From: Nitrosopumilus sp. K4 | GTDB lineage: Archaea > Thermoproteota > Nitrososphaeria > Nitrososphaerales > Nitrosopumilaceae | Direction: 5' to 3' | Length of the DNA stretch: 64,000 nt | Assembly: GCF_018128925.1 (NCBI RefSeq) | Contig: NZ_CP067007.1 | Coordinates: forward strand, 970,164-1,034,163 | Shown: positions 1 through 64,000 of the stretch, one piece after another | Position numbering within the stretch: the first letter of the stretch is position 1 | How the letters are laid out: each line of letters opens with the position of its first letter | Program-made: the position numbers and the translations under genes | Notes under the pieces: model-generated | What the model saw: only the letters and a program-made list of their open reading frames with translations | What the model was told of the DNA's origin: nothing | Databases searched by the model: none

Positions 1-107
1 TTTACCCAAGCAGGTACACCTTCTGCAGTTGCAAAAGAGGTAATTGAGCCAACCAGCAGAATTGCGGTGATTGCAGTTATTTCGGGTTTCATTGATGTTT
101 TTCTCAA
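1..107 (-). CDS. secreted protein, N-terminal part only (runs off the window)
   Basis: The open frame reads leftward out of the window, so only about 35 residues are seen. It starts at TTG 107 or, more likely, the in-frame ATG at 92. The N-terminus is a signal peptide: a Lys, a hydrophobic stretch rich in Ala, Ile, Leu and Val, then an Ala-Thr-Ala-type cleavage site. The first mature residues (EGVPAWV) resemble the beginning of the IPxWIKNNAxWW repeat of the secreted proteins at 33.9, 41.2 and 44.3 kb. It is probably another envelope protein of that family, but too little is visible to say more. Confidence 0.6.
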   Translation of the reverse strand, partial: MRKTSMKPEITAITAILLVGSITSFATAEGVPAWV

Positions 108-227
108 TTCATGATATATAAGATGGTGCTAACTTTTTTTCTAGTGCCAAATTTGCACATATAACATCTAGTGGTAAATAATTTTTTTCTCGTTTGGCTT
201 TTTAAATTATCAGAGAGGATTTTTCAG

Positions 228-776
228 ATGAGCAAAAATCAAGACAGACAGAATAGAAGAAACATTATGATTTCTGAAGAAGATGTAAAACAATATGTCT
301 TTGAGCGATTTAACGATGTAAAAAGAACTAAAAAGATCAAAGACTTGGCAAGTTTTCAAGCAATGAACAAGTACATGATAATGGTTCATGGTCAAGAAGA
401 ATTAAAAAAATTGGGCAATATTGTTGCCAATCACAAAAAAATTCCATTTGAAGAAATTCTAGAAAAATATGAAAGACATCTCAAAAGAGCATTTGAGAAA
501 CATCCTACAACAAAAATGCACATTAATGTAATGATGCACATATTTGGATACTTTTCAAAAGATTTTAGCCAACATGAAAAAGAAATTTTTCTGAAATTAC
601 TTGAGAAATACAGAAATGAAAAGATCACCATAGGAAATATGTTATCAAAAATTAATCCAATAATTTTTAGATTTAACAACACATATCTTGCCAGTCAAAC
701 CTATTTTCTACTTTATTCTGATACACAATCTGAAATTCTTTTGCAAATGTTTCAGACAGACAAACAAAATCCATGA
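228..776 (+). CDS. DUF1722 (YbgA-like) protein
   Basis: 182 residues from the ATG at 228; an upstream in-frame ATG at 171 would add a hydrophobic tail unlike the family, while a purine-rich GAGAGGAT precedes 228. The body matches DUF1722: a helical domain with a conserved HxxVMMHIFGYFS block, a KxxFLxLLEKYR block near the middle and a QTYF motif near the C-terminus. In bacteria DUF1722 is often fused to DUF523 and sits beside photolyase genes; its biochemical role is unknown. Here it stands alone, divergent from the secreted-protein start at 107 and convergent with the dehydrogenase that follows. Confidence 0.8.
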   Translation: MSKNQDRQNRRNIMISEEDVKQYVFERFNDVKRTKKIKDLASFQAMNKYMIMVHGQEELKKLGNIVANHKKIPFEEILEKYERHLKRAFEKHPTTKMHINVMMHIFGYFSKDFSQHEKEIFLKLLEKYRNEKITIGNMLSKINPIIFRFNNTYLASQTYFLLYSDTQSEILLQMFQTDKQNP

Positions 777-787
777 GTAATCAATTT

Positions 788-2167
788 TCAAATAGGTGTT
801 CCTTTGTATTGATAATCAATTACTTTATGAAATGTGTTATGAGATGCAATTATTGCAATTGCTGCAATTGCAGTTCCAACAAAGTTTCGTATAGTAATTG
901 CATAGTTTGGAATGTCAGATATCAGAGTAGTACTAAAAACAAAATAAAAATTATCAAATAACCAAAACGCCATAGTTATCCAAGAAAGCACACCTCCAAT
1001 GAGATAACCAAGACGAGTCTTATTTTTGACAAATATGATTGCAGAAAGTATTGCAATGTACCAAACCACACTTGCAAAAATCCATGCAGGTTCATATACA
1101 CTGGGCCTATCATCTAGCCAATAATACGTAGATCCTATTACAGCCATGGCTACAAGGGACACCATCAATAGTTTCTGATTTATCTGAAATCCTGTTTTTT
1201 CATGCTTTAGTTCAACAGGAGGGGGATTTTGCTGCATTTCTTTAGTTGCAATGTCAATAGATTCTCGAACAGATTTTAACCGAATGGGAATGATTTTGGT
1301 GATAGAATCATCTGTTACAACAGTATCATGAACTAGACTGTCAATCAAGGGCCGTGCAAGAGATGCCTTTACAGGAGTAATCAGATCAACCCAATAAGAT
1401 GAAAGGCGGGTTGTCAGAAATGGAATTTGAATAATGAATAGATTTTTGTTCAAATATGCTGCATAAACACGCATTAACTCTTCATAAGTCATTTTGTCAG
1501 GACCACCAATTTCATAAATTTTCCCTGCAGTTTCATCATGTTCCATACATCCAACTAGATAAGACACTACATCATCAACTGCAATTGGTTGAGCCATAGA
1601 TTTTACCCACGAAGGTGTAACCATGATTCGTAATCGTTCTACCAGATATCTCAACATGGCATAAGAGCCACCTTTTGCACCAATGATTAGCGATGCACGT
1701 AACTCAGTAACAGGAATGTTACCGGAAGATAAGATCTCACCAACTTGTTTTCTACTTTGCATGTGAGGTGATAAACCCAAACTATCATTTACTAATCCAC
1801 CAAGATAGATAATTCTCTTAACACCTGCATCAGTAGCAGCCTTAAGAAAATTTTTGGCTTGGAGTTTTTCACGAGAAGTAAATTCTTTCCATTGTTCTTT
1901 GCTACCTTCCATTGAATGAAGCAGATAATATGCAGTTTCAATTCCCGTCATTGCTTTTTTTAGCTGTTCAACATCAAAAACATCTACTTGAACATACTTT
2001 ACATTATTTGTATCATCAATCTTGTTTCTACTCATTCCTTTTACAGTATACCCTAAAGAAACCAAATGTGAGATCAATCTAGAACCAATAAAACCAGTTG
2101 CGCCAGAAACTAAAATAGAGTAAGGAGTATTTTGATGATAAGAATCTTCAGACAATTTCTGATTCAT
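788..2167 (-). CDS. NAD(P)-binding SDR-family protein with C-terminal membrane domain
   Basis: About 459 residues from ATG 2167 (a GTG lies immediately before it at 2170). Residues about 17-300 form an atypical/extended short-chain dehydrogenase: glycine-rich nucleotide loop GATGFIG near residue 22 and YLLHSM and YLGGL segments like those of NmrA/complex I 39-kDa-type SDRs. The last 130 residues hold about four hydrophobic segments (a domain resembling the DUF2867-SDR fusion proteins but membrane-embedded). Substrate unknown; probably a quinone- or lipid-related oxidoreductase at the cytoplasmic face. The start codon overlaps the stop of a short upstream frame (TGATG), suggesting coupling with the small gene at 2165-2328. 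Confidence 0.75.
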   Translation of the reverse strand: MNQKLSEDSYHQNTPYSILVSGATGFIGSRLISHLVSLGYTVKGMSRNKIDDTNNVKYVQVDVFDVEQLKKAMTGIETAYYLLHSMEGSKEQWKEFTSREKLQAKNFLKAATDAGVKRIIYLGGLVNDSLGLSPHMQSRKQVGEILSSGNIPVTELRASLIIGAKGGSYAMLRYLVERLRIMVTPSWVKSMAQPIAVDDVVSYLVGCMEHDETAGKIYEIGGPDKMTYEELMRVYAAYLNKNLFIIQIPFLTTRLSSYWVDLITPVKASLARPLIDSLVHDTVVTDDSITKIIPIRLKSVRESIDIATKEMQQNPPPVELKHEKTGFQINQKLLMVSLVAMAVIGSTYYWLDDRPSVYEPAWIFASVVWYIAILSAIIFVKNKTRLGYLIGGVLSWITMAFWLFDNFYFVFSTTLISDIPNYAITIRNFVGTAIAAIAIIASHNTFHKVIDYQYKGTPI

Positions 2168-2328
2168 CACTCTACCTCAATGCACCAATTTGTTGTTTTT
2201 GTGGACGATTTACCATGAAACCCAATCCCATCAAGACAATACCCAACTGAAAGGATTGATTTATCCAAGTGGCGGCCTCCTGAATGTTCGCTTTCTTGTA
2301 ACATTTTTTGCGGTGGTGTCATGAACAT
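2165..2328 (-). pseudogene. small gene with apparent frameshift upstream of the SDR
   Basis: The frame from ATG 2328 starts convincingly (MFMTPPQKMLQESEHS), then turns into low-plausibility residues rich in Cys, His and Trp before a TGA that overlaps the SDR start. One base out of register, the same DNA encodes a protein-like hydrophobic tail (ATWINQSFQLGIVLMGLGF followed by VNRPQKQQIG) ending in TAG at 2172. That second frame has a stop immediately upstream and no good start of its own, so the two halves look like one roughly 50-residue membrane peptide split by a one-base shift near 2270. It may be a decayed gene, a sequencing error or recoding. Confidence 0.4.
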
Positions 2329-2455
2329 GTTGTTTTTATGTTGTTAAATTATTTAAACTGCTGATAAAATCATATTCTAGTGCTAAAAGGGTGCCTAATT
2401 TATGAGAGCATTGAAAAAATCAAAAATTGGCACTATAAAATATAGTTAGCATTAG

Positions 2456-2464
2456 TTATATATC
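2456..2464 (+). promoter_or_regulatory. TATA box of the B12-binding protein gene
   Basis: TTATATATC lies about 24 bases upstream of ATG 2484 with no ribosome binding site between them, the arrangement of a leaderless archaeal transcript. A TAGTGCTAAAA element sits further upstream near 2376. Confidence 0.5.
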
Positions 2465-2483
2465 GAAATTTAATAAAAACAAC

Positions 2484-3326
2484 ATGGTGTACATCAGAGC
2501 CAAGAAAGTAAAATCAGATCAATATCTGTATCTTGTCAAAAGTGTATGGGATTCAAAGAAAAACACTTCAAAACAAGAGATTGTGAAATATCTGGGAAAA
2601 GCCTCTGATGTAGACAAGGATGACATTCCAACAGATTATAGAAATGATCCCAAAATATTATCAGTACTAGCAAAATTCAATCCCAAAGATATCAAAAAGA
2701 GAGAAGAGGCATCAAAAAAATCCAAACAACAACTATTCCAAAAATTAACAGATGGTGATATTCAAGGTTCGCTGAAAATTTATGAAGATTATATCAAAAT
2801 TTTTAATGCATCTGACTTTTTTGATAAAATTCTAAAACCGGTGATGTATAAAGTCGGTGATGATTGGGCAAAAGGCAAAATAAGTATCGCTACAGAACAT
2901 GTGGCAAGCAATGTAGCTCAGACATTGGTAAAAATTATCATGGAGCGAGTTTCAGCCACAGGAAGTAAAAAAAGGATCATGATTTGTGTGCCTCTAGGAG
3001 AAGAGCATCATCTCGGATGCGATGTAATTGAAACTTATCTGTCAATAAAGGGCTTTAAAATATACAACATGGGAACATCATTACCAACAGAATCAATACT
3101 TAGTTTCATCGATGCCAATAAACCAGATGTATTACTGTTATCAATTACTTTAGAAGACAATTTATCTGCAGGACAAAGACTGGTGAGAAAAATTAAGGAT
3201 CAATTCAACATTCCAATATTAGTAGGCGGATTTGCATTTCAATCTAAAAAAATTCCAAAATTTGATGCAAAAATTATTGTAGAATCTACATTAGAAGAGA
3301 TTCCAAGACTCATCAGAACAGCATAA
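2484..3326 (+). CDS. cobalamin-binding CarH-like protein, putative B12 photosensor
   Basis: 280 residues. The C-terminal two thirds match the MerR-CarH type B12 module. A helical bundle carries the W-x9-EH motif (W128, E138, H139), which in CarH caps the upper face of adenosylcobalamin. It is followed by a Rossmann-like domain with E173-x-H175-x-x-G178, whose His would be the lower ligand; CarH has W131, E141, H142 and H177, so the spacing is nearly the same. Residues 1-40, however, are not a MerR helix-turn-helix: the segment (YIRAKKVKS, YLVKS, IVKYLGK) resembles the N-terminal domain of some IS4/IS1634-family transposases, and residues 65-90 are Lys-rich. Light-dependent DNA or RNA binding is an inference. 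Alternatives are a redox or B12-level sensor. It has its own promoter. Confidence 0.8.
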   Translation: MVYIRAKKVKSDQYLYLVKSVWDSKKNTSKQEIVKYLGKASDVDKDDIPTDYRNDPKILSVLAKFNPKDIKKREEASKKSKQQLFQKLTDGDIQGSLKIYEDYIKIFNASDFFDKILKPVMYKVGDDWAKGKISIATEHVASNVAQTLVKIIMERVSATGSKKRIMICVPLGEEHHLGCDVIETYLSIKGFKIYNMGTSLPTESILSFIDANKPDVLLLSITLEDNLSAGQRLVRKIKDQFNIPILVGGFAFQSKKIPKFDAKIIVESTLEEIPRLIRTA

Positions 3327-3420
3327 AATTACATTTTTAGATAAGATAAAATTTTTGAGAAAATTAGCACTAGTCAAAAAAACATAACCGGCTTAAATAT
3401 TCTTAAACCTAAATTACATC

Positions 3421-3594
3421 ATGAAAACAAAAATCATTCATCAAGAAAAAAATGATGAATCTTTAGTTTATGTTAATTCAAATATCAAAATTTGCATAAT
3501 ATGCGGTAATCACAATATTGAGTTTTTTGAACATGGAATATCATGTGAAGAATGCGGAACAACATTTGGGAGACAAAAATGCTTAGTGAGTTAA
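3421..3594 (+). CDS. small zinc-ribbon protein upstream of TFB
   Basis: 57 residues, missed by 60-residue cut-offs. C25-x2-C28 and C42-x2-C45 separated by 13 residues form a TFIIB/TFB-like zinc ribbon; a fifth Cys is at 54. The last 16 bases overlap the start of the TFB gene in another frame, so translation of the two is probably coupled. The geometry matches the ribbon that the downstream TFB lacks in complete form. It could be a stand-alone rubredoxin-like or ribbon regulator, or supply a ribbon function in trans; only the Cys pattern and position support this. Confidence 0.65.
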   Translation: MKTKIIHQEKNDESLVYVNSNIKICIICGNHNIEFFEHGISCEECGTTFGRQKCLVS

Positions 3595-4484
3595 TTCATC
3601 AAAATAACTGTAAAAAAATTAGAATTGTTACAGATTTTGATACGGGTGAGATTGCATGTCAAAATTGTGGTGCAGTATCACCAGAAAAAGCAGTGGCATT
3701 AGGTCCTGAAAACACAGGGTTGACAAAAGAAGAATACTTAACTTCATTCAGAGCAGGAAGGAAAATTTCTCTAAAGATGGCAGATATGGGATTGCCAACG
3801 ATTATAGAATCAAAGGATAAAGATGCAACAGGCAAATCACTTTCAAGAGAAAACCGTAAAATGTTTTATCGTTTGCGTATATGGGACAGAAATAGTCGTT
3901 CAGCAAACACTGTAAAATCATTGCAAAAGGCATTTTTGTTGTTAGACGGGATTAAGACAAAACTTGCAATACCCGAATCAGTGGTAGAGCAAACAGCGTA
4001 TATTTTTAGAAAAATATCTGCAAAAAAGATACTTAGTGGAAGGTCCACATCCAGTATTCTTTGTGCTACCGTATACATTGCATGTAGATTGACAAACACC
4101 CCAAGAACCCTGCAAGATATTGCAAATGCAGGAAATATCAGAAGAAAAAATCTACAAAAGACATACAGATTTTTGGTCAAAGAGTTAGAAATTTACCCTG
4201 AAGCATACAATCCCCATGAATTTGTATCAAGGATTTCAAAGGCAATTAAAATCTCTGAAAAAACAGAAAGATTAGCGTTTAGAATTGTAACTCTAGCTGA
4301 AAAAGAAGGAATATCTACTAGCAAAAACCCAATGGCAATTGCAGCAGCTGCAGTTCATGTAGCTGCACAAAAAAATAAAGAAAAAGCATCACAGGTTAAA
4401 ATTTCTCAGACATCAGGAATCAGTGCAGTGACTATCAGAGATAGAACTAAAGAAATCAAAAAAAGAATATGGAGCGAAATTTAA
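3579..4484 (+). CDS. tfb: transcription initiation factor B (TFB) with degenerate zinc ribbon
   Basis: 301 residues from ATG 3579; an earlier ATG at 3552 lies inside the overlapping peptide and adds nothing conserved. It recruits RNA polymerase to TBP-bound promoters. Seen: the N-terminal ribbon keeps the second pair C27-x2-C30 but the first pair is reduced to C11 (Q8 at the expected Cys; H7 beside it), a B-reader-like segment around 60-100, and two cyclin-fold repeats at about 105-190 and 205-295 (ILCATVYIACR and AIAAAAVHVA core helices). Thaumarchaea encode several TFBs, so this may be a specialised paralogue. The stop overlaps the next start (TAATG). Confidence 0.93.
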   Translation: MLSELIHQNNCKKIRIVTDFDTGEIACQNCGAVSPEKAVALGPENTGLTKEEYLTSFRAGRKISLKMADMGLPTIIESKDKDATGKSLSRENRKMFYRLRIWDRNSRSANTVKSLQKAFLLLDGIKTKLAIPESVVEQTAYIFRKISAKKILSGRSTSSILCATVYIACRLTNTPRTLQDIANAGNIRRKNLQKTYRFLVKELEIYPEAYNPHEFVSRISKAIKISEKTERLAFRIVTLAEKEGISTSKNPMAIAAAAVHVAAQKNKEKASQVKISQTSGISAVTIRDRTKEIKKRIWSEI

Positions 4485-4666
4485 TGGGAAGGACATGTAG
4501 AGGCATTTGCCAAATGCACAAGGCAGAACCTGCCCCAAATAAAATAAAATATGAAATTGGTCAAAAACGTTGTACTTTTTGTGGAATCTTTATGTCAGTT
4601 AAAGACACAAGATGTATTTGTTGTAAAGCCGTGTTGAGAACAAAGGCCAGGAGCAAAAGAATCTAA
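4484..4666 (+). CDS. small zinc-binding protein
   Basis: 60 residues from the ATG that shares a base with the TFB stop codon; an alternative ATG at 4469 lies inside TFB. The N-terminus has MGRTCRGIC, then a C-x2-C (RCTFCGIF) and a C-x-C-C (RCICCKAVLR) near the C-terminus, with a basic tail (RTKARSKRI). This looks like a treble-clef or ribbon knuckle that binds zinc and perhaps nucleic acid. Its place directly behind TFB suggests one transcript. Function unknown; it overlaps the convergent HD gene by four bases. Confidence 0.7.
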   Translation: MGRTCRGICQMHKAEPAPNKIKYEIGQKRCTFCGIFMSVKDTRCICCKAVLRTKARSKRI

Positions 4667-5283
4667 ATTTCTTTTTTGAGTTCAGAAAGAAAAGATTTCA
4701 AGATTCTAGTTCTCCTCTTTGCCTCAGTTTTTGCAGATTTTGTATTCATCAGTGATTCTAATTTGAGTAATTTTTGATAAAAGTGGTCTAGAGCCCATGT
4801 TTTATCATCAGGCATCCTGTGCTTGCAAAAAGGATCATCATTATTGTAAAAAGGTCTTTGTTCAGAGCCACTTACAGCAAAAACCCGAGCTATTCCAATA
4901 GCACCAATTGCATCAAGTCGGTCTGCATCCTGAAGTATCTTACCTTCCAAGGTCTTTGGAATTTCACCTCTTGAAAAACTATGATCACGTATTGCATCAC
5001 AAATTATCTCAACATCATCAAAAGCGTAATTCATTTTTATAAGAATATTTTGTGCTTCTTGTGCGCTTTTAATAGAGGAAAGTTTTGAACGTTTGTCAGA
5101 TTTTGGGTACGATACAATATCATGCAACAATGCTGCGCTAAGAACAAGTTTTTCGTTAGCTTTTTCTTTTTTACATAATTTTTTTGCATTATTGAATACT
5201 CTCATTATATGAGCAAAATCATGTGCAGGATCATTTTCCATTCTTTGTTTCACATACTTTTGAAGTAATTCAATGTCTCTCAT
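4663..5283 (-). CDS. HD-domain phosphohydrolase
   Basis: 206 residues. The metal-binding HD pattern is complete: H21 and D22 in the AHDFAH segment, H54-D55 in ALLHDIV, a following DHSFSRG stretch, and D in ADRLDAIG. This is the YedJ/COG1418-like group of soluble metal-dependent phosphohydrolases, whose substrates are nucleotides or related phosphate esters. It follows the VTT gene with no gap, so the two are probably co-transcribed. The exact substrate cannot be read from the sequence. Confidence 0.85.
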   Translation of the reverse strand: MRDIELLQKYVKQRMENDPAHDFAHIMRVFNNAKKLCKKEKANEKLVLSAALLHDIVSYPKSDKRSKLSSIKSAQEAQNILIKMNYAFDDVEIICDAIRDHSFSRGEIPKTLEGKILQDADRLDAIGAIGIARVFAVSGSEQRPFYNNDDPFCKHRMPDDKTWALDHFYQKLLKLESLMNTKSAKTEAKRRTRILKSFLSELKKEI

Positions 5284-5904
5284 CTAAAATCTCCAAAGCT
5301 TAGGTTTTACAAATTTTAGTTTCCTTTGTGTAATTAAAAGTGCCCAATTTACTGATGCAAACAATACAATAATACCCACCCCAACACCATCAACTAATAG
5401 AATTCCTGTCAATCTATTCTCAAAAATTTCAAGAAAAGGTTGCAAAACTGCATTTCCAAAATATATCATCACAATATAGGACAGCATACGCCCAAACCAA
5501 AATCCAACATAGATCCCAATACTTTTTGCTCGCATCAAGCCATATGTGATAAAGAGCATGTTACTTGGAAGTGGGGTGGCACCAAAAAGAAATGAGGCTA
5601 TAACATAACCATATTTTTTCTTATTAAGATAATCTCCAATTATATCAAGATTGGATTTTTGTTCAGGACCTACAAAGCGTCTAAAAAGACTGCTAATTTT
5701 TTTAAGAATAAACCTACCAATTGTAGCAGCTGTAGCACCAACCATTGCAAGTAAAATAATATTCAAACTAGGATCAAGAAGGTAAAAAGAAGTTAGTACA
5801 ATCCAACTAGGCGGCATTAAAATTGGCGCAGCGTTTATTCCAATCAATACCAAAAAAATCCCAAGATAAGACCATTCTGCAAAAATTTCAAAAATATCGG
5901 CCAT
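5284..5904 (-). CDS. VTT (SNARE-associated/DedA-like) membrane protein
   Basis: 206 residues with about five to six hydrophobic segments. The core carries the VTT-domain features: a re-entrant Pro-rich segment near the N-terminus (NAAPILMPPSWIV), a GATAATIGRF helix, and the FLFGATPLPSNML motif followed by RAKSIGIYVGFWFGR. VTT proteins act as lipid scramblases or in membrane homeostasis. It is directly joined to the HD hydrolase downstream. A second, shorter VTT protein is at 39524. Confidence 0.8.
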   Translation of the reverse strand: MADIFEIFAEWSYLGIFLVLIGINAAPILMPPSWIVLTSFYLLDPSLNIILLAMVGATAATIGRFILKKISSLFRRFVGPEQKSNLDIIGDYLNKKKYGYVIASFLFGATPLPSNMLFITYGLMRAKSIGIYVGFWFGRMLSYIVMIYFGNAVLQPFLEIFENRLTGILLVDGVGVGIIVLFASVNWALLITQRKLKFVKPKLWRF

Positions 5905-6090
5905 CTTTCAGTTTTTTAACCAGTTTTTTGTTTCTAAACCCTTGGATTGGGGATTTACCTATGAAAAAATTTCAATTTGATCATAAAAAATCAAAAAATT
6001 GCATAATTCCAGATAGAATGATCATGTTTTACAAAAAATTGGATCAATCATGCAATATCCTTATAAGATAATTATACGTTATAGTTAAGC

Positions 6091-6213
6091 ATGTCCGAAG
6101 TTTCTTGGAAATGTTTTAGATGTGACCTCTCTTTCAAAGATGAAGACATTGCAGAAATGCACAAAAATATTTCAAAGCACTCTATTTCAAAAGTTAAAGC
6201 AATTCCTGCATAA
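6091..6213 (+). CDS. C2H2-type mini zinc-finger protein
   Basis: 40 residues. C8-x2-C11-x12-H24-x5-H30 fits the classical C2H2 finger spacing, followed by a short basic tail. Single-finger proteins of this size are frequent in thaumarchaeal genomes and are usually overlooked. Probably binds nucleic acid or a protein partner; target unknown. It lies between the VTT gene and tRNA-Leu, with a TATA-like run (ATTATACGTTATAG) just before the ATG. Confidence 0.65.
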   Translation: MSEVSWKCFRCDLSFKDEDIAEMHKNISKHSISKVKAIPA

Positions 6214-6259
6214 TTTCTAAGAAATTTAGTAGAATTTTTGGAAAATAATGAAAATTTAG

Positions 6260-6360
6260 TGCAGAGGGTGGGATTTGAACCCACGAACTCCTGAGAGAAG
6301 GGATTTCCTATTTTGAGGATCTTGAGTCCCTCTCGGTTGACCGGGCTTCGATACCTCTGC
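6260..6360 (-). tRNA. tRNA-Leu(CAA) with 16-nt intron
   Basis: Read on the minus strand, the acceptor halves GCAGAGG and CCTCTGC pair fully with discriminator A at 6260. The T arm is GTGGG/CCCAC around a TTCAAAT loop, and a long variable arm marks a class II tRNA. The anticodon stem AGGGA/TCCCT closes on loop CTCAAGA, giving anticodon CAA. The loop is interrupted after position 37 by 16 bases (6305-6320), the canonical archaeal intron site, to be removed by the splicing endonuclease (compare endA at 53406). CCA is not encoded. Confidence 0.92.
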
Positions 6361-6509
6361 AAAGAGAGTGGATAATGACCAATATTTTTCGATTACTATT
6401 TGGATGATTTCAAAATTGATCGATGAAAATCAATATTTGCAAAAAATCAAAAAACAGACAATCATGTTAAAAAAAGCTTTTAATGGCACAGAATTGATTC
6501 AGAATCAGA

Positions 6510-6824
6510 ATGGCAGAATTTATCCCAATTTCACAAGCAAAAAAAATGCGAAGTGGAGTTAATGTAAAAGCCGAAGTAAAAAGTAAAGGAGAACCAAGAA
6601 CTGTTAATCTCAAATCAGGCGGGACTGTAGATGTTTGTGATGCAATCATTGCAGACGGTGAAACAGAAGAAGAACAAATGAAATTAACACTCTGGGGAGA
6701 CGATATCAAAGCAGTAAATGTCGGAGATGTCGTTGTTATTACAAATGGCTATACAAACGAATTCAAAGGCGAAGTATCCTTAACCAAAGGCAAGTACGGC
6801 CAAATGGAAATAAATCCTCAATAA
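6510..6824 (+). CDS. single-OB-fold single-stranded DNA-binding protein
   Basis: 104 residues forming one OB fold: RTVNLKSGG in strand 2-3, the LTLWGDDI strand, the VGDVVVITNGYT strand and the FKGEVSLTKG loop. These line up with the crenarchaeal SSB core (KLTLWG, FKGQVQL). It lacks the acidic C-terminal tail of bacterial and Sulfolobus SSB. It probably protects ssDNA or RNA during replication and repair. The ATG at 6510 is preceded by a T-rich promoter-like stretch; a hairpin terminator overlaps the stop. Confidence 0.85.
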   Translation: MAEFIPISQAKKMRSGVNVKAEVKSKGEPRTVNLKSGGTVDVCDAIIADGETEEEQMKLTLWGDDIKAVNVGDVVVITNGYTNEFKGEVSLTKGKYGQMEINPQ

Positions 6825-6847
6825 ACTAATTTCAAAAATTAGTTTTT
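6823..6847. terminator. hairpin between convergent SSB and H1-like genes
   Basis: A perfect inverted repeat with 10-bp arms (AAACTAATTT and AAATTAGTTT) around a CAA loop starts inside the SSB stop codon and ends in a short T run. It lies between two convergent genes, so it can end transcription from both sides. Confidence 0.5.
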
Positions 6848-6886
6848 CATTGTTTTAATATTTTATTCTAAATTACTTTTGTAAAT

Positions 6887-7840
6887 CTATTTTCTAGATT
6901 TTTTCTTTGCAGGTTTCTTTTTTGTTGTTTTCTTTACAGTTTTTTTCTTAGGGGCAGATTTTTTTGTTGGTTTTTTCTTAGATGCTTTCTTTGCAGCAGT
7001 CTTTCTAGCAGGTTTTTTCTTTGCAGGTTTCTTTTTTGTTGTTTTCTTTACAGTTTTTTTCTTAGGGGCAGATTTTTTTGTTGGTTTTTTCTTAGATGCT
7101 TTCTTTGCAGCAGTCTTTCTAGCAGGTTTTTTCTTTGCAGGTTTCTTTTTTGTTGTTTTCTTTACAGTTTTTTTCTTAGGGGCAGATTTTTTTGTTGGTT
7201 TTTTCTTAGAAAGGTATTCTTTTAGTCTAGCAGTTGCTCGTTCAAGTGCTTTTTTAGCTGATTCTTCTGCCTTGGTTCTTTTCTCTAGCTCCTTTTCTAA
7301 TTTCTTAGCCTGTTTGTGCCCGGTAGCCATTTTCTCTCTCAAATCAGGTTTGGCTTTGGTCTGTTTTTGAATTTTTGAGGATATTTTGGATTTAATATCA
7401 TTGAACTTGGCCACCTCATCAGCAAGTTTTTTTGCAGTTTTGGTTCTAGACTTTATTTCAAATTCCAGTTCACCGATATGATTTTGAAGTGTTTTTAATC
7501 TTGACTCAGCATATGACTTTTCTTCAGGGGTTTCAGCAAATTCAATCTCTTGTTCTGCTTGAATGATAGCCTCTTTTTCGCGTTCCAATCTTTCTTTGGC
7601 AGATGCTATCAATCTTTCAATACTCTCAATTTGAGCATTTTTTTGAGTTAAAGTTTCAGAAACTTCTGATGCATCTTCTTTTTCAGATTCGATTTTTTTA
7701 TCAATAGTGTTTAATCCAGAGGAAGATCTTCTTTCAAGTGATCTATATTCTTTATACTGCTTTTCAGCTTTATTCTTTAACTTAGTTGCTTCTTGTTTCT
7801 TTTTTCTTAATTCAAGTACTAATTTTTCTAATGTTGCCAA
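6887..7840 (-). CDS. coiled-coil protein with histone-H1-like Lys/Ala/Pro tail
   Basis: 317 residues. Residues 1-205 are almost wholly heptad-like coiled coil rich in Glu and Lys, with SMC-like character but no ATPase. Residues about 210-317 are an H1-like tail of repeats built from KKPTKK, SAPKKK, TVKKTTKKK, PAKKKPARK and TAAKKASK, 38 residues per unit, nearly three units. Such tails bind DNA without sequence specificity, so a chromatin-organising or DNA-bridging role is likely. It is divergent from 7978 and convergent with SSB. Bacterial AlgP/HC1-like tails are similar by composition only. Confidence 0.75.
   Translation of the reverse strand: MATLEKLVLELRKKKQEATKLKNKAEKQYKEYRSLERRSSSGLNTIDKKIESEKEDASEVSETLTQKNAQIESIERLIASAKERLEREKEAIIQAEQEIEFAETPEEKSYAESRLKTLQNHIGELEFEIKSRTKTAKKLADEVAKFNDIKSKISSKIQKQTKAKPDLREKMATGHKQAKKLEKELEKRTKAEESAKKALERATARLKEYLSKKKPTKKSAPKKKTVKKTTKKKPAKKKPARKTAAKKASKKKPTKKSAPKKKTVKKTTKKKPAKKKPARKTAAKKASKKKPTKKSAPKKKTVKKTTKKKPAKKKSRK
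6900..7210 (-). repeat. 114-bp in-frame tandem repeat
   Basis: The H1-like tail is encoded by near-identical direct repeats with a period of 114 bp (38 codons), for instance starting near 6911, 7025 and 7139. The near identity suggests recent slippage or recombination and likely copy-number variation between strains. Confidence 0.85.
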
Positions 7841-7977
7841 CGATTGAATCAGGTAAATTTATGCGATTAAGTTGTTAACATAATCAGGATTTGACTTACC
7901 TGTTAAGAAAATTAACATGCCTTGATCGCAAAAATCGTTTTTTAAAAAATATTAGTTAAGAAATTCTACAAATATTG

Positions 7978-8289
7978 ATGGATTTTCATCCAAAAGATTT
8001 GCCAGTAGCAAAAACGTTTGATCTAAAAGACGAAAAAGATGCGTTAGAAGCAGTTGAGGAGATGGTAAACATGGGTTTCAATAACAGAAAAGAGGGATTT
8101 AGAGTATTGATGCCAAAAGAAGCAAAGATTGCAAAGCGGATGGGATATACCATTACAACAGGAGTGACATCAGGCCTGCGAGATAAAAATGAGATCAGAG
8201 ACATAAAGTATTGGACATACCATCATGATCAAGAACACTATGCCATTGTTTTGATCAGCAACAAAACTTTGACAGAGTTAGGATTTTGA
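7978..8289 (+). CDS. uncharacterised small protein
   Basis: 103 residues from ATG 7978 (a TTG directly precedes it). No family is recognised. The sequence looks like a compact alpha/beta protein: an acidic helix (DEKDALEAVEEMVNMGF), a GFRVLMPKEAKIAKRMG segment and an aromatic stretch (YWTYHHDQEHYAIVLIS) near the end. No signal peptide or membrane segment. The end overlaps the convergent PAP2 gene by 12 bases. Confidence 0.6.
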   Translation: MDFHPKDLPVAKTFDLKDEKDALEAVEEMVNMGFNNRKEGFRVLMPKEAKIAKRMGYTITTGVTSGLRDKNEIRDIKYWTYHHDQEHYAIVLISNKTLTELGF

Positions 8290-8946
8290 TTTTTCAAAAA
8301 TTTTATACAGTTTTGTTCTTTTTGCCAAAACACCTGCAAGTAAAACGCCTAACAATGCACCACCAATTACATCCATAGGGTAATGCTGAAGAACATACAC
8401 CCTACTCAAAGAGACCAATACTGGATATAATAACAACAGATACGCTCCTCGTGGGAACCTTTGAGACAATGCAAAACCCAGAACAATTCCAAAAATCATG
8501 GACCTTGCAGCATGTCCTGATGGATATGATGCATTGTATCCACCTTCACAAAATAAAGCAAATGTGTCCTTACTAATACCAACAGGGAAAGATACGCCTT
8601 CGTATTCAAATTCGGGGCGGTCTCTATCCACCCCGCATTTAATGTAGCCAGTAAGCAAAGTAGATAGCACTATCAAGATCATCAAGGTAATGCCAACTCT
8701 TCTAGTCCTTTTTATTATCAGCATCAAGATGCCAAATCCCAACATGTAAAACGAATCACCACTTTCAGTGATAATCTGCATTACAAAATGAGTGAAAGAA
8801 TTACCAGAGTTTTCGGCCATAAAAGAAATCACAGATTGATCAAGATTTTCAGTAACTTCGAAAATTACCAATAGTGATGCAAAGACAAAGGCTGCAACCA
8901 ACAATACAAATGAACGTGACCTGATATCAAAAATCCAATTTTGCAA
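8278..8946 (-). CDS. PAP2-family lipid phosphatase
   Basis: 222 residues with about six membrane helices. The three phosphatase motifs are intact: K-x6-RP (KCGVDRDRP), PSGH (SYPSGHAARS) and SR-x5-H-x3-D (SRVYVLQHYPMD). The enzyme would dephosphorylate lipid phosphates or pyrophosphates such as polyprenyl diphosphate at the outer face of the membrane. The second metal-free His and the Asp of the charge relay are present, so it should be active. Exact substrate unknown. Confidence 0.92.
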   Translation of the reverse strand: MQNWIFDIRSRSFVLLVAAFVFASLLVIFEVTENLDQSVISFMAENSGNSFTHFVMQIITESGDSFYMLGFGILMLIIKRTRRVGITLMILIVLSTLLTGYIKCGVDRDRPEFEYEGVSFPVGISKDTFALFCEGGYNASYPSGHAARSMIFGIVLGFALSQRFPRGAYLLLLYPVLVSLSRVYVLQHYPMDVIGGALLGVLLAGVLAKRTKLYKIFEKSKS

Positions 8947-9080
8947 TTATTCAAACCTCAAGTATGTCATTTTTAATTTTTCTCAGGTAGATAAGTTTTG
9001 GAAGTGTTTGATTCAAAATTGTGTAACAAGATTTTTCTGATCGGCTGAAAGAATTTAACCAAGGTGATAATAGGAAAATT

Positions 9081-10289
9081 GTGAAGGTACTCACATTAGA
9101 TGATTTTGATCTTAAAGGTAAGACAGTTTTTTTGAGAGTAGACATGAATTGCCCCATAGATCCTGAAACTATGGAGATTTCAGGAACCAAACGTATTGAA
9201 GAAGCAATACAAACAATCAAAGATCTCGATGAAGCAAAAGTTGTCGTAGCATCACATCAAGGCCGTGTAGGAAACAAAGACTATACTGGAATGGACAAAC
9301 ATGCCAAAGTATTAGAAGAATTAATGGGCAAGAAGATAAAATATGTTGAAGACGTCATTGGAGAAGCAGCTCAGAATGCCATCAGAGATTTGCAAAACGG
9401 CGAAATTTTACTTTTAGATAATTTACGATTGTGTGCTGAAGAAAATTATGAATTTTCACCAGAAGATGCAGCAAAAACAATCATGGTTTCACGTCTTTCC
9501 AAATTATTTGATTTGTGTGTTCTAGACTCTTTCCCTAGTGCACATAGATCACACCCATCAATTGTTGGATTCCCGCATGTCTTGCCTGCATGTGCAGGAA
9601 GAATTGTAGAAAGAGAGGTAAGAAACCTCGATGAGATAATGACAGTTGCAAAAGCTCCCCACGTAATTGTGCTGGGAGGCTCAAAGGTGCCAGATAGACT
9701 AGAGGCAATAAAGATGCTAATTCAGAATGGAAGGGCAGACCACGTCTTGCTTACAGGATTGATTGGAAATGTCTTCATGAGAGCACAAGCACGTATCAAA
9801 TATCCATTGGGAATAAAAAGAGAAGAAGAAGTGGTTGCAAAAGCACATAGTTTGATTGGAGAGTATCCAGATGTATTTTCAACGCCAGTAGATATTGCTA
9901 TTGATAAAGACGGTCAAAGAGTAGAGATTGACGTAAGAGATCTTGGTAAAGGTGACAGCATTTACGATTTAGGTCCAAAAACAGTAGAGCACTATTCAAA
10001 ATTAATTGCAGGTGCAGGAACTGTTTTCATTAGTGGTCCTGCAGGATTTTTTGAAAAAGAAAACTTCAGTCATGGGACGAAAGGATTACTAACGGCAGTT
10101 GCAAATTCAATGGCAACAACAATTGTGAGTGGAGGTCACTTAACTTCCGCACTAAAAAAATACGGGTTAGCTGAAAAAATTGATCATATCAGTACTGCAG
10201 GAGGTGCTTTAGTATTATACCTCACAGGAGATAGACTTCCAATGATCAAAGCATTAGAAGATGCTGCAATCAAACATAGAGCTAAATAG
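9081..10289 (+). CDS. pgk: phosphoglycerate kinase
   Basis: 402 residues, archaeal-type length. It interconverts 3-phosphoglycerate plus ATP and 1,3-bisphosphoglycerate plus ADP; in an autotrophic thaumarchaeon it works in the gluconeogenic direction. Seen: the N-terminal VFLRVDMNCP substrate motif, SHQGR, SAHRSHPS, HVIVLGGSKVPDR and the C-terminal nucleotide-binding ISGPAGFFE and STAGGALVLYLTG segments (the usual final GGG loop reads GGA here). Start is GTG 9081, preceded by AAGGTGATAATAGG, a reasonable ribosome binding site. It overlaps the convergent 10282 gene by eight bases. Confidence 0.95.
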   Translation: MKVLTLDDFDLKGKTVFLRVDMNCPIDPETMEISGTKRIEEAIQTIKDLDEAKVVVASHQGRVGNKDYTGMDKHAKVLEELMGKKIKYVEDVIGEAAQNAIRDLQNGEILLLDNLRLCAEENYEFSPEDAAKTIMVSRLSKLFDLCVLDSFPSAHRSHPSIVGFPHVLPACAGRIVEREVRNLDEIMTVAKAPHVIVLGGSKVPDRLEAIKMLIQNGRADHVLLTGLIGNVFMRAQARIKYPLGIKREEEVVAKAHSLIGEYPDVFSTPVDIAIDKDGQRVEIDVRDLGKGDSIYDLGPKTVEHYSKLIAGAGTVFISGPAGFFEKENFSHGTKGLLTAVANSMATTIVSGGHLTSALKKYGLAEKIDHISTAGGALVLYLTGDRLPMIKALEDAAIKHRAK

Positions 10290-10629
10290 AAGATTTACAA
10301 GAAGGATTTGGACATGTTTTTTCTTCTGATGTTCCAAGATATACATCAAAATTACAAGCATTACAGTGATGTTTCACCATGGAATCAAAGAGCTTCATAT
10401 GAATAGTTGTAAAGTTTTGTGCAATGTTTCTAGCTAGATTGGAATCACATAATTCATTGATATAGGGCTCAATGTCATCAACAATCCAAGAAGGATCTAA
10501 ATCACCATTTTGTTTTAATTTTTCAAAAATCTGATCATTTGTAAAAATTGTGTCAACATTATTGTGATCCTCGAAGATAATTTTTCGGATTTGTAAAGAG
10601 ATAGGAGTTGAAGGAGTAAAATCACCCAT
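10282..10629 (-). CDS. small protein with C-terminal zinc ribbon, last gene of the SUF cluster
   Basis: 115 residues. The N-terminal 85 look like a winged-helix-type alpha fold (RKIIFEDHN, IFEKLKQNG, YINELCDSNLARN). The C-terminus is a zinc ribbon with C-x2-C (CNACNF) and C-x4-C (CPNPSC). The gene follows the scaffold gene with a one-base gap, so it is co-transcribed with the Fe-S assembly genes. It may regulate the operon or sense iron or Fe-S supply; this rests on architecture and position only. Confidence 0.65.
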   Translation of the reverse strand: MGDFTPSTPISLQIRKIIFEDHNNVDTIFTNDQIFEKLKQNGDLDPSWIVDDIEPYINELCDSNLARNIAQNFTTIHMKLFDSMVKHHCNACNFDVYLGTSEEKTCPNPSCKSSI

Positions 10630-10630
10630 A

Positions 10631-11074
10631 CTAGTACAGATTTGCTGCCTCTTCTTTTAACTTATCTACATCTTTGGAATCTTTCATGTGTTTTCCAAGA
10701 TAAGAGTAGAGAGCAGATTTTAGAACCTTGAGGGATAACAGTGCGCATTTTATACGTACTGCTTGGAGATTTTCCAGACCTAGTTCACCTAACACATCAT
10801 TTTTCTCAATATTTCTTACTTCATCAATGCTCTTGCCTTTTGTAATTTCAGTGAGGACAGATGAGCAAGCCATGCATATTGCACAACCTTTTCCATGGAA
10901 TTTGATATCAGATACCTTGTTCTCGTCTATTTTCATATCAATATCAATACTGTCACCACATAATGGATTTGAATCATGAAACGTCACATCAGGGTTTTCA
11001 ATTTCTCCATAGTTAATAGGATTTCTTGAATAATCAATAATCATCTCGTGGTAAATGTCGGCATTACTACTCAT
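10631..11074 (-). CDS. sufU: Fe-S cluster assembly scaffold, SufU/IscU type
   Basis: 147 residues. The ligand set is visible: C39 in NPLCGD with D41, C64 in GKGCAIC and C110 in RIKCA. The C64-C110 distance (46) is near that of IscU and lacks the roughly 18-residue insertion of Firmicute SufU, whereas Lys109 before the last Cys is SufU-like (IscU has His). It would accept sulfur from SufS and either scaffold a cluster or relay sulfur to SufBD. The start overlaps the end of sufS by four bases. Confidence 0.9.
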   Translation of the reverse strand: MSSNADIYHEMIIDYSRNPINYGEIENPDVTFHDSNPLCGDSIDIDMKIDENKVSDIKFHGKGCAICMACSSVLTEITKGKSIDEVRNIEKNDVLGELGLENLQAVRIKCALLSLKVLKSALYSYLGKHMKDSKDVDKLKEEAANLY

Positions 11075-12315
11075 AGTTTGAATAACCTCGCCACCTTATT
11101 TAATGAATTTACTAGTGCGTCAATGTCTTCTTTTGTGTTATAGATGTAAAAGCTTGCTCTTGATGTTGCAGCAACATTTAGTCGTTCCATCAATACCTGT
11201 GCACAGTGATGACCTGAACGAACTGCAATTCCCTCCTCATCAATAATCTGTGCCACATCATGTGGGTGAACATCTGCAAAATTAAATGAGATCACACCAC
11301 CTCTTTTTGAAATATCTTTAGTGCCGTAAATTTGGAGTCCCTTTACCTGAGAGAGTTTCTCAATGGCATATTTTGTCAATTCGATTTCATGTTGTCTGAC
11401 ATTATCCATTCCAAGTTTTGTAAGATAATCGATTGCAGCTCCTAATCCAACCACATCTGCAATATTTGGAGTTCCTGCTTCAAATTTGTAAGGTAGATCA
11501 TTCCAGGTGGTCTCATATTTGTGAACCTCTCTAATCATATCACCACCACCGTGGAAAGGGTTCATTGTTTCAAGAATTTCTTTTTTGACCCACAGCACAC
11601 CAATGCCAGTAGGACCAAGCATTTTGTGTCCAGAGAATGCAAAAAAATCACATCCTAGTTTGTCAACATCAACTTTCATGTGAGGTACTGCTTGTGCACC
11701 ATCAACCAATGTCAAGACACCTTTTGCTTTGCATTTTGCAATAATTTTTTCAGCATCAGTAATTGTTCCCAAAACATTTGACATCAAACTAAAAGCAACT
11801 AGTTTTACTTTTCCAGTATCAAGCAACTTATCAAGATCATCTAAAATGAGCTCCCCGTTATCATCCATGCCAATATACTCAATTTTTGCATGCTTTTCTT
11901 GAGTAAGTAGTTGCCACGGAACAATATTACTATGATGTTCATATTCAGTAGAAACTACAACATCACCTTCATTAACATGAGTTCTTCCCCATGCATACGC
12001 TACAAGATTGATTGCCTCAGTGGTCCCTCTGACAAAGATTATTTCGTTTCTATTTTTTACATTAATGAAATTTGCAACTTTGTCACGCGTAGATTCAAAG
12101 GCCTCAGTTGCTTCTTCAGCAAGCGCATAAACTGCTCTATGAATATTTGCATTATGATTTTGATAGTAATCACTTATTGCATCAATTACCTGATTTGGTT
12201 TTTGAGTTGTTGATGCATTATCAAGATACACAAGAGGTTTGTTGTCTCTAACTTTTCTTTCAAGTATTGGAAAATCTTTTCTTAAATTTTCAAAAGATGA
12301 CTGAGCGCTTTGCAT
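11071..12315 (-). CDS. sufS: cysteine desulfurase SufS
   Basis: 414 residues, normal length for group II cysteine desulfurases. PLP-dependent; it takes sulfur from cysteine as a persulfide for Fe-S assembly. The PLP-binding Lys is K231 in FSGHKMLGPTG, the PLP pocket shows TEYEHHSN and LVDGAQAVPH, and the persulfide-carrying C371 lies in RSGHHCAQ, the short loop typical of SufS. It sits between the Rieske ferredoxin and the scaffold gene in one operon. Confidence 0.95.
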   Translation of the reverse strand: MQSAQSSFENLRKDFPILERKVRDNKPLVYLDNASTTQKPNQVIDAISDYYQNHNANIHRAVYALAEEATEAFESTRDKVANFINVKNRNEIIFVRGTTEAINLVAYAWGRTHVNEGDVVVSTEYEHHSNIVPWQLLTQEKHAKIEYIGMDDNGELILDDLDKLLDTGKVKLVAFSLMSNVLGTITDAEKIIAKCKAKGVLTLVDGAQAVPHMKVDVDKLGCDFFAFSGHKMLGPTGIGVLWVKKEILETMNPFHGGGDMIREVHKYETTWNDLPYKFEAGTPNIADVVGLGAAIDYLTKLGMDNVRQHEIELTKYAIEKLSQVKGLQIYGTKDISKRGGVISFNFADVHPHDVAQIIDEEGIAVRSGHHCAQVLMERLNVAATSRASFYIYNTKEDIDALVNSLNKVARLFKL

Positions 12316-12319
12316 AATT

Positions 12320-12637
12320 TTAAACCTCCACGTAAATCTCGTTTTGCTCTATTTTAACATTGTATACTTTGAGAGGGGTTTCAGCTGGAAGGTTCTGGGG
12401 CTGTCCATTTTCTAAATTAAAAACAGAAAGGTGTAATGGACATCTAACACCCTCATCACTCAAGAAGCCAGTTGAAAGGTCAGCATCAGCATGAGTACAT
12501 ATCAAATCAGTAGCATGAATGGTTCCTTTTTGGTTTGCCAAAAGAATTTTTTTATCATCATGAGTAAATCCAAACATCTGACCATCCTTTACTTGATCTA
12601 AATTACAAGCCTTTATCCATTCAGACAAATTAATCAC
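12320..12637 (-). CDS. Rieske-type [2Fe-2S] ferredoxin
   Basis: 105 residues. The Rieske ligands are C47-x-H49 (CTH) and C66-x2-H69 (CPLH), 16 residues apart, on the small beta-barrel of soluble NirD/oxygenase-ferredoxin-type Rieske proteins. There is no membrane anchor. Its position between sufD and sufS, overlapping sufD by four bases, suggests that it supplies electrons for cluster assembly, an arrangement seen in some archaeal and Gram-positive SUF loci; the electron-donor role is inferred. Confidence 0.9.
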   Translation of the reverse strand: MINLSEWIKACNLDQVKDGQMFGFTHDDKKILLANQKGTIHATDLICTHADADLSTGFLSDEGVRCPLHLSVFNLENGQPQNLPAETPLKVYNVKIEQNEIYVEV

Positions 12638-14034
12638 CTATACTTGTAGTGTTGTTCAATTTCAGAATCTTCGTTGTAGCGAGTCTCTTCAACCTCAACG
12701 AATTTTGTTAGCTCCTCATCAGTATTAATTGTCAGTTCTTTTCCTTCCCATTTAGATTCAATAAGATATGCAATCCACGCCCTAACCTGATAAGACATTT
12801 TTCTTGATAGAGGTTCTAAGAATCCTTCAACAATAGTTCTCTCTGCTTCTTCTTTTGAGAGACATCTGGACCGCAAGTAAAAGATTTGTTCTTCGTCAAT
12901 TTGTGCAACAGATGCAGAGTGTGTTGCTTTAACATCATTTGTGAAAATCTCCAGTCCAGGTATAGCATCGGATTTTGCACCTTTATCCAGTAAAATAGAG
13001 CGTCCAGACAAGAAAGAATTTGATTTTGCGGCTTTTTCTTTGATTCTAATCATCCCTTTGAAAAGAGATTTTGATTTGTCTCTAAGAATAGATTTTTCAA
13101 CAACTCTTCCCTCAGTTGAAGGGCTCTCATGGTTTACGTTGGTTTGAATATCAAAATCTTGTTCATTATTTCCAAAAACAACTTCAGAGTCATTAGCAGA
13201 TGCGCCAGACCCATTAAGGAAATAATCAATTCTGTATCTAGACAATAAAGAACCAAACAATCCAGAATACCAATTGACTTTGGCATCTTGTCCAAGATCA
13301 GTTCTTCTAGTTGAAAAGTTTACAGTACTTTGATCCATCATTTGAAGAGTAGTAATGTCAAGATGTGCATTTGCAGCAACAGACGTATTTAGTAACTCAA
13401 GATAGGCTTGCTGTTTTTCTGCTTTGGGAGAATACAATTCCTGAACAATTGTTGCTTTGCTGTTTTCATCTGCATAAATTACATTTCGAGAAATTGTAGA
13501 AATTCCATCTTCAGACAAGCATGAAACTAGATGTATAGGGGAATCTAAAACAACATTTTTTGGAATGTGAATAAATATTCCTGAATTAAATGCTGCATTG
13601 TTTAATGCGGTGAATTTATCTTCATTTGATTTTGATGCTTCTAGTGCTTTTTTTACAAGTTCTTGGTTGTTTTGAATTGCATCGGCAATCGAAGATATGA
13701 CAATTCCTTTTGATTTTACATCATCTGTGATGTTAATTTTTTGAATGTTTGTTCCAATCTGAATAACACAGATGTTGTTTTCAAGCTCTCCTAGTCTTTT
13801 TTGCAAGAATGCTGGTATTGCATCGCCCGTTTTTGCTGCAAACGAAACCTGTTCAGGATCCATCTTTTTTGCATCAGTGTATTTGTTGTAAAGAGGAGAT
13901 GTTTCAATTGGAAGATTTTCATACACAGTAAGAGAATTCTTTCGGTATTCCTTTAACCATTCAGGTTCATTTCTTGAGGAAGAGATTTCTTCTATATGAT
14001 TAGGGCTTATTTTGGAAAGTGTTTGCTGAGACAT
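12634..14034 (-). CDS. sufD: Fe-S assembly protein SufD
   Basis: 466 residues, SufBD family. The right-handed beta-helix core occupies about residues 130-400, with the conserved C-terminal helical region (DEEQIFYLRSRCLSKEEAERTIVEGFLEP). It partners SufB as the membrane-free SufBCD scaffold in the cytoplasm. Compared with SufB it lacks the extended N-terminal half. It follows sufB by 23 bases and overlaps the Rieske gene. Confidence 0.93.
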   Translation of the reverse strand: MSQQTLSKISPNHIEEISSSRNEPEWLKEYRKNSLTVYENLPIETSPLYNKYTDAKKMDPEQVSFAAKTGDAIPAFLQKRLGELENNICVIQIGTNIQKINITDDVKSKGIVISSIADAIQNNQELVKKALEASKSNEDKFTALNNAAFNSGIFIHIPKNVVLDSPIHLVSCLSEDGISTISRNVIYADENSKATIVQELYSPKAEKQQAYLELLNTSVAANAHLDITTLQMMDQSTVNFSTRRTDLGQDAKVNWYSGLFGSLLSRYRIDYFLNGSGASANDSEVVFGNNEQDFDIQTNVNHESPSTEGRVVEKSILRDKSKSLFKGMIRIKEKAAKSNSFLSGRSILLDKGAKSDAIPGLEIFTNDVKATHSASVAQIDEEQIFYLRSRCLSKEEAERTIVEGFLEPLSRKMSYQVRAWIAYLIESKWEGKELTINTDEELTKFVEVEETRYNEDSEIEQHYKYR

Positions 14035-14057
14035 GTCTACTCAAGATTAATTTTTGA

Positions 14058-15458
14058 CTATCCTACAGAATCATCCATTTCTAGTTTGATGAGTCTGTTT
14101 AGCTCTACTGCATATTCCATTGGTAATTCTTTTGTAAATGGTTCCATGAATCCATTGACAATCAGAGACAAGGCCTCTTCTTCAGTGAAACCTCTAGTCA
14201 TAAGATAGAAGATTTGTTCATCTCCAATCTTACCAACTGTTGCTTCATGGGTTATTGTTGCATCTTCCTGATTGATTTCCATGTATGGATATGTATCAGT
14301 TTTAGATGTGTCATCTAGTAGCAGTGCATCACATCTCACAGTTGATTTAACATTAGTTGCACCTTTTGCTACATTGAGTAACCCCCGGTATGTTGAGCGT
14401 CCATCTAACCTGCTAACAGACTTTGAAGTGATTTTCGAGGTAGTGTTTGGTGCCAAATGTACCATTTTTGCTCCAGTATCTTGATGTTGGCCTTTACCTG
14501 CAAATGCAATAGACAAGGTTTCACCATAGGCTCTTTCTCCCATCAAATAAACACCAGGATATTTCATTGTAAGTTTGCTTCCAATGTTTCCATCAATCCA
14601 TTCAACGGTTGCGCCTTCATATGCATATGCCCTCTTGGTTACAAGATTGTATACATCATTACTCCAGTTCTGAATTGTCGTGTAACGCAGTTTTGCATCT
14701 TTGTGTGCAACAAGTTCCACAACAGCAGAGTGCAATGACTCTGAGGAGTAAACAGGAGCAGTACATCCTTCAATGTAATGTACTTCAGCACCCTCATCAA
14801 CAACAATCAGAGTTCTTTCAAATTGTCCAATGTTTTCTGCATTAATTCTAAAGTATGCTTGTAAAGGCATGTCAACTTTGACACCAGGAGGGACATAGAT
14901 GAAAGAGCCACCACTCCATACTGCACTGTTTAGTGCTGCAAATTTGTTATCCTCAGGAGGAATAACCTTACCAAAGTATTTTTTGAAAATCTCTGGCTGT
15001 TCTTTTAGAGCAGAATCAGTATCTAAGAAAAGAACACCTTGTTTTTCCAAGTCTTCTCTCAAATTATGATAAACTACTTCAGATTCATACTGTGCACCAA
15101 CACCTGCTAAGAATTTCTTTTCAGCTTCTGGAATGCCTAATTTATCAAAAGTGTTTTTGACATCTTCTGGAACATCATCCCAGTTTTTTTCTGTTTTTTC
15201 AGATGCTTTTGCATAATAGTAAATATTTTGGAAATCAATAACACTAAGATCTCCACCCCATGTTGGCATTGGTTTTTTCATAAAAATATCATATGCACGT
15301 AATCTAAAATCAAGCATCCATTGTGGCTCATTTTTCATTTTGCTAATGCCAATCACAGTTTCCCTAGTCAGGCCTTTCTTGCTAAGGTGAACATACATTT
15401 CTGTAGAGTCTTTAAAATCATATTTTGAATAATCCATGTCAAGGTTTTCAGTTGCCAT
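14058..15458 (-). CDS. sufB: Fe-S assembly protein SufB
   Basis: 466 residues, full length. The N-terminal SufB-specific region ([16 protein letters not shown]) is present, followed by the beta-helix core with [17 protein letters not shown] and [16 protein letters not shown], the latter holding the Cys expected in the SufB core, and the terminal [18 protein letters not shown]. First gene of the SUF operon; its ATG is about 22 bases from a TATA box, so the operon message is probably leaderless. No sufC lies on either side, so the ATPase must be encoded elsewhere. Confidence 0.95.
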
Positions 15459-15474
15459 GAATGAAATAACTCCG

Positions 15475-15485
15475 TTATATTATAA
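15475..15485 (-). promoter_or_regulatory. TATA box of the SUF operon
   Basis: TTATAATATAA on the minus strand, about 22 bases upstream of the sufB ATG at 15458, with no intervening Shine-Dalgarno sequence. Confidence 0.5.
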
Positions 15486-15547
15486 ATACATGAGGAAAAA
15501 TAGGCACAGCTAAATAGCTCGAGCTAAAAACAAATTTCAAAAATCAA

Positions 15548-17641
15548 TTATTGCATTGCAGAAGCAGAAGCTTCAGGAGGAGAGTTGATTGGATCAACTG
15601 TGATTGTTACAGAATCAACATCGCTTCTGCCATGTTCATCAAAAACTTTGAGTTCAAATGTCAGCACTTTGATTTCATTATTTGCAACTGTTGGGCTAGT
15701 AAATGAAGGGGATTTTGCAGTGGCAGAAGACAAGGATACTTTTTCTCCCGAAGTTTGAGTCCATTGGTATGAAAGGATTTGTTTTTCAGGATCATAGCTG
15801 CCACTTCCATCTAACGATACTTTGACATTTTCATTGACAATTTTATCTGGACCAGCGTTTGCTACAATATCCAAATTAAGAGTATTGACTACTGTTAGAA
15901 CCATACTGTCAGATGAAAATAATGTTCCATCACTAACAGTACAAGTTAATGTAATCGGAGTATCCTTGACAACATTTGGAGTAACTACGGATGTTTTTGG
16001 ATTCTTACTTTGTGCTATTTCAATATCGGATTCAGATTCCCAAGAGAATGAAATAATATCATGGTCAGGATCTTGTCCGCTGCACATAATGTTTACAGAA
16101 GTATTTTCATTTACTCTCATATCGGCACCAGCGTTTGCAATAGGAGCCCCATTTTCAGGAACAACAAACACTACAACGTTGTCTTTGGCACTTTGTCCTT
16201 CAGTATCAGTTACCATTAGTTGAAATTCTAAACGCACAGGTGAACCAGTCACTTCTGGTGCAGTAAATGTAAAGGAAGAGGCAGAGTCAGTAAATTTTAC
16301 AAAAGAACCATAAACTTGTCTCCATTTGTAAGTCAGAGGATCACCATCCACATCAGAACCAGATCCAACAATCTCAACTTGAGAGCCACTAACAACACGT
16401 TTATCATTTCCAGCAAATGCTCTTGGGGGAGAGTTTACATCAGTTACAGTAACTATTACTTCATCAGTATCATAGTTTCCATGAGGATCAGTTACAGTAA
16501 ATTCAAAGACAAGTTGTTCAGGAGAGGATACAGTGGGGGTTGTAAAATAAATTGAAAAGGGTGTACGTTCATAGAAGGGTACAGAAGTGCCTGACTTTTG
16601 TGCCCAAGAAGATTTCAATCTTTCACCATCAGGATCAGTGCCAGTTCCTACAAGTTTGACTAGAGTGTTTCCAAATACATTTTGGTCTGGTCCAGCATCT
16701 GCGATTGGGGATCCATTAGAAGGCAAAACCTTTACCAAGGCCAATGCATTTGCCCATCCGTTTCCTTGTGAATAACCAGTAACTTGGAATGATAGTAGTT
16801 TCTCAACATCTCCTATTTCTGGTGCTGTGAATTGTACTTGTTGTTCATTATATGCATTTAGGGATACACGAGGTCCAATCAGTTGAACCCATGAATAGCT
16901 GATTGACTTTCCATCTAATGTTTGGCCAGTTGCACTTAATGTTACTACATCACCTTCAGTAACGGTTTGCATAGAACCAGTTTGAACAGATATGCGTTTG
17001 TTGTCTAATAATCCAGTAAATGGAAAAACGTTTACAGTATCACTTGCAATACCACCAAATCCATCGCTAACTGTAAGTTCAAATGTTAATGGGTCTAATT
17101 GAGAGAAATCAAAGTAAATTGGTTGGAGGGTAAGGTGTTTCTGAGCAGGGTTTGATAATTCAAGTTGTTGTCCTGATAGTTGCTTCCAAGAATAACTCAG
17201 AACATCACCATCGGTGTCAGAAACAGTTGGGATGAGAGTCATTGCATTGATAGTAGGCAAAGCCAAACGATCTCTCCCTGCATCAACTACAGGAGGGTGA
17301 TTTACAGGATTCACTACAACTTCAACAACATCAGAATTGCTGGCACCAAGAGGATCAGTAATTGTCAATTCAAATGTTAAGACTTTGATTTCACCATTTG
17401 AAACATTAGGAGCCATAAAGGTAGGCATAGGATCAGTGTACGAGGAGAGTTTTACAGGATCACCGCCAATCTGGACCCATCTAAATTTTAGAGATTCCTC
17501 ATCAGCATCATATCCTTCTCCAATCAAAGTCACAAGTTTATTTTCAACAACATTCACAGAATCAATCTGAGCAAATGAGTTAGAGAAACTGCCAATCAGA
17601 AAAACAGTAAGAACCAAAGGCAATAGCAAAATGAATTTCAT
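15548..17641 (-). CDS. secreted protein of tandem PKD/Ig-like domains
   Basis: 697 residues: a signal peptide (hydrophobic 1-24, ending SFA-Q) and then about seven beta-sandwich repeats of roughly 95 residues. Each repeat carries a variant of NxPPxAxAGxD, then SGSxDPDGDxLxYxWxQxSG and TFTAPxV, typical of PKD/REJ-like Ig folds. No PEFG-CTERM anchor or membrane helix is seen at the C-terminus, which ends soon after the opening of a further repeat (NSPPEA), so it may be an S-layer-associated or released adhesin. It stands alone between SUF and the haem operon. Confidence 0.85.
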   Translation of the reverse strand: MKFILLLPLVLTVFLIGSFSNSFAQIDSVNVVENKLVTLIGEGYDADEESLKFRWVQIGGDPVKLSSYTDPMPTFMAPNVSNGEIKVLTFELTITDPLGASNSDVVEVVVNPVNHPPVVDAGRDRLALPTINAMTLIPTVSDTDGDVLSYSWKQLSGQQLELSNPAQKHLTLQPIYFDFSQLDPLTFELTVSDGFGGIASDTVNVFPFTGLLDNKRISVQTGSMQTVTEGDVVTLSATGQTLDGKSISYSWVQLIGPRVSLNAYNEQQVQFTAPEIGDVEKLLSFQVTGYSQGNGWANALALVKVLPSNGSPIADAGPDQNVFGNTLVKLVGTGTDPDGERLKSSWAQKSGTSVPFYERTPFSIYFTTPTVSSPEQLVFEFTVTDPHGNYDTDEVIVTVTDVNSPPRAFAGNDKRVVSGSQVEIVGSGSDVDGDPLTYKWRQVYGSFVKFTDSASSFTFTAPEVTGSPVRLEFQLMVTDTEGQSAKDNVVVFVVPENGAPIANAGADMRVNENTSVNIMCSGQDPDHDIISFSWESESDIEIAQSKNPKTSVVTPNVVKDTPITLTCTVSDGTLFSSDSMVLTVVNTLNLDIVANAGPDKIVNENVKVSLDGSGSYDPEKQILSYQWTQTSGEKVSLSSATAKSPSFTSPTVANNEIKVLTFELKVFDEHGRSDVDSVTITVDPINSPPEASASAMQ

Positions 17642-17701
17642 AACAGCATTCTGGTTTTAACAATATAAAAAGAAGATCATGGTGAAGGGCGAATTTTAGG
17701 A

Positions 17702-18499
17702 CTAGTTAGAAAGAGTGGTTTTCAGAGTATCAAAAGAGCCTGAAACGGTGTGGACTTCAGACACAACATTGTGCACATCAAATTTCTTTAGTTCATCAGC
17801 AGTAAAGGGCCCAATAGCAATTACTTGTACAAGGTTTAGTTGTTCCAATAATTTTGATTTTTCATAATCTTTTAACATTATTTCAAAAAATCCTCTCACA
17901 GATGAAGCACTTGTAAAAATTATTCCATCAATTTTTCCCAGAGAGAACAATTCCCTGAATTCATTCCATTGAGTGGTGTCTCTGAATGCACATACATCAT
18001 AAAGATGAATCTCAAGCACATCAATTCCAATTTTGTTGAGCAGTTCTTTGAGAAAGGGTGTTGAAGCACCACTACGTGGAACAATGACTTTTTTTCCAAC
18101 AGCATGAATTTTGGTAAATTCTTCTCCAACACCAACTGAGGAGTATGTTGTTGGTTGATAGTTTACTTTGATTCCTTCATTTTCAAGTGCAATGGTAGTT
18201 TTAGGACCAACGGACATCACCATTGTGTTTGCAACAGCAAGTTGTAATTTTTCAAGTTTTCCAGTTTGTCTTGCAGTATCAAAGAGTAGTTTGACTGCTT
18301 TTGAGCTCATAAAAACAGAATAATCAGGATTGTATTTTTCAATAGATTCTAAAAATTCATCAACTATTTTCTCGCCCTTACTTACAAGCTCAATTGTCGG
18401 TAATGGCATTGGTGTTGCATTATTTTTTTGTGCAAGTTCAATGAATTCTGCTGCATCGTCTTTTGAGCGAGTTATTGCAATTGTCTTTCCATCAAGCAT
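17702..18499 (-). CDS. hemD: uroporphyrinogen-III synthase
   Basis: 265 residues. HemD closes linear hydroxymethylbilane to uroporphyrinogen III with inversion of ring D. The family is poorly conserved, but the ITRSKDDAAEF start, VFMSSKAVKLLF, SVGPKTTIALENEGIKVNYQP, GIIFTSASSVRGFFE and VIAIGPFTADELKKF blocks are typical. Last gene of the tetrapyrrole operon, one base after the SUMT gene. Confidence 0.9.
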   Translation of the reverse strand: MLDGKTIAITRSKDDAAEFIELAQKNNATPMPLPTIELVSKGEKIVDEFLESIEKYNPDYSVFMSSKAVKLLFDTARQTGKLEKLQLAVANTMVMSVGPKTTIALENEGIKVNYQPTTYSSVGVGEEFTKIHAVGKKVIVPRSGASTPFLKELLNKIGIDVLEIHLYDVCAFRDTTQWNEFRELFSLGKIDGIIFTSASSVRGFFEIMLKDYEKSKLLEQLNLVQVIAIGPFTADELKKFDVHNVVSEVHTVSGSFDTLKTTLSN

Positions 18500-18500
18500 A

Positions 18501-19241
18501 TTATTTCCACCCTATTGTTTTTGATAGATCAACTACATTTCCTATAATAATATTAGCAGGTGGAGCAATCTTGTTTTTCTTAACTAAAGATGCGATGTTT
18601 GAAACGGTTCCAGTAATCATTTTTTGTTTTGGGGTTGTTCCGTTTTGAATTACTGCAACAGGGGTTTTCTTGTCCATACCTCCAGCAATAAGTTGTTTGC
18701 AAATAATCCCAATTCTTGACAATCCCATCATAATTACAATAGTGTCTACGGATTTTGCAAGTCTTTTCCATTTTACAACTTCATTTTTCTTTTCAGGGTC
18801 CTCATGTCCAGTAACAAAAACAACAGATGAAGCATGTTTTCTGTGAGTCAAAGGAATTCCTGCATATGTTGCAGAGCCGATTCCAGATGTAATTCCTGGA
18901 ACAATTTCATATTTTACTTTGTGAGATTTTAGAAATTCAGCTTCTTCACCACCTCTTCCAAAAATTATCGGGTCGCCACCTTTTAGCCGTACGACATTTT
19001 TTTTGGATTTTGCATATTTTACCATAAGATCATTTGTAGTGTTTTGGTGAGTAGTGTCATCTCCTACTGCTCGTCCAACATAGACTTTTTCAGTCTTTTT
19101 TGGAATCATAGAGATTATTTTTTTGCTAACCAGTCTATCATACAACACAACATCTGCCTTTTGGAGTAATTCTACAGCACGCATAGTGATGAGCTTGTGG
19201 TCTCCAGGACCTGCTCCAACCAGATAGACTTTACCTGTCAT
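18501..19241 (-). CDS. cobA: uroporphyrinogen-III C-methyltransferase (SUMT)
   Basis: 246 residues, single-domain SUMT. It transfers two methyl groups from SAM to C2 and C7 of uroporphyrinogen III, giving precorrin-2, the branch point to siroheme and cobalamin. Motifs: YLVGAGPGD at the N-terminus, VRLKGGDPIIFGRGGEEAEF, VPGITSGIGSATYAGIPLTHR and TIVIMMGLSR. There is no fused CysG dehydrogenase or HemD domain. The start overlaps the hemC stop. Confidence 0.94.
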   Translation of the reverse strand: MTGKVYLVGAGPGDHKLITMRAVELLQKADVVLYDRLVSKKIISMIPKKTEKVYVGRAVGDDTTHQNTTNDLMVKYAKSKKNVVRLKGGDPIIFGRGGEEAEFLKSHKVKYEIVPGITSGIGSATYAGIPLTHRKHASSVVFVTGHEDPEKKNEVVKWKRLAKSVDTIVIMMGLSRIGIICKQLIAGGMDKKTPVAVIQNGTTPKQKMITGTVSNIASLVKKNKIAPPANIIIGNVVDLSKTIGWK

Positions 19242-20173
19242 TGCTTATTCCACTCCTCTACTTTTTCTCTCCAATTTAATGCAAGGTCATTTACGCCTTT
19301 CTGACGTAGTTCTTCACCAGCACTTTTTCCTAATGAATAAGGATCATTTTTGTTTCCTGTTTTTGTGACATAAAGTGATTGTTTTCCATCAACAGAAAAT
19401 GCATTAACTTTGATACTCATTTCAGTGTCATTTGATTTTGCATATGCACCTACTGGAAACCTGCATCCAGAATCAACAAAGTCAGACAGTGCACGTTCTG
19501 CTTCAATCTCCAATCGCGAGTCAAAGTCTTCAATTTTTTTTAGCATTTGAATTGTCTTTTCATCATTTTTTCTTGCAACAATTGCAAGTGCTCCTTGTCC
19601 AGGAGACGGTGAGAAATCTTCAATTGATAAAGGAGTAAAAGAGACATCAATTCCAAGTCTAGAGATACCAGCTTGTGCTAAAACAATCGCATCATAATTT
19701 TCTCCTGATACTTTTTTAATTCGGGTTTCAATATTGCCGCGGATAGGTTTTACCTTTACATCAGGACGTTTTCTAGAAATTTGAACAGCCCTTCGAAGTG
19801 AGCTAGTACCAATAGTAGAACCAGGTTTGATGTTTTCAAGTGTAGAGCCATCAAATGAAATAAAGACATCATTGACTAGTTCACGTTTTGGAATACATGC
19901 CAATGTGAGACTAGAATCAAGTTGTGAAGGCACATCTTTTAGACTGTGCACTGCAAAATCCACTTGTCCTTCAGATACGGCACGATCAATCTCTTTTTCA
20001 AAAATGCCTTTTTGATCAATTGTAAACAAAGGTCTTGCATCAGTATCACCCTGAGTCTTTATCGGTTTGATTTCAAAATCTATATCAGAATGAGCATGTC
20101 TAAGCTCTGAAATCACCCAGTTTGTTTGTGCAATAGATAACTGACTTCCCCTAGCACCAATAATGTATTTCAA
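19238..20173 (-). CDS. hemC: porphobilinogen deaminase (hydroxymethylbilane synthase)
   Basis: 311 residues. Polymerises four porphobilinogens to hydroxymethylbilane on a dipyrromethane cofactor. Seen: GARGSQLSIAQ, VHSLKDVP with the catalytic Asp (D80), TSSLRRA, RGNIETR and the cofactor-carrying C237 in DSGCRFPVGA. Four-base ATGA overlaps with the genes on both sides show tight operon structure. Confidence 0.95.
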   Translation of the reverse strand: MKYIIGARGSQLSIAQTNWVISELRHAHSDIDFEIKPIKTQGDTDARPLFTIDQKGIFEKEIDRAVSEGQVDFAVHSLKDVPSQLDSSLTLACIPKRELVNDVFISFDGSTLENIKPGSTIGTSSLRRAVQISRKRPDVKVKPIRGNIETRIKKVSGENYDAIVLAQAGISRLGIDVSFTPLSIEDFSPSPGQGALAIVARKNDEKTIQMLKKIEDFDSRLEIEAERALSDFVDSGCRFPVGAYAKSNDTEMSIKVNAFSVDGKQSLYVTKTGNKNDPYSLGKSAGEELRQKGVNDLALNWREKVEEWNKQ

Positions 20174-21450
20174 TTCTTCACCGATTTTAGTGCGATTTGA
20201 TATGCATCAAGAGTTTTGTTTAGATCATTTTGAGAATGAGCATCAGACAAAAAGACAACCTCAAATTGGGAAGGTGCAATAAATACGCCGTTTTTTAACA
20301 ACATGTTAAACATTTTTTTGAATTTTTTTGCATCTGCGTTTACCGATGATTCATAGTCAACCACAGGTTTGTTTGTAAAGAAAATTTGGAACATTGATGC
20401 AGCAGAGTTGATCTGGTGAGAAATTTTCAGATCAGTTGCAATATCATCTAAGGCCCTGGTGAATCGTAGATTGTATTTTTCTAGTTTTGAGTAGAGTTTG
20501 TTTTTTAGTTTGTTTATTGTTTTAATTGAGCTTATTGCGGCACTCACTGCAATTGGATTTCCAGCAAATGTACTTGCTTGGTAAACCTTGCCTCCAGGAG
20601 AAAGTAAATCCATGATTTCTTTTTTCCCTCCAACTGCAGATATGGTAAATCCATTGCTCAGTGCTTTTGCAAGAGTCGTAATGTCAGGCTTTATTCCAAA
20701 GTGTTTTTGTGCACCGCCAGTAGAGACCCTAAAGCCGGTAACTACCTCATCAAAAATCAAAGGTACATTGTTTTCCTTTGTAATTTTTCTAACATCAGAC
20801 AGAAAATTCTTTTCAGGTAAAATCAACCCCATGTTTGCCAAAATTGGCTCTATTATAACACCGGCAACATCATTATTTTTTTTAATTGTCTTTTCAAGAT
20901 CTTCGGCATTATTGTATTGAACAACCAAAGTGTTTTTTGATACTTCATCCAAGCCACCATCAGATACCGATATTCCCTGATGTGCAGAACCAGAGCCTGC
21001 TTTTACCAAAACAGAGTCATGGGCGCCATGATAGCATCCTTCAAATTTTATGATCTTTTTCTTTTTTGTGAATCCACGAGCAAGGCGAATTGCAGTCATT
21101 GTGGCCTCACCACCAGTATTCATCAATCGAACTTTGTCAATTGATGGAAAATTTCCAATTATGAGTTTTGATAATTCAGTCTCCAGTGATGTTGGAGTAC
21201 AAAACAGAGTTCCTTTTGTCAGTTGTTTTGAAACAGCTTGGATTATCTCTTTTCTTCGGTGTCCTAAGAGTAATGCACCATATCCATTACAGAAATCGAC
21301 ATATTTTCTGTCCTCCTCATCCCAAATGTAGGCACCATTAGATTTTTTTGCAAAGAATGGATATGGATCAAATAGTCGTACAGGGCTATTTACTCCTGAT
21401 GGAATGACTTTCTTGGCATCTGAGAAGTGCTTGGAGTTCTTCAACATCAT
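20170..21450 (-). CDS. hemL: glutamate-1-semialdehyde 2,1-aminomutase
   Basis: 426 residues, class III aminotransferase. Converts glutamate-1-semialdehyde to 5-aminolevulinate, the C5 route. PLP-binding Lys is K262 in TLAKALSNGF; FDEVVTGFRVS and the NTGGEATMTAIRLAR and FEGCYHGAHDSV blocks fit. First gene of the operon. Glutamyl-tRNA reductase (hemA) and hemB are not in the window and would be needed to complete the path to porphobilinogen. Confidence 0.93.
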   Translation of the reverse strand: MMLKNSKHFSDAKKVIPSGVNSPVRLFDPYPFFAKKSNGAYIWDEEDRKYVDFCNGYGALLLGHRRKEIIQAVSKQLTKGTLFCTPTSLETELSKLIIGNFPSIDKVRLMNTGGEATMTAIRLARGFTKKKKIIKFEGCYHGAHDSVLVKAGSGSAHQGISVSDGGLDEVSKNTLVVQYNNAEDLEKTIKKNNDVAGVIIEPILANMGLILPEKNFLSDVRKITKENNVPLIFDEVVTGFRVSTGGAQKHFGIKPDITTLAKALSNGFTISAVGGKKEIMDLLSPGGKVYQASTFAGNPIAVSAAISSIKTINKLKNKLYSKLEKYNLRFTRALDDIATDLKISHQINSAASMFQIFFTNKPVVDYESSVNADAKKFKKMFNMLLKNGVFIAPSQFEVVFLSDAHSQNDLNKTLDAYQIALKSVKN

Positions 21451-21482
21451 GCTTTAAACTTAGGTCATTATTATTCGTAATA

Positions 21483-22163
21483 TCAGGAATTTTCTTCCAT
21501 TCTTTGCATGATGAATCGTTTTCGAAACAAGAATGCAACAATTATTGTTCCAACATAAGGAGCTGTCCAATAAAGCCACAAATCACTCATCACCCCAGAC
21601 AACAATGCAGGGGCCAATGCTCTAGCAGGATTCATTGACGCACCTGAAATAAATGCTAAAAAGAAAATATCCAATGCAACAATTCCGCCAATGGCAATTC
21701 CACTAAATCCTTTCAAGCCTTTTGTATACACAACAGTGAAGATAACTGCCATAAGTAATCCAGATGCCAGCACTTCTACTGAAAATATCAAAAATAAGGA
21801 ATAATCATAATTTGGTGCATTTGCTCCAAGATTTGCTTCATTTCCAATAAAGAACATGACAAATAACGACCCAAGAATTGCACCAATAATCTCGGCTGCA
21901 AAATACCAAATAATTTGAATTTTTGAAATATGTCCTGTAATGTAGTAGCCAATTGTTACTGCAGGGTTAAAATGTGCAAGGGAGATTTTTCCAAATGAAT
22001 ACACACCAATAATCAAGGCCACAAAGGGTGCAACAGCTGCAAACCAAATTCCGTACGGACCACCAATCTGAACATCATAAACAATAGAACCTGTTGCAAA
22101 CACTACAAGAATAAAAGTTCCAATTAACTCAACGAGGAATATTTGATGATTAGTGTATGTCAA
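21483..22163 (-). CDS. aquaporin/aquaglyceroporin, likely arsenite channel
   Basis: 226 residues, six membrane helices and two NPA half-helices (N66-P67-A68 in HFNPAVT and N178-P179-A180 in SMNPARA). The selectivity-filter Arg is R181. By alignment with AqpZ the filter His appears replaced by a hydrophobic residue in the DIFFLAF helix, which widens the pore and suits glycerol or arsenite. The gene lies three bases after arsC. In Sinorhizobium meliloti the channel AqpS takes the place of ArsB next to ArsC, and the same layout here suggests downhill arsenite exit. Confidence 0.88.
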   Translation of the reverse strand: MTYTNHQIFLVELIGTFILVVFATGSIVYDVQIGGPYGIWFAAVAPFVALIIGVYSFGKISLAHFNPAVTIGYYITGHISKIQIIWYFAAEIIGAILGSLFVMFFIGNEANLGANAPNYDYSLFLIFSVEVLASGLLMAVIFTVVYTKGLKGFSGIAIGGIVALDIFFLAFISGASMNPARALAPALLSGVMSDLWLYWTAPYVGTIIVAFLFRKRFIMQRMEENS

Positions 22164-22166
22164 GTT

Positions 22167-22568
22167 TTATCCCTCTAATTGTTTTACAAAGTTCAAAACT
22201 TCATTTTTGATTTGATCACGAATTTTTCTAACTTCTTCAATGCTCTTATTTTTTGGATCTGAGATGTTCCAGTCAATTACATCTTTTACAAACAATGATG
22301 GACAAGAGTCCTTATCCATACAACCCATATTGATTGATATTGATTTTTGAATCATGTCATCAGTTAGTTGTTTTGGTTTTTGCGAAGTAATGTCAATTCC
22401 AACCTCGTTCATCACCTGAACAACAACAGGGTTGAGTTGAGATGCAGGCTGTGTTCCTGCACTAGTCACAGCACATTGAGGGGCATATTTTCTCAAGAAC
22501 CCTTCGGCCATCTGGCTTCTCCCTGCATTTTCCACACATACAAAGAGCACAGGTTTGGATTCAGGCAT
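22167..22568 (-). CDS. arsC: arsenate reductase, thioredoxin-coupled ArsC
   Basis: 133 residues, low-molecular-weight protein tyrosine phosphatase fold. The P-loop C11-x5-R17-S18 (CVENAGRS) and two redox cysteines C83 and C89 match C10, C82 and C89 of the Staphylococcus enzyme. A late DP motif (ISDP) supplies the acid. It reduces arsenate to arsenite using thioredoxin. Transcribed with the aquaporin from a promoter shared with the divergent arsR. Confidence 0.93.
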   Translation of the reverse strand: MPESKPVLFVCVENAGRSQMAEGFLRKYAPQCAVTSAGTQPASQLNPVVVQVMNEVGIDITSQKPKQLTDDMIQKSISINMGCMDKDSCPSLFVKDVIDWNISDPKNKSIEEVRKIRDQIKNEVLNFVKQLEG

Positions 22569-22580
22569 ATCATCACATAA

Positions 22581-22610
22581 ATATCAGTTTATATAAATTT
22601 AGATTGATAT
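22581..22610. promoter_or_regulatory. divergent arsC/arsR promoter and probable ArsR operator
   Basis: Only 40 bases separate the two starts. A central TTTATATAAA can act as a TATA box in both directions, and it is flanked by the inverted hexamers ATATCA (22581-22586) and TGATAT (22605-22610). ArsR-type repressors bind such dyads over the promoter. Both messages would be leaderless or nearly so. Confidence 0.5.
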
Positions 22611-22908
22611 GAACGGGGTCAGTCTGTTAAAATGCATTTGTGACGAGACACGGTTTGAGATTCTAGAGATGCTCCAGAAAAATAAAGAGTTGTGCGTTAG
22701 CGACTTTGTAGATGAAATAAAAAAAGATCAGCCGTTAATTTCGCATCATCTAAAGACACTAAAAAAATGCGGCATTGTAAAATCAAGAGAGGAGGGAAAA
22801 AAGGCAATGTACAGCATAACCAACAACCAGTTATCAGAGCTAATTTCAAACATCACAAAGGCAAGCAAAAAGATTCCAATATTATGCAATAATGAATCTT
22901 GTTGCTAG
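22609..22908 (+). CDS. arsR: ArsR-family metalloregulator
   Basis: 99 residues, winged helix-turn-helix with the recognition helix in QPLISHHLKTLKKCGIV. The usual ELCVCDL metal site in helix 3 is reduced to one Cys (ELCVSDF, C29). A cluster of three Cys at the very C-terminus (C93, C98, C99) could form the As(III) site instead, as C-terminal cysteines do in the Acidithiobacillus-type ArsR. Expected to repress itself and arsC-aquaporin until arsenite binds. Its end overlaps the convergent SbtB-like gene by four bases. Confidence 0.92.
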   Translation: MNGVSLLKCICDETRFEILEMLQKNKELCVSDFVDEIKKDQPLISHHLKTLKKCGIVKSREEGKKAMYSITNNQLSELISNITKASKKIPILCNNESCC

Positions 22909-23210
22909 ACAAATTTCTCAGTACGCAGCACGCCCACGTCACTAACATACAAAACTATTGCAAAGTTTGTGAACAACGTTCTTGCAATCTCTTCAACAAC
23001 ATCCTGTAGCTTATCTTCTTGCATGATTACTTCAACTTTTACGTTCTTTTCATTTTTGAATCCTTGTCCCCGTATACCTTTAGCACCATTTCCATCAACC
23101 TCATAAGTTGTGTAACCGGTAATGTCATGTTTTGCTAAAATATCAATTACATTTTTCTGAGCTAAGATTTCACATGTAACAGTTAGGAGTTTTACGTTAT
23201 AGAGTTTCAT
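22905..23210 (-). CDS. sbtB: PII-like signalling protein, SbtB type
   Basis: 101 residues with the ferredoxin-like PII fold: strand KLLTVTCEIL, a loop region (GYTTYEVDGNGAKGIRGQGF) in the T-loop position, and the strand-helix VEVIMQEDKLQDVVEEIARTLF. It overlaps the transporter gene by four bases. SbtB proteins bind adenine nucleotides and regulate the bicarbonate transporter SbtA, so the pair is almost certainly functional together. The C-terminal redox CGPxGC motif of some SbtBs is absent. Confidence 0.82.
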   Translation of the reverse strand: MKLYNVKLLTVTCEILAQKNVIDILAKHDITGYTTYEVDGNGAKGIRGQGFKNEKNVKVEVIMQEDKLQDVVEEIARTLFTNFAIVLYVSDVGVLRTEKFV

Positions 23211-24295
23211 ATCAAATCCTCTGTAATGTAATTGAATAAGTCTATCGTTCCTTCTGCATGCACAATTGATGAGACCATAAACATTATCGGCAATAACACT
23301 ATGATGTTGTATGGAAATGTAATTCCCAAAGCTGATGTGATATAGAGGCTTGGTTTTGCTTGCGGGATTGCATGACGCAAAACTGCAGGAGCTGCAATAA
23401 ATGATGCGCTTGCCATCAACAACCCAAACATAACAGCGCCACCAAGACTTAGTCCTAATGCAGTTGAAACCAACACGCCAATTATTCCGTTAAAAGTAGG
23501 CATGATTATTGCAAATGCAGTCAAGAAAACTCCAACTTTTTTGATATCATCGAGTCTTTGACCTGCAATAATTCCCATCTCAATTAAGAAAATAACTATT
23601 GCACCAGTAAACAACTCATCAAAGACAATACTAATTGAGCTAAAGCCCTCCTCGCCAATAATATACCCAATAACTATACTCCCAAGAAGAATCACAATGG
23701 CCTTACCAGTGATAGATTCATGAAGAACTTGTTTGAGATTTGTTTTTGTTTCATTAAGCCCCAGATCAATTTCTGAATCAGAATCGCCAATTTTTCCGAC
23801 AGACTCTTTTTTGTTCTTGATCTGCTTTGATACAGCCATGTTTGTAAGAAATATTGCAAGAATAAATGCGACTGGTTCAAGCACTGCCAGAACTGCTGCA
23901 AGATATCCTTCTGATGTGACACCTTGATTTTTTAGAAATGACAAACCAACAGAGAACGTTACTGCGCCAACTGCACCATATGTTGATGCAAGTGCATAGG
24001 AATCAAAGAGGTTGAATTTTCCTAGTCGTTTTAAAATCTGATAGTGGTTTAAGGTAAACAACAATGACAGTCCAATTGCTGCAAGCATTGGAATCAACAT
24101 TGTCTCAAAGCCAGTATTTCTCATTTCAATTCCACCATGCAGACCAATTGCTGCAAGCAGGTAGATTGGCAAGAATTCAGAAATAGCATCAGGTATTTTC
24201 AAGTCAGATTTTATTCGAGCAGCAACAATTCCAAAAATGAAAAACAACACAATTGGTGTTAAGAGATTCGATTGAATTAGTTGAAGAATATCCAT
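23207..24295 (-). CDS. sbtA: SbtA-type sodium-dependent bicarbonate transporter
   Basis: 362 residues, about ten membrane helices in two inverted halves with a soluble linker near the middle (SVGKIGDSDSEIDLG region). The family signature is clear: IPDAISEFLPIYLLAAIGLHGG, TYGAVGAVTFSVG and GLLMASASFIAAPAVLRHAIP. SbtA (DUF897) imports bicarbonate with sodium. In an ammonia oxidiser fixing carbon by the hydroxypropionate/hydroxybutyrate cycle, whose acetyl-CoA carboxylase uses bicarbonate, this is a plausible substrate-supply system. Confidence 0.88.
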   Translation of the reverse strand: MDILQLIQSNLLTPIVLFFIFGIVAARIKSDLKIPDAISEFLPIYLLAAIGLHGGIEMRNTGFETMLIPMLAAIGLSLLFTLNHYQILKRLGKFNLFDSYALASTYGAVGAVTFSVGLSFLKNQGVTSEGYLAAVLAVLEPVAFILAIFLTNMAVSKQIKNKKESVGKIGDSDSEIDLGLNETKTNLKQVLHESITGKAIVILLGSIVIGYIIGEEGFSSISIVFDELFTGAIVIFLIEMGIIAGQRLDDIKKVGVFLTAFAIIMPTFNGIIGVLVSTALGLSLGGAVMFGLLMASASFIAAPAVLRHAIPQAKPSLYITSALGITFPYNIIVLLPIMFMVSSIVHAEGTIDLFNYITEDLI

Positions 24296-24343
24296 TTAAT
24301 GATTCAAAAAATTTTCTGTTGAATAAAAATCAAGGCATTAGAA

Positions 24344-25330
24344 CTAGACAAACAAATCAATTAGAAAAGTAAATGCAATTCCAAATGCCGCGGCACCTGG
24401 AATCGTAATAACCCATGCATAGATTATTTGTTTTCCAACATTCCACCTTACTGCTCTCTTTCTTCTTGCAGCGCCTGCACCCATAATTGAGCCAGTAATC
24501 GCATGCGTGGTACTTGCAGGAATTCCTAAATAAGCAAATATGGCTAGCATCAACCCACCACCAGTTTCAGCACAAAATCCCTGGTATGGACGTAATCGTG
24601 CAACTTTGACTCCAAGTGTTTTGATAACCTTATAGCCACCAAAGAAAGTTCCAAGCCCCATAGCTGTTGCTGCTGAAAAGATTACCCACAACGGCATTTC
24701 AATTTCAGGAATCATTCCTGCAGAGAATAATACCAATACAATAATTCCCATTGTCTTTTGTCCATCATTTGCGCCATGAGTGAGTGCAAACCAAGCCGAT
24801 GAAATGATTTGTAACCTACCAAATGATTTGTTAACAATGGATGGTCTCCTACTTGCAAAAACAGTGATGATTAGTCCTGTAAGTAATAATCCAAAAATAA
24901 TTCCACCAATAGGAGCAATAACAATTCCAGCAAACACTTTGGTTAATCCACCATAAACAAGTTTCTCAAATCCCAATCCAGCAATTCCTGCACCCATAAT
25001 ACCACCAACTAAAGAATGACTGTTAGAAATTGGCAATCCAAAGTATGTGCAAATAGTACTCCAAGTAATTGCACCAGCTAATCCACCAATAATCATGTAA
25101 ATCGTGATATCATCAGGGCTGACAATTCCTTTGGCAATTGTTGTTGCAACTGCTACACCAAAAATAAAAGGACCAACAAAGTTTGCAATTGCAGATAAGG
25201 AAACAGCATGTATTGGTTTTAACACACGAGTACCAATTACGGTTGCGACAGAGTTAGCCGAATCATTAAATCCATTTACAAAATCAAAGATTAGCGCCAC
25301 AATAATTGCTCCAATCGCTAGTTCCAACAT
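24344..25330 (-). CDS. pit: PiT-family phosphate permease
   Basis: 328 residues, about ten membrane helices. The two PiT signatures are present: VNGFNDSANSVATVIGTR near the N-terminus and GANDGQKTMG in the second half, with SNSHSLVGGIMGAG and TTHAITGSIMGAG as inverted repeats. Low-affinity phosphate uptake coupled to protons or sodium, and the likely entry route for arsenate. It follows the DUF47 gene by nine bases. Confidence 0.94.
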   Translation of the reverse strand: MLELAIGAIIVALIFDFVNGFNDSANSVATVIGTRVLKPIHAVSLSAIANFVGPFIFGVAVATTIAKGIVSPDDITIYMIIGGLAGAITWSTICTYFGLPISNSHSLVGGIMGAGIAGLGFEKLVYGGLTKVFAGIVIAPIGGIIFGLLLTGLIITVFASRRPSIVNKSFGRLQIISSAWFALTHGANDGQKTMGIIVLVLFSAGMIPEIEMPLWVIFSAATAMGLGTFFGGYKVIKTLGVKVARLRPYQGFCAETGGGLMLAIFAYLGIPASTTHAITGSIMGAGAARRKRAVRWNVGKQIIYAWVITIPGAAAFGIAFTFLIDLFV

Positions 25331-25339
25331 AATAATTAC

Positions 25340-25969
25340 CTAAGTATATTTTAGAACAATATCTTCAATGACATCTGCAACATCAACGCATCTGTCAGAA
25401 GCAGTTTCAATGGATTCATAGATATCCTTTAGTTTAATGATGTGGATTGCATCTTGACTTTCAAATAGTTCTTTTATTGCTTCTCTATACAAGTCATCAA
25501 CTTTGTGTTCGATGTCACTGGTGTTTCTACAATGGTTAATCATATCTTGAGGGTTTTTGATTTTTTGTAATTTTGAAACCATATAGTGAACCTCGTGTGT
25601 TGCTTTTACTAGTTCTTCAACCATCATTTTTGAAAATGCAGGAGGAGTTTCAATCTTGTAACTATAGAGCCTTGCAGCAATACCATCCATAAAATCAATC
25701 ACATCATCAATTTTTGAGGCTATTCTCTGCATATCTTCTCTGTCTAATGGAGTGATGAATGTCTTGTTTAGCTCAGCAAAGATATCCCTGGTCAGAACAT
25801 CACCTTCACTTTCAAGTCTTCTAACAGTTTCCATTTTTTCAGTATTCCCTAAATCGTCAAGCAGTACCAATAATGCTTCAGATGTTTCAACTGCTTTTTT
25901 GGCCAAATCATCTAGAATTTTTAATAATTGTTTTTCATTGGATTTTACCCAAGATAACCATTGTCCCAT
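25340..25969 (-). CDS. DUF47 (PhoU-like) regulator of PiT
   Basis: 209 residues, all helical, two PhoU-like three-helix halves. Conserved E/DxxxD metal sites are visible in LESEGDVLTRDIF, EDMQRIASKIDDVIDFMD and the C-terminal YESIETASDRCVDVADVIE. DUF47 genes are nearly always paired with pit and control its activity or expression. A TATA-like CTATATAG lies about 55 bases upstream. Confidence 0.92.
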   Translation of the reverse strand: MGQWLSWVKSNEKQLLKILDDLAKKAVETSEALLVLLDDLGNTEKMETVRRLESEGDVLTRDIFAELNKTFITPLDREDMQRIASKIDDVIDFMDGIAARLYSYKIETPPAFSKMMVEELVKATHEVHYMVSKLQKIKNPQDMINHCRNTSDIEHKVDDLYREAIKELFESQDAIHIIKLKDIYESIETASDRCVDVADVIEDIVLKYT

Positions 25970-26098
25970 ATCAGTACGAAAACAAAATAGAAGTTAAGAA
26001 TGGTGAACATACAATATACGTAACTATATAGAAATAGGTTTTCAAAAATGATCGATCAAAAACATACTTCAAATTAAAAAATAAAAAAGAAAAAGAAT

Positions 26099-27700
26099 CT
26101 ACTCTACGTAGAAACCAGTTCTCCAATCATGTGTTTGTCTAAGTTCTGAACTACTAGTTGTTTTTGCTTTTTGAAATTCAAACATTGCATCATATGCTGG
26201 GTTGTTTGCATGATATCCCTGACATTCGAAATCAAGAATTGTTTCTAGTGCAAACTTGTTTTTGGTATAACTTTCTTCATTGTTTGGATCTGTTTGAATA
26301 GAGTAATCAGTGGCCCTACAGCTAGAATAATTAAATCCACGAATTACTTCACCATTTGAAACAATATCAACGTCAATCTCAACAAGATCCCTCATTTGAC
26401 TTCCAGCAACACTTTGGATTTTTCGGTTATTATCCAAGTAATGATAAAGCATCGGATAATCACCAACAATTCCTCTAAATTCAATTGTTGGGATAGATGG
26501 TTTATCAGTAACAGTTGAATCTCCTGAATCGACCGTGGCAGTAAGAACCTCACTTTGTTTGAACATTGAGAATTCAATGGTTTCAGTTCCATCTGCAAAA
26601 GTAAATGTTGTAAAAACATCTAATCCCTGATCAGTGTTTTGCAATGGTTCGATATACTCATTTGATAGTTGAGGTGTTTTCCATGAAGGAGCATCGCCAA
26701 GCAGTGCGTTATAGTTATTGTTAATTGGTTTAATTCCTGAGCAGGCAATTCCAACAGTATTGACTAGTACAAATCCACTCTTTCCAGTAAATCCTTCTTC
26801 TTTGTCAGTTTTTGTATGGATTTGAGCGTCACTAACAATACAGTCTCTAAAATTAAATCCCCTTAAAGTTTCAGCACCATTTGTAAACTCAACTACCGCG
26901 TCAAAGTCTTCATTTGAGGCATAAGTAGTTCCAGAAATTGCTCTGGAGTTTTCAATTGCTCTGTAAAGTAACGGATAGTATTCCAAAATACCTTCCACTT
27001 CAAACTCTGCAACTACATTTTCAGATGATTCCTCATATGCTGAAACTAAGTTAAAAACAGGAAACTCAATTTTTTCGGTGCCAATGTCATGGTTAAACGT
27101 TACAGTTGTTTTCATGTCATTTGCAAATTTGAATCCAGATTCACCATAGTCAGTATATTTCTCAGATGGCATTGCAAATTCATTGTTTGAATTTACACCA
27201 CTGCACACAAAGTCTATTTTATCTACAACAGCGAATCCAACTTCTTTGAAATAACTTTCATAGTCATTTGAATCCAAAGTTTCAACTTGATAGTTATCTA
27301 CTCTACAATTGTTATAATCTAGAGATAGTATAGATTTGCCATCTTTAACAAAATCAGCATCTACATCAAAATATTTGAAGTGAAAATCAAATGCGTTATT
27401 TGACAACCTATACTTGTATGCCTCATCCATTGCTTTATGCAACATTGGAGATTTTGTAACAGTGCCTTCTACAGAAAAGGATGCACCAGAATTATCAACA
27501 AAGTTTTCACCCATGTTAAAGACAGGAAATGTGTATGTTTCCACACCATCTCTGAAAGTAAAAGTCAGAACAGGGGCAATATCTCCAACCATAGTGTATT
27601 TGTTTTCTTCAGCAAATGCATTAGGTTGTGCAAAAGATACAAGAACAATTGTTGCAATGATACCAAACAATGCAGTGTTTTGTATGTTTTTCATAGTCAT
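26099..27700 (-). CDS. secreted protein with three internal repeats
   Basis: 533 residues: signal peptide (1-30, ending AFA-EE) and three copies of a roughly 150-residue domain. Each copy opens with a FxFxDGxExxxFPxF strand pair, then FxVEGxxxxxPxLYxxxxN and RGFNYxxC plus a later FxCxGxxxNN, so each holds two cysteines likely to form a disulfide. No membrane anchor. The domain is familiar from thaumarchaeal genomes but I know no function; an envelope or extracellular binding role is a guess. Confidence 0.75.
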   Translation of the reverse strand: MTMKNIQNTALFGIIATIVLVSFAQPNAFAEENKYTMVGDIAPVLTFTFRDGVETYTFPVFNMGENFVDNSGASFSVEGTVTKSPMLHKAMDEAYKYRLSNNAFDFHFKYFDVDADFVKDGKSILSLDYNNCRVDNYQVETLDSNDYESYFKEVGFAVVDKIDFVCSGVNSNNEFAMPSEKYTDYGESGFKFANDMKTTVTFNHDIGTEKIEFPVFNLVSAYEESSENVVAEFEVEGILEYYPLLYRAIENSRAISGTTYASNEDFDAVVEFTNGAETLRGFNFRDCIVSDAQIHTKTDKEEGFTGKSGFVLVNTVGIACSGIKPINNNYNALLGDAPSWKTPQLSNEYIEPLQNTDQGLDVFTTFTFADGTETIEFSMFKQSEVLTATVDSGDSTVTDKPSIPTIEFRGIVGDYPMLYHYLDNNRKIQSVAGSQMRDLVEIDVDIVSNGEVIRGFNYSSCRATDYSIQTDPNNEESYTKNKFALETILDFECQGYHANNPAYDAMFEFQKAKTTSSSELRQTHDWRTGFYVE

Positions 27701-27803
27701 TAAAATAAAAATCAGAACTCCTCATTATAAGATAAATCCTAATTCTATCAGGTTGTAATATAGTAATAGATAATTCAGTTGTTACTATATAGAAGAACAA
27801 AAG

Positions 27804-27842
27804 TTTAGAATGATTGTTTAGAATGATTGTTTAGAATGATTA
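27804..27842. repeat. three 13-bp tandem repeats
   Basis: TTTAGAATGATTG occurs three times head to tail; the last copy ends in A and runs into the stop codon of the NHL/RTX gene. It is part of the intergenic region with the 26099 gene and may be a slippage product. Confidence 0.8.
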
Positions 27843-29399
27843 CTCGCAGTTGATTGTCAGCTCATCTTCTGAAAAGTAGCAATGATCGTTTCCATCACCA
27901 CCATCTCCAACGTTTTGGCCATCATTTCCATTTAGTACATCATGTCCAGAAAAGCCTTTGAGGATGTCATTTCCATCACCACCATTTAGTGTGTCATTTC
28001 CTTCATGGCCATACAAAATATCATCGCCATTTCCGCCAAAGATACAGTCATCTCCCAATCCACCACTTACAAGATCATTTCCATCAAGTGCAAATATCAG
28101 ATCATCAAGATCTGTCCCTTGAATAACATCGTCTTCTGAAGTACCATGGATTTTGTTGTATTCAGAATAGAATTTCCCGCATGCATTTACTGTAATGGTC
28201 TGGTATGCATGTGCTGAATTTCCAGCATTATCAAAGGCTATCCACATAATGGTAGTCACGCCCAATGGTAACCCATCAGGCGCATTATTCAAAATGGTCT
28301 TGATTCCACTCTCATCAGTTGCCACAGGCTCGCCAAAGTCAACATATGTCAATATCCCTTCAGCGTCAACTGTCATGTTTGGTGGAGCAGTAATGTCTGG
28401 TTTCTCTTTATCTTCCAGATTGACTACTGGTTCTTCAATCACTTCAACTTCAACAATCTCAGGTTCAACATAAAACTCGGTTTCAAATAGTTTGACATGA
28501 TGTTGTGCTGAGTCAATCACAAACAATTCACCATTTATTCCCAGTGCCAAGTCATTTGGCATTGCAAACACATCAGAGTAAGGGCCATTCTGAGCAAAAA
28601 TATCAAGATACATCGACTCTTGATCCAAGTGCAATATTCTATCAGTTGCAGAATTTATCACAAAAATTTCATTGTTTGAATCAAGAACAATTCCTTCTGG
28701 GGAAAAGACATAGTTTGCACCATAGTACTGTAGAGATTTTATGTGATTTCCATCTGAATCAAACTTTTCAATTTTTCCATTGCCTCTATCACTGACATAG
28801 ATATTTCCCTCATCATCCACATCAATTCCTAGTGCAGTAAGAAACTGACCTTCACCTATACCACTAGAACCAAACGAGGAGACAAACTCACCATCAGTTG
28901 TAAATTTTTGAATTCTTTGATTACCCGTATCAACCACATATACAAAATTATTTGAAACAACTATTCCGTTTGGAAAAAGAAATTGCCCTTCATAGATTCC
29001 TTTAGTACCCCATTCTGAAACAAAGTTTCCATCATGATCAAATTTCTGTATTCTATTCAAGTCACGGTCTGCGACAAATACAGAGTTTTCATCTACTGCT
29101 ATTCCTGAAGGGTAATGAAATTCTCCTGGAAGTTTTCCGCTATTGCCCCACATAGTTTGAAACTCACCAGTGCTTGAAAATTTCTGGACACGTTTGTTTC
29201 CCAAATCAGTGACATAGACATTTCCCTGAGAATCAACTGCCAGGTATTGAGGATGTGAAAACTGTCCTTCTTGGACAATTCCAAAAGAACCCCATGAAGT
29301 TAGAAAATCATAATCGCCCAAAGCATAGGAGTTTTGAGACATTCCTACTGCTAACAACACTACAGAAAATGTGAAAATAACAAAGGCAGTTTTTTGCAA
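27840..29399 (-). CDS. secreted NHL-repeat / HYR / RTX calcium-binding protein
   Basis: 519 residues. Signal peptide 1-26; residues about 30-310 are six NHL repeats (FxxPxGIAVDxxGNVYVxDxxNxRIQKF), a six-bladed beta-propeller. Residues about 330-405 form a HYR-like Ig domain (PPNMTVDAEG to GNSAHAYQTITV), and the C-terminal 100 residues hold hemolysin-type nonapeptides (GGxGxDxLxG) that fold as a parallel beta-roll on calcium. Such a mosaic is extracellular and adhesive or ligand-binding. No membrane anchor is seen. Similar NHL proteins occur widely in thaumarchaea. Confidence 0.85.
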   Translation of the reverse strand: MQKTAFVIFTFSVVLLAVGMSQNSYALGDYDFLTSWGSFGIVQEGQFSHPQYLAVDSQGNVYVTDLGNKRVQKFSSTGEFQTMWGNSGKLPGEFHYPSGIAVDENSVFVADRDLNRIQKFDHDGNFVSEWGTKGIYEGQFLFPNGIVVSNNFVYVVDTGNQRIQKFTTDGEFVSSFGSSGIGEGQFLTALGIDVDDEGNIYVSDRGNGKIEKFDSDGNHIKSLQYYGANYVFSPEGIVLDSNNEIFVINSATDRILHLDQESMYLDIFAQNGPYSDVFAMPNDLALGINGELFVIDSAQHHVKLFETEFYVEPEIVEVEVIEEPVVNLEDKEKPDITAPPNMTVDAEGILTYVDFGEPVATDESGIKTILNNAPDGLPLGVTTIMWIAFDNAGNSAHAYQTITVNACGKFYSEYNKIHGTSEDDVIQGTDLDDLIFALDGNDLVSGGLGDDCIFGGNGDDILYGHEGNDTLNGGDGNDILKGFSGHDVLNGNDGQNVGDGGDGNDHCYFSEDELTINCE

Positions 29400-29470
29400 C
29401 GGTTCCTTGTTTCATAGTTTCACAAAGTCCTCCAAAGTTAGCAAATGTTGCAGTTTTTGTCAAAAAAATG

Positions 29471-30256
29471 TTAAAAAGGCTTGTTTACTTCACGCGTAAA
29501 GACATAGCTTGCAAGTCCAACCATTACAAGAACAAATACGCAGATCACTGCAATGCTCAAAAGAGAAGATATGCCACCTTCGGTAACCCCAGTCATCATT
29601 CCCCTTACAAGCAAAACAGTGTAGGTTACAGGATTTAGTTTTGCAATAGACGCAAGCCAGTCAGGAAGCAACTCCAATGGGAACAGGGCAGGGCTTAACA
29701 TGAAAAGTGGCATTCCAAGAAAATTAATGATTCCCCAGAATGTCTCTTGGGACTTGGCAGTAGCTGCAACCATAACAGAGATTCCAGAAAATCCCAATGA
29801 AAACAAAATTACAATTGCCATAATAGGTGCAATCATTATCGGGTTGGGAAATGTAACACCAATTGCAAGTGCAATTCCCAAAATTAGACTAGCCTGAAGT
29901 GCAGCAATTAATGAAATTGCAAGCATCTTTCCCAACGCAATAGATGAGCGGGATATTGGCGATGTTAGCGCTTTGTTCATAAAACCATAACGCCTATCCC
30001 ACAAAGTATTGACGCCACCAAAAATGCTTGTAAATATTGCAGTCAGTATTATGACACCAGGTGCCATAAATTCAATGTATTGTCCTTCAAACCCAACTGC
30101 CTGTATCAAGGGTTGAGTTCCTGCAAAAGTATTTCCAATTACAATAATCCATATTGCAGGTTGAATCAATCTTATCAAAACACCGCTACGTGATTTTTTG
30201 TATCGTTTTAGCTCTCGCCAAAAAATAGTATATGTATCAGAAATCAAAGTGTTCAT
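29471..30256 (-). CDS. ABC-2 type exporter permease
   Basis: 261 residues with six membrane helices, ABC-2 family. The FWRELKRYKKSRSGVLIRLIQPAIW amphipathic start, the YGFMNKALTSPISR loop and the GMPLFMLSPALFPLELLP helix are typical of DrrB-like drug or lipid exporters. The start overlaps the ATPase stop by four bases, so both form one transporter. Substrate unknown. Confidence 0.9.
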   Translation of the reverse strand: MNTLISDTYTIFWRELKRYKKSRSGVLIRLIQPAIWIIVIGNTFAGTQPLIQAVGFEGQYIEFMAPGVIILTAIFTSIFGGVNTLWDRRYGFMNKALTSPISRSSIALGKMLAISLIAALQASLILGIALAIGVTFPNPIMIAPIMAIVILFSLGFSGISVMVAATAKSQETFWGIINFLGMPLFMLSPALFPLELLPDWLASIAKLNPVTYTVLLVRGMMTGVTEGGISSLLSIAVICVFVLVMVGLASYVFTREVNKPF

Positions 30257-31272
30257 GCTCGCAACCTCTTCATCTTTGCGTGTTCACGTCTTCTGTTAAA
30301 TCCCGAATCATCATCTCGAATTTCATGTCCAGTGTACGAGATAAAGACATCATCAAGTGTAGGTTGTGTTAAAGAAATAGAATTTACTTTTACATTAAGA
30401 GAAGAAGATATCTCAAAAATCTTGGGAATAACCTCTGTTCCCTTTGATGCAAACAAGACAAGCTTGTCATGGTCCTTGTTAATTTTATTAATGGTTTCAA
30501 TTTTTTCAATCTCTGAAAGAAACAGATCTCCAGATTCATTTGCATCAACAGACAAAGTAATTACTTCGTTTCCCATTGCGCTTTTCATGTTTTGTGGAGA
30601 ATCAATCACCTGAATTCTCCCATAGTCAATGATACCGATTCTATCACACAATTGATCAGCTTCTTCCATATAGTGAGTTGTTAGAAATATTGTCATCTCA
30701 AATTCAGTGTGGATTTTTTTGATATATTCCCAAATTTTACGCCTGGTTTGAATATCCAATCCAACTGTAGGCTCATCTAAGAACAAAACCTTTGGATGGT
30801 GTAACAATCCACCTGCAATATCTAGTCTTTTTCTCATCCCTCCAGAGTACGTCACAACAGGATCGTTTTGTTTGTCTGTCAGTTCAATGAGTTCAAGCAC
30901 ATCATCAATTCTTCTGTTGATTTGATCTTTCGGAATGTGATTCAGTCTTGCTTGCAAGATAAGATTTTCCCTTCCCGTAAGATATTCATCAACTGCAGTT
31001 TCCTGTTGTACATAGCCTATACTTTGGCGAACTTGTTTTGCTTGAGTTACAACGTCATATCCAGATACAAGAGCTTGTCCAGAAGTGGGTTTGAGTAAAG
31101 TGGTAAGTATCATCATAGTAGTACTTTTTCCAGCGCCATTTGGTCCCAAAAATCCAAAGATCTCCCCGCTCTCTACTGAAAAAGAAATGTCATCAACTGC
31201 AGTAACTGTTCCAAAAGATTTCAAAAGGGATTTGACATCTATAGAATTCAACACTTTGATCGCTTTACTCAA
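30253..31272 (-). CDS. ABC transporter ATPase, DrrA type
   Basis: 339 residues. Walker A GPNGAGKST, Q-loop VQQ, signature YSGGMRKR, Walker B VLFLDEPTVGLD and switch TTHYMEEAD are intact. The C-terminal 90 residues are the DrrA-like extension (ending TLDDVFISYTG), followed by a basic tail. Powers the adjacent ABC-2 permease from the cytoplasm. Natural product, lipid or toxin export are possible; nothing in the neighbourhood decides. Confidence 0.93.
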   Translation of the reverse strand: MSKAIKVLNSIDVKSLLKSFGTVTAVDDISFSVESGEIFGFLGPNGAGKSTTMMILTTLLKPTSGQALVSGYDVVTQAKQVRQSIGYVQQETAVDEYLTGRENLILQARLNHIPKDQINRRIDDVLELIELTDKQNDPVVTYSGGMRKRLDIAGGLLHHPKVLFLDEPTVGLDIQTRRKIWEYIKKIHTEFEMTIFLTTHYMEEADQLCDRIGIIDYGRIQVIDSPQNMKSAMGNEVITLSVDANESGDLFLSEIEKIETINKINKDHDKLVLFASKGTEVIPKIFEISSSLNVKVNSISLTQPTLDDVFISYTGHEIRDDDSGFNRRREHAKMKRLRA

Positions 31273-31343
31273 TTATAAATTGCTAAGCGTTTGGCAGCAA
31301 AAACCTCAAAAAAAAATTTAAAGTGTAAAACCAGAATTTTCGT

Positions 31344-31439
31344 ATGAAAGGACTTTGTCAGAAATGTCATTCATCAAATGTAGAAATTACAGTCCAAGAC
31401 GGCATTCCAGTCTGTAATCAATGTAGCAAAAAAGACTAG
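31344..31439 (+). CDS. 31-residue zinc-ribbon miniprotein
   Basis: C5-x2-C8 and C24-x2-C27 with a beta-hairpin spacer (NVEITVQDGIPV) make a minimal zinc ribbon. The ATG is preceded by a TTTAAAGTG promoter-like stretch about 25 bases upstream, fitting a leaderless message. It is divergent from the ABC exporter. Function unknown. Confidence 0.6.
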   Translation: MKGLCQKCHSSNVEITVQDGIPVCNQCSKKD

Positions 31440-31473
31440 AAACATACTAAAATGAAAAATAAATTGAAAAAAA

Positions 31474-31926
31474 CTATTCTAGTTTTTTGTATTCTTCTTT
31501 AGTCATGCCAAGAATTACTTTTTCTCCAATTCCCCAAATTTCAGATTTTGAGAGAATTTTAGAATGCATCAATCCATCACTGATCTCAATTGACTCTAGT
31601 TCATTTGTGTCAGGGTTTCTATGGATACGTTTTACCTTGCCAATTTTGTGTCGGTCAATATCAACTACTGGAATTCCAGTTCTTACAGGAGGTCTGCTAA
31701 GAAGCAGGGTTTCTTCAGTAAATTTGTCAATATAGTCCTCAGCAAGGAAATAGTCTTTGTTAAATCCCTGATGGATCGTAACACCTGAAACAAGAAGTGT
31801 CTCTTGGTTTATGTGAATGTGTTTTACCTTACCATATTCGATTCCTTCCCGGTCAATTACTTTTTTTCCAGTAAAAGAATCAGCAGTGGTAATGTTTGTA
31901 GGCATTCCTTCTAGTTTTACGGACAT
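31474..31926 (-). CDS. PRC-barrel domain protein
   Basis: 150 residues. Two beta-barrel halves with PRC signatures: FTGKKVIDREGIEYGKVKHI at 19-38 and RTGIPVVDIDRHKIGKVKRI near the middle. PRC barrels occur in photosynthetic reaction centre H subunit and in RimM; stand-alone archaeal copies are thought to be adaptor or RNA-processing accessory proteins (CdpB-type PRC proteins take part in haloarchaeal division). No membrane segment; role here open. Confidence 0.85.
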   Translation of the reverse strand: MSVKLEGMPTNITTADSFTGKKVIDREGIEYGKVKHIHINQETLLVSGVTIHQGFNKDYFLAEDYIDKFTEETLLLSRPPVRTGIPVVDIDRHKIGKVKRIHRNPDTNELESIEISDGLMHSKILSKSEIWGIGEKVILGMTKEEYKKLE

Positions 31927-31979
31927 GGTGCGTTATTGACAGATTTGCTTATCATACCAAATATCAGAATTTTCTAGCA

Positions 31980-32336
31980 ATGGGGTTAAATTACTTGACA
32001 GCAACAAGACTGAGCATGACAATTGATGAGGATTTATTCAGACCCATCCTCACAACAAAGGGTAGAAAAACGGGAAATCCCCATTCAGTTATGCTTCGGG
32101 CAGTAAAGTACAATGAAAAAATCTATTTTTCAAGACACAGACCAGATGGGGATTGGTTCAAAAACGCAGTTGCAAATCCAGAAGTCATTATAGAGTACAA
32201 AGGCACAAAACACATTGGAAATGCAAAGGAAGTCAAAGATGAAGAGTTGTCAAAGAAAATTTCAGAATTAAAATACCCAGGTGAACAAAGAGCCAAAGAA
32301 AAAAGAGTCACAATTGAAGTTACATTAGATGAATGA
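31980..32336 (+). CDS. F420/flavin-dependent nitroreductase-family protein (DUF385-like)
   Basis: 118 residues, split beta-barrel. The N-terminal LTTKGRKTGNPHSVMLR and the central FSRHRPDGDWFKNAVANPEVIIEYKG are the hallmarks of the deazaflavin-dependent nitroreductase (Ddn-like) family that uses F420H2 to reduce quinones and other substrates. Thaumarchaea make F420, so this is a fitting cofactor. The last 17 bases overlap the convergent gene. Confidence 0.82.
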   Translation: MGLNYLTATRLSMTIDEDLFRPILTTKGRKTGNPHSVMLRAVKYNEKIYFSRHRPDGDWFKNAVANPEVIIEYKGTKHIGNAKEVKDEELSKKISELKYPGEQRAKEKRVTIEVTLDE

Positions 32337-32964
32337 TTGTTGTAAGACCTCGTTTATCAAATTCTGCACCGTTTTCAGTTTCAACAACGGTTATGGTAAA
32401 TGAAATCACGTCACGTTGCTTGGCGTTTTCAGCATGCAGTTTTAGATTGATATCCATCAAATCAAATTCCCCTGTTGGAAGATTTGTTTCATCAAGATAA
32501 GCCCCACATGTAGATTCTACCCTAAATCGGTCATCTTTAAAATGAAAACCAAGTTTTGTCTTTCTGTTTTCCCTACCATTTGCTTTTACATTTATTTCAA
32601 TTATTCCAGGTTTTGCTTTTGTGTAGCTAGACAGCCCATTAACAAACACGCCAATTGGAAATGGTTTTCCAGCAGTCGATTCAGCCATCTTCTGGATTCC
32701 ATCATTCATCACTACATCAACTGCTTGGATTGATTGAGCTACTTTTGCAATCCATTCATTTGTTCTTTCTATTGTAGCTTGAATTCCTGCACGGCGTTTT
32801 TTGTCTTCGTCTTCAGGGAGTTTGTAGTAATCAACCCATGCTTCATAATCATGAGAAATATCTTCGATAAAGTCCATACAAGTTCGTTTGTAGTCATCTA
32901 CGTTGTCTGTTCTTTCAGATGCATCATCAGTTCTAAGACCATCATAATCCATTGGAAGTGCCAT
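32320..32964 (-). CDS. uncharacterised soluble protein
   Basis: 214 residues, no family recognised. The N-terminal half is helical and acidic (NVDDYKRTCMDFIEDISHDYEAWVDYYKLPEDEDKK split into helices), with a conserved-looking ATIERTNEWIAKVAQSIQ helix. The second half looks beta-rich (PGIIEINVKANGREN, FTITVVETENGAEF). No signal peptide, Cys motif or membrane helix. Confidence 0.65.
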   Translation of the reverse strand: MALPMDYDGLRTDDASERTDNVDDYKRTCMDFIEDISHDYEAWVDYYKLPEDEDKKRRAGIQATIERTNEWIAKVAQSIQAVDVVMNDGIQKMAESTAGKPFPIGVFVNGLSSYTKAKPGIIEINVKANGRENRKTKLGFHFKDDRFRVESTCGAYLDETNLPTGEFDLMDINLKLHAENAKQRDVISFTITVVETENGAEFDKRGLTTIIHLM

Positions 32965-33046
32965 TATGAGCCATTAGAGGTTACATCTAAAAAACCAATC
33001 CTGTTACAAAATTAATGAATATAATAGGAATGGGCACAGTACAGTC

Positions 33047-33523
33047 ATGATATTTTCTGAATTAATAGGAGATTTACAAAAAGAACTCAAAGCAAATTTG
33101 GCTCAGATCGTGTATCTGCTAAAGAAAAACCCTGCAATGGGATACACAAGAATCGTAGAGATCGGAAAAGAGGTTGGAAAAAAATACAACATCAAACTTG
33201 TAGTAAACTTTCCCAAAGAGGGAAGAATTGAAGAATATGACATGTATGGAAAACGAGACCTCAGTCTGATCATAGATTATGAGAGAAAAAAATTTCCAAT
33301 GGATAGAAACATCATCAAGGAAAAAGCATATGAGATTTTAGGAGATGTCAAAACAGAAGATGCATACATGTATGAAAATAAAGAGGGAGTCAGGGTTTTT
33401 GATGAAGGATGGAAGATCGACATCTTGCCACATTCATTGCACATTTGGACAGTGTTTGATGAAAAAGTAACAAAGTTTTGTGATTGGTTAATGGATGAGG
33501 TCTATTTAGTAAAACGGAAATAA
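33047..33523 (+). CDS. uncharacterised soluble protein
   Basis: 158 residues. Begins with an amphipathic helix (MIFSELIGDLQKELKANLAQIVYLLKKNP region) and is mixed alpha/beta afterwards, with a patterned DEGWKIDILPHSLHIWTVFD segment. No recognised motif. It ends one base before the convergent TPR gene. Its own promoter is likely in the AT-rich stretch before 33047. Confidence 0.65.
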   Translation: MIFSELIGDLQKELKANLAQIVYLLKKNPAMGYTRIVEIGKEVGKKYNIKLVVNFPKEGRIEEYDMYGKRDLSLIIDYERKKFPMDRNIIKEKAYEILGDVKTEDAYMYENKEGVRVFDEGWKIDILPHSLHIWTVFDEKVTKFCDWLMDEVYLVKRK

Positions 33524-33524
33524 T

Positions 33525-33884
33525 TTAGGCGTTTTCTAGCTTTTCAAGCAATCCATGGGCCTCATAATTTTCAGGTTCTAATTCCAAAATTTTCTTGCAG
33601 CATTTTATTGCATCTTCTTTTTGCTGTACTTGAAGATGAGCATTTGTTTTTAGGACCAAGGTCTCAACATCATTTTTGTCAAGTTCAAGTACCCGCTCAA
33701 AATACGGAATTGCCTTTTTTCCATCTTCCAAGATATAATAGATGCTACCCATGATAAACATGAAATCATGGTCATCAGTAAATTTTGATTCTAGGCTTTT
33801 GCCATATTCTAGAGCTTCAACATACTCACCTTCTTTGATGAGTTTCTTGAGTTTCCTTTTTGGATAAGTAAACAAGCCTACCAT
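33525..33884 (-). CDS. TPR-repeat protein
   Basis: 119 residues containing about three tetratricopeptide repeats: EYVEALEYGKSLESKF, FIMGSIYYILEDGKKAIPYFERVLELD and ETLVLKTNAHLQVQQKEDAIKCCKKILELEPEN region, with the W/L-G-Y-A-x-A-P pattern. The N-terminus is basic (TYPKRKLKKL). A small protein-protein interaction module; partner unknown. Confidence 0.85.
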   Translation of the reverse strand: MVGLFTYPKRKLKKLIKEGEYVEALEYGKSLESKFTDDHDFMFIMGSIYYILEDGKKAIPYFERVLELDKNDVETLVLKTNAHLQVQQKEDAIKCCKKILELEPENYEAHGLLEKLENA

Positions 33885-33933
33885 ATCAAATCAACTGAGT
33901 GTTTAATGAAAGATAACAATTTGAATGTACATA

Positions 33934-35412
33934 CTAAGAAGAAATCTTCATGATTCCTTCTTTGATCAAGAACTGAATTCCCTGAACAAAGGAGTTATCA
34001 TCAATTGCACCTTCTGCCCACCAACCTGCATTATTCTTAATCCATGCAGGAATTTCATTAGAGCCAGAACCTGCGCCTTGTGTCGTAGGTGGAATCTTCA
34101 TGATTCCTTCTTTGATCAAGAACTGAATTCCTTGGACAAAGGAGTTATCATCAATTGCACCTTCTGCCCACCAACCTGCATTATTCTTAATCCATGCAGG
34201 AATGTTTTGAGCAGGAGGGGTAATTACAGGAGGGATTGTCGTACTTCCCTCACCAGCAAAAATGGGCACTTCGATAATCAGATAGTCATCAGGTGTTGAT
34301 GGAACGACTCCCTCAGGTGCCAAGCCATAGACCCATACAACATATCTTGCAGTTCCTGGTTCTGCATCTACAACCATATCAATCAAAGATTGCCCAGATG
34401 GGGAATAGAGGAATTGTCTGCCTTCATCTTGTGCAATTGATCTTAATGGTTTTAGGTTTTCATCTACACGCAAAAAGTCATACTGTACTTGATTCAAAAA
34501 TTCTGTATCGTCATATATGCTGATGAATTTGATGAGCCATTGCATTGAGCATCCTTGTTGTGGATTTTCAGGACCATAAAATGCATGTATTTGATAAGAA
34601 AAGTTTTTGGTATGTTTTTTGATGCTTTGTGTTTTCTCATAGTTCACAGGACATCCCATAGCTGCTGCCTTGTCAGCAGTTGAAACAATTCCTTCAAATG
34701 GACTTGATGAAACATTTTCTTTGTACTCTAATAATTCAAATTTGTATTCAGGTGGAGGAATTCCTTCAGACACATGCGTTAATGTTGAGGCTTTAATTGG
34801 GAATGGGAAATCATCTACGAGCCAAACTTTACTTGAATATCCACCAGTCTTCCATGTAATTAGCACGGTATCCCACGTTCCGGATTTTATAGTAATTGTT
34901 TCAAGTGCTGTCGGAATAACCTGTTCACCGCCAATGTTTCCAATCTTTCCCCAAGATTTTGCAGTCCATTTTTTTGGACCTTCACCGCCTTCAGCTCCAT
35001 ATGATGTTGCAAAAGCAGAAAGCCATGCAATTGAGGATTTGAATGCACCTCGATAGACACCAAGTTCGGTAGAGCCACCTGTTGGTTCTGGTGCAACTTT
35101 ACCTAATTCAATTTCACCGTGAACTACTTTGTTACCATCATAGACAACTACTTCTGCAACCCATTTATCTTCAGTTCCAACTTGTCTGTCGCCTTTAATC
35201 CAAAAATCCATCTCAAATGTTGCGCATTCTTTGTAATCAACATGACACATAGAATATCGGAAAAAATCACCTTGTTTAAGGCCCTCACCTGCATACCAAG
35301 ATCCTTCTTTGTCAACTCCACCTGCTTGGAATTGAGCAGATGCTAATGGCATAGAAAACGATCCGAAGATCAAAACTGCAATTAATGGAATGGCCATAGA
35401 TGCTGCCTTCAA
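33934..35412 (-). CDS. secreted protein with two C-terminal IPAWIKNNAGWWA repeats
   Basis: 492 residues. Signal peptide 1-27 (ending SAQFQ). Residues 30-380 form a large unknown domain with a Cys-containing SMCHVDYKEC segment early on. After a Thr/Pro-rich linker come two 50-residue repeats, each IPAWIKNNAGWWAEG, AIDDNSFVQGIQFLIKEG and IMKI, widespread in thaumarchaeal envelope proteins and probably a small helical cell-surface module. No PEFG anchor. A 122-bp stretch of the repeat DNA is almost identical to the gene at 44322. Confidence 0.8.
   Translation of the reverse strand: MKAASMAIPLIAVLIFGSFSMPLASAQFQAGGVDKEGSWYAGEGLKQGDFFRYSMCHVDYKECATFEMDFWIKGDRQVGTEDKWVAEVVVYDGNKVVHGEIELGKVAPEPTGGSTELGVYRGAFKSSIAWLSAFATSYGAEGGEGPKKWTAKSWGKIGNIGGEQVIPTALETITIKSGTWDTVLITWKTGGYSSKVWLVDDFPFPIKASTLTHVSEGIPPPEYKFELLEYKENVSSSPFEGIVSTADKAAAMGCPVNYEKTQSIKKHTKNFSYQIHAFYGPENPQQGCSMQWLIKFISIYDDTEFLNQVQYDFLRVDENLKPLRSIAQDEGRQFLYSPSGQSLIDMVVDAEPGTARYVVWVYGLAPEGVVPSTPDDYLIIEVPIFAGEGSTTIPPVITPPAQNIPAWIKNNAGWWAEGAIDDNSFVQGIQFLIKEGIMKIPPTTQGAGSGSNEIPAWIKNNAGWWAEGAIDDNSFVQGIQFLIKEGIMKISS
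33943..34203 (-). repeat. 150-bp period direct repeat in the WIKNNA region
   Basis: Two nearly identical copies (33943-34053 and 34093-34203) are offset by 150 bp, that is 50 codons. The segment 34034-34155 matches 44419-44540 in a second gene with about five differences in 122 bases. Confidence 0.85.
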
Positions 35413-35492
35413 TTTAAAAAAAATGAACGCAACGGATAGTTAAAGGTTATTCAAATAAGCAAATATAGAGGAAAATTAGAGAAATTTCAGAC

Positions 35493-35663
35493 ATGTGCGA
35501 ATGTTCCAAAGTTCACTTGTATGAAGTGGAATTCAAGTTAGACGGAATGGTTGTAGTCCCAACGCACAAAAACTGCGGTTTTGCATTAGATGAAAAACAA
35601 GCAGACAAATTTCAAAAAGAACTAGTAAAGTCTTGGGGACTCGAAGAGGAAGAAGACGAATAA
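35493..35663 (+). CDS. small acidic-tailed protein
   Basis: 56 residues. Begins MCECSKVHLYEVEFKLDG with two Cys three apart, has a NCGF near residue 28, and ends in an acidic tail (LEEEEDE). One metal could be held by C2, C4 and C28, but the set is incomplete for a standard ribbon. Likely real from codon pattern and compact composition; function unknown. It is convergent with the metallothionein-like gene. Confidence 0.55.
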   Translation: MCECSKVHLYEVEFKLDGMVVVPTHKNCGFALDEKQADKFQKELVKSWGLEEEEDE

Positions 35664-35695
35664 AATTAAAAAAGAAAAGAAAAAGTTGTTTTTCT

Positions 35696-35830
35696 TTAAT
35701 GTTCTGCGTTTTTGCAAACATCTAGTTTACAATCACAAGTAGCGTCACAGTAACATTCTCCTTGCATAGCACAGTCACATTCAGTGCCGTTTTCGGCTTG
35801 TGCTGCGCATCCACATGCTGCGTCGGACAT
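35696..35830 (-). CDS. metallothionein-like Cys-rich peptide
   Basis: 44 residues with nine cysteines: four C-x-C pairs (6/8, 18/20, 26/28, 32/34) and C39, with few hydrophobic residues. This is the composition of a metallothionein or metal-storage peptide for Cu(I), Zn or Cd. Copper is abundant in ammonia-oxidiser enzymes, so copper buffering is plausible. No aromatic residue except one Tyr. Family assignment by pattern only. Confidence 0.65.
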   Translation of the reverse strand: MSDAACGCAAQAENGTECDCAMQGECYCDATCDCKLDVCKNAEH

Positions 35831-35883
35831 ACCATAGCAAGGAATTAACTTATTTTAAAAGGTTAGTACAGGGTTTTGGAAAA

Positions 35884-36768
35884 TTACGCTTGAAAAACAT
35901 TTTCAAGAATTTGGCGACATGCTTTTTGGGTATTTCCTGAATGTTGTCGTATTAATTCAGAATCAACCTCCAAATCAAATGCGATCTTTAAGATATGAAT
36001 AAGTTCGGGTTGCTTTTCAACATGGTTTTTTAACCGAACAAAATTTGTCTTGTTGATGTATCCTAAGTAAAAGTAGCAATCAGACATCATAGAGTTATTT
36101 ACAAAAAAGTCATGTTTTTGTTGGATTTCCTCAAAATGGTTATTTTTTTCAATTTGTTCTGAAAACCCTATTGTAGACTTTAGCATTCTTTCCAACAATA
36201 CAGGTGTTGCACGCTCAATTCCTATTGCCTCATTTACAACAGAAATTTCTTTGTTGATAGAGTTTTTTTCAAACTTTCTCATCAAATCAAGCATGTGAGA
36301 TGGTGAAGGCTTTTTCTTATTCAAAGCGCATATTGCATCAGCCAGGTAGTAAGATGCACATTTTTGCCAACAAGACGCAAAAACATGTGACGAGTCCAGA
36401 CCATCAGTTGTTTTCTTGCAACAAAAAAGAGATTCAATTAGGCAATTTTTTGCAAAATCTTTGAAAAGCGCATCTCTTTTCTCTTGAATTTTTGACAAGA
36501 ACATACGCAATTCCCAAGAATCATCTTGAAGTATTTTCATTTGATCATATTGAACTAAAATCTCAGATTTTGTCTCTTTTAGTGAACTATGATGTATGTG
36601 AACAAGTTTATCATCAAAAGTTACAATTTTGTCAGATTCTGTTTTGTCATCAAAAACAGATATGTCATAATCGCATAAATCAAAACTAGTGTCAGTTACT
36701 CGGCAACCGCCCAAACCAACTGGAAAGTCTGCCAATCCCTCTTGCAGGATAACTTTTTTCCAGTCCAT
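35884..36768 (-). CDS. uncharacterised protein
   Basis: 294 residues, unknown family. The N-terminal 50 residues contain FPVGLGGCRVTDTSFDLCDYDISVFD-type text, in which a Gly-rich loop and DxDxSVFD hint at a nucleotidyltransferase-like start but are not diagnostic. The rest is mainly helical with a CCKK and ASCWQKCASYYLADAI segment. No signal peptide. It is upstream of tRNA-Glu, in the opposite direction. Confidence 0.6.
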   Translation of the reverse strand: MDWKKVILQEGLADFPVGLGGCRVTDTSFDLCDYDISVFDDKTESDKIVTFDDKLVHIHHSSLKETKSEILVQYDQMKILQDDSWELRMFLSKIQEKRDALFKDFAKNCLIESLFCCKKTTDGLDSSHVFASCWQKCASYYLADAICALNKKKPSPSHMLDLMRKFEKNSINKEISVVNEAIGIERATPVLLERMLKSTIGFSEQIEKNNHFEEIQQKHDFFVNNSMMSDCYFYLGYINKTNFVRLKNHVEKQPELIHILKIAFDLEVDSELIRQHSGNTQKACRQILENVFQA

Positions 36769-36880
36769 GAAAATAACGTAGTTTGAATTTTGTATAAAGG
36801 ATCTAACTTACTAATTTTTACCAATCGATGTATTGACAAAACATTTCCTTTAAATTGAGATTGAAATTGTTTTTCAACAA

Positions 36881-36955
36881 GCTCCCATAGTGTAGTCCGG
36901 TTAAGCATACAGCCCTCTCAAGGCTGTGACTCGGGTTCAAATCCCGATGGGAGCA
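36881..36955 (+). tRNA. tRNA-Glu(CTC)
   Basis: GCTCCCA and TGGGAGC form the acceptor stem with discriminator A at 36955. The anticodon stem CAGCC/GGCTG closes on CTCTCAA, giving anticodon CTC. The T arm CGGG/CCCG surrounds TTCAAAT. No intron, no encoded CCA. Its 3' end is repeated imperfectly at 38142. Confidence 0.95.
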
Positions 36956-37067
36956 TTACACATCTGGTTTAAATCCCCAAGCAAAACGCTCAAAGATTCT
37001 TGGAACATTGCTTAGTATTCATAGAATGTTAAACAAAAGTTGAGAGTCATGTTGATTATACATACTC

Positions 37068-37949
37068 TTACCGTTGGAATAGTTTTCTTAAAGTTACAGC
37101 ATATAATCCATAAACAAATTTTGTGCTCTTTAACATATACCCAAAAACAAATCCTTTCTTCATTTTTATGTCATCTTTAGTTTTCTTGTATTCCAATGAT
37201 TGGATTAGATGATCCGAATCAATTTCAGATTTGCCAAAAATAGAGCAGATTTCCTTTACCTCTTGTTTTGTAGTGGACAACGGCTTGTCTAATGCAAAAA
37301 GTACATCATCACATGCCCAAAAATTTGCCTTTACTGCATGAGAGAATGCAGACTTTGGACTGTATGGAAATATTACAAAACTCATCATCAATAACAACAT
37401 TGCATTAAATGACGCCTTTATCTTCTCAATTGTTGGAACCGATTTTGGAATTTCTTTTCTGATATCTTTACCATACAAAATGACTCCGGTGTTTTTGATT
37501 CTCTGCAAGAATAATCCAATAGATGCAATAGTTCTTGTTCCAATCTCTACTTTGAGATCTTTTGTAATCTTGAATTTTTTCAAGTCTAGTTGGTCTTGAG
37601 CCACCACATAAAATGGCTGACCAAACATCATCTTGTTTTCAGTCTTGAAAATTAGATTCAATGCGGGGTTATCAGTTTTTTTGTAGGATGTGCAAGTATC
37701 AGACAGTTTCAAATCATATTTTGCATCAAGAGAAAGTAAAAGACTAGTCAGATAGTCTTCAATTTCTCGGCATAGTTTTCTGTTCTTGATTATCACAATA
37801 CAGTCAATGTCTGATTTTCCGCGTATCCATTCCCCAGTGGTAGCAGAGCCAAATAGTACAAAGGAGATAATTTCACCAGGGTATTTCTTGACTAGTTCTA
37901 ATACAAAGTCTTTCATGAATTGCTTTAGCATTTTGTTTTGAATTGGCAA
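37068..37949 (-). CDS. nucleotidyltransferase-domain protein
   Basis: 293 residues. The MNT/pol-beta catalytic signature is complete near residue 30: FGSATTGEWIRGKSDIDCIV (GS and two Asp), with a likely third Asp in the AKYDLKLSDT region. The remainder is helical, as in aminoglycoside- or substrate-binding C-terminal domains of HEPN-like partners, but no HEPN RxxxxH is seen. It transfers a nucleotide to an unknown substrate. Lies within the interval bounded by tRNA-Glu and the copy of its 3' end, so it may be the cargo of a former integrated element. Confidence 0.8.
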   Translation of the reverse strand: MPIQNKMLKQFMKDFVLELVKKYPGEIISFVLFGSATTGEWIRGKSDIDCIVIIKNRKLCREIEDYLTSLLLSLDAKYDLKLSDTCTSYKKTDNPALNLIFKTENKMMFGQPFYVVAQDQLDLKKFKITKDLKVEIGTRTIASIGLFLQRIKNTGVILYGKDIRKEIPKSVPTIEKIKASFNAMLLLMMSFVIFPYSPKSAFSHAVKANFWACDDVLFALDKPLSTTKQEVKEICSIFGKSEIDSDHLIQSLEYKKTKDDIKMKKGFVFGYMLKSTKFVYGLYAVTLRKLFQR

Positions 37950-38141
37950 GTAAAATCAAGATATTTCCATGAAATGCATTCATAAACTCTTCCAATGTTT
38001 ATGATGAAAACATTAACAACTAAATTATCACATACAATTCAAAAACTAAAATCAAATTAGATCATGACTCTAAATGGCATAATTTGTAAAAATCTAATTT
38101 TCTTTATAAACAAAAGTGCTGAGTCTTGAACCAATTTGACA

Positions 38142-38162
38142 AAACCCGATGGAAGCATACAC
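38142..38162 (+). repeat. copy of the tRNA-Glu 3' end (possible att remnant)
   Basis: AAACCCGATGGAAGCATACAC matches the last bases of tRNA-Glu plus flank (36940-36961) with two substitutions and one missing base. Such 3'-end duplications mark the distal site of elements that integrate into tRNA genes. No integrase is found between them, so this is tentative. Confidence 0.35.
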
Positions 38163-38169
38163 TTTAGGG

Positions 38170-38284
38170 GGATATACACGGTGCAAAAACCACAAATTTT
38201 TCTGGGGGAAACATCGATGTTTTTGAGAAAGTTTTGATTCATGAGAAAACCCATACAGAAAATGTAACAGGAGCAACATCATAA
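38170..38284 (+). pseudogene. decayed zinc-finger gene fragment
   Basis: The stretch encodes YTRCKNHKFFW in one frame and, one base away, a continuation GNIDVFEKVLIHEKTHTEN to a TAA at 38282. Together these match the product of the minus-strand gene at 38771-38990 (NCKNCKFHWEG, VLIHEKTH). The second Cys of the C-x2-C has become His, there is no start codon, and the frame is broken, so this is a dead paralogue. Confidence 0.55.
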
Positions 38285-38344
38285 TGATCGCATTGGAATC
38301 TAGAAGTTTATGCACCTTAAGTACGATGAACTGCACATTACAAC

Positions 38345-38494
38345 ATGATTACAAAAGAAGAGAAAATAGAAATATTTGAAAATACAATTTCAAGTCTTAG
38401 AAGAAAATCCATTTCTGATAAAGAACTGATAAATGTACGTGAGTTAATACTTGATAGACAAGCTGAAAAGTTTAGAAGACTGCCTTTAGATTAG
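38345..38494 (+). CDS. 49-residue helical protein
   Basis: The peptide is highly charged and almost wholly helical (KEEKIEIFENTISSLRRK, DKELINVRELILDRQAEKF). A clean ATG and good codon composition support it. Could be a small regulator or antitoxin-like helix pair; no family recognised and no partner beside it. Confidence 0.5.
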   Translation: MITKEEKIEIFENTISSLRRKSISDKELINVRELILDRQAEKFRRLPLD

Positions 38495-38524
38495 TTAATT
38501 TTACAATAATCTAATTGAAGAATG

Positions 38525-38549
38525 GTCACAAATGCAAGTCATTTGTGAC
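38525..38549. terminator. perfect 10-bp hairpin between convergent small genes
   Basis: GTCACAAATG and CATTTGTGAC pair completely around a five-base loop. It lies 30 bases after the 38345 gene and faces the end of the minus-strand zinc-ribbon gene, so it may end transcription from both sides or be a protein-binding site. Confidence 0.4.
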
Positions 38550-38645
38550 TGCATCATTGTTCTTTCCACCAATGATGTTTCTTTTGTATGTTGTGGTGAA
38601 GGAATCGATGAAAAATGCTCTTAAGATAATCATACGCACTTAATT

Positions 38646-38771
38646 TCATTTCGTGTCTTCCTTTTTCCACACATTGCATGCAGGGCATCGATTTACTTTC
38701 GTATCTAAAATCTGTTTTGAAAATACATTGCCACAATTTTCACATGTCCTTAAATCATTTAATGTGACCAT
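38646..38771 (-). CDS. 41-residue zinc-ribbon protein
   Basis: TCENCGNVFSKQ and RCPACNVWKK supply C-x2-C pairs of a small ribbon, followed by a charged tail. Its ATG shares bases with the TAA of the preceding frame (TAATG), so it is translationally coupled to the broken gene upstream. Function unknown; nucleic-acid binding plausible. Confidence 0.6.
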   Translation of the reverse strand: MVTLNDLRTCENCGNVFSKQILDTKVNRCPACNVWKKEDTK

Positions 38772-38990
38772 TATGTTGTCACCCCAATCAGATTATGTTT
38801 ATTTGTCAAATGCGTTTTTTCATGAATCAAAACTGCCGCAAAAGTGTCCATCCACCCTTCCCAATGAAACTTGCAGTTTTTGCAATTATACTTCAGAATT
38901 TTTCTTCTCCTTGATTTCTTTGAGGGTGTTTACGTAGTTTGATGTCTCTTTTTGTTTTCCTTTCAGTTTTAAAATTAGTCTTTTTAACAT
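38771..38990 (-). pseudogene. zinc-finger gene with a one-base frameshift
   Basis: From ATG 38990 the frame gives a basic start (MLKRLILKLKGKQKETSNYV and NTLKEIKEKK) that ends at a TAA after 34 codons. One base out of register the sequence continues as ILKYNCKNCKFHWEG and VLIHEKTHLTNK up to a TAA overlapping the next start. Neither half alone has both a start and a finger. The shift point lies in an A5 run near 38895. It may be a mutation, a sequencing error, or programmed slippage. Confidence 0.5.
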
Positions 38991-39187
38991 GATTAAATAG
39001 GGCTTATCTGCCTAATAAAGACAGAAATTTTCACAATGTTCCAACCAGTGCGTAGCTGAGTAGTTAATTCAGTCCTTCTTTACAGATATGCAAACTCACA
39101 CCACTACGACGTTTTACCATACGTCAATTTTGCCTATATTGTTTCTGTAAATGAGGGGTTAATTAGGATGAAAGCGTCAATAACATC

Positions 39188-39292
39188 ATGCGCACTACTG
39201 TTTCTTGGGGAGAAAAGACATGTTCAGATTGCAAGAGAATGAACTGTCAGAATGGTTGTAACTGTGACTGTCACTGGGATCGGTATAGGTAA
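39188..39292 (+). CDS. 34-residue Cys-rich peptide
   Basis: Six cysteines (C12, C15, C20, C24, C26, C28) in 17 residues, TCSDCKRMNCQNGCNCDC, with His29 next. Candidate metal-binding miniprotein similar in style to the peptide at 35696. Short length keeps confidence moderate. Confidence 0.45.
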   Translation: MRTTVSWGEKTCSDCKRMNCQNGCNCDCHWDRYR

Positions 39293-39310
39293 GTTTTGGC
39301 ATACAATACA

Positions 39311-39466
39311 ATGACTCAGGACACTTGTCCGCATGATGCAAAAGTAAAGATGGCCGGATATGCTGGCATGTATGAGTGTACCAGATGTCACAAGTTTATC
39401 CGTACTGGTACTTCAAAAGATAAAGAAAACACAAACAATGAACTTCATCAACGTTTGACACAATAA
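39311..39466 (+). CDS. 51-residue zinc-ribbon protein
   Basis: TCPHD and ECTRCHK offer Cys/His ligands (C6, H8, C23, C26, H27), followed by a polar, flexible tail. It starts 18 bases after the preceding Cys-rich gene and is probably on the same message. Zinc knuckle of unknown role. Confidence 0.55.
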   Translation: MTQDTCPHDAKVKMAGYAGMYECTRCHKFIRTGTSKDKENTNNELHQRLTQ

Positions 39467-39523
39467 TGTAGAAACAGAAATCATCATGAGAAAAGTAAAG
39501 TAACATCTGTGGACTAGAACAAT

Positions 39524-40009
39524 ATGGAAATTCATACACAAATCCAAAATATTTTTTCTAACGATGTTTTTCAGGATTATGGAATAATCGGATTATTTCT
39601 AAATTCTTTTTTGTCTTCTACTGCAATACCATTACCAACTGAAATTTTAACTTCAGCCTTACTTCTGGGCGGAGAAAGCCAAATTCTAGTTGGCATTGCG
39701 TTAATTTTAGGATCATCTATTGGAGGGGTGTTAAATTACTTTATTGGATTTGGTGGAAAAATATTGTTTGTAAAAGTCAAAAACAAAGATGAAAAAAAGA
39801 CAGAACATAAAAACAAAGACAGCAAGATGCTGGATAAATTCGGGTGGGGAGCAGTGTTTTTTTCGTCTTGGATTCCAATTATCGGAGATTTTATTTTGAT
39901 TTCTGCAGGAGTGAAGAAAATGAACCTTGCCAAGTTTGTTATTTTTATGATCACAGGAAAAACCTTCAAAACTATTGTAGTGGTAGCAGGATTGGGACTT
40001 GTATTTTAA
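39524..40009 (+). CDS. VTT-domain membrane protein, short form
   Basis: 161 residues, four or five hydrophobic segments. NSFLSSTAIPLPTEI at about 27-41 and the FFSSWIPIIGDFILISAGVKKM segment are typical of YqaA/DedA-like VTT proteins. A Lys/Glu-rich insert (KNKDEKKTEHKNKD) splits the two halves. Likely lipid scramblase-like or membrane-homeostasis role. Shorter than the 206-residue paralogue at 5284. Confidence 0.8.
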   Translation: MEIHTQIQNIFSNDVFQDYGIIGLFLNSFLSSTAIPLPTEILTSALLLGGESQILVGIALILGSSIGGVLNYFIGFGGKILFVKVKNKDEKKTEHKNKDSKMLDKFGWGAVFFSSWIPIIGDFILISAGVKKMNLAKFVIFMITGKTFKTIVVVAGLGLVF

Positions 40010-40059
40010 AAAAATGTTTTAAACCATATTGTCTATTTATCATTTCATCATATCATTGA

Positions 40060-40209
40060 ATGACTGTTTGGCAATATTACAAACACGTGTTTTTCGTATT
40101 TGTAGTTCAGTTCATTGTCATACCAGATACCATTTACAAGTGTCATTTAGATGAAACACCAAAATGTATTTTGATGAAATTGAGATATTTTTTCATGGTT
40201 GTTGACTAG
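40060..40209 (+). CDS. possible small membrane protein
   Basis: 49 residues starting at an ATG 50 bases after the VTT gene. A hydrophobic stretch (FFVFVVQFIVIP) could span the membrane, followed by two Cys. Nothing in the family space is recognised and the reading frame could be accidental. Confidence 0.3.
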   Translation: MTVWQYYKHVFFVFVVQFIVIPDTIYKCHLDETPKCILMKLRYFFMVVD

Positions 40210-40456
40210 TCTCGATATCTTTTTTTAACTCATTGTATGATTCTAGATACTCCTTTTTCATCAAATTCTCGGGTTTTGTTTTATTATTCTTGTTTGTCTG
40301 ATGTATTTTCTTATTCTTTATTTTTGTCATATTATAGAATACACATACATAGGATATATTCTAGATCATGTCTTCATATAGATCAGTTTTATGTTGTTCC
40401 TTCAAAGGATTCCATTGTCATCATAACGAGGTTAGTAGAGTAGACTTGTTTCTTGA

Positions 40457-40735
40457 TCACTTTGCAATAATTTTGTAATTGCAAAGCAAATCAACAAAAA
40501 GATTTAGATCCTTTTTATGATCTTTTTCTGCCTCGTTGAATTCTTTGAGTAAATCTTTGTATTCATAATCAGAATGTGATTCCATTGATTCTAGTTTTAC
40601 CTCATTTTCTAAAACTCTTTTGAGTATTTGTTTGATCTTGTTTTGTCCATATTCTATTATGGAGTCAATTTTTTCTTGTTGCACATATTCAGATGCATCA
40701 TTTGAATTATCACGTTTGTTGGTATTTGTATCCAT
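40457..40735 (-). CDS. small coiled-coil protein
   Basis: 92 residues, polar Asn/Asp-rich start and then continuous helix (EYGQNKIKQILKRVLENEV, KDLLKEFNEAEKDHKKDLN) ending LLCNYKIIAK. No motif. Divergent from the gene at 40786, with which it shares an intergenic promoter region of 50 bases. Confidence 0.6.
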   Translation of the reverse strand: MDTNTNKRDNSNDASEYVQQEKIDSIIEYGQNKIKQILKRVLENEVKLESMESHSDYEYKDLLKEFNEAEKDHKKDLNLFVDLLCNYKIIAK

Positions 40736-40785
40736 GTATTACTAGGTCTTATCTAGTATATATCCAAGAAGAACTAGGTAATGTG

Positions 40786-41172
40786 ATGTCAAAATTCAAG
40801 TTTGAAAATATGCCATATTGGGAATCTACAAGCAAGTACATTCTGAGTTTTCCAGAAATCAGATTTGTGGGAATCATAGACAATATGGGTAATCTTGTTG
40901 CAGGAGATTACAAAAAAGGAGTAGTGCCAATTGCAAAAATAGACCAATACAAGATCTGTATGGAGCATGCGTTAGAACTATTCATGAAAAATGATCTTGA
41001 TGACTCCTTGGGACCATTGGATTACATAATTTCAAAAAGAAAAAACATAAAGATAATCACAATTCCCGTGAGCAATTATCTTGTGTTGATTTCTGCTGAA
41101 TCTAATGTAAAGGTAGAACCCATAATTGATGAGATAATTCAATCTTTGAAAGATATGCCTGAAAGAACATAG
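40786..41172 (+). CDS. uncharacterised protein, roadblock/profilin-like size
   Basis: 128 residues from ATG 40786; upstream in-frame codons run through the promoter. Mixed alpha/beta with strands FVGIIDNMGNLVAGDY, IKIITIPVSNYLVLISAE and a closing helix VEPIIDEIIQSLKDM, which fits a longin or roadblock-type fold and recalls the paralogue-like 54975 gene. Several thaumarchaeal proteins of this kind exist without known function. Confidence 0.65.
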   Translation: MSKFKFENMPYWESTSKYILSFPEIRFVGIIDNMGNLVAGDYKKGVVPIAKIDQYKICMEHALELFMKNDLDDSLGPLDYIISKRKNIKIITIPVSNYLVLISAESNVKVEPIIDEIIQSLKDMPERT

Positions 41173-41174
41173 AT

Positions 41175-41918
41175 TTATTCATCATGCATTAAAATTTTTT
41201 CAATTATTTCAATTTCTATATGATCTAAATGTGTTGAGTAAATCCTTGTTTCATAATTTCGACAAGAATTTGGCAAAAAGTCTTTGTCAGTTACCACAAG
41301 AATTGTCTCCACATCTGATTTTACCAACACTTTGATTTTATCCAAAAGCACATCACCTGCACAAATATCAAATTGTACCATGTATGTTTCAGTGCCAAGT
41401 TGTTCTGTTGAACGAATTTCAGTGTAAGGATCTACTGGAACTCTAGAAGGAGATGCAAGATTTTGTGTGTGTATTTCAATGAATTTTTCGTAAACTCTTT
41501 CTTCCCTATCTTCTCCCCTATAGTTCCAAACCTTGTCATTGTATAGTTCCACACAGTCATAAAGATAATTTATGTAGGAATACTGTTCTTGGAATTGGTA
41601 ATAATCTAGAGAAGTGTATGAAGAATACAAAATATTGCATTGAGCAATTCTTGGATCATTAAATGATTCATCAGATGTTAAGATCACAGGATCTGCAACG
41701 ACTTTGTCTTTTATTTTATCTATTGTAATTATGTTGTTCTCAATTAGGAATTTTATAGCATTAAGAAATTCTTGTTCAGATACATTACCCTCTCCAAACC
41801 ACAGGGCAGTGTTTTTTATCCAAGACGGAACGGATTCTGCCGAAGAATATGAACTGAAACTCCCTATCAACAATGCCATAATCGGAATTAAAACAAGAAC
41901 TGTTTTCAAGTTAGACAT
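41175..41918 (-). CDS. secreted protein with one N-terminal WIKNTALWF repeat
   Basis: 247 residues. Signal peptide 1-26, then at once one copy of the family repeat (VPSWIKNTALWFGEGNVSEQ and EFLNAIKFLIENNIITI), here at the N-terminal side rather than at the end. Residues 75-247 are an unknown domain with three Cys. The position of the repeat shows that it is a separable module. Faces the 40786 gene with a two-base gap. Confidence 0.7.
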   Translation of the reverse strand: MSNLKTVLVLIPIMALLIGSFSSYSSAESVPSWIKNTALWFGEGNVSEQEFLNAIKFLIENNIITIDKIKDKVVADPVILTSDESFNDPRIAQCNILYSSYTSLDYYQFQEQYSYINYLYDCVELYNDKVWNYRGEDREERVYEKFIEIHTQNLASPSRVPVDPYTEIRSTEQLGTETYMVQFDICAGDVLLDKIKVLVKSDVETILVVTDKDFLPNSCRNYETRIYSTHLDHIEIEIIEKILMHDE

Positions 41919-41929
41919 GTTTTTCCTTT

Positions 41930-42535
41930 TTAACTAGGAATAAGTGGTTTAAACACAGAGTTCTTTTTTGCACTGATAATTATTATGCTCAAAATCGATA
42001 TTGCCAAAACAATACTGGCAATCGCTCCAAATTCTGGAACCACATTAATCTCAATAGATTCTCCATTAGATGATGCAAAGGAATCATCTCCAATTCCATG
42101 TAATGTAATATCGATACTCACATTATCATTACTTGGCAATGCTTGAGTAAGGTGGTCGCCAATGCCAATTTGTTGATTTACCATAGTTTTGTCCAAAATG
42201 ACTTGTCCGTTTTGAGATGCCATAATGTCATAATTTACATCAGTTAACTCTTGACCATTTTTATCAGTAAATCTTACATTAATTGTCATATGTTCACGTT
42301 CTACGGGTTCTGTTGCTGTAACAAATATCCAGACAGAGCCATCGTCAGAAACTGTCTGTGTTGTTATCATAGAACCAAGATGATTTGCACCAAGACTCAA
42401 TTCAGCTTTTGGAATGACTAATTCTTCTGCAAATATATCAAAATTTGTAATTGAAAATACTGTAACAAGCAATACAGAAATGCATAAAATTTTTTGTATT
42501 GTATTCAGATTGAAAATACAAACTAAATTATTCAA
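41930..42535 (-). CDS. PEFG-CTERM surface protein
   Basis: About 201 residues. There is no ATG before the signal peptide; TTG 42535 or GTG 42544 are the candidates, and a TTATATAC lies just upstream. Signal peptide (NTIQKILCISVLLVTVFSIT), a beta-rich Ig-like domain (SDDGSVWIFVTATEPV, HMTINVRFTDKNG) and a C-terminal VVPEFGAIASIVLAISILSI followed by a Lys: the PEFG-CTERM sorting signal, cut by an archaeosortase for covalent surface anchoring. Confidence 0.75.
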   Translation of the reverse strand: MNNLVCIFNLNTIQKILCISVLLVTVFSITNFDIFAEELVIPKAELSLGANHLGSMITTQTVSDDGSVWIFVTATEPVEREHMTINVRFTDKNGQELTDVNYDIMASQNGQVILDKTMVNQQIGIGDHLTQALPSNDNVSIDITLHGIGDDSFASSNGESIEINVVPEFGAIASIVLAISILSIIIISAKKNSVFKPLIPS

Positions 42536-42581
42536 AATAATCACTATGTTATATACGTCTATGTTACTATTAAGGAGTCTG

Positions 42582-42779
42582 TTAGTAGCGTGATTTTCGT
42601 ACTGTTGCTGATTTCTTCTGTGATCTAGGCGTTCTTGTTTTTGCCTTTGCTTTGTTAACTTTACCTTCTTTCTTGATGGATTTTCCACTTCTTCTATCTG
42701 CTCTTGAACCATCGGTTCTTAATTTCTGCTCTTTTTTCTGTTCTTCTACATCTTCTTGAGTCATCTTTCCTCTTACCAT
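42582..42779 (-). CDS. small Lys/Arg-rich basic protein
   Basis: 65 residues with about 40 per cent Lys, Arg and Gln (for example RADRRSGKSIKKEGKVNKAK). Likely disordered and nucleic-acid binding, similar in style to chromatin or ribosome-associated peptides. ATG 42779. It precedes the PEFG gene by a short gap, but a shared transcript is uncertain. Confidence 0.6.
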   Translation of the reverse strand: MVRGKMTQEDVEEQKKEQKLRTDGSRADRRSGKSIKKEGKVNKAKAKTRTPRSQKKSATVRKSRY

Positions 42780-42903
42780 ATGTATAGATGCATTCTATCA
42801 TAGATAAACAAACTCATTAATTTCATATTTCAGCATTAATTTCTTTTACAAAAACAAAACAGGTAGATTATGGCGTATATACTAGTCACACACTATAAAA
42901 TTA

Positions 42904-43695
42904 ATGAGTTCTAAACCAAGCAAAGAACAAAATCCAAACATAATAGACATGCTTTTGAGCAAGAGTTCAGAAAATACGGTTGATTCTGCCATATTGTTAG
43001 AAAATGTGCAGACCAGAGTCAATAATGCATTAGAAAAAGGATATGAGTATGTACGAGTTATTGACTCATCTGAAAAATTTCTAAGAAAAAACGTATTTGG
43101 GCAAATTAACATGGCAGTACTTTATGTGGATATTGTGGGCTCTACAAAAATGAGTATGACATTGCCATCAGACAAACTATCGTTAATACTAAGCTCATTT
43201 TCCCAGGAAATGTCATATGTGATCGAACAGTTTCATGGATATGTCCTAAAATTTGTCGGTGATGCAGTTATAGGATATTTTGTAGAAAACGAGACAACCC
43301 AAATACCGGCAGCATACAACGCAGTTGCTTGTGCAGAATCCATGATAAAGGTTGTAAAACAAGGAATCAACCCAATATTAATTGAAAAAGCGGGTCTTTC
43401 AGAGATTAGCGTAAAAATCGGCATTGATTTTGGGAAGAATTCAGTAGTAAGATATGGTGCCGATGAACAAAAGGCATACGTGGATTTACTCGGACCTACA
43501 ATGAATGTGGCATCAAAGATTCAAAATTTGGCAAAACCAAACCAGATCATAGTGGGCCAAGACATATACAATAAACTAGATCCATACATGCAAGACTTTT
43601 TCTTAGACATGACAGATGAATTGGATTATCCTTTACAGCATCATTCAGACGAGAATGAGAAGATTTACCGCGTTTACAGATACAAGTATCAGTGA
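42904..43695 (+). CDS. class III adenylyl cyclase
   Basis: 263 residues. The catalytic domain fills residues 65-260: metal Asp pair D76 (YVDIVGST) and D120 (KFVGDAVIGYF), substrate-selecting K116 and D194 (an adenylate rather than guanylate pair), and N201 with Lys205 at the place of the usual transition-state Arg (MNVASKIQN). The N-terminal 60 residues are a short helical region without a known sensor. Soluble. The product would be cAMP, or activity may be low if Lys cannot replace Arg. Confidence 0.85.
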   Translation: MSSKPSKEQNPNIIDMLLSKSSENTVDSAILLENVQTRVNNALEKGYEYVRVIDSSEKFLRKNVFGQINMAVLYVDIVGSTKMSMTLPSDKLSLILSSFSQEMSYVIEQFHGYVLKFVGDAVIGYFVENETTQIPAAYNAVACAESMIKVVKQGINPILIEKAGLSEISVKIGIDFGKNSVVRYGADEQKAYVDLLGPTMNVASKIQNLAKPNQIIVGQDIYNKLDPYMQDFFLDMTDELDYPLQHHSDENEKIYRVYRYKYQ

Positions 43696-43981
43696 AGTAG
43701 GATAATTCATTTTCGATCAAATATCTCAAAATAATGTAGTGGTGAACTTATCTTATAAAACCCGATGCGGTATTGCAAACTGAGATAGTTAGAGGAGAAG
43801 ATTTTGCACTCAGTAATTGATTGGAATAACGGTGTCTTGGAAAATTTTAGAGCATGTACAAAAACAACTAAAAATTAGATATCACAGTAAATTTAGCAAT
43901 ACCACATCAAAAGTGGCGTGACGTCAACAGTTAAAGAGTTTCTGATAGTTCTTAATATAATGCGCTTACCTGTTAAAAGAT

Positions 43982-44083
43982 ATGAAATATTGTCACGACT
44001 GTTTAACTCCCATTAGTAAAAATTCAAATGAAGAATATTGTGCCATATGTAAGCGAGATAGAGCATTAAAGAAAGTCACATAG
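43982..44083 (+). CDS. 33-residue zinc-ribbon miniprotein
   Basis: YCHDCLTP and YCAICKRD give two C-x2-C pairs 12 residues apart, a minimal ribbon, followed by a basic tail (RALKKVT). A TATA-like run (TTAATATAATG) is just upstream. Function unknown. Confidence 0.55.
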   Translation: MKYCHDCLTPISKNSNEEYCAICKRDRALKKVT

Positions 44084-44321
44084 CACATCATTAGATTTTG
44101 CACCAATTTCCATGGTTTCTTACAAATTGTGAGATACAATGTAATGTAGATACAACGTATAACCGTCAATTATTGGAGAGGTAATTTTTTCAACCCCCTT
44201 GTGATTTTTCCCATGTTACAAAACGCTCCATTTAATCTGCAAGATTGCATAAGGTGAAGTGCGTTTAACTAAACAAATAGATCACTTTAAGGACACCATA
44301 CTCCAGCAGTGAAAAATAAAA

Positions 44322-46079
44322 CTAATTGATTTTGATTATCCCTTCTTTTACCATGAACTGAATTCCTTGGACAAAAGAGTTATCATCAATGGAACCATCT
44401 GCCCACCATTTTGCGTTGTTCTTAATCCATGCAGGAATTTCATTAGAGCCAGAACCTGCACCTTGTGTCGTAGGCGGAATCTTCATGATTCCTTCTTTGA
44501 TCAAGAACTGCAATCCCTGGACAAAGGAGTTATCATCAATGGAACCATCTGCCCACCATTTTGCGTTGTTTCTGATCCAATCAGGGATGTTTTTTGATTT
44601 TTTGCTCTGTTCAACTTTTTTCTCATGAGATTCTGATATGGGTGTTCCAAACACATCATCATCTAATCCTGAAGATGTCATTGCGGTATTCCATTTTTGG
44701 TCAGACAGAACACTTTTGACAAAGTTATCACGGTTGCCAGACACCATTTGATTGTCAGTTAAAACAAATGTTTTTTCTGACTGTGTATTTTGTACCTCCA
44801 TCAGTCCCTCTTTTACCATTGCCTCAAAACTACCTGTATCAGGATCATGTGAAACTATTACTTCAGAGCCTCTGATCCAACAAATCCCGACTCCTCCCTT
44901 TATGCTAAACATAGAATTTTGCCCCCAGCCCTTGGCAAATGCCCTAATCTTTCCACGTATGATATCAATTACTCCTTGTTGTTCTGGTTCCCCATCTGTT
45001 AATTGTGTGATGTAATCTTCTACAACAAATTGTGTGTTTGGAGATATGTTGATAGTTGTAGGTCCTGCTCCATTACCCGAGTACACATAAGGAGAAAAGG
45101 ATTCTTTATCATGCTGTATTCTTTGAGAAAGGTGATCATCAAATTCTACTCTTGCTCTGCTTTTGTCCACAGTCAGAATTTCAGAGCCTTCATGAAACAA
45201 TAACCCTTTGACAGCAGGTTTCCAGTAATTGCAGCCAAGTGGCTTTACATACACTTCGCCAAAAACCCCAACAAACTGACCAACAGGTTTTGCTTGTTCC
45301 ATATCGATGCATGTGCCCTCAGCATCTAATGCAATATCCGCCCTAGTATCAAATTCTTCTTCTGGTATTTCTTCAAAATCATCAATCCTTGTGTTTAGGA
45401 TTTTTTTTGAAACTTCATGCAGTTTGTCAATATTCACGCCAGGGGGTGAAAGATAGGCATCATTGGGTTGCGGTCTTGCACCTTCGTTGTATTCTGTTGT
45501 CAAGTAAACATCAATGCTTGAAATCATCAAAACATTGTTGGTTTTTTCAGTGATTGCAGACTGTTTTTTGCCAATCAGAGTATAGTCTAGTTTTCCAAAA
45601 TCATCGTCAATCCATCTAGGTTCTGCAAAATATTTTTTAAGATTATTGTGGTCTATAACTTTTTTAAGATATTCTTGATCTTTTCCACCATAAAGAACAC
45701 CTGAAATTGGAATCCCCTTTTCTAGTTCTGAAAACACATAGCTTGCCAAGGAGTCATCCTTGTAAATGAGGAAAGTGATCAGTTGATCTGCATATGCAAT
45801 TCCAATTTCAGTTTCAAATGCATGGTGTGATTTGCATGCAATCATTAACAATTGTATTTCATTTGGATGCAACCATGAAAACCCAGAAGGATTATCCCAA
45901 ATTGATCCTCGTGTCCCATATCCATCTTCAAACTCCCAATTCTGCCCATCAAGTGAATAATTGCATTCAGAGGATTTAAAATCCATCCATCTGTCTTTCC
46001 ATTCCTGAGCATATACTACAGGAGGAAGTAACAAACCAACAAAAGCAAAGAGTAAAACTAGAATAAAAAACGGATTCAT
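44322..46079 (-). CDS. secreted FecR-domain protein with two WIKNNAKWWA repeats
   Basis: 585 residues. Signal peptide 1-24 (VYAQE). The N-terminal 260 residues are unknown, with a CYSLDG-like start and a Lys/Glu-rich region. Residues about 275-430 match FecR: GEVYVKPLGCNYW, LFHEGSEILTVDKSRARVEF, IIRGKIRAFAKG and IRGSEVIVSHD, a beta-solenoid domain. Two C-terminal 50-residue repeats (IPDWIRNNAKWWADG and IPAWIKNNAKWWADG) close the protein. FecR domains elsewhere transmit signals or bind polysaccharide; here it is outside the cell and unlinked to a sigma factor. Confidence 0.8.
   Translation of the reverse strand: MNPFFILVLLFAFVGLLLPPVVYAQEWKDRWMDFKSSECNYSLDGQNWEFEDGYGTRGSIWDNPSGFSWLHPNEIQLLMIACKSHHAFETEIGIAYADQLITFLIYKDDSLASYVFSELEKGIPISGVLYGGKDQEYLKKVIDHNNLKKYFAEPRWIDDDFGKLDYTLIGKKQSAITEKTNNVLMISSIDVYLTTEYNEGARPQPNDAYLSPPGVNIDKLHEVSKKILNTRIDDFEEIPEEEFDTRADIALDAEGTCIDMEQAKPVGQFVGVFGEVYVKPLGCNYWKPAVKGLLFHEGSEILTVDKSRARVEFDDHLSQRIQHDKESFSPYVYSGNGAGPTTINISPNTQFVVEDYITQLTDGEPEQQGVIDIIRGKIRAFAKGWGQNSMFSIKGGVGICWIRGSEVIVSHDPDTGSFEAMVKEGLMEVQNTQSEKTFVLTDNQMVSGNRDNFVKSVLSDQKWNTAMTSSGLDDDVFGTPISESHEKKVEQSKKSKNIPDWIRNNAKWWADGSIDDNSFVQGLQFLIKEGIMKIPPTTQGAGSGSNEIPAWIKNNAKWWADGSIDDNSFVQGIQFMVKEGIIKIN
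44419..44540 (-). repeat. segment almost identical to 34034-34155
   Basis: 122 bases of the WIKNNA repeat region differ at about five positions from the gene at 33934, while the rest of the two genes is unrelated. The local near identity at DNA level points to recent gene conversion or module transfer. Confidence 0.8.
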
Positions 46080-46460
46080 TATTTTAGATTTTTGAAAAAT
46101 ATTACTTAATGACTGTGATAATTCTCAATTATGAAATTAGAATAATTGTAGAAAGATAATTTCACTGGATTTCAGAAAGTCAGACGTAAAGTCGTTGCGT
46201 ATACCCCAGTATCACACATTTGGTTTATGATCCTAAGCAATCCCATTAAGTCTAAAACAAAAATGGAAGGAGACAACTAGCGGCAAAACCAGTCAAGACT
46301 TTATTTTAGCCCATTAGAAGCGAGAATACACAGAAACACAACGACCATTTTGAGGATAAAAATACACAATAGAAATCAGATTTGTCAGGACTTTGACATT
46401 AGCACATAGTCGAATTTTAGAGGTAAAACTAAGCTAAATACAAATTTTGCAATATCCGTC
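46080..46460. other. intergenic region without a visible gene
   Basis: About 380 bases between the FecR protein start and the TSP3 gene end. No frame looks coding except a 17-codon frame at 46461 (a short amphipathic peptide) that overlaps the TSP3 stop. It contains a segment at 46213-46239 resembling the sequence just after tRNA-Glu, but no RNA gene can be supported. Confidence 0.5.
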
Positions 46461-46502
46461 ATGGAAAATATCTTCGATAAGATTCTCGATTTTATTACTT
46501 CA

Positions 46503-48086
46503 TTATTGGGCTAGAGGAGTAATCAAAACCAGTCCTTGTTCATTTGGAACAAATTTTATCATTACAATATCTTCTCCCAACACATTATTTTTTGCATCCA
46601 ACTGACTAGGGCTCTGACCATTGACCATAACTGCCATTTTTGATCCTACAAGATCATTTGGAATGTACAATATCACATACTGAGGTCTGTCAACAGTAAA
46701 TGAAATCAGCTCAATCTCAGGAACAAATTGAAAGTCAGAAACAAGTGCAGGACTTCTAATGTCAATTGTTTTAGAAATGCCCTCAATGAATTGGGGTTGG
46801 AATTTTTCTCTGACATCTTCTGTAAGAGGAGATGATTCGTATCTTTCAGAATCCTGGATCTCCAACCTCAACCCTTCAACACAATAGTTTCTTGCATCTT
46901 CATCTTCAATCAGAGTACACAGTTCTTTTCCTTTTTCAAAATCATGGTTTGCAAAAAATGCCAGTGTCGTTCCCGTAGACATGTTGCATTCTACATAATC
47001 ATTTCCCCTCAATTGATTCTCATCACAGATATTAGAAATTACATTTTCAGATATTCCATCTCTTGTGAGTACATTGTCAGTGTATTGCATCATGACACCT
47101 TTTACACACAAGATGTTCTGGTAAAAAGACAGATCATGACAGGATTCCAGTGACGAATCAAGATCATCTCCAAAATAATGAACAAAGCCATGTCCCAAAC
47201 CATGCACGCAGTCTTGATAGTTTGAAGAGCCTATCAAATCATTGCATATTGTTTGATATGAATCTGGAAAGGACTTTCCCAATTCCTCAATATTATGGAA
47301 ATAGGAGGACAGGACACCATGAAAATATCCGCCTCTGCACATCGTGCCATCCATTCCATGCAGACTTTTCGTCACATCCTTAGTCTCTTCGTATGATGCA
47401 TGACCAATCTCATGAGACACAAAATGACAGTCATCTATTGTGCCAATTTTGGATAATGCAATAGACAATTCCAATGCGTCAGAATTGCTATTTTCATTCT
47501 TTGTTATGGTTCCAAAAAATTCCGAATAGCAAACAAGACGTAATGTGCCGTCATTCATTTCAGCGCAGGTTTCTATATCCTTGAGATATTTTATAGCTAA
47601 ATGCTCCGAAGTGGGTAATGGAGACGTATCATCTGAATCTAAAATGCCGTCATTATCATCATCAGTATCTTTGGAGGAGCCCACTCCATCAAAATCAAAG
47701 TCTGCCCATTCGAAAGGATCCGTGTCAAACTGGTCAAGAGAATCAGTCACACCGTCATTATCATCATCAGTGTCCTTGTTGTCGCCAATAGAATCAGAAT
47801 CAGAATCAGCCCAGTCAGTAGGATCCGTGTCAAACTGGTCAAGAGAATCAGTCACACCGTCATTATCATCATCAGTATCACATTCATCACCTATCTTATC
47901 AAAATCAAAGTCAGCTTGATCCCTGTTTGCATTTGACGGGCAGTTATCAAGATAATCATTCACGCCATCATCATCTGAATCTGCAAATATTGCAATCTCT
48001 GACCAAGACATCAAAGAGATTCCAAGCGTCACTCCTAGCAGAACAAGTAAAATCTTGATTTTTTTATCAATCACAAACGTAGTCAT
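46503..48086 (-). CDS. secreted thrombospondin-type-3 repeat protein with HEIGH motif
   Basis: 527 residues. Signal peptide or anchor 11-29; residues 35-155 are Asp-rich TSP3 calcium repeats (DSDDDGVNDYLDNCP, DTDDDNDGVTDSLDQFD). From 160 on comes a Cys/His-rich domain of unknown family with H225-E226-I227-G228-H229, a zincin-type HExxH, in a segment CHFVSHEIGHASYEET, and later YFHGVLSSYFH and CVHGLGHGFVHYF. A zinc protease or a metal-binding module are both possible; no downstream Met-turn is recognised. A DNA repeat of period 105 bases (from 47716 and 47821) underlies the TSP3 part. Confidence 0.75.
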   Translation of the reverse strand: MTTFVIDKKIKILLVLLGVTLGISLMSWSEIAIFADSDDDGVNDYLDNCPSNANRDQADFDFDKIGDECDTDDDNDGVTDSLDQFDTDPTDWADSDSDSIGDNKDTDDDNDGVTDSLDQFDTDPFEWADFDFDGVGSSKDTDDDNDGILDSDDTSPLPTSEHLAIKYLKDIETCAEMNDGTLRLVCYSEFFGTITKNENSNSDALELSIALSKIGTIDDCHFVSHEIGHASYEETKDVTKSLHGMDGTMCRGGYFHGVLSSYFHNIEELGKSFPDSYQTICNDLIGSSNYQDCVHGLGHGFVHYFGDDLDSSLESCHDLSFYQNILCVKGVMMQYTDNVLTRDGISENVISNICDENQLRGNDYVECNMSTGTTLAFFANHDFEKGKELCTLIEDEDARNYCVEGLRLEIQDSERYESSPLTEDVREKFQPQFIEGISKTIDIRSPALVSDFQFVPEIELISFTVDRPQYVILYIPNDLVGSKMAVMVNGQSPSQLDAKNNVLGEDIVMIKFVPNEQGLVLITPLAQ

Positions 48087-48140
48087 AAATCAAATCAAGA
48101 ATAATGTTTCAGGTATTTTAACTCGGTGGATGAATCATCA

Positions 48141-48287
48141 TTAGCACATCAAACCTTTTTCTAGAACTGAGCACACAACCTCAGAAAACGAAACAGTACG
48201 AGATTCTTTGTGAATTGTTTCTGCTTGAATTTTTCTTAGTTTTTCAATAGTTTTCTCATCAATACTTATTGTAATGCGTTTTTTCAA
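48141..48287 (-). CDS. ribbon-helix-helix DNA-binding protein
   Basis: 48 residues from TTG 48287; no ATG is available after an upstream stop. KKRITISIDEKTIEKLRKIQ forms the ribbon and first helix, and SFSEVVCSVLEKGL the second helix of an RHH (CopG/Arc-type) repressor. RHH proteins act as dimers and often regulate their own neighbours or serve as antitoxins; no toxin partner is adjacent. Confidence 0.65.
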   Translation of the reverse strand: MKKRITISIDEKTIEKLRKIQAETIHKESRTVSFSEVVCSVLEKGLMC

Positions 48288-48448
48288 CAGTGCACCAAAA
48301 TTTATCTAAAATATAAGAATTGGCAGGTGATTAAATTCATAAAAAAATTAGCACATCAAAGGAACACACATTACATATCAGACAAATTTGAAAATTACCA
48401 GATAGAATGTTGTTGGATTTTTTGTTCCAATCAAAAAATGAAAAAAAA

Positions 48449-49285
48449 TTATTTGAGATTCTGAATTTGTTTGACTATTCCATTCATCTCAAATAGGATT
48501 TTTTTCTGCTCTATGATGTTTCTAGACTCCAAGAATTGTTTTTGCAGTTCAGAAAGTGAGTCTTTGAGATTAGTTATTAGAGCAGGCTTTGGTTCAATTA
48601 CAGTTCTTGTTATAGGAACAGATTGTCCTGAATCAGTTTTCACCTTTGATATTTTTGCAGCACACCCATAGCATGGTGATTCAATATCATTTTCAAATCT
48701 GGGCAATTTTCCGTTGACATCAAAGTGTGATTGAATGTCTTTTTGTGCAAGATTATGCTTTATGTTAAGTTCCCGTACAATATTTTGCATTTCAACTTTT
48801 GGCATCTTTGCAAACTTGACATATTGTTTCATGGCATCAGAAAATGTCCCTCCCTGTGCAATAACAGAATCCCGTGCATCTCTTGCGATGATTATTTTTG
48901 CTTGTATGTAATCAAACTGATCCCAAAATATTTCATGATTGGTTGCGTTAAGATTTGAAACATATTTTGCAAATGCATTTCTGGGAGTAAACTCTTCATA
49001 GGTTTTTTCCATTATCTGTATTTCCTGTCGTAGTGATTCTTGTGCAGTTATTCGTTGTTGATCAATGAGTTTTTGTTGTACTTTACGCTTGTTTTCAATC
49101 TCTTTTTCTTGTAAGAATTGTTTTTTTGATAATTCTATTTTTGCAAGAATGTCTTGTGCAACAGGATTGTTTTGTATTTCATCACCATTGATTTGCTTAA
49201 AATCTGGCTGTGCAAAGGCGTTAGTGCTAAAAACAGACATCACAATCACAGAAGCAATAATTGTGGCATGCAATAATTTTGTCAT
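48449..49285 (-). CDS. secreted coiled-coil protein
   Basis: 278 residues. Signal peptide 1-26 (TNAFAQ). Residues 45-105 are a Gln/Lys/Glu coiled coil, 105-195 helical with AKYVSNLNATNHEIFWDQFDY, then a SPCYGCAAKI segment with a C-x2-C pair near 213, and a helical tail. Outside the membrane the Cys pair may bind metal or be a disulfide. No known family. Confidence 0.65.
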   Translation of the reverse strand: MTKLLHATIIASVIVMSVFSTNAFAQPDFKQINGDEIQNNPVAQDILAKIELSKKQFLQEKEIENKRKVQQKLIDQQRITAQESLRQEIQIMEKTYEEFTPRNAFAKYVSNLNATNHEIFWDQFDYIQAKIIIARDARDSVIAQGGTFSDAMKQYVKFAKMPKVEMQNIVRELNIKHNLAQKDIQSHFDVNGKLPRFENDIESPCYGCAAKISKVKTDSGQSVPITRTVIEPKPALITNLKDSLSELQKQFLESRNIIEQKKILFEMNGIVKQIQNLK

Positions 49286-49534
49286 TGTACACGAATATGA
49301 AAAAATGCTTAAGAGGAATACGTAGAAATCATCAGATTAAATCATACTGATTGTTTTAATACAAGCATAAAATATTTTGAAAAATCAGAGTTGCAAAAAT
49401 ATTCTAACTAGAAGACATCTGGATTCAAGTCCAATTACACATCTTGATCAAAAACAAGTTCATATAACAAATTTCATTTTAGACGCAAGACATCAAACTA
49501 GTAGGTTTTAGGAATATCTATCTACTTGTATGAG

Positions 49535-49711
49535 TCAGACTTCTTGTATTTTTGATTTTACTTTTTGTATGACTTCATCAGGAATGTCTGTCATGTTATG
49601 CTCATTTTTAGCGTGTTCTGATATTTTTTTAAATAATCCACTTTCATCGTCTGCAGTAGCGGACCATCCACAACCTTCTACGACGTCACCACAAGCAAAT
49701 TTTTTTGCCAT
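49535..49711 (-). CDS. DUF1059 small protein
   Basis: 58 residues. MAKKFACGDVVEGCGWSATADD followed by a helical LFKKISEHAKNEH and VIQKVKSKIQ is the DUF1059 pattern: two Cys (C7, C14) and His ligands (H33, H38) forming a small metal-binding fold. Function unknown. Common in archaea and actinobacteria. Confidence 0.85.
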   Translation of the reverse strand: MAKKFACGDVVEGCGWSATADDESGLFKKISEHAKNEHNMTDIPDEVIQKVKSKIQEV

Positions 49712-49810
49712 ACTAGTTCAACAGTTACAAAGTAATTATGTATTACGAGTCAACCAGTCCTCAAAAGGGTCTTAATGTTTTAGTTCAAAGCCCTTCAATT
49801 TCAGATTTTA

Positions 49811-49987
49811 TTGGTTTTGATAGTATCTGAGGTAATTGATGTTTTGTTTGATTTCAATTACATAACCAATCATTCATTAGAACATTTTGGAACCTTTCTT
49901 CACATTTCTGCAATGGCGGGAATTGCACTATTCTTCGGGGGCAGGTTTGTTCATGCACAAAAAACTAGGACAAAATTTTACAATTGA
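49811..49987 (+). CDS. small membrane protein upstream of a histidine kinase
   Basis: About 58 residues; the frame follows a TAG and lacks an ATG, so TTG 49811 or 49817 is used. Two hydrophobic stretches (VLIVSEVIDVLF and HISAMAGIALFFGG) and a basic end (QKTRTKFYN) suggest a two-helix membrane peptide. The stop is 50 bases before the histidine-kinase gene. Convincing residue composition, but the start is uncertain. Confidence 0.5.
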   Translation: MVLIVSEVIDVLFDFNYITNHSLEHFGTFLHISAMAGIALFFGGRFVHAQKTRTKFYN

Positions 49988-50037
49988 AATGAACAAGTTC
50001 AGACAGTTCTTTTATATCATAAATTTTTTCCCAAAGT

Positions 50038-51801
50038 ATGAAAATAGGAATTAAATTAATAATATTATTTTTAATTGTTGCACTTATTCCAATTTTGACC
50101 CTTAGCGTAATTCACTACCAAAATACAGAAAAACAAATTATAGACCAGACATTTCAAAGACTTAACACTTCAGCAATTCTCATAGAATCTCAAATTCAAT
50201 CAGAAATAGAAAATCACCTTCTTGCATTAGATATGTTTTCAACTAGAGTTTTGTTAAGAACGTCTCTAGAATCGCATAACAATTTTGAAAATCAGAAAGA
50301 TGCAGACATCATGAATCTCATCATAGATGATGCATTATTACCAAATAGCAATCTAGATGCAATATACATTACAAACAACGAAAACAAGATTGTGTCCTCA
50401 ACAGAAAGAGCAGTAATTGGAAAAAATCTTATCGATGTAACATTATCAGAGGAGTCCATAGACTCGAAAAAAATTCATCTCATCTTAAAACACAGAGAAT
50501 ATCACAAAGGTCCAACTGTACACGTTCAATTGTTATCTCAGTTATTTAGCGAGTCCGGAGAAAAAATAGGAGGGGTAGTAATGGAGTTTGATGCAAGCGA
50601 TGTCTTGCTAGGAAATAAAAACACAGGGCTAGGCAAAACAGGAGAATATGTCCTTGCAAAAAAAGATAGAAATGGAGATGCCCTATTCATAACGCCGCTA
50701 CGATTTGAACCAGATGCAGCATTAAAGAAAACAATGTCCAAAGACAGAACAGACATGCCAATAGTACAAGCATTGTTAAAAAATGAACAGACTTTTGACA
50801 ATGCGATAGATTATCGTGAAAAACCAGTCTTTGCCATTACAAGGTATTTTGAAGATGTGGATTGGGGGCTTGTTGTAAAAATTGATCGTGATGAAGCACT
50901 CTTACCAATAGAGAATCTAAGAAACATAACATATTTTGCCATAGCAATCACCGTAATTTTTGCCATTATTGCATCAGTCTTATTTTCAAAACCCATATCA
51001 GATTCAATACTTAGAATTCGAAATGCTGCAAGAAGTATTTCAAAAGGTAATTTCTCTGAAGAACTACCCAGCACAGGTAGTGACGAAATAAAGGATCTCT
51101 CAAAAGACATCAACGAAATGGCAAAAGAATTAGACAATCAAAGAAAGTCTTTGATAAAATCTGAAAGAATGTCTGCAATAGGACAAACAGCAGCTAGAAT
51201 TGCCCACGATATTAAAAATCCATTAACTGCACTTAATTTGTCAATAGAATTATTCATGAAAAAGCACAAGGATGAATTCGATGAGAAAGATCAAAAACAG
51301 CTTAAAATCATAACACAGTCTCTATTCAGAATCAATAGGCAAGTTAATGATGTGTTAGATTTTGTTAGAAATAAACCACTAACAGTAACTGAAAACAAAT
51401 TAAATGATTTAATTAAAAATTCAGTAAACATAATTCAAAAACCAGAGGGAATCACAATTGACATTCCCAGAAATGATTTTACAATAAAATGCGATTCCGT
51501 GAAAATGGAATCAGTATTTATGAATCTGCTAACAAATGCGATTCAGTCAATAGGAAACAAGGGCAAAATAACCATAAACTCTTTTGAAAAGAACAACAAC
51601 ATAGTTTTAGAATTTATTGACTCAGGTCCCGGAATTCCTGAAGATATAATGCCTCATATTTTTGATCCACTGTTCACTACAAAATTTGAGGGTACAGGAT
51701 TAGGCCTTGTATCATGCAAGAACATAATTGAACAGCATAAGGGCACAATTTCTATAAAAAATAACCCCACTACAGTTACAATTCAAATCCCCAAATCATA
51801 A
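50038..51801 (+). CDS. sensor histidine kinase with Cache-type extracellular domain
   Basis: 587 residues. TM 1 at 7-27, an extracytoplasmic dCache-like domain (30-295) with the LDAIYITNNENKIVSST and GEYVLAKKDRNGDALF strands, TM 2 at about 297-317, a HAMP linker (SISKGNFSEELP), HisKA with H390 in RIAHDIKNPLTALN, and an HATPase with FMNLLTNAI (N box), DSGPGIP (G1) and GTGLGL (G2). It would sense a small ligand outside and phosphorylate a response regulator, which is not encoded nearby. Confidence 0.93.
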   Translation: MKIGIKLIILFLIVALIPILTLSVIHYQNTEKQIIDQTFQRLNTSAILIESQIQSEIENHLLALDMFSTRVLLRTSLESHNNFENQKDADIMNLIIDDALLPNSNLDAIYITNNENKIVSSTERAVIGKNLIDVTLSEESIDSKKIHLILKHREYHKGPTVHVQLLSQLFSESGEKIGGVVMEFDASDVLLGNKNTGLGKTGEYVLAKKDRNGDALFITPLRFEPDAALKKTMSKDRTDMPIVQALLKNEQTFDNAIDYREKPVFAITRYFEDVDWGLVVKIDRDEALLPIENLRNITYFAIAITVIFAIIASVLFSKPISDSILRIRNAARSISKGNFSEELPSTGSDEIKDLSKDINEMAKELDNQRKSLIKSERMSAIGQTAARIAHDIKNPLTALNLSIELFMKKHKDEFDEKDQKQLKIITQSLFRINRQVNDVLDFVRNKPLTVTENKLNDLIKNSVNIIQKPEGITIDIPRNDFTIKCDSVKMESVFMNLLTNAIQSIGNKGKITINSFEKNNNIVLEFIDSGPGIPEDIMPHIFDPLFTTKFEGTGLGLVSCKNIIEQHKGTISIKNNPTTVTIQIPKS

Positions 51802-51871
51802 ACCAACCATTTCAGATTCTATCATAGTAGTTTTGGTATGACAATTTCCTATTAAAAAAATAAAAAAGAAG

Positions 51872-52648
51872 CTAGTTGCTTCCAATCAAGAAGATTACAC
51901 TTGCAGTAGTTGAGATGTCTTGGTCAGATGAAAAGACAGGAGTTGATGATTTGAATGATGCGTCTTCAGCAATTGCAGTGGCATACATCGGAATTGGTGG
52001 AGGCATGCCAAACTCAGAAAGAGTAACTGCTTTTACACCAATGATTTTGTGGTTTAGTGGTGCAAGTGCATTTTCGGCTTTCTTTTTTGCATTGATTACT
52101 GCTTTTCCTAAAAGATCATCTTTTACATCAATTTGCTTTTGCGGAGACAGTGTAAATGCAACATTGTCAACCCTGTTTGCACCAGAAGATACAGCATTAT
52201 CTATAATGTCTGCAGCCTTGCCAAGTTGAGTAGTTTCGACAGTGAGGGTGTTTGTTACACGATATCCGACAAGTTCTTGTGTGTATCTTTCAGTTTGTGG
52301 ATCCCTGTAGTTGTCATAGACGGGATATATGCTGAGTCTTGATGTGCTAAGTTCATCTGAGGAGATCCCAAGAGATGTGATTGCATCAACAACAGAGTTC
52401 ATTGAAGCAGAGTTTTTGCTTAATGCTTCTTTTGCAGTCTTTTCTTGGGTTTCCATTCCAAATGTAACCACTAACAAATCTGGCTCAACAGATGCAGTTG
52501 CAGTACCAGTAACAGAGATTACTTTTTCCCTTGATGGAAAAGGAGTAGTCTCTGCTTCTGCTTGGTTTTCTGCAAGTGTTAGATTTACAGCAAAGGCAAA
52601 TACTAGAATTAGTCCTGCAATTGCTGGCAGTGTCACTTGTTTGTTCAT
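51872..52648 (-). CDS. SIMPL-domain (DUF541) secreted protein
   Basis: 258 residues. Signal peptide 1-28, then ISVTGTATASVEPDLLVVTFGMETQEKTA, the SIMPL beginning, with SLGISSDELSTSRLSIYPVYD and the final region AKKKAENALAPLNHKI. SIMPL proteins form oligomeric rings at the cell surface or in the periplasm (BP26-like) and their function is unknown. Convergent with the histidine kinase. Confidence 0.9.
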   Translation of the reverse strand: MNKQVTLPAIAGLILVFAFAVNLTLAENQAEAETTPFPSREKVISVTGTATASVEPDLLVVTFGMETQEKTAKEALSKNSASMNSVVDAITSLGISSDELSTSRLSIYPVYDNYRDPQTERYTQELVGYRVTNTLTVETTQLGKAADIIDNAVSSGANRVDNVAFTLSPQKQIDVKDDLLGKAVINAKKKAENALAPLNHKIIGVKAVTLSEFGMPPPIPMYATAIAEDASFKSSTPVFSSDQDISTTASVIFLIGSN

Positions 52649-52752
52649 ACTCTCAAAGATTAAAAATTACTATTTATCAAATACGTCCAAAAGATACTAT
52701 TTGATTATCAAATCATAGTTTCTTTAAATAATAAAATGAAAAATTTACACTG

Positions 52753-53409
52753 TTGGGATTAAGAGAGATCAACCTACTTGAAGAGTATCGTTCAGACAGA
52801 AACGACATTGTTGCAGAATTTTTCTTTCCGTGTCTTAGCAATTGTATTGAGTACGACAGATGCGTGGATTTGATATCAATTCAGACTTTGACTACAATTG
52901 CCATGGCATTTGATAATTTTACATCAGGCAAGGCCAAATTAAGAATGATTTGCGGTCACAGATTCAAGATTTCAGACCTGAATGTGCTAACCAAAGTATT
53001 TTCAGAAAAATATACCAAAGGATTTGAAGGAGTCCTCATCAAAGATACCAAAATCCAAAAGCTCCAAGACTTTGTAAACAACAACCAGATAGAGCTAAAG
53101 GTGGCAATTCCCAACTCAGAACAAATTGCAGATTCTTTTTCTGAAAGGATCGGGATATTTATTGACAACAATGATGATGCGGTTGCGTTTACTGGAACAT
53201 CTAGAGAATCATTTTCAACGCAAACAAGAGATTTTGAATCAGTAGATGTATTTACATCGTGGAATGACAAATCAAGAGTAGACAGAAAAATCAAAGACTT
53301 TGAAGAATTGTGGTCAAACAACACCAAGCAAATAGATGTCTACGATTTCATGTATGCTGAGGAAAACAATCTGTTAAAGTACTCCTCAGAGTGGGCATTA
53401 CATATTTAG
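52753..53409 (+). CDS. orphan phospholipase-D-like domain protein with degenerate HKD
   Basis: 218 residues from TTG 52753. It matches the PLD-like domain that normally sits at the N-terminus of SNF2/DEAD helicases in defence islands: KAKLRMICGHRFK, VAFTGTSRESFSTQTRDFESVDVFTSW and KDFEELWSN. The catalytic HxK preceding IGIF reads S-E-R, so the enzyme is probably inactive. No helicase follows; endA lies convergent. May be a structural or inhibitor protein, or a remnant. Confidence 0.7.
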   Translation: MGLREINLLEEYRSDRNDIVAEFFFPCLSNCIEYDRCVDLISIQTLTTIAMAFDNFTSGKAKLRMICGHRFKISDLNVLTKVFSEKYTKGFEGVLIKDTKIQKLQDFVNNNQIELKVAIPNSEQIADSFSERIGIFIDNNDDAVAFTGTSRESFSTQTRDFESVDVFTSWNDKSRVDRKIKDFEELWSNNTKQIDVYDFMYAEENNLLKYSSEWALHI

Positions 53410-53969
53410 ATCTGAAAGGATTCCTCCAATCTAGATTTGTTTTCAAGAAAGTCCATTCTGTTAATCTTATAGTAAATCACTTCACCTCTTCTTTCAATAA
53501 CTGCAATTACAGGTTCTTTTCCCATTTGGGTAATTTGTTCAATTTTTTTCTGGAGGTTTCCCATCTTTTCTTGTTGCCCTTCATTTAATCCAAAAATCAG
53601 AAATTTTGCACCTTTTTCACCAAACTGTCCTCGTTCATATACACGAAAATCAGAACCAAACCCAAATCCATCTTTGACAACATATCCTCGGTTTCGTAGA
53701 TCTCGGTATATCAGGAATTTTGTAAGAGTTTGATCATCTTGTTTTTGACAAATCCCCATCATGGTATCAAAATCAATTTTCTTTTTTGACTTTTTGAGAA
53801 TTAATTTATCAGAATACAAAAGAAATAATGTCTCAAATGATTTTAAGAATAATTTTTCATTTTCCAGGTCACCATATCCTTTTAGCTCTAACTCATGGAT
53901 CATATTCTTGTTAGTGATACATGCCTGATCAAATATCAGTTGACCTTCAACAACAGGCGTTTCTTCCAT
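53406..53969 (-). CDS. endA: tRNA-splicing endonuclease subunit EndA
   Basis: 187 residues from ATG 53969 (an upstream ATG at 54068 would reach into the rpl10e start). It is the family that cuts archaeal tRNA introns at bulge-helix-bulge sites. The catalytic-domain features LIYRDLRNRGYVVKDGFGFGSDFRVYERG are clear. Of the catalytic triad, Tyr (Y111) and Lys (K151) are present, but the position of the His (H125 of the Methanocaldococcus enzyme) is Ala (A121). This may be a structural subunit or an altered active site. Overlaps the PLD-like gene by four bases. Confidence 0.88.
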   Translation of the reverse strand: MEETPVVEGQLIFDQACITNKNMIHELELKGYGDLENEKLFLKSFETLFLLYSDKLILKKSKKKIDFDTMMGICQKQDDQTLTKFLIYRDLRNRGYVVKDGFGFGSDFRVYERGQFGEKGAKFLIFGLNEGQQEKMGNLQKKIEQITQMGKEPVIAVIERRGEVIYYKINRMDFLENKSRLEESFQI

Positions 53970-54066
53970 AATTAAGAGAAAGTTGTGGTTTTCAATATAA
54001 GCATTGGAAGATAGGAAGGAACAATGTCTAACCGTTAAAATATGGGCATTTTGGTTTGAGTTTAAC

Positions 54067-54579
54067 ATGCATGGAGCAAATTACAGAGACGGTACGGGAC
54101 AACCATTTACCAGAAAAAAGTACATCAAAGGTAAACCACAGATAAAAATTGCAAAATTCCAAGGTGGTAAGAGAGGTAATTACCAGTATTGCGTACAGTT
54201 ACTCATCAATGAGAAAATTCAGCTTCGCCATATGGCAATTGAATCATGCAGACTAGCAGCCAATAAAACATTAGAAAAAACAACTGGTGAATCTGGTTAT
54301 TATTCAAGATTGAGAATATATCCACATAATCTTCTTAGAGAAAACAAAATGATTGCTGCTGCAGGTGCAGATAGACTTCAAGAAGGAATGAGAAGGGCAT
54401 GGGGCAAGGCAACAAGTTTGGGTGCAAGAGTAAGACAAGGACAATGCATTATGGAATTGTATGTAAACTCCGATGCACATGTGGATGCAGCAAAGAAAGC
54501 TCTCAAAGGAGCATGTGTGAAACTACCAGGAACACCAACAATCAAAGTGGTAGACTGGAAAGGCAAACCATCACCATAG
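54067..54579 (+). CDS. rpl10e: 50S ribosomal protein L10e (L16 family)
   Basis: 170 residues, full length. The universally conserved GANYRDGTGQPFTRKKYI start, YYSRLRIYPHNLLRENKM, ADRLQEGMRRAWGKATS and ARVRQGQCIMELYVN segments define the L10e/L16 protein near the tRNA elbow and the peptidyl transferase centre. The start is ATG 54067; an earlier ATG at 54004 adds non-conserved residues. Confidence 0.97.
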   Translation: MHGANYRDGTGQPFTRKKYIKGKPQIKIAKFQGGKRGNYQYCVQLLINEKIQLRHMAIESCRLAANKTLEKTTGESGYYSRLRIYPHNLLRENKMIAAAGADRLQEGMRRAWGKATSLGARVRQGQCIMELYVNSDAHVDAAKKALKGACVKLPGTPTIKVVDWKGKPSP

Positions 54580-54834
54580 ATTTTCTAAACTAGTTTTCTG
54601 TGATTTAAGAAATTTTAAAAATTCATCAAATTCAGTTTTTGTCGGTTCTCGATTAAGAATTCTTTTTGATTGGTAGTAAAATGCATTGTACAATCTTCCC
54701 ACTACAAGTCCAAGAAGAAATGGTTTCGAATCATCAATAGAAGAAAGACTTTCTGCAAGTTGTTTAATCTCATCTTTATTTGAAATAGTCTCTTCAAGTT
54801 TTTGCTGAATTTTCTTCATCAAATTTTCATCCAT
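54571..54834 (-). CDS. small helical protein
   Basis: 87 residues, all helical, charged (MKKIQQKLEETISNKDEIKQ) with a conserved-looking PFLLGLVVGRLYNAFYYQSKRILNREPT stretch. No family recognised. Convergent with rpl10e, overlapping by nine bases; divergent from tRNA-Gly. Confidence 0.6.
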   Translation of the reverse strand: MDENLMKKIQQKLEETISNKDEIKQLAESLSSIDDSKPFLLGLVVGRLYNAFYYQSKRILNREPTKTEFDEFLKFLKSQKTSLENLW

Positions 54835-54897
54835 GATTGTCCTAAGATAAAATAGTTAAAAACAGTTTAATATCCAAATTCTACCTTTAGGGTTGTT

Positions 54898-54974
54898 GCA
54901 GTCATAGTACAGTTTGGTTAATATTCGAGCTTGCCAAGTTCGTGACCCGGGTTCGAATCCCGGTGACTGCACCA
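54898..54974 (+). tRNA. tRNA-Gly(GCC) with encoded CCA
   Basis: GCAGTCA and TGACTGC form the acceptor stem. The anticodon stem CGAGC/GTTCG carries loop TTGCCAA, anticodon GCC. The T arm is CCCGG/CCGGG around TTCGAAT. After discriminator A54971 the bases CCA are encoded. The stop codon of the neighbouring minus-strand gene starts at the next base. Confidence 0.95.
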
Positions 54975-55403
54975 TTACTTTTGATTATCTTGCAAGCCTT
55001 TTTCAATAATGTCTAAAGCATCATGTGCTTTTTCAGGGCGGGGGAGCTGAATCATAAACACATTTTCTTTCCCATAATTTGATTTTGGAGAAGAAATTGC
55101 AAGCATTGATGTTTTGGCAAGAGATTGAAAAAAATTCAAATGTTTATTTGCGTTAATCAACAGCCTTTCAACAATCCCACCTTCTGAAAATGTTAAAACA
55201 AGGCCAACAAAGACATGACCCAATCCATCTTGCAAAATATTTAGATCAGTGTTAATAGACAGAGGTTTTCCTGCAACCTTTGAGATAAGATCATCATATT
55301 TTTTTTCTTCCATAATGATGCAAGGAACATCATTTCCTTCAAAATCAAATGTCGTCACGTCATCATGACACTGTGCAAGTAAGTTTTCTAGTTCATCATT
55401 CAT
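54975..55403 (-). CDS. uncharacterised soluble protein
   Basis: 142 residues, mixed alpha/beta. A strand-rich core (NTDLNILQDGLGHVFVGLVLTFSEG, TSMLAISSPKSNYGKENVFMIQLPR) between helices suggests a roadblock- or profilin-like size class. Two Cys (C12, C28). No motif recognised. The start overlaps the antiporter stop. Confidence 0.6.
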   Translation of the reverse strand: MNDELENLLAQCHDDVTTFDFEGNDVPCIIMEEKKYDDLISKVAGKPLSINTDLNILQDGLGHVFVGLVLTFSEGGIVERLLINANKHLNFFQSLAKTSMLAISSPKSNYGKENVFMIQLPRPEKAHDALDIIEKGLQDNQK

Positions 55404-56739
55404 TGTCTTTTTCTTTTAAAAGTGGAACCACTTTGTCGCTTGCCTTTATTAAAAATGGAGAAAGAAATGCAGTAACTATTGAGATTATACCTATCAGAGG
55501 GAACAAAAATGCACTTACAGCACCAATATCAACACCAGCCTTTACAATTACAATTGAGAATTCACCCCTAGGAGATGCAAGGGTAAATGCAGAACGTAGA
55601 GATTTTCCCCTTTTTTGCCTGAAGATGAAATTTCCAAGCATGTTACCGCCAAACTTCATTCCAGTTGCCACAGCAATCAATGCAATAGCGATAAAGATGT
55701 AATTCTCAATTTGAGAGACATCCATCAATGCGCCAACTGAGATAAAGAAGATGGCAACAAACATGTCCTTTATTGGGCTTGCAAGAAGTTTGGAGACCTC
55801 AGCTGATTTTGATTCGGCTACCAAAACGCCTGCCAAGAATGCACCAATTGCAACAGACAGCCCTACAATATTTGCTAAAAGCGCATAGCCAAAGCACACC
55901 CCAAGTACACTCAAAAGTAAAATTTCAGAGTGTTCAGATGCTGCAACTCTGTCTATTAGAGGAGGGATCACCCTAGTTCCAACAGTAAATGTTCCAACAA
56001 TCAATCCAGTTGCAACAATTACTACAACTACGATTGATTCTATCGATACACTTCCTACAAGAGCAATTGACTGTAACGATGAGATCAAAATAACTGCAAT
56101 CACGTCCTCTACAATTAAAATTCCCAAAACAAGAATTGATGATTCTGTTTTTATTTTTCCCATTTCTTCTAATATTTTAACAATAATTGCAGTACTTGAG
56201 ATGGATAATGCTGCTGCGATAAATAATGAATCCATAAAGTTTAGTCCGAATGCACTTGCTGCATAAAATACAGCACCTAATGTTGCAAACAACCCTATTG
56301 TCCCAACACCTACAGCTTCTCTTCCAATGCTTCTAATTTTTGCATACGGAAATTCTATACCAATTACAAAGAGCAACAAAATAACACCAATTTCAGAGAA
56401 GAGATTCAGCGCTGAGATATCAGATAAAATTCCAACACCTTCTAGCACATCAGACTGTGGGCCACCTTCAGGCAAAATCCAAGACCACAATGGAGATAGA
56501 GGTCCAATCAACATACCTGCAAATAGATAGCCAATAATCAAGGGCTGTCGTATTTTGAAAAAGGCCAAGGTCACAACAGCACCTATAATCATGATAAAAG
56601 CCAAATCAGTTACGAAAGTAGTATGAGGAAGTTCTGGGGTAATTTGTTCAATTAAACTAGATACGGTATTGTTAAGAGAGCTTTGAATTCCCGACGAGTC
56701 AATCTGCAATGCAGAATTTTGCATAATTTGTTTCATCAA
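55396..56739 (-). CDS. CPA2-family cation/proton antiporter
   Basis: 447 residues with about 12 membrane helices. Kef/NapA-type features: GYLFAGMLIGP near the N-terminus, ISSTAIIVKILEE, ILIVEDVIAVILIS and AFLAGVLVAES (the ion-binding region usually holding Asp pairs). A late acidic patch (KDMFVAIFFISVGALMDVS) also fits. No C-terminal RCK domain. Exports Na+ or K+ for H+, useful for pH and salt balance; it overlaps the preceding small gene by eight bases. Confidence 0.92.
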   Translation of the reverse strand: MMKQIMQNSALQIDSSGIQSSLNNTVSSLIEQITPELPHTTFVTDLAFIMIIGAVVTLAFFKIRQPLIIGYLFAGMLIGPLSPLWSWILPEGGPQSDVLEGVGILSDISALNLFSEIGVILLLFVIGIEFPYAKIRSIGREAVGVGTIGLFATLGAVFYAASAFGLNFMDSLFIAAALSISSTAIIVKILEEMGKIKTESSILVLGILIVEDVIAVILISSLQSIALVGSVSIESIVVVVIVATGLIVGTFTVGTRVIPPLIDRVAASEHSEILLLSVLGVCFGYALLANIVGLSVAIGAFLAGVLVAESKSAEVSKLLASPIKDMFVAIFFISVGALMDVSQIENYIFIAIALIAVATGMKFGGNMLGNFIFRQKRGKSLRSAFTLASPRGEFSIVIVKAGVDIGAVSAFLFPLIGIISIVTAFLSPFLIKASDKVVPLLKEKDNE

Positions 56740-56826
56740 ATTTGTTTAAAAACAGTTGCGTAACTACAAAATCCATTCTAAATTTTCCATTGAAGGTCTT
56801 TATGCCCATTTATCATACAGCATAAC

Positions 56827-56888
56827 GCAGGGTGATGAGTAGGTCAGCTGAATATTATGTAGAGATATGACCTGGGGTATCTGACTGC
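56827..56888 (+). ncRNA. candidate box C/D sRNA
   Basis: A C box GTGATGA (56832-56838) and a D box CTGA (56881-56884) are brought together by a closing stem GCAG (56827-56830) with CTGC (56885-56888). Inside are a D' CTGA (56848-56851) and a C'-like TATGACC around 56866. Guide segments of 9-10 bases precede each CTGA. Length about 60 nt, as in archaeal sRNAs that direct 2'-O-methylation of rRNA or tRNA. No coding frame competes here. Confidence 0.5.
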
Positions 56889-56922
56889 AATTTTGGTTAC
56901 GTCAATATTACCCGAGTATTAA

Positions 56923-56945
56923 TAGTACGGTACCATACCGTACTA
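56923..56945. promoter_or_regulatory. perfect 23-bp palindrome before the 56947 gene
   Basis: TAGTACGGTA and its exact complement TACCGTACTA surround a central CCA, ending one base before the ATG at 56947. A symmetric site of this size over the start is the shape of a dimeric repressor operator or of a stable hairpin masking the start. Confidence 0.55.
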
Positions 56946-56946
56946 T

Positions 56947-57054
56947 ATGATTCAATGTGAATATTGTCCAAAGGGATTTGTTGAAACAGCAAATGGTTTG
57001 GCTGAAAAGACCTTTCATGAGCTACTTCATGAACCAGAAGTTGTCAACAAGTAA
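56947..57054 (+). CDS. 35-residue C2H2-like miniprotein
   Basis: MIQCEYCPKGFVET gives C4-x2-C7, and EKTFHELLHEPE gives H24-x3-H28: a zinc finger with a longer-than-usual spacer of 16 residues. Immediately behind the 23-bp palindrome, so it may be regulated by a dimeric factor or regulate itself. Function unknown. Confidence 0.5.
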   Translation: MIQCEYCPKGFVETANGLAEKTFHELLHEPEVVNK

Positions 57055-57115
57055 CTCTTTACATTTTTTATTTTTGACCTAACTTTTTTAACGTCAGATT
57101 TTCTTTTGATTAGAT

Positions 57116-58651
57116 ATGGCCACTAAAACTGCAAAAAAAGCAACCAGCGCTACAAAAAAAACCAGTACTGCAAAAAAAGCAACCAAAAGAGAACCAACAC
57201 CAGCTGCAGTTCTTAAAAAAGTGGCAACAGTTTCAGATTCTACCAAAGCATTACAAAAAGAAATCAAAGTAATGACTAAAATTTTTGGTGAAAATCAAAA
57301 AGTCCTCGTATCCATGAAAGGTATGATTGATTCTCTAACATCAGCTTTAGAAAGCATACAAAAGCAATCAAAACAAATCAACCTATTAGAAGACGACACC
57401 CAGAAGCTATATGCAGGACTGAACCAAGTAAGATCACAATCAAACCTAGTTTCAAAAATTAACGATCAGACAGCCAAACTACAAGATGAAATTACAAAGA
57501 TTACAGAATTGCAGAAATCATCACCAAAAACTACTGACATATCAAAGCAAGTCGAAGATAGTATGAGCTCCATTAGAAATAACTCCCAGATGATCATAAA
57601 GATTGCACAAAGAATCGACGAAGTAAGAGATGATCTAAGAAAAGTATCTGGAAAGACAGATTCATTTTTAGAAATTTCTTCAGAAATTGACAAATTAAAA
57701 AACTCCATCCAAGAGATATCAGGAAAAACCAATCAACTGGAAATCAGTACGCAAGTAGTTTCTAGCTTAAAAGATGAATTTGGAAAAATTACAGACAGTG
57801 TGAATTCAGTTTCAGGATTAAATTCCGAGCTTGATGCAATCAAGGTCACAATTGATTCAATTTCAGCTAAAGCATCAAAAATCGACTCTCTTGGAGGAGT
57901 GATAGATGCACTCAAACAACAGTTTGAGACAGTTTCATCTCAGGCAAATGCTGCAAGCAATATCAGCCAAGAATCGATTAAAGATCTGGCAGGAAAAATA
58001 GACAAAATAGAAACAGAAGTGGGCTCTTTGTCACACAGGGCAGATTCAACGGCATTTGTTGGAGAGAACCTAAAGTCAGTTCAAGAAGATTTTTCCAATT
58101 TCAAGCAAAACGTATTTGACAAAACAAACAGTATAGAGCAAAAAATTTCTACTGTAAATGAGACGCTAAAAAGACAAGATGCACTAACTGCTGAATTCCA
58201 CAAGAAATCTGACAAAATATTTGAAGAGGTAAAATCAGTCAAAAATGTCACAAACAAGGCATCTAGTGATTCATCAAAAGAGATGATGGCGCTTCTAAAA
58301 CTTTCAGAGTATCAATCTAACATCAGAATGCTTTCTGAGTCAAAGTATGGAGAGTCAAAGGATCTTGAAAACATGGCATCACAAACTGCAGATATTGTTA
58401 ATTTGTTTGATAGAATATCAATAGAGTCTGGAGAAAAGATTCCATTACCACATGAAGTAAGACAATGGGCGGTAAGTAAAATTTTAGATTGTGCAGACAA
58501 GTGGGAGATAAGATTCAGCGATATTTTCTCAATTCTCTCAAATGCGCTTGGAAGAGATATGCTAAAAGAATCAATAAGAGTTCAACAAGTAAGAGACATT
58601 TACGGAATCAGAGCAGTAGATGAAATAAGAAAGGAACTGAATATTTCTTAG
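57116..58651 (+). CDS. long coiled-coil protein with Ala/Lys-rich N-terminus
   Basis: 511 residues. Residues 1-30 are an H1-like basic stretch (TKTAKKATSATKKTSTAKKA). Residues 40-395 are largely coiled coil with repeated motifs such as LQKEIKVMTKIFGENQKV and EISSEIDKLKNSIQEISGKT. The C-terminal 110 residues form a conserved globular-looking helical domain (LLKLSEYQSNIRMLSESKYG, LPHEVRQWAVSKILDCADKW). Could organise DNA or cell structures; no known family. The basic end links it in style to the 6887 protein. Confidence 0.7.
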   Translation: MATKTAKKATSATKKTSTAKKATKREPTPAAVLKKVATVSDSTKALQKEIKVMTKIFGENQKVLVSMKGMIDSLTSALESIQKQSKQINLLEDDTQKLYAGLNQVRSQSNLVSKINDQTAKLQDEITKITELQKSSPKTTDISKQVEDSMSSIRNNSQMIIKIAQRIDEVRDDLRKVSGKTDSFLEISSEIDKLKNSIQEISGKTNQLEISTQVVSSLKDEFGKITDSVNSVSGLNSELDAIKVTIDSISAKASKIDSLGGVIDALKQQFETVSSQANAASNISQESIKDLAGKIDKIETEVGSLSHRADSTAFVGENLKSVQEDFSNFKQNVFDKTNSIEQKISTVNETLKRQDALTAEFHKKSDKIFEEVKSVKNVTNKASSDSSKEMMALLKLSEYQSNIRMLSESKYGESKDLENMASQTADIVNLFDRISIESGEKIPLPHEVRQWAVSKILDCADKWEIRFSDIFSILSNALGRDMLKESIRVQQVRDIYGIRAVDEIRKELNIS

Positions 58652-60690
58652 ACACCAGTTTCGTCTGCTTCTTTTAGTTGTTCTTTCTTTCTCTTTAGTG
58701 CTGCAAATATTCCAATAATTGCTGCAATCCAGATTGTACTAAGAAGAACATTTGAGATGCTGACATACATGTACGGAGTTGCATCCATCAAGTTCGTTTT
58801 AATCAAAAGGGCCCTATCGCTAATATCCATCATTCCAGTGTGGTATGCAGAGCTGTCCTTTGGAATAGCAGAAATCTTTTGAATACTAGTTACAAGATAA
58901 TCAACATCTGCTTGGATTCTCAAAAAGTTTGTAGATTCAGTAGGAAAAATCCAAACAGGGTTTTTGTTATTATCAGGCAAGTTATCTAGAACAATTGCCA
59001 TGTCTGCATTAATTGCATTGAGATGGTTTTGGATTGCTACAGGATCAGAGGAGCCAATTATTCCATCAAGGTGTCCTCTCATCCTATCTAGAGGATAAAT
59101 GTCAGTGTTATATCCATTAAATGCCATCACTGCACCAAATACAATAATTGCCAATATTCCAATCATAGATAGTTTGTAAACGGTGTTTGCCATCTTTTCG
59201 CTCTTAGATAGAATTCTTTGTTCACTTGATTTATTTCTTTTAAATCTCGTGTGTGACAGGCTCATGTATGCAATGTAAAAGAATCCAACTGTTTGCAGCC
59301 CAATTATGGGAACAAAAATAGGATTGTTTGAGAAAATTGCAACAAATATTCCAATTATTCCATAAACTCCAAAGAACAACTCCAGCAAAGTCACCTGAGA
59401 GAAAGGCAGGTTGTAGGCATTTGTTTTCCAGTCATCTTTTGTCTTTAAAATTCCATATTTCGGAGTTCTAAGAAATTCATTTTTCTTTCCAAGCACTGCA
59501 TCAAACACTGCAACACTATTGTTTACAGACATGCCCGCATTGTAAACCAACAATGCAGGAAGTATCTTTGCCTTTGATTTCCACGACTTTTGATACATGC
59601 TTTGTATAATCATGATGTATGCACCAGGTCCCATTGCAAGATATGTTGCAATTGTCAATGCAGGGATAAAGCTTACAACATAAAGATTCATGTGAGATGC
59701 CAAAAGAATCGGCAAGGCAAGAAATTGAACCAACATTAAAGGATACACGATATGTCTAGTTAGCTGAATGAATGCCTGAACTTTGGCCTCAATTGCAACT
59801 TTGCGTTTGATTGCAATATCAGTTAGTAGTTTTATCGCACATTGGATTGAGCCTTTTGCCCAGCGAAACTGCTGGCGTTTTGCAGCATTCATCTGAACCG
59901 GAAGTTCTGCGTTAACTATAATGTCTGGCAAAAAGACACATTTCCATCCCTTCATTTGTGCACGATAACTCAAGTCCAGATCTTCAACTAATGTTGCAGT
60001 ATGCCAGCCACCAGCATCTTCAATGCATTCTCTTTTCCAAATTCCTGCCGTTCCATTAAAGTTCATAAACAAATGAGAATTGCTTTTTGCTTTTTGTTCA
60101 ATCAAAAAGTGAAAGTCAAGACTGAGTGCCTGTGCTTGAGTAATCGCCGAATAGTTTTCATTAACGTGTCCCCAGCGACATTGAACAAGCCCAATGTTTG
60201 ATTTTGAAAAGTGTGGAATTGCTCGTTTTAAAAACCAGTTTGGAGGAATAAAATCAGCATCAAAAATTGCAACATAATCAGTGTCAGTTGTCTGCATTGC
60301 ATATTTGAGAGCACCTGCTTTGTATCCTTTTCTGGTACCTCGTCTAACATGCTCAATTCGAAATCCTTTTTCCTTGTAATCATTTACAGTATTTCCCAAT
60401 AACTCGACAGTATCATCATCTGAATCATCTAAAACCATAATTCGCATTTTTTCTTTAGGATAATCCAAATCACATACTGCATCAATCAATCTTTTTGCAA
60501 CATACTTTTCATTGTAAATTGGCAGTTGGATTGTTACTGATGGAGTTCCATGTTCAGAAGTAAGCAGGGCATCTTTTCGTTTTCCTGAAAGATATGCAAG
60601 ATAGTAAAAATTGCAAGTGTATGCAGTTATGATAATAGCTGATAGAATAAACAGATCGAAGATAAATTGTGTGAAAGGGTTTAGTGCCAT
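58648..60690 (-). CDS. processive glycosyltransferase family 2, cellulose-synthase-like
   Basis: 680 residues. TM 1 near 8-28, then a GT2 catalytic domain with FDADFIPP (DxD), TLVEDLDLSYRA (the base ED) and QQFRWAKGSIQ (QxxRW acceptor motif), then at least four further membrane helices and an extracytoplasmic region at 540-620 before the last helix. Such enzymes make and extrude a beta-glycan chain, so surface polysaccharide synthesis is expected. The stop overlaps the 57116 gene by four bases. Confidence 0.9.
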   Translation of the reverse strand: MALNPFTQFIFDLFILSAIIITAYTCNFYYLAYLSGKRKDALLTSEHGTPSVTIQLPIYNEKYVAKRLIDAVCDLDYPKEKMRIMVLDDSDDDTVELLGNTVNDYKEKGFRIEHVRRGTRKGYKAGALKYAMQTTDTDYVAIFDADFIPPNWFLKRAIPHFSKSNIGLVQCRWGHVNENYSAITQAQALSLDFHFLIEQKAKSNSHLFMNFNGTAGIWKRECIEDAGGWHTATLVEDLDLSYRAQMKGWKCVFLPDIIVNAELPVQMNAAKRQQFRWAKGSIQCAIKLLTDIAIKRKVAIEAKVQAFIQLTRHIVYPLMLVQFLALPILLASHMNLYVVSFIPALTIATYLAMGPGAYIMIIQSMYQKSWKSKAKILPALLVYNAGMSVNNSVAVFDAVLGKKNEFLRTPKYGILKTKDDWKTNAYNLPFSQVTLLELFFGVYGIIGIFVAIFSNNPIFVPIIGLQTVGFFYIAYMSLSHTRFKRNKSSEQRILSKSEKMANTVYKLSMIGILAIIVFGAVMAFNGYNTDIYPLDRMRGHLDGIIGSSDPVAIQNHLNAINADMAIVLDNLPDNNKNPVWIFPTESTNFLRIQADVDYLVTSIQKISAIPKDSSAYHTGMMDISDRALLIKTNLMDATPYMYVSISNVLLSTIWIAAIIGIFAALKRKKEQLKEADETGV

Positions 60691-60744
60691 ATCCCTACTT
60701 TGTGAGAATGACTAATCGCTATTTATACTTGCAAAATTATTTGC

Positions 60745-61692
60745 CTATTTTTGCTCAAAGATCTTGATTGCTTGTGGTGGACATACTCCCTCACATGCAA
60801 GACAAAAGATACAATCAGGCTCTTTTGACATCAATGGTTTCTTCTCAGATGCAGGGTTTCCTGGAGTGTCAAACCATTCGTACACACCGACAGGACATGC
60901 TTCAATACATGCACCGTCTGCTACACAGATATCATAATCCACTGAAACGAATTCTCCCCAAACTCCAAGAATTGCGTTGTTAGAACCTCTTCTTCCCCAT
61001 GTTTTGATAGTATGATCATTTGCAGTGTATGGAGCAGAAGGTTTCATTTTTGATTTGTAATCAACATCAATTGGTCCAGGTTTTGCACCGTCTGGAACTT
61101 CAATCTCGCCTTCATCTTCTTCAATTTCTTCATCAGTAGCTTCGGTTGGTTTTGGTTTTGCGCCAAGAACAATCTTTGCAAGAGGAGTCAACTCTTCGAG
61201 TCTTTTGATTGCTTGAGATTGATCTAGTTTTTCTGCTTTTGCAAGATAGGATATCATCTTGTCAGCAAGAATTGTGTTTCTCAGTATAGTATCAATTACC
61301 ATTTTTGCAAAATGGTCTGCTTTCTTTCTGTAATCTTTAACCCAATTTGGATCTCCAAACTTTTCAATTGGGAAAATTTGATAAATAATATCAACAACTT
61401 CTCCTGTAACAACTTCAACAGTTACAGAGAGTTCAACTTCTTCGTATCCTTTTGCATCAGGATCATCCATGTTTTGTTCCTTCCAACGATATGTTGCAAA
61501 AATTCTGTCTGCATATGCATCCATCTCAAAGGCTTTCTTTAACCCCTCATGAACTGATTTGATTTCATTTGGGTCTTCAAGTTTGATTGGCAGTCTGTAC
61601 AATCCAAGCTTGAAACCATGTAAAGGATAAACACCCCTCTTTGCAGTTGGTGCCTCCATAGACCAAACTCGATCTTTGAGAAGTAACGACAT
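60745..61692 (-). CDS. 7Fe/8Fe zinc-type (Zfx-like) ferredoxin with long N-terminal domain
   Basis: 315 residues. The last 75 residues match archaeal zinc-containing ferredoxin: a first cluster CVADGACIEACPVG (C-x5-C-x3-C, so probably [3Fe-4S]), the EWFDTPGNPASEKKP loop and a second cluster CIFCLACEGVCP (C-x2-C-x2-C-x3-C). Zfx zinc His ligands are largely missing (one His in NDHTIKT). The 210 N-terminal residues are an unknown, helix-rich domain with an acidic linker (DEEIEEDEGE). Redox carrier in central metabolism; partner unknown. Confidence 0.85.
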   Translation of the reverse strand: MSLLLKDRVWSMEAPTAKRGVYPLHGFKLGLYRLPIKLEDPNEIKSVHEGLKKAFEMDAYADRIFATYRWKEQNMDDPDAKGYEEVELSVTVEVVTGEVVDIIYQIFPIEKFGDPNWVKDYRKKADHFAKMVIDTILRNTILADKMISYLAKAEKLDQSQAIKRLEELTPLAKIVLGAKPKPTEATDEEIEEDEGEIEVPDGAKPGPIDVDYKSKMKPSAPYTANDHTIKTWGRRGSNNAILGVWGEFVSVDYDICVADGACIEACPVGVYEWFDTPGNPASEKKPLMSKEPDCIFCLACEGVCPPQAIKIFEQK

Positions 61693-61741
61693 TTGCTTTG
61701 AATGGTTTGATTTTATTTAAAAAGGTTATCAGTCATTGTTA

Positions 61742-62053
61742 TCAATCATTGTCATCAGGACAGGTAAGTTCACGAAGTTCTGTGTACTTTTTTTCCATTG
61801 CTTCTGCATGAACCATTACCTGATCTAGATCAAACTGTTCCTTTGAAAAATACCATCTTATCGGAACCCAATGCCCTATTCCATCCATATCATGAATCAT
61901 ACCCTTGTCTGCCTTGACATTTAGTTTCTCATCTACAGATGTTTCTTTTACAGTTAGGCCTCGCTTTGTCTTGTCTTCCATTATAAGATCAGACTCGCCG
62001 TCTTTGATGTAATAAAATGAGCCTTTCTTCAAAACAGGAAGGTCTAGTAGCAT
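61742..62053 (-). CDS. uncharacterised protein linked to rhodanese
   Basis: 103 residues, no family recognised. Beta-rich N-terminus (GSFYYIKDGESDLIMED), then KRGLTVKETSVDEKLNVKADKG and a HWVPIRWYFSKEQFDLD segment, ending with an acidic tail containing one Cys. Directly behind the rhodanese gene with no gap, so it is co-transcribed and may act with it. Confidence 0.6.
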   Translation of the reverse strand: MLLDLPVLKKGSFYYIKDGESDLIMEDKTKRGLTVKETSVDEKLNVKADKGMIHDMDGIGHWVPIRWYFSKEQFDLDQVMVHAEAMEKKYTELRELTCPDDND

Positions 62054-62899
62054 TTACTTTTCCACTGGGTTTCCTATCATGTTACCCCATTCAGTCCAGG
62101 AACCATCATAGTTTCGAACCTTTGGGTATCCTAGAAGATATTTTAGGACAAACCAGCTATGAGAAGAACGTTCTCCAATCCTACAATAACAAATCACATC
62201 TTTGTCAGGGGTAACTCCTTTAGGATCATAATTCTGTTTTAGTTCTTCAACTGATTTGAAGGTCCCATCAGCATCATTTACAGCAGTTGCCCATGGAATG
62301 TTGTTTGCACCGGGAATGTGTCCACCTCTTTGTGCATGCTCCATTGGATATTCTGGCGGTGCAGTGATTTCTCCTGTGAATTCTTTTGGAGAACGTACAT
62401 CAACCATAACAGTATCTTCACGTCCAAGAGCACGACTCACATCAAATAGGTATGCACGAAGTCCATCATCAGGAGGAAGTGCTGCATATTGTGTTGGTGC
62501 AATTTGTGGTTCTTCAGTTGTGTATTCTCTATTTTCTAATTCCCATTTCTTTCTGCCACCATTCATAATCTTTAGGTTTTCATGTCCATAGTATTTGAAA
62601 ACCCAAAAAACAAATGCAGCAAACCAATTGTTAAAATCACCATAAAGAACCACTTCAGAATCTTTGGCGATTCCATTTTTAGCCATTAATTCTTCAAATT
62701 GTTTTTTGTTAATGATATCTCTAGTAACAGGATCATTAATGTCGCGCTTCCACCAAATCAGACTAGCTCCTTTGATGTGACCCTTTTGATATCCATTTAC
62801 TGGATCATAATCTACTTCAACTAATTTCCTATTTTCATTAGGAGGATTTTGAGATACCCATTCGGTATCAACTAACACTTCAGGATGTGCGTAACTCAT
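62054..62899 (-). CDS. tandem-rhodanese thiosulfate/mercaptopyruvate sulfurtransferase
   Basis: 281 residues from ATG 62899 (the frame stays open further upstream without conserved residues). The first rhodanese domain (VEVDYDPVNGYQKGHIKGASLIWW) lacks the Cys, while the second holds C-R-x-G-E-R-S (CYCRIGERSSHSW) with the persulfide Cys and the VDVRSPKEF start. It transfers sulfane sulfur to thiols or cyanide. Divergent from NAD kinase. Confidence 0.92.
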   Translation of the reverse strand: MSYAHPEVLVDTEWVSQNPPNENRKLVEVDYDPVNGYQKGHIKGASLIWWKRDINDPVTRDIINKKQFEELMAKNGIAKDSEVVLYGDFNNWFAAFVFWVFKYYGHENLKIMNGGRKKWELENREYTTEEPQIAPTQYAALPPDDGLRAYLFDVSRALGREDTVMVDVRSPKEFTGEITAPPEYPMEHAQRGGHIPGANNIPWATAVNDADGTFKSVEELKQNYDPKGVTPDKDVICYCRIGERSSHSWFVLKYLLGYPKVRNYDGSWTEWGNMIGNPVEK

Positions 62900-62988
62900 G
62901 TTTTGTAAAATTTCGTTTTCATACTTAATTGTTTTCCGAAATGTGGCAAAAATATCATTTTTAAGTAAATGCCATCTACAAAAAATGA

Positions 62989-63804
62989 TTGAAACTAAAC
63001 AAAGTTGCAGTGGTATCAAAAGTAGGTTCCAAGGAATCTGAAGCTGCAGCAAAAGATGTTGCAAAAAAATTTCTAGCAAAAAAATCAAAGGTATTCACTA
63101 TTGCTCCAGTCGAAGTGGAAGGGGCAAAAAAGATGGAATCCCTAGAAGAATTAAAGAAAGAAACCCTTGATCTTATCGTATCTCTCGGAGGAGACGGCAC
63201 AACACTTCGAGTCTTTAGAAATATGATTAATGAGACACCGATTCTCACCATAAACGTAGGAGGAAATAGAGGGATCTTAGCGGAGATCACTATTGATGAA
63301 ATTGACAATGCAATTGAGAGTATTCAAAAAGGCAAGTTCTTTTTGGACAAGAGAACAAGGGTTGTTGCATCATGTGGAGGAAAAGAATTTCCACCAGCAT
63401 TAAATGAGATTTATGTTTGCAGAACTAATTTAACAAAAACTGCAGAAATCGAAATAAAATTCCAAAATGACACAGTAAAACAAAAAATGGATGGGGTAAT
63501 CATTGCAACACCAAGTGGTTCAACAGGCCATTCCTTTTCACTTGGAGGTCCAATCCTGCATGAGAGTTTAGATGTTTTAATAATCACGCCAGTTGCTCCA
63601 GTTTACAGACTAGAGTCAATTGTTGTTCCTGATGAGAAGATAGAAATTATCTCATCGCATGATTGCAGTATAGTGATGGATGCACAGGTTGTAAAATCTG
63701 CAGGATTTGGAGAGCCGATAATTATTAAAAAATACAAAAAACCAGCTGTCTTTATCAGATTAAAGAAGCGTGGTTTAAGACAGATGAGTAAACTTGGATT
63801 TTAG
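62989..63804 (+). CDS. nadK: NAD kinase
   Basis: 271 residues from TTG 62989. The GGDGT diacylglycerol-kinase-like motif (G67-G68-D69-G70-T71), NVGGNRGILAEI and the GVIIATPSGSTGHSFSLGGPI substrate loop are intact. It makes NADP from NAD and ATP or polyphosphate. Overlaps the next gene by 11 bases, indicating co-transcription. Confidence 0.95.
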   Translation: MKLNKVAVVSKVGSKESEAAAKDVAKKFLAKKSKVFTIAPVEVEGAKKMESLEELKKETLDLIVSLGGDGTTLRVFRNMINETPILTINVGGNRGILAEITIDEIDNAIESIQKGKFFLDKRTRVVASCGGKEFPPALNEIYVCRTNLTKTAEIEIKFQNDTVKQKMDGVIIATPSGSTGHSFSLGGPILHESLDVLIITPVAPVYRLESIVVPDEKIEIISSHDCSIVMDAQVVKSAGFGEPIIIKKYKKPAVFIRLKKRGLRQMSKLGF

Positions 63805-64000
63805 AATTTTAGATGCTAGTGCATTTTATGCAGGGGTTCCATTTGGTTCAGAAGCTGATTGTTATACAACATCGTTAGTCTATGAAGAAATCAAACATAT
63901 CAAAAAAAATCATGACGCGCTAGGAACTTTGCTTGAAACAAACAGACTAAAAATCATGGATCCTGATCCAGAATCAACAAGTGCTGCAGTTGCATCTGCA
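63794..64000 (+). CDS. nob1: PIN-domain ribonuclease, Nob1-like (N-terminal part)
   Basis: 69 codons before the window ends. From TTG 63794 the sequence reads MDFRILDASAFYAGVPFG, with the PIN-domain first Asp, then SLVYEEIKHIKKNHDAL with the Glu of the second motif. The LDASAF start and absence of a VapB-like partner fit Nob1, the endonuclease that trims the 3' end of 16S rRNA, rather than a toxin. The zinc ribbon expected in archaeal Nob1 lies beyond the window. Confidence 0.7.
   Translation, partial: MDFRILDASAFYAGVPFGSEADCYTTSLVYEEIKHIKKNHDALGTLLETNRLKIMDPDPESTSAAVASA

Follow-up and report, generated by a model that had tools for sequence, protein, structure and literature searches.

The gene at positions 2484..3326 (+ strand) of the window, as we call the whole 64,000-nucleotide stretch of Nitrosopumilus sp. 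K4 DNA analysed here, encodes what is, with good probability, a one-component, adenosylcobalamin (AdoCbl)-dependent photoreceptor of ammonia-oxidising archaea (AOA) that also acts as a light-released repressor. Somewhat less firmly, we consider it probable that this archaeal B12 light regulator combines a CarH-type sensor with a DNA-binding module also found in transposases, and that it controls, through a conserved direct-repeat operator, a UV-repair and photoprotection regulon including a TFB, by which light would reshape AOA transcription. In the accessible open-access literature, no earlier description of a CarH-like or cobalamin-based light regulator was found for Archaea, Thaumarchaeota or Nitrosopumilus. 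The open reading frame begins with ATG, specifies 280 amino acids and represents a conserved family; its product is referred to below as the sensor protein.

Pfam matches the sensor protein to B12-binding_2 (residues 82-152, 2.8e-12) and B12-binding (residues 166-255, 6.3e-12), while the first 80 residues are without any Pfam match. A CarH-type cobalamin-binding domain, composed of a four-helix cap and a Rossmann fold, occupies residues 81-255 (2724..3248, + strand). The two motifs on which the initial annotation had built its CarH-type reading are present at the residues it named, namely the adenosyl-capping motif W128-x9-E138-H139 (2865..2900, + strand) and the lower-ligand (base-off/His-on) motif E173-x-H175-x2-G178 (3000..3017, + strand). 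CarH homologues are defined by Wx9EH together with ExHx2Gx41SxV/Tx22-27GG (PMC8156234), and the latter pattern is complete in the sensor protein in the form ExHx2Gx41SxTx25GG, running from E173 to G248-G249. The SignatureFinder signature, which was validated on light-responsive B12 domains (GxxW, EH, GxxH and GxxxP; PMC11796333), is complete as well, at G125-W128, E138-H139, G172-H175 and G197-P201. The best NCBIfam model is that of CarH (NF052513), with 59.2 bits, far under its 400-bit equivalog cut-off. The sensor protein carries A129 at the position of TtCarH H132, the upper ligand in the light state (PMC8156234), and this position is variable among relatives; as the residue following W128 is Ala rather than a cobalt-capping His, the light product should differ from that of TtCarH. 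The best PDB sequence match is the photocobilin SasPcob. Assignment as a photocobilin was ruled out, since the protein ends at residue 280 without a C-terminal domain.

W128, E138, H139, E173 and H175 are invariant across 47 aligned Nitrosopumilaceae sequences, and 65 of 66 family members, among them some with only ~30% identity, retain Wx9EH, whereas it is absent from the MetH of the window's own genome, which together argues that the B12-site residues are not there by chance. Homologues devoid of W-x9-EH, named in the initial annotation as evidence that would speak against a photosensor, were found only in a separate paralogue clade, to which the sole exception belongs. Of 136 Nitrosopumilaceae genomes, profile searches located the sensor protein in 76; they also located it in two more families of the same order (f2 and f3), with identities down to ~30%. 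The paralogue clade, which occurs in some Nitrosopumilus-type genomes (L101:7402-8265, L274-L279), has lost Wx9EH and is often encoded near a photolyase; its promoter bears a different conserved element, AGGTGCGTAA, followed by GGATTAAATA. This clade recalls the situation in Myxococcus, where the B12-independent CarA adjoins CarH.

In an AlphaFold model built with 47 sequences (pLDDT 85), three strands form a sheet at the N-terminus, which is followed by a helical cap and a Rossmann fold. Its 50 best PDB matches in Foldseek are all light-sensing B12 domains, with CarH leading and some photocobilin and CtMerR chains among them (E ~1e-12 to 1e-10; for the CarH B12 domain, TM normalised to target length ~0.8). 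Thermus CarH, the structure suggested for comparison in the initial annotation, is the best match of the predicted fold. In a tree of B12 domains, the archaeal proteins fall together with CarH-type and photocobilin-type domains, from which MetH and corrinoid proteins split off with a support of 100/100, the branching within the archaeal/CarH-type/photocobilin-type group being not settled. The full photoreceptor signature and its conservation, CarH as the nearest fold and the grouping with light-sensing B12 proteins all corroborate the CarH-type assignment of the domain.

The N-terminal domain (residues 2-39; 2487..2600, + strand) is a presumed DNA-binding domain of the IS1634 type, which the AlphaFold model depicts as a three-stranded antiparallel sheet with strands at residues 2-9, 12-23 and 28-39. 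Single-sequence matches to the starts of IS1634 transposases are weak (E ~0.05), and most annotated matches are IS1634 transposases; profile-profile comparison by hhalign with the IS1634 transposase N-terminus gave 98.9% probability and an E value of 3.5e-17. The resemblance to IS4-family transposases suspected at the outset is thereby narrowed to IS1634, formerly placed in the IS4 group. The N-terminus had also been described as unlike MerR, which agrees with the lack of a MerR match in Pfam and with the sheet found in place of a winged helix; a MerR-type regulator was ruled out on the Pfam result. Pfam detected no DDE domain (PF01609) in the sensor protein, whereas this domain is present in the IS1634 protein L226, and Foldseek with the N-terminal domain alone returned no significant structural match and no solved relative. 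A DNA-binding role is suggested by the place of this domain in transposases and by the candidate operator described below. The same domain heads ~295-aa Fic proteins in several other AOA genomes (L241-L246) and stands alone as a 74-aa copy (L091:4253-4477) after an SDR gene in G350, a genome of family f3, which indicates a mobile module. The stand-alone copy may compete for the operator without responding to light.

The candidate operator consists of two TTRGCACTAG direct repeats, 19 bp apart. Upstream of the sensor gene (2427..2462, + strand), TTGGCACTAT at 2427-2436 is followed after 9 bp by TTAGCATTAG at 2446-2455 and directly by the TATA box TTATATA at 2456-2462, with the ATG 28 bp downstream of the point where the TATA box begins. 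The upstream regions of relatives share the arrangement TTRGCACTAG-N9-TTAGCATTAG-TTATATA, in which the second repeat abuts the TATA box. Such a double site lies ahead of the sensor gene at 52 of 68 loci (38/46 in close and 14/22 in distant relatives) and was never encountered in Markov-resampled sequence; 49 of these 52 double sites have the 19-bp spacing. On the other side, the SDR/NmrA-type NAD(P)-binding protein (460 aa; 788..2170, - strand; Pfam), whose gene adjoins the sensor gene divergently in most relatives, is preceded by a mirror arrangement (2349..2386, - strand) of TTAGCACTAG at 2386-2377, 9 bp, a degenerate TTATCAGCAG at 2367-2358 and the TATA element TTTAAATAA at 2357-2349; this arrangement is also found in relatives, is somewhat degenerate in the window and differs there slightly from the genome-wide pattern. 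Between operator and SDR gene, positions 2165-2330 (- strand) likely hold the remnant of a small membrane-protein gene, corresponding to an intact 86-aa ORF of a relative (L005:5581-5841); in the window, the matching C-terminal part and the first ATG stand in different reading frames.

For genome-wide searches, the first repeat was required 29 bp before a TATA box, and this TATA-anchored pattern was used in place of the looser TTDGCACTAGN{0,12}TTW, which gave many coding-region matches in the window's own genome. Operator plus TATA occurs on average 3.8 times per genome with the sensor gene vs 0.23 times without it (reversed control 0.13-0.18), in a comparison that ignores kinship, so that the shared ancestry of the genomes makes p-values overstate independence. 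Within the single genus g6 the means are 4.9 vs 0.12, a contrast that is hard to explain otherwise despite shared ancestry. Six genomes of the two distant families contain the exact double site seven times genome-wide, six times at the sensor gene and once ahead of a small membrane protein, and four distant-family genomes without the sensor gene contain no exact double site. In G397 (L205), which belongs to the same genus as the window, no sensor gene was detected, yet a photolyase and two well-formed double sites are present; the assembly may have failed to capture the sensor gene.

Further candidate sites lie in the window. Downstream of the sensor gene, TTAGCACTAG at 3364-3373 stands 29 bp before the TATA box TTAAATA at 3393-3399 (3364..3399, + strand), and a candidate site occupies the same place before TFB in ~30 relatives. 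The first gene past it encodes a small zinc-binding-type protein (3421..3594, + strand; ORF and conservation), followed by the conserved neighbour at 3579..4484 (+ strand), a presumed regulon member which, from its family features, we take to be a TFB-like (TFIIB-type) general transcription factor. Towards the left end, a candidate double site (113..150, - strand; TTGGCACTAG at 150-141, TTAGCACCAT at 132-123, TATA at 121-115) precedes a secreted-type WVKNNAGWWADG-repeat protein (1-113, - strand), which runs off the window and belongs to a family without a Pfam domain that is repeatedly found behind the operator. Elsewhere in the window, positions 6887-7840 (- strand) encode a protein of 317 aa whose lysine-rich tail resembles histone H1 and consists of near-identical repeats (KKPTKKSAPKKKTVKKTTKKKPAKKKPARKTAAKKAS).

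Across genomes, the genes recurring behind the sites are those for the sensor, the WVKNNAGWWADG-repeat secreted protein, TFB with the small zinc protein, a PNPOx-like flavoprotein, a desaturase-like FAD enzyme, the SDR and several small proteins, together with the leading gene of photolyase operons; there are single cases of a pyrimidine-dimer glycosylase, Dps, a uracil-DNA glycosylase, RudS (2-thiouracil desulfurase + DUF1722) and a nitroreductase. Matches in the window's own genome precede the sensor, TFB, secreted protein, pyrimidine-dimer glycosylase and zinc ribbon genes, a nitroreductase gene at greater distance and, once, no clear gene. As a set, these genes resemble a regulon for protection against UV and light. 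Photolyase is absent from the window's own genome; across genomes, it is encoded by 30 of the 76 that have the sensor vs one of the 60 that lack it (Fisher 2e-8, a value in which shared ancestry overstates independence). Where sensor and photolyase genes share a contig, 20 of 22 pairs lie within 12 kb, and at L102 they nearly touch, the sensor ending at 8082 and the photolyase starting at 8084. The exact operator takes its canonical place at only nine of 26 photolyase loci, compared with none in the reversed control. The presence of photolyase, pyrimidine-dimer glycosylase, RudS and Dps adds independent support for light as the signal.

The computations establish the domain and its residues with their conservation, the fold, the homology of the N-terminal domain, the conserved operator and the content of the regulon, whereas we infer that the protein binds AdoCbl, changes its oligomeric state, contacts DNA through its N-terminal domain and exerts control in the direction given here, and that it responds to light. 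The C-terminal domain would hold AdoCbl through H175 as the lower ligand, while W128, E138 and H139 would cap the adenosyl group. This AdoCbl form is predicted to oligomerise in the dark and to place its N-terminal beta domains on both TTRGCACTAG repeats, 19 bp apart, and because the inner repeat touches the TATA/BRE region, we propose that the bound protein keeps TBP and TFB off. Illumination at wavelengths between UV and green would cleave the Co-C bond, alter the oligomeric state and clear the promoters, releasing the genes for the sensor, SDR, TFB, photolyase, pyrimidine-dimer glycosylase, RudS, Dps, the desaturase-like FAD enzyme and others. Repression is suggested by the inner repeat abutting the TATA box and by the CarH precedent; several putative targets carry the distal (outer) site only, and such sites would also fit an activator. 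Besides these targets, the points that weigh against the proposed photoreceptor-repressor are the missing MerR domain and the lack of a solved relative of the N-terminal domain, A129 in place of TtCarH H132, the absence of photolyase from the window's own genome and the low share of photolyase loci with an exact, canonically placed operator. A TFB among the targets points to a second layer of regulation.

The same domain could in principle report the cofactor level, and it is conceivable, if unlikely, that the protein is a DNA-bound regulator of AdoCbl supply, oxygen or redox, sensing the state of the Co-C bond or of cobalt, with light being incidental. AOA need AdoCbl for methylmalonyl-CoA mutase, the window's own genome encodes a stand-alone B12-binding subunit (G000:C1:508164) that presumably belongs to this enzyme, and Dps and nitroreductase among the putative targets are general oxidative-stress genes. 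Against such a role, every light-specific signature residue is kept, no cobalamin-synthesis or B12-enzyme gene was found behind the sites, and the recognisable targets photolyase, pyrimidine-dimer glycosylase and RudS answer light damage. More improbable still is that the TTRGCACTAG element is owned by another regulator or a particular TFB, with the B12 protein as merely one target. That the element is locked to promoters, 29 bp before the TATA box, and also stands before the TFB gene would suit this idea, as would the fact that binding by the N-terminal domain is a prediction; yet the element vanishes with the B12 gene even inside one genus, is nearly exclusive to the promoter of the B12 gene in distant families, and is replaced by AGGTGCGTAA in the paralogue clade without Wx9EH, as if each protein had its own site.

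A corrinoid or methyl-transfer protein, or a transposase relic, without any regulatory role is very improbable and largely refuted. The Pfam domains are common to MetH and corrinoid proteins and the N-terminus is transposase-like, but the DDE domain is absent, Wx9EH is present, the ligand motif has E instead of D, the tree separates the sensor from MetH and corrinoid proteins, and no methyltransferase genes adjoin it. A corrinoid methyltransferase was accordingly ruled out by Wx9EH, the tree and the neighbouring genes.

AOA are globally important and light-sensitive, and light limits them in surface waters; no light sensor of these organisms was found in the literature searched. A light-released repressor as predicted here from sequence would, if true, be the first candidate light switch for AOA and would tie photosensing to DNA repair and a TFB switch. 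How AOA respond to light and why certain lineages inhabit sunlit water, a long-debated ecological question, could thereby be tested with a single protein and its operator. Such a repressor would further mean that a CarH sensor can function with a DNA-binding domain other than MerR and on archaeal promoters, and archaeal genetics would gain a green-light switch.

Among known systems, CarH/LitR (Thermus thermophilus CarH, PDB 5C8D/5C8E) is similar in B12-domain fold, Wx9EH and ExHx2G, and in a tandem direct-repeat operator overlapping the regulated promoter, which is seen here in silico and differs in sequence and spacing. The CarH operator is made of 11-bp repeats (PMC8156234), whereas the archaeal sensor has a 19-bp spacing and a TATA/TFB promoter, lacks the His after the capping Trp and is only ~20% identical. 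Thermus carH adjoins photolyase, phytoene synthase and SDR genes, and relatives of the sensor likewise neighbour photolyase, SDR and carotenoid-type enzymes. In Pseudomonas, class II LitR controls photolyase, SDR and FAD oxidoreductase genes (PMC9758184), with RudS in one controlled operon (PMC11417400), and thus resembles the sensor in regulon content, but acts with a MerR DNA-binding domain on bacterial promoters. The photocobilins SasPcob and AbDPcob have the same W..EH and E/DxH B12 site; the sensor lacks their biliverdin-binding C-terminal domain and has a regulatory N-terminal domain. MetH and corrinoid proteins, apart in the tree, carry DxHxxG without Wx9EH, in contrast to ExHxxG with Wx9EH in the sensor. 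The first 40 residues are homologous to IS1634-family transposases, from which the sensor differs as a fixed, usually single-copy gene with its own operator and without the DDE catalytic domain. The sensor therefore works like CarH in silico, yet stands outside the MerR-type CarH family by its DNA-binding domain, an IS1634-type three-stranded domain in place of the MerR winged helix.
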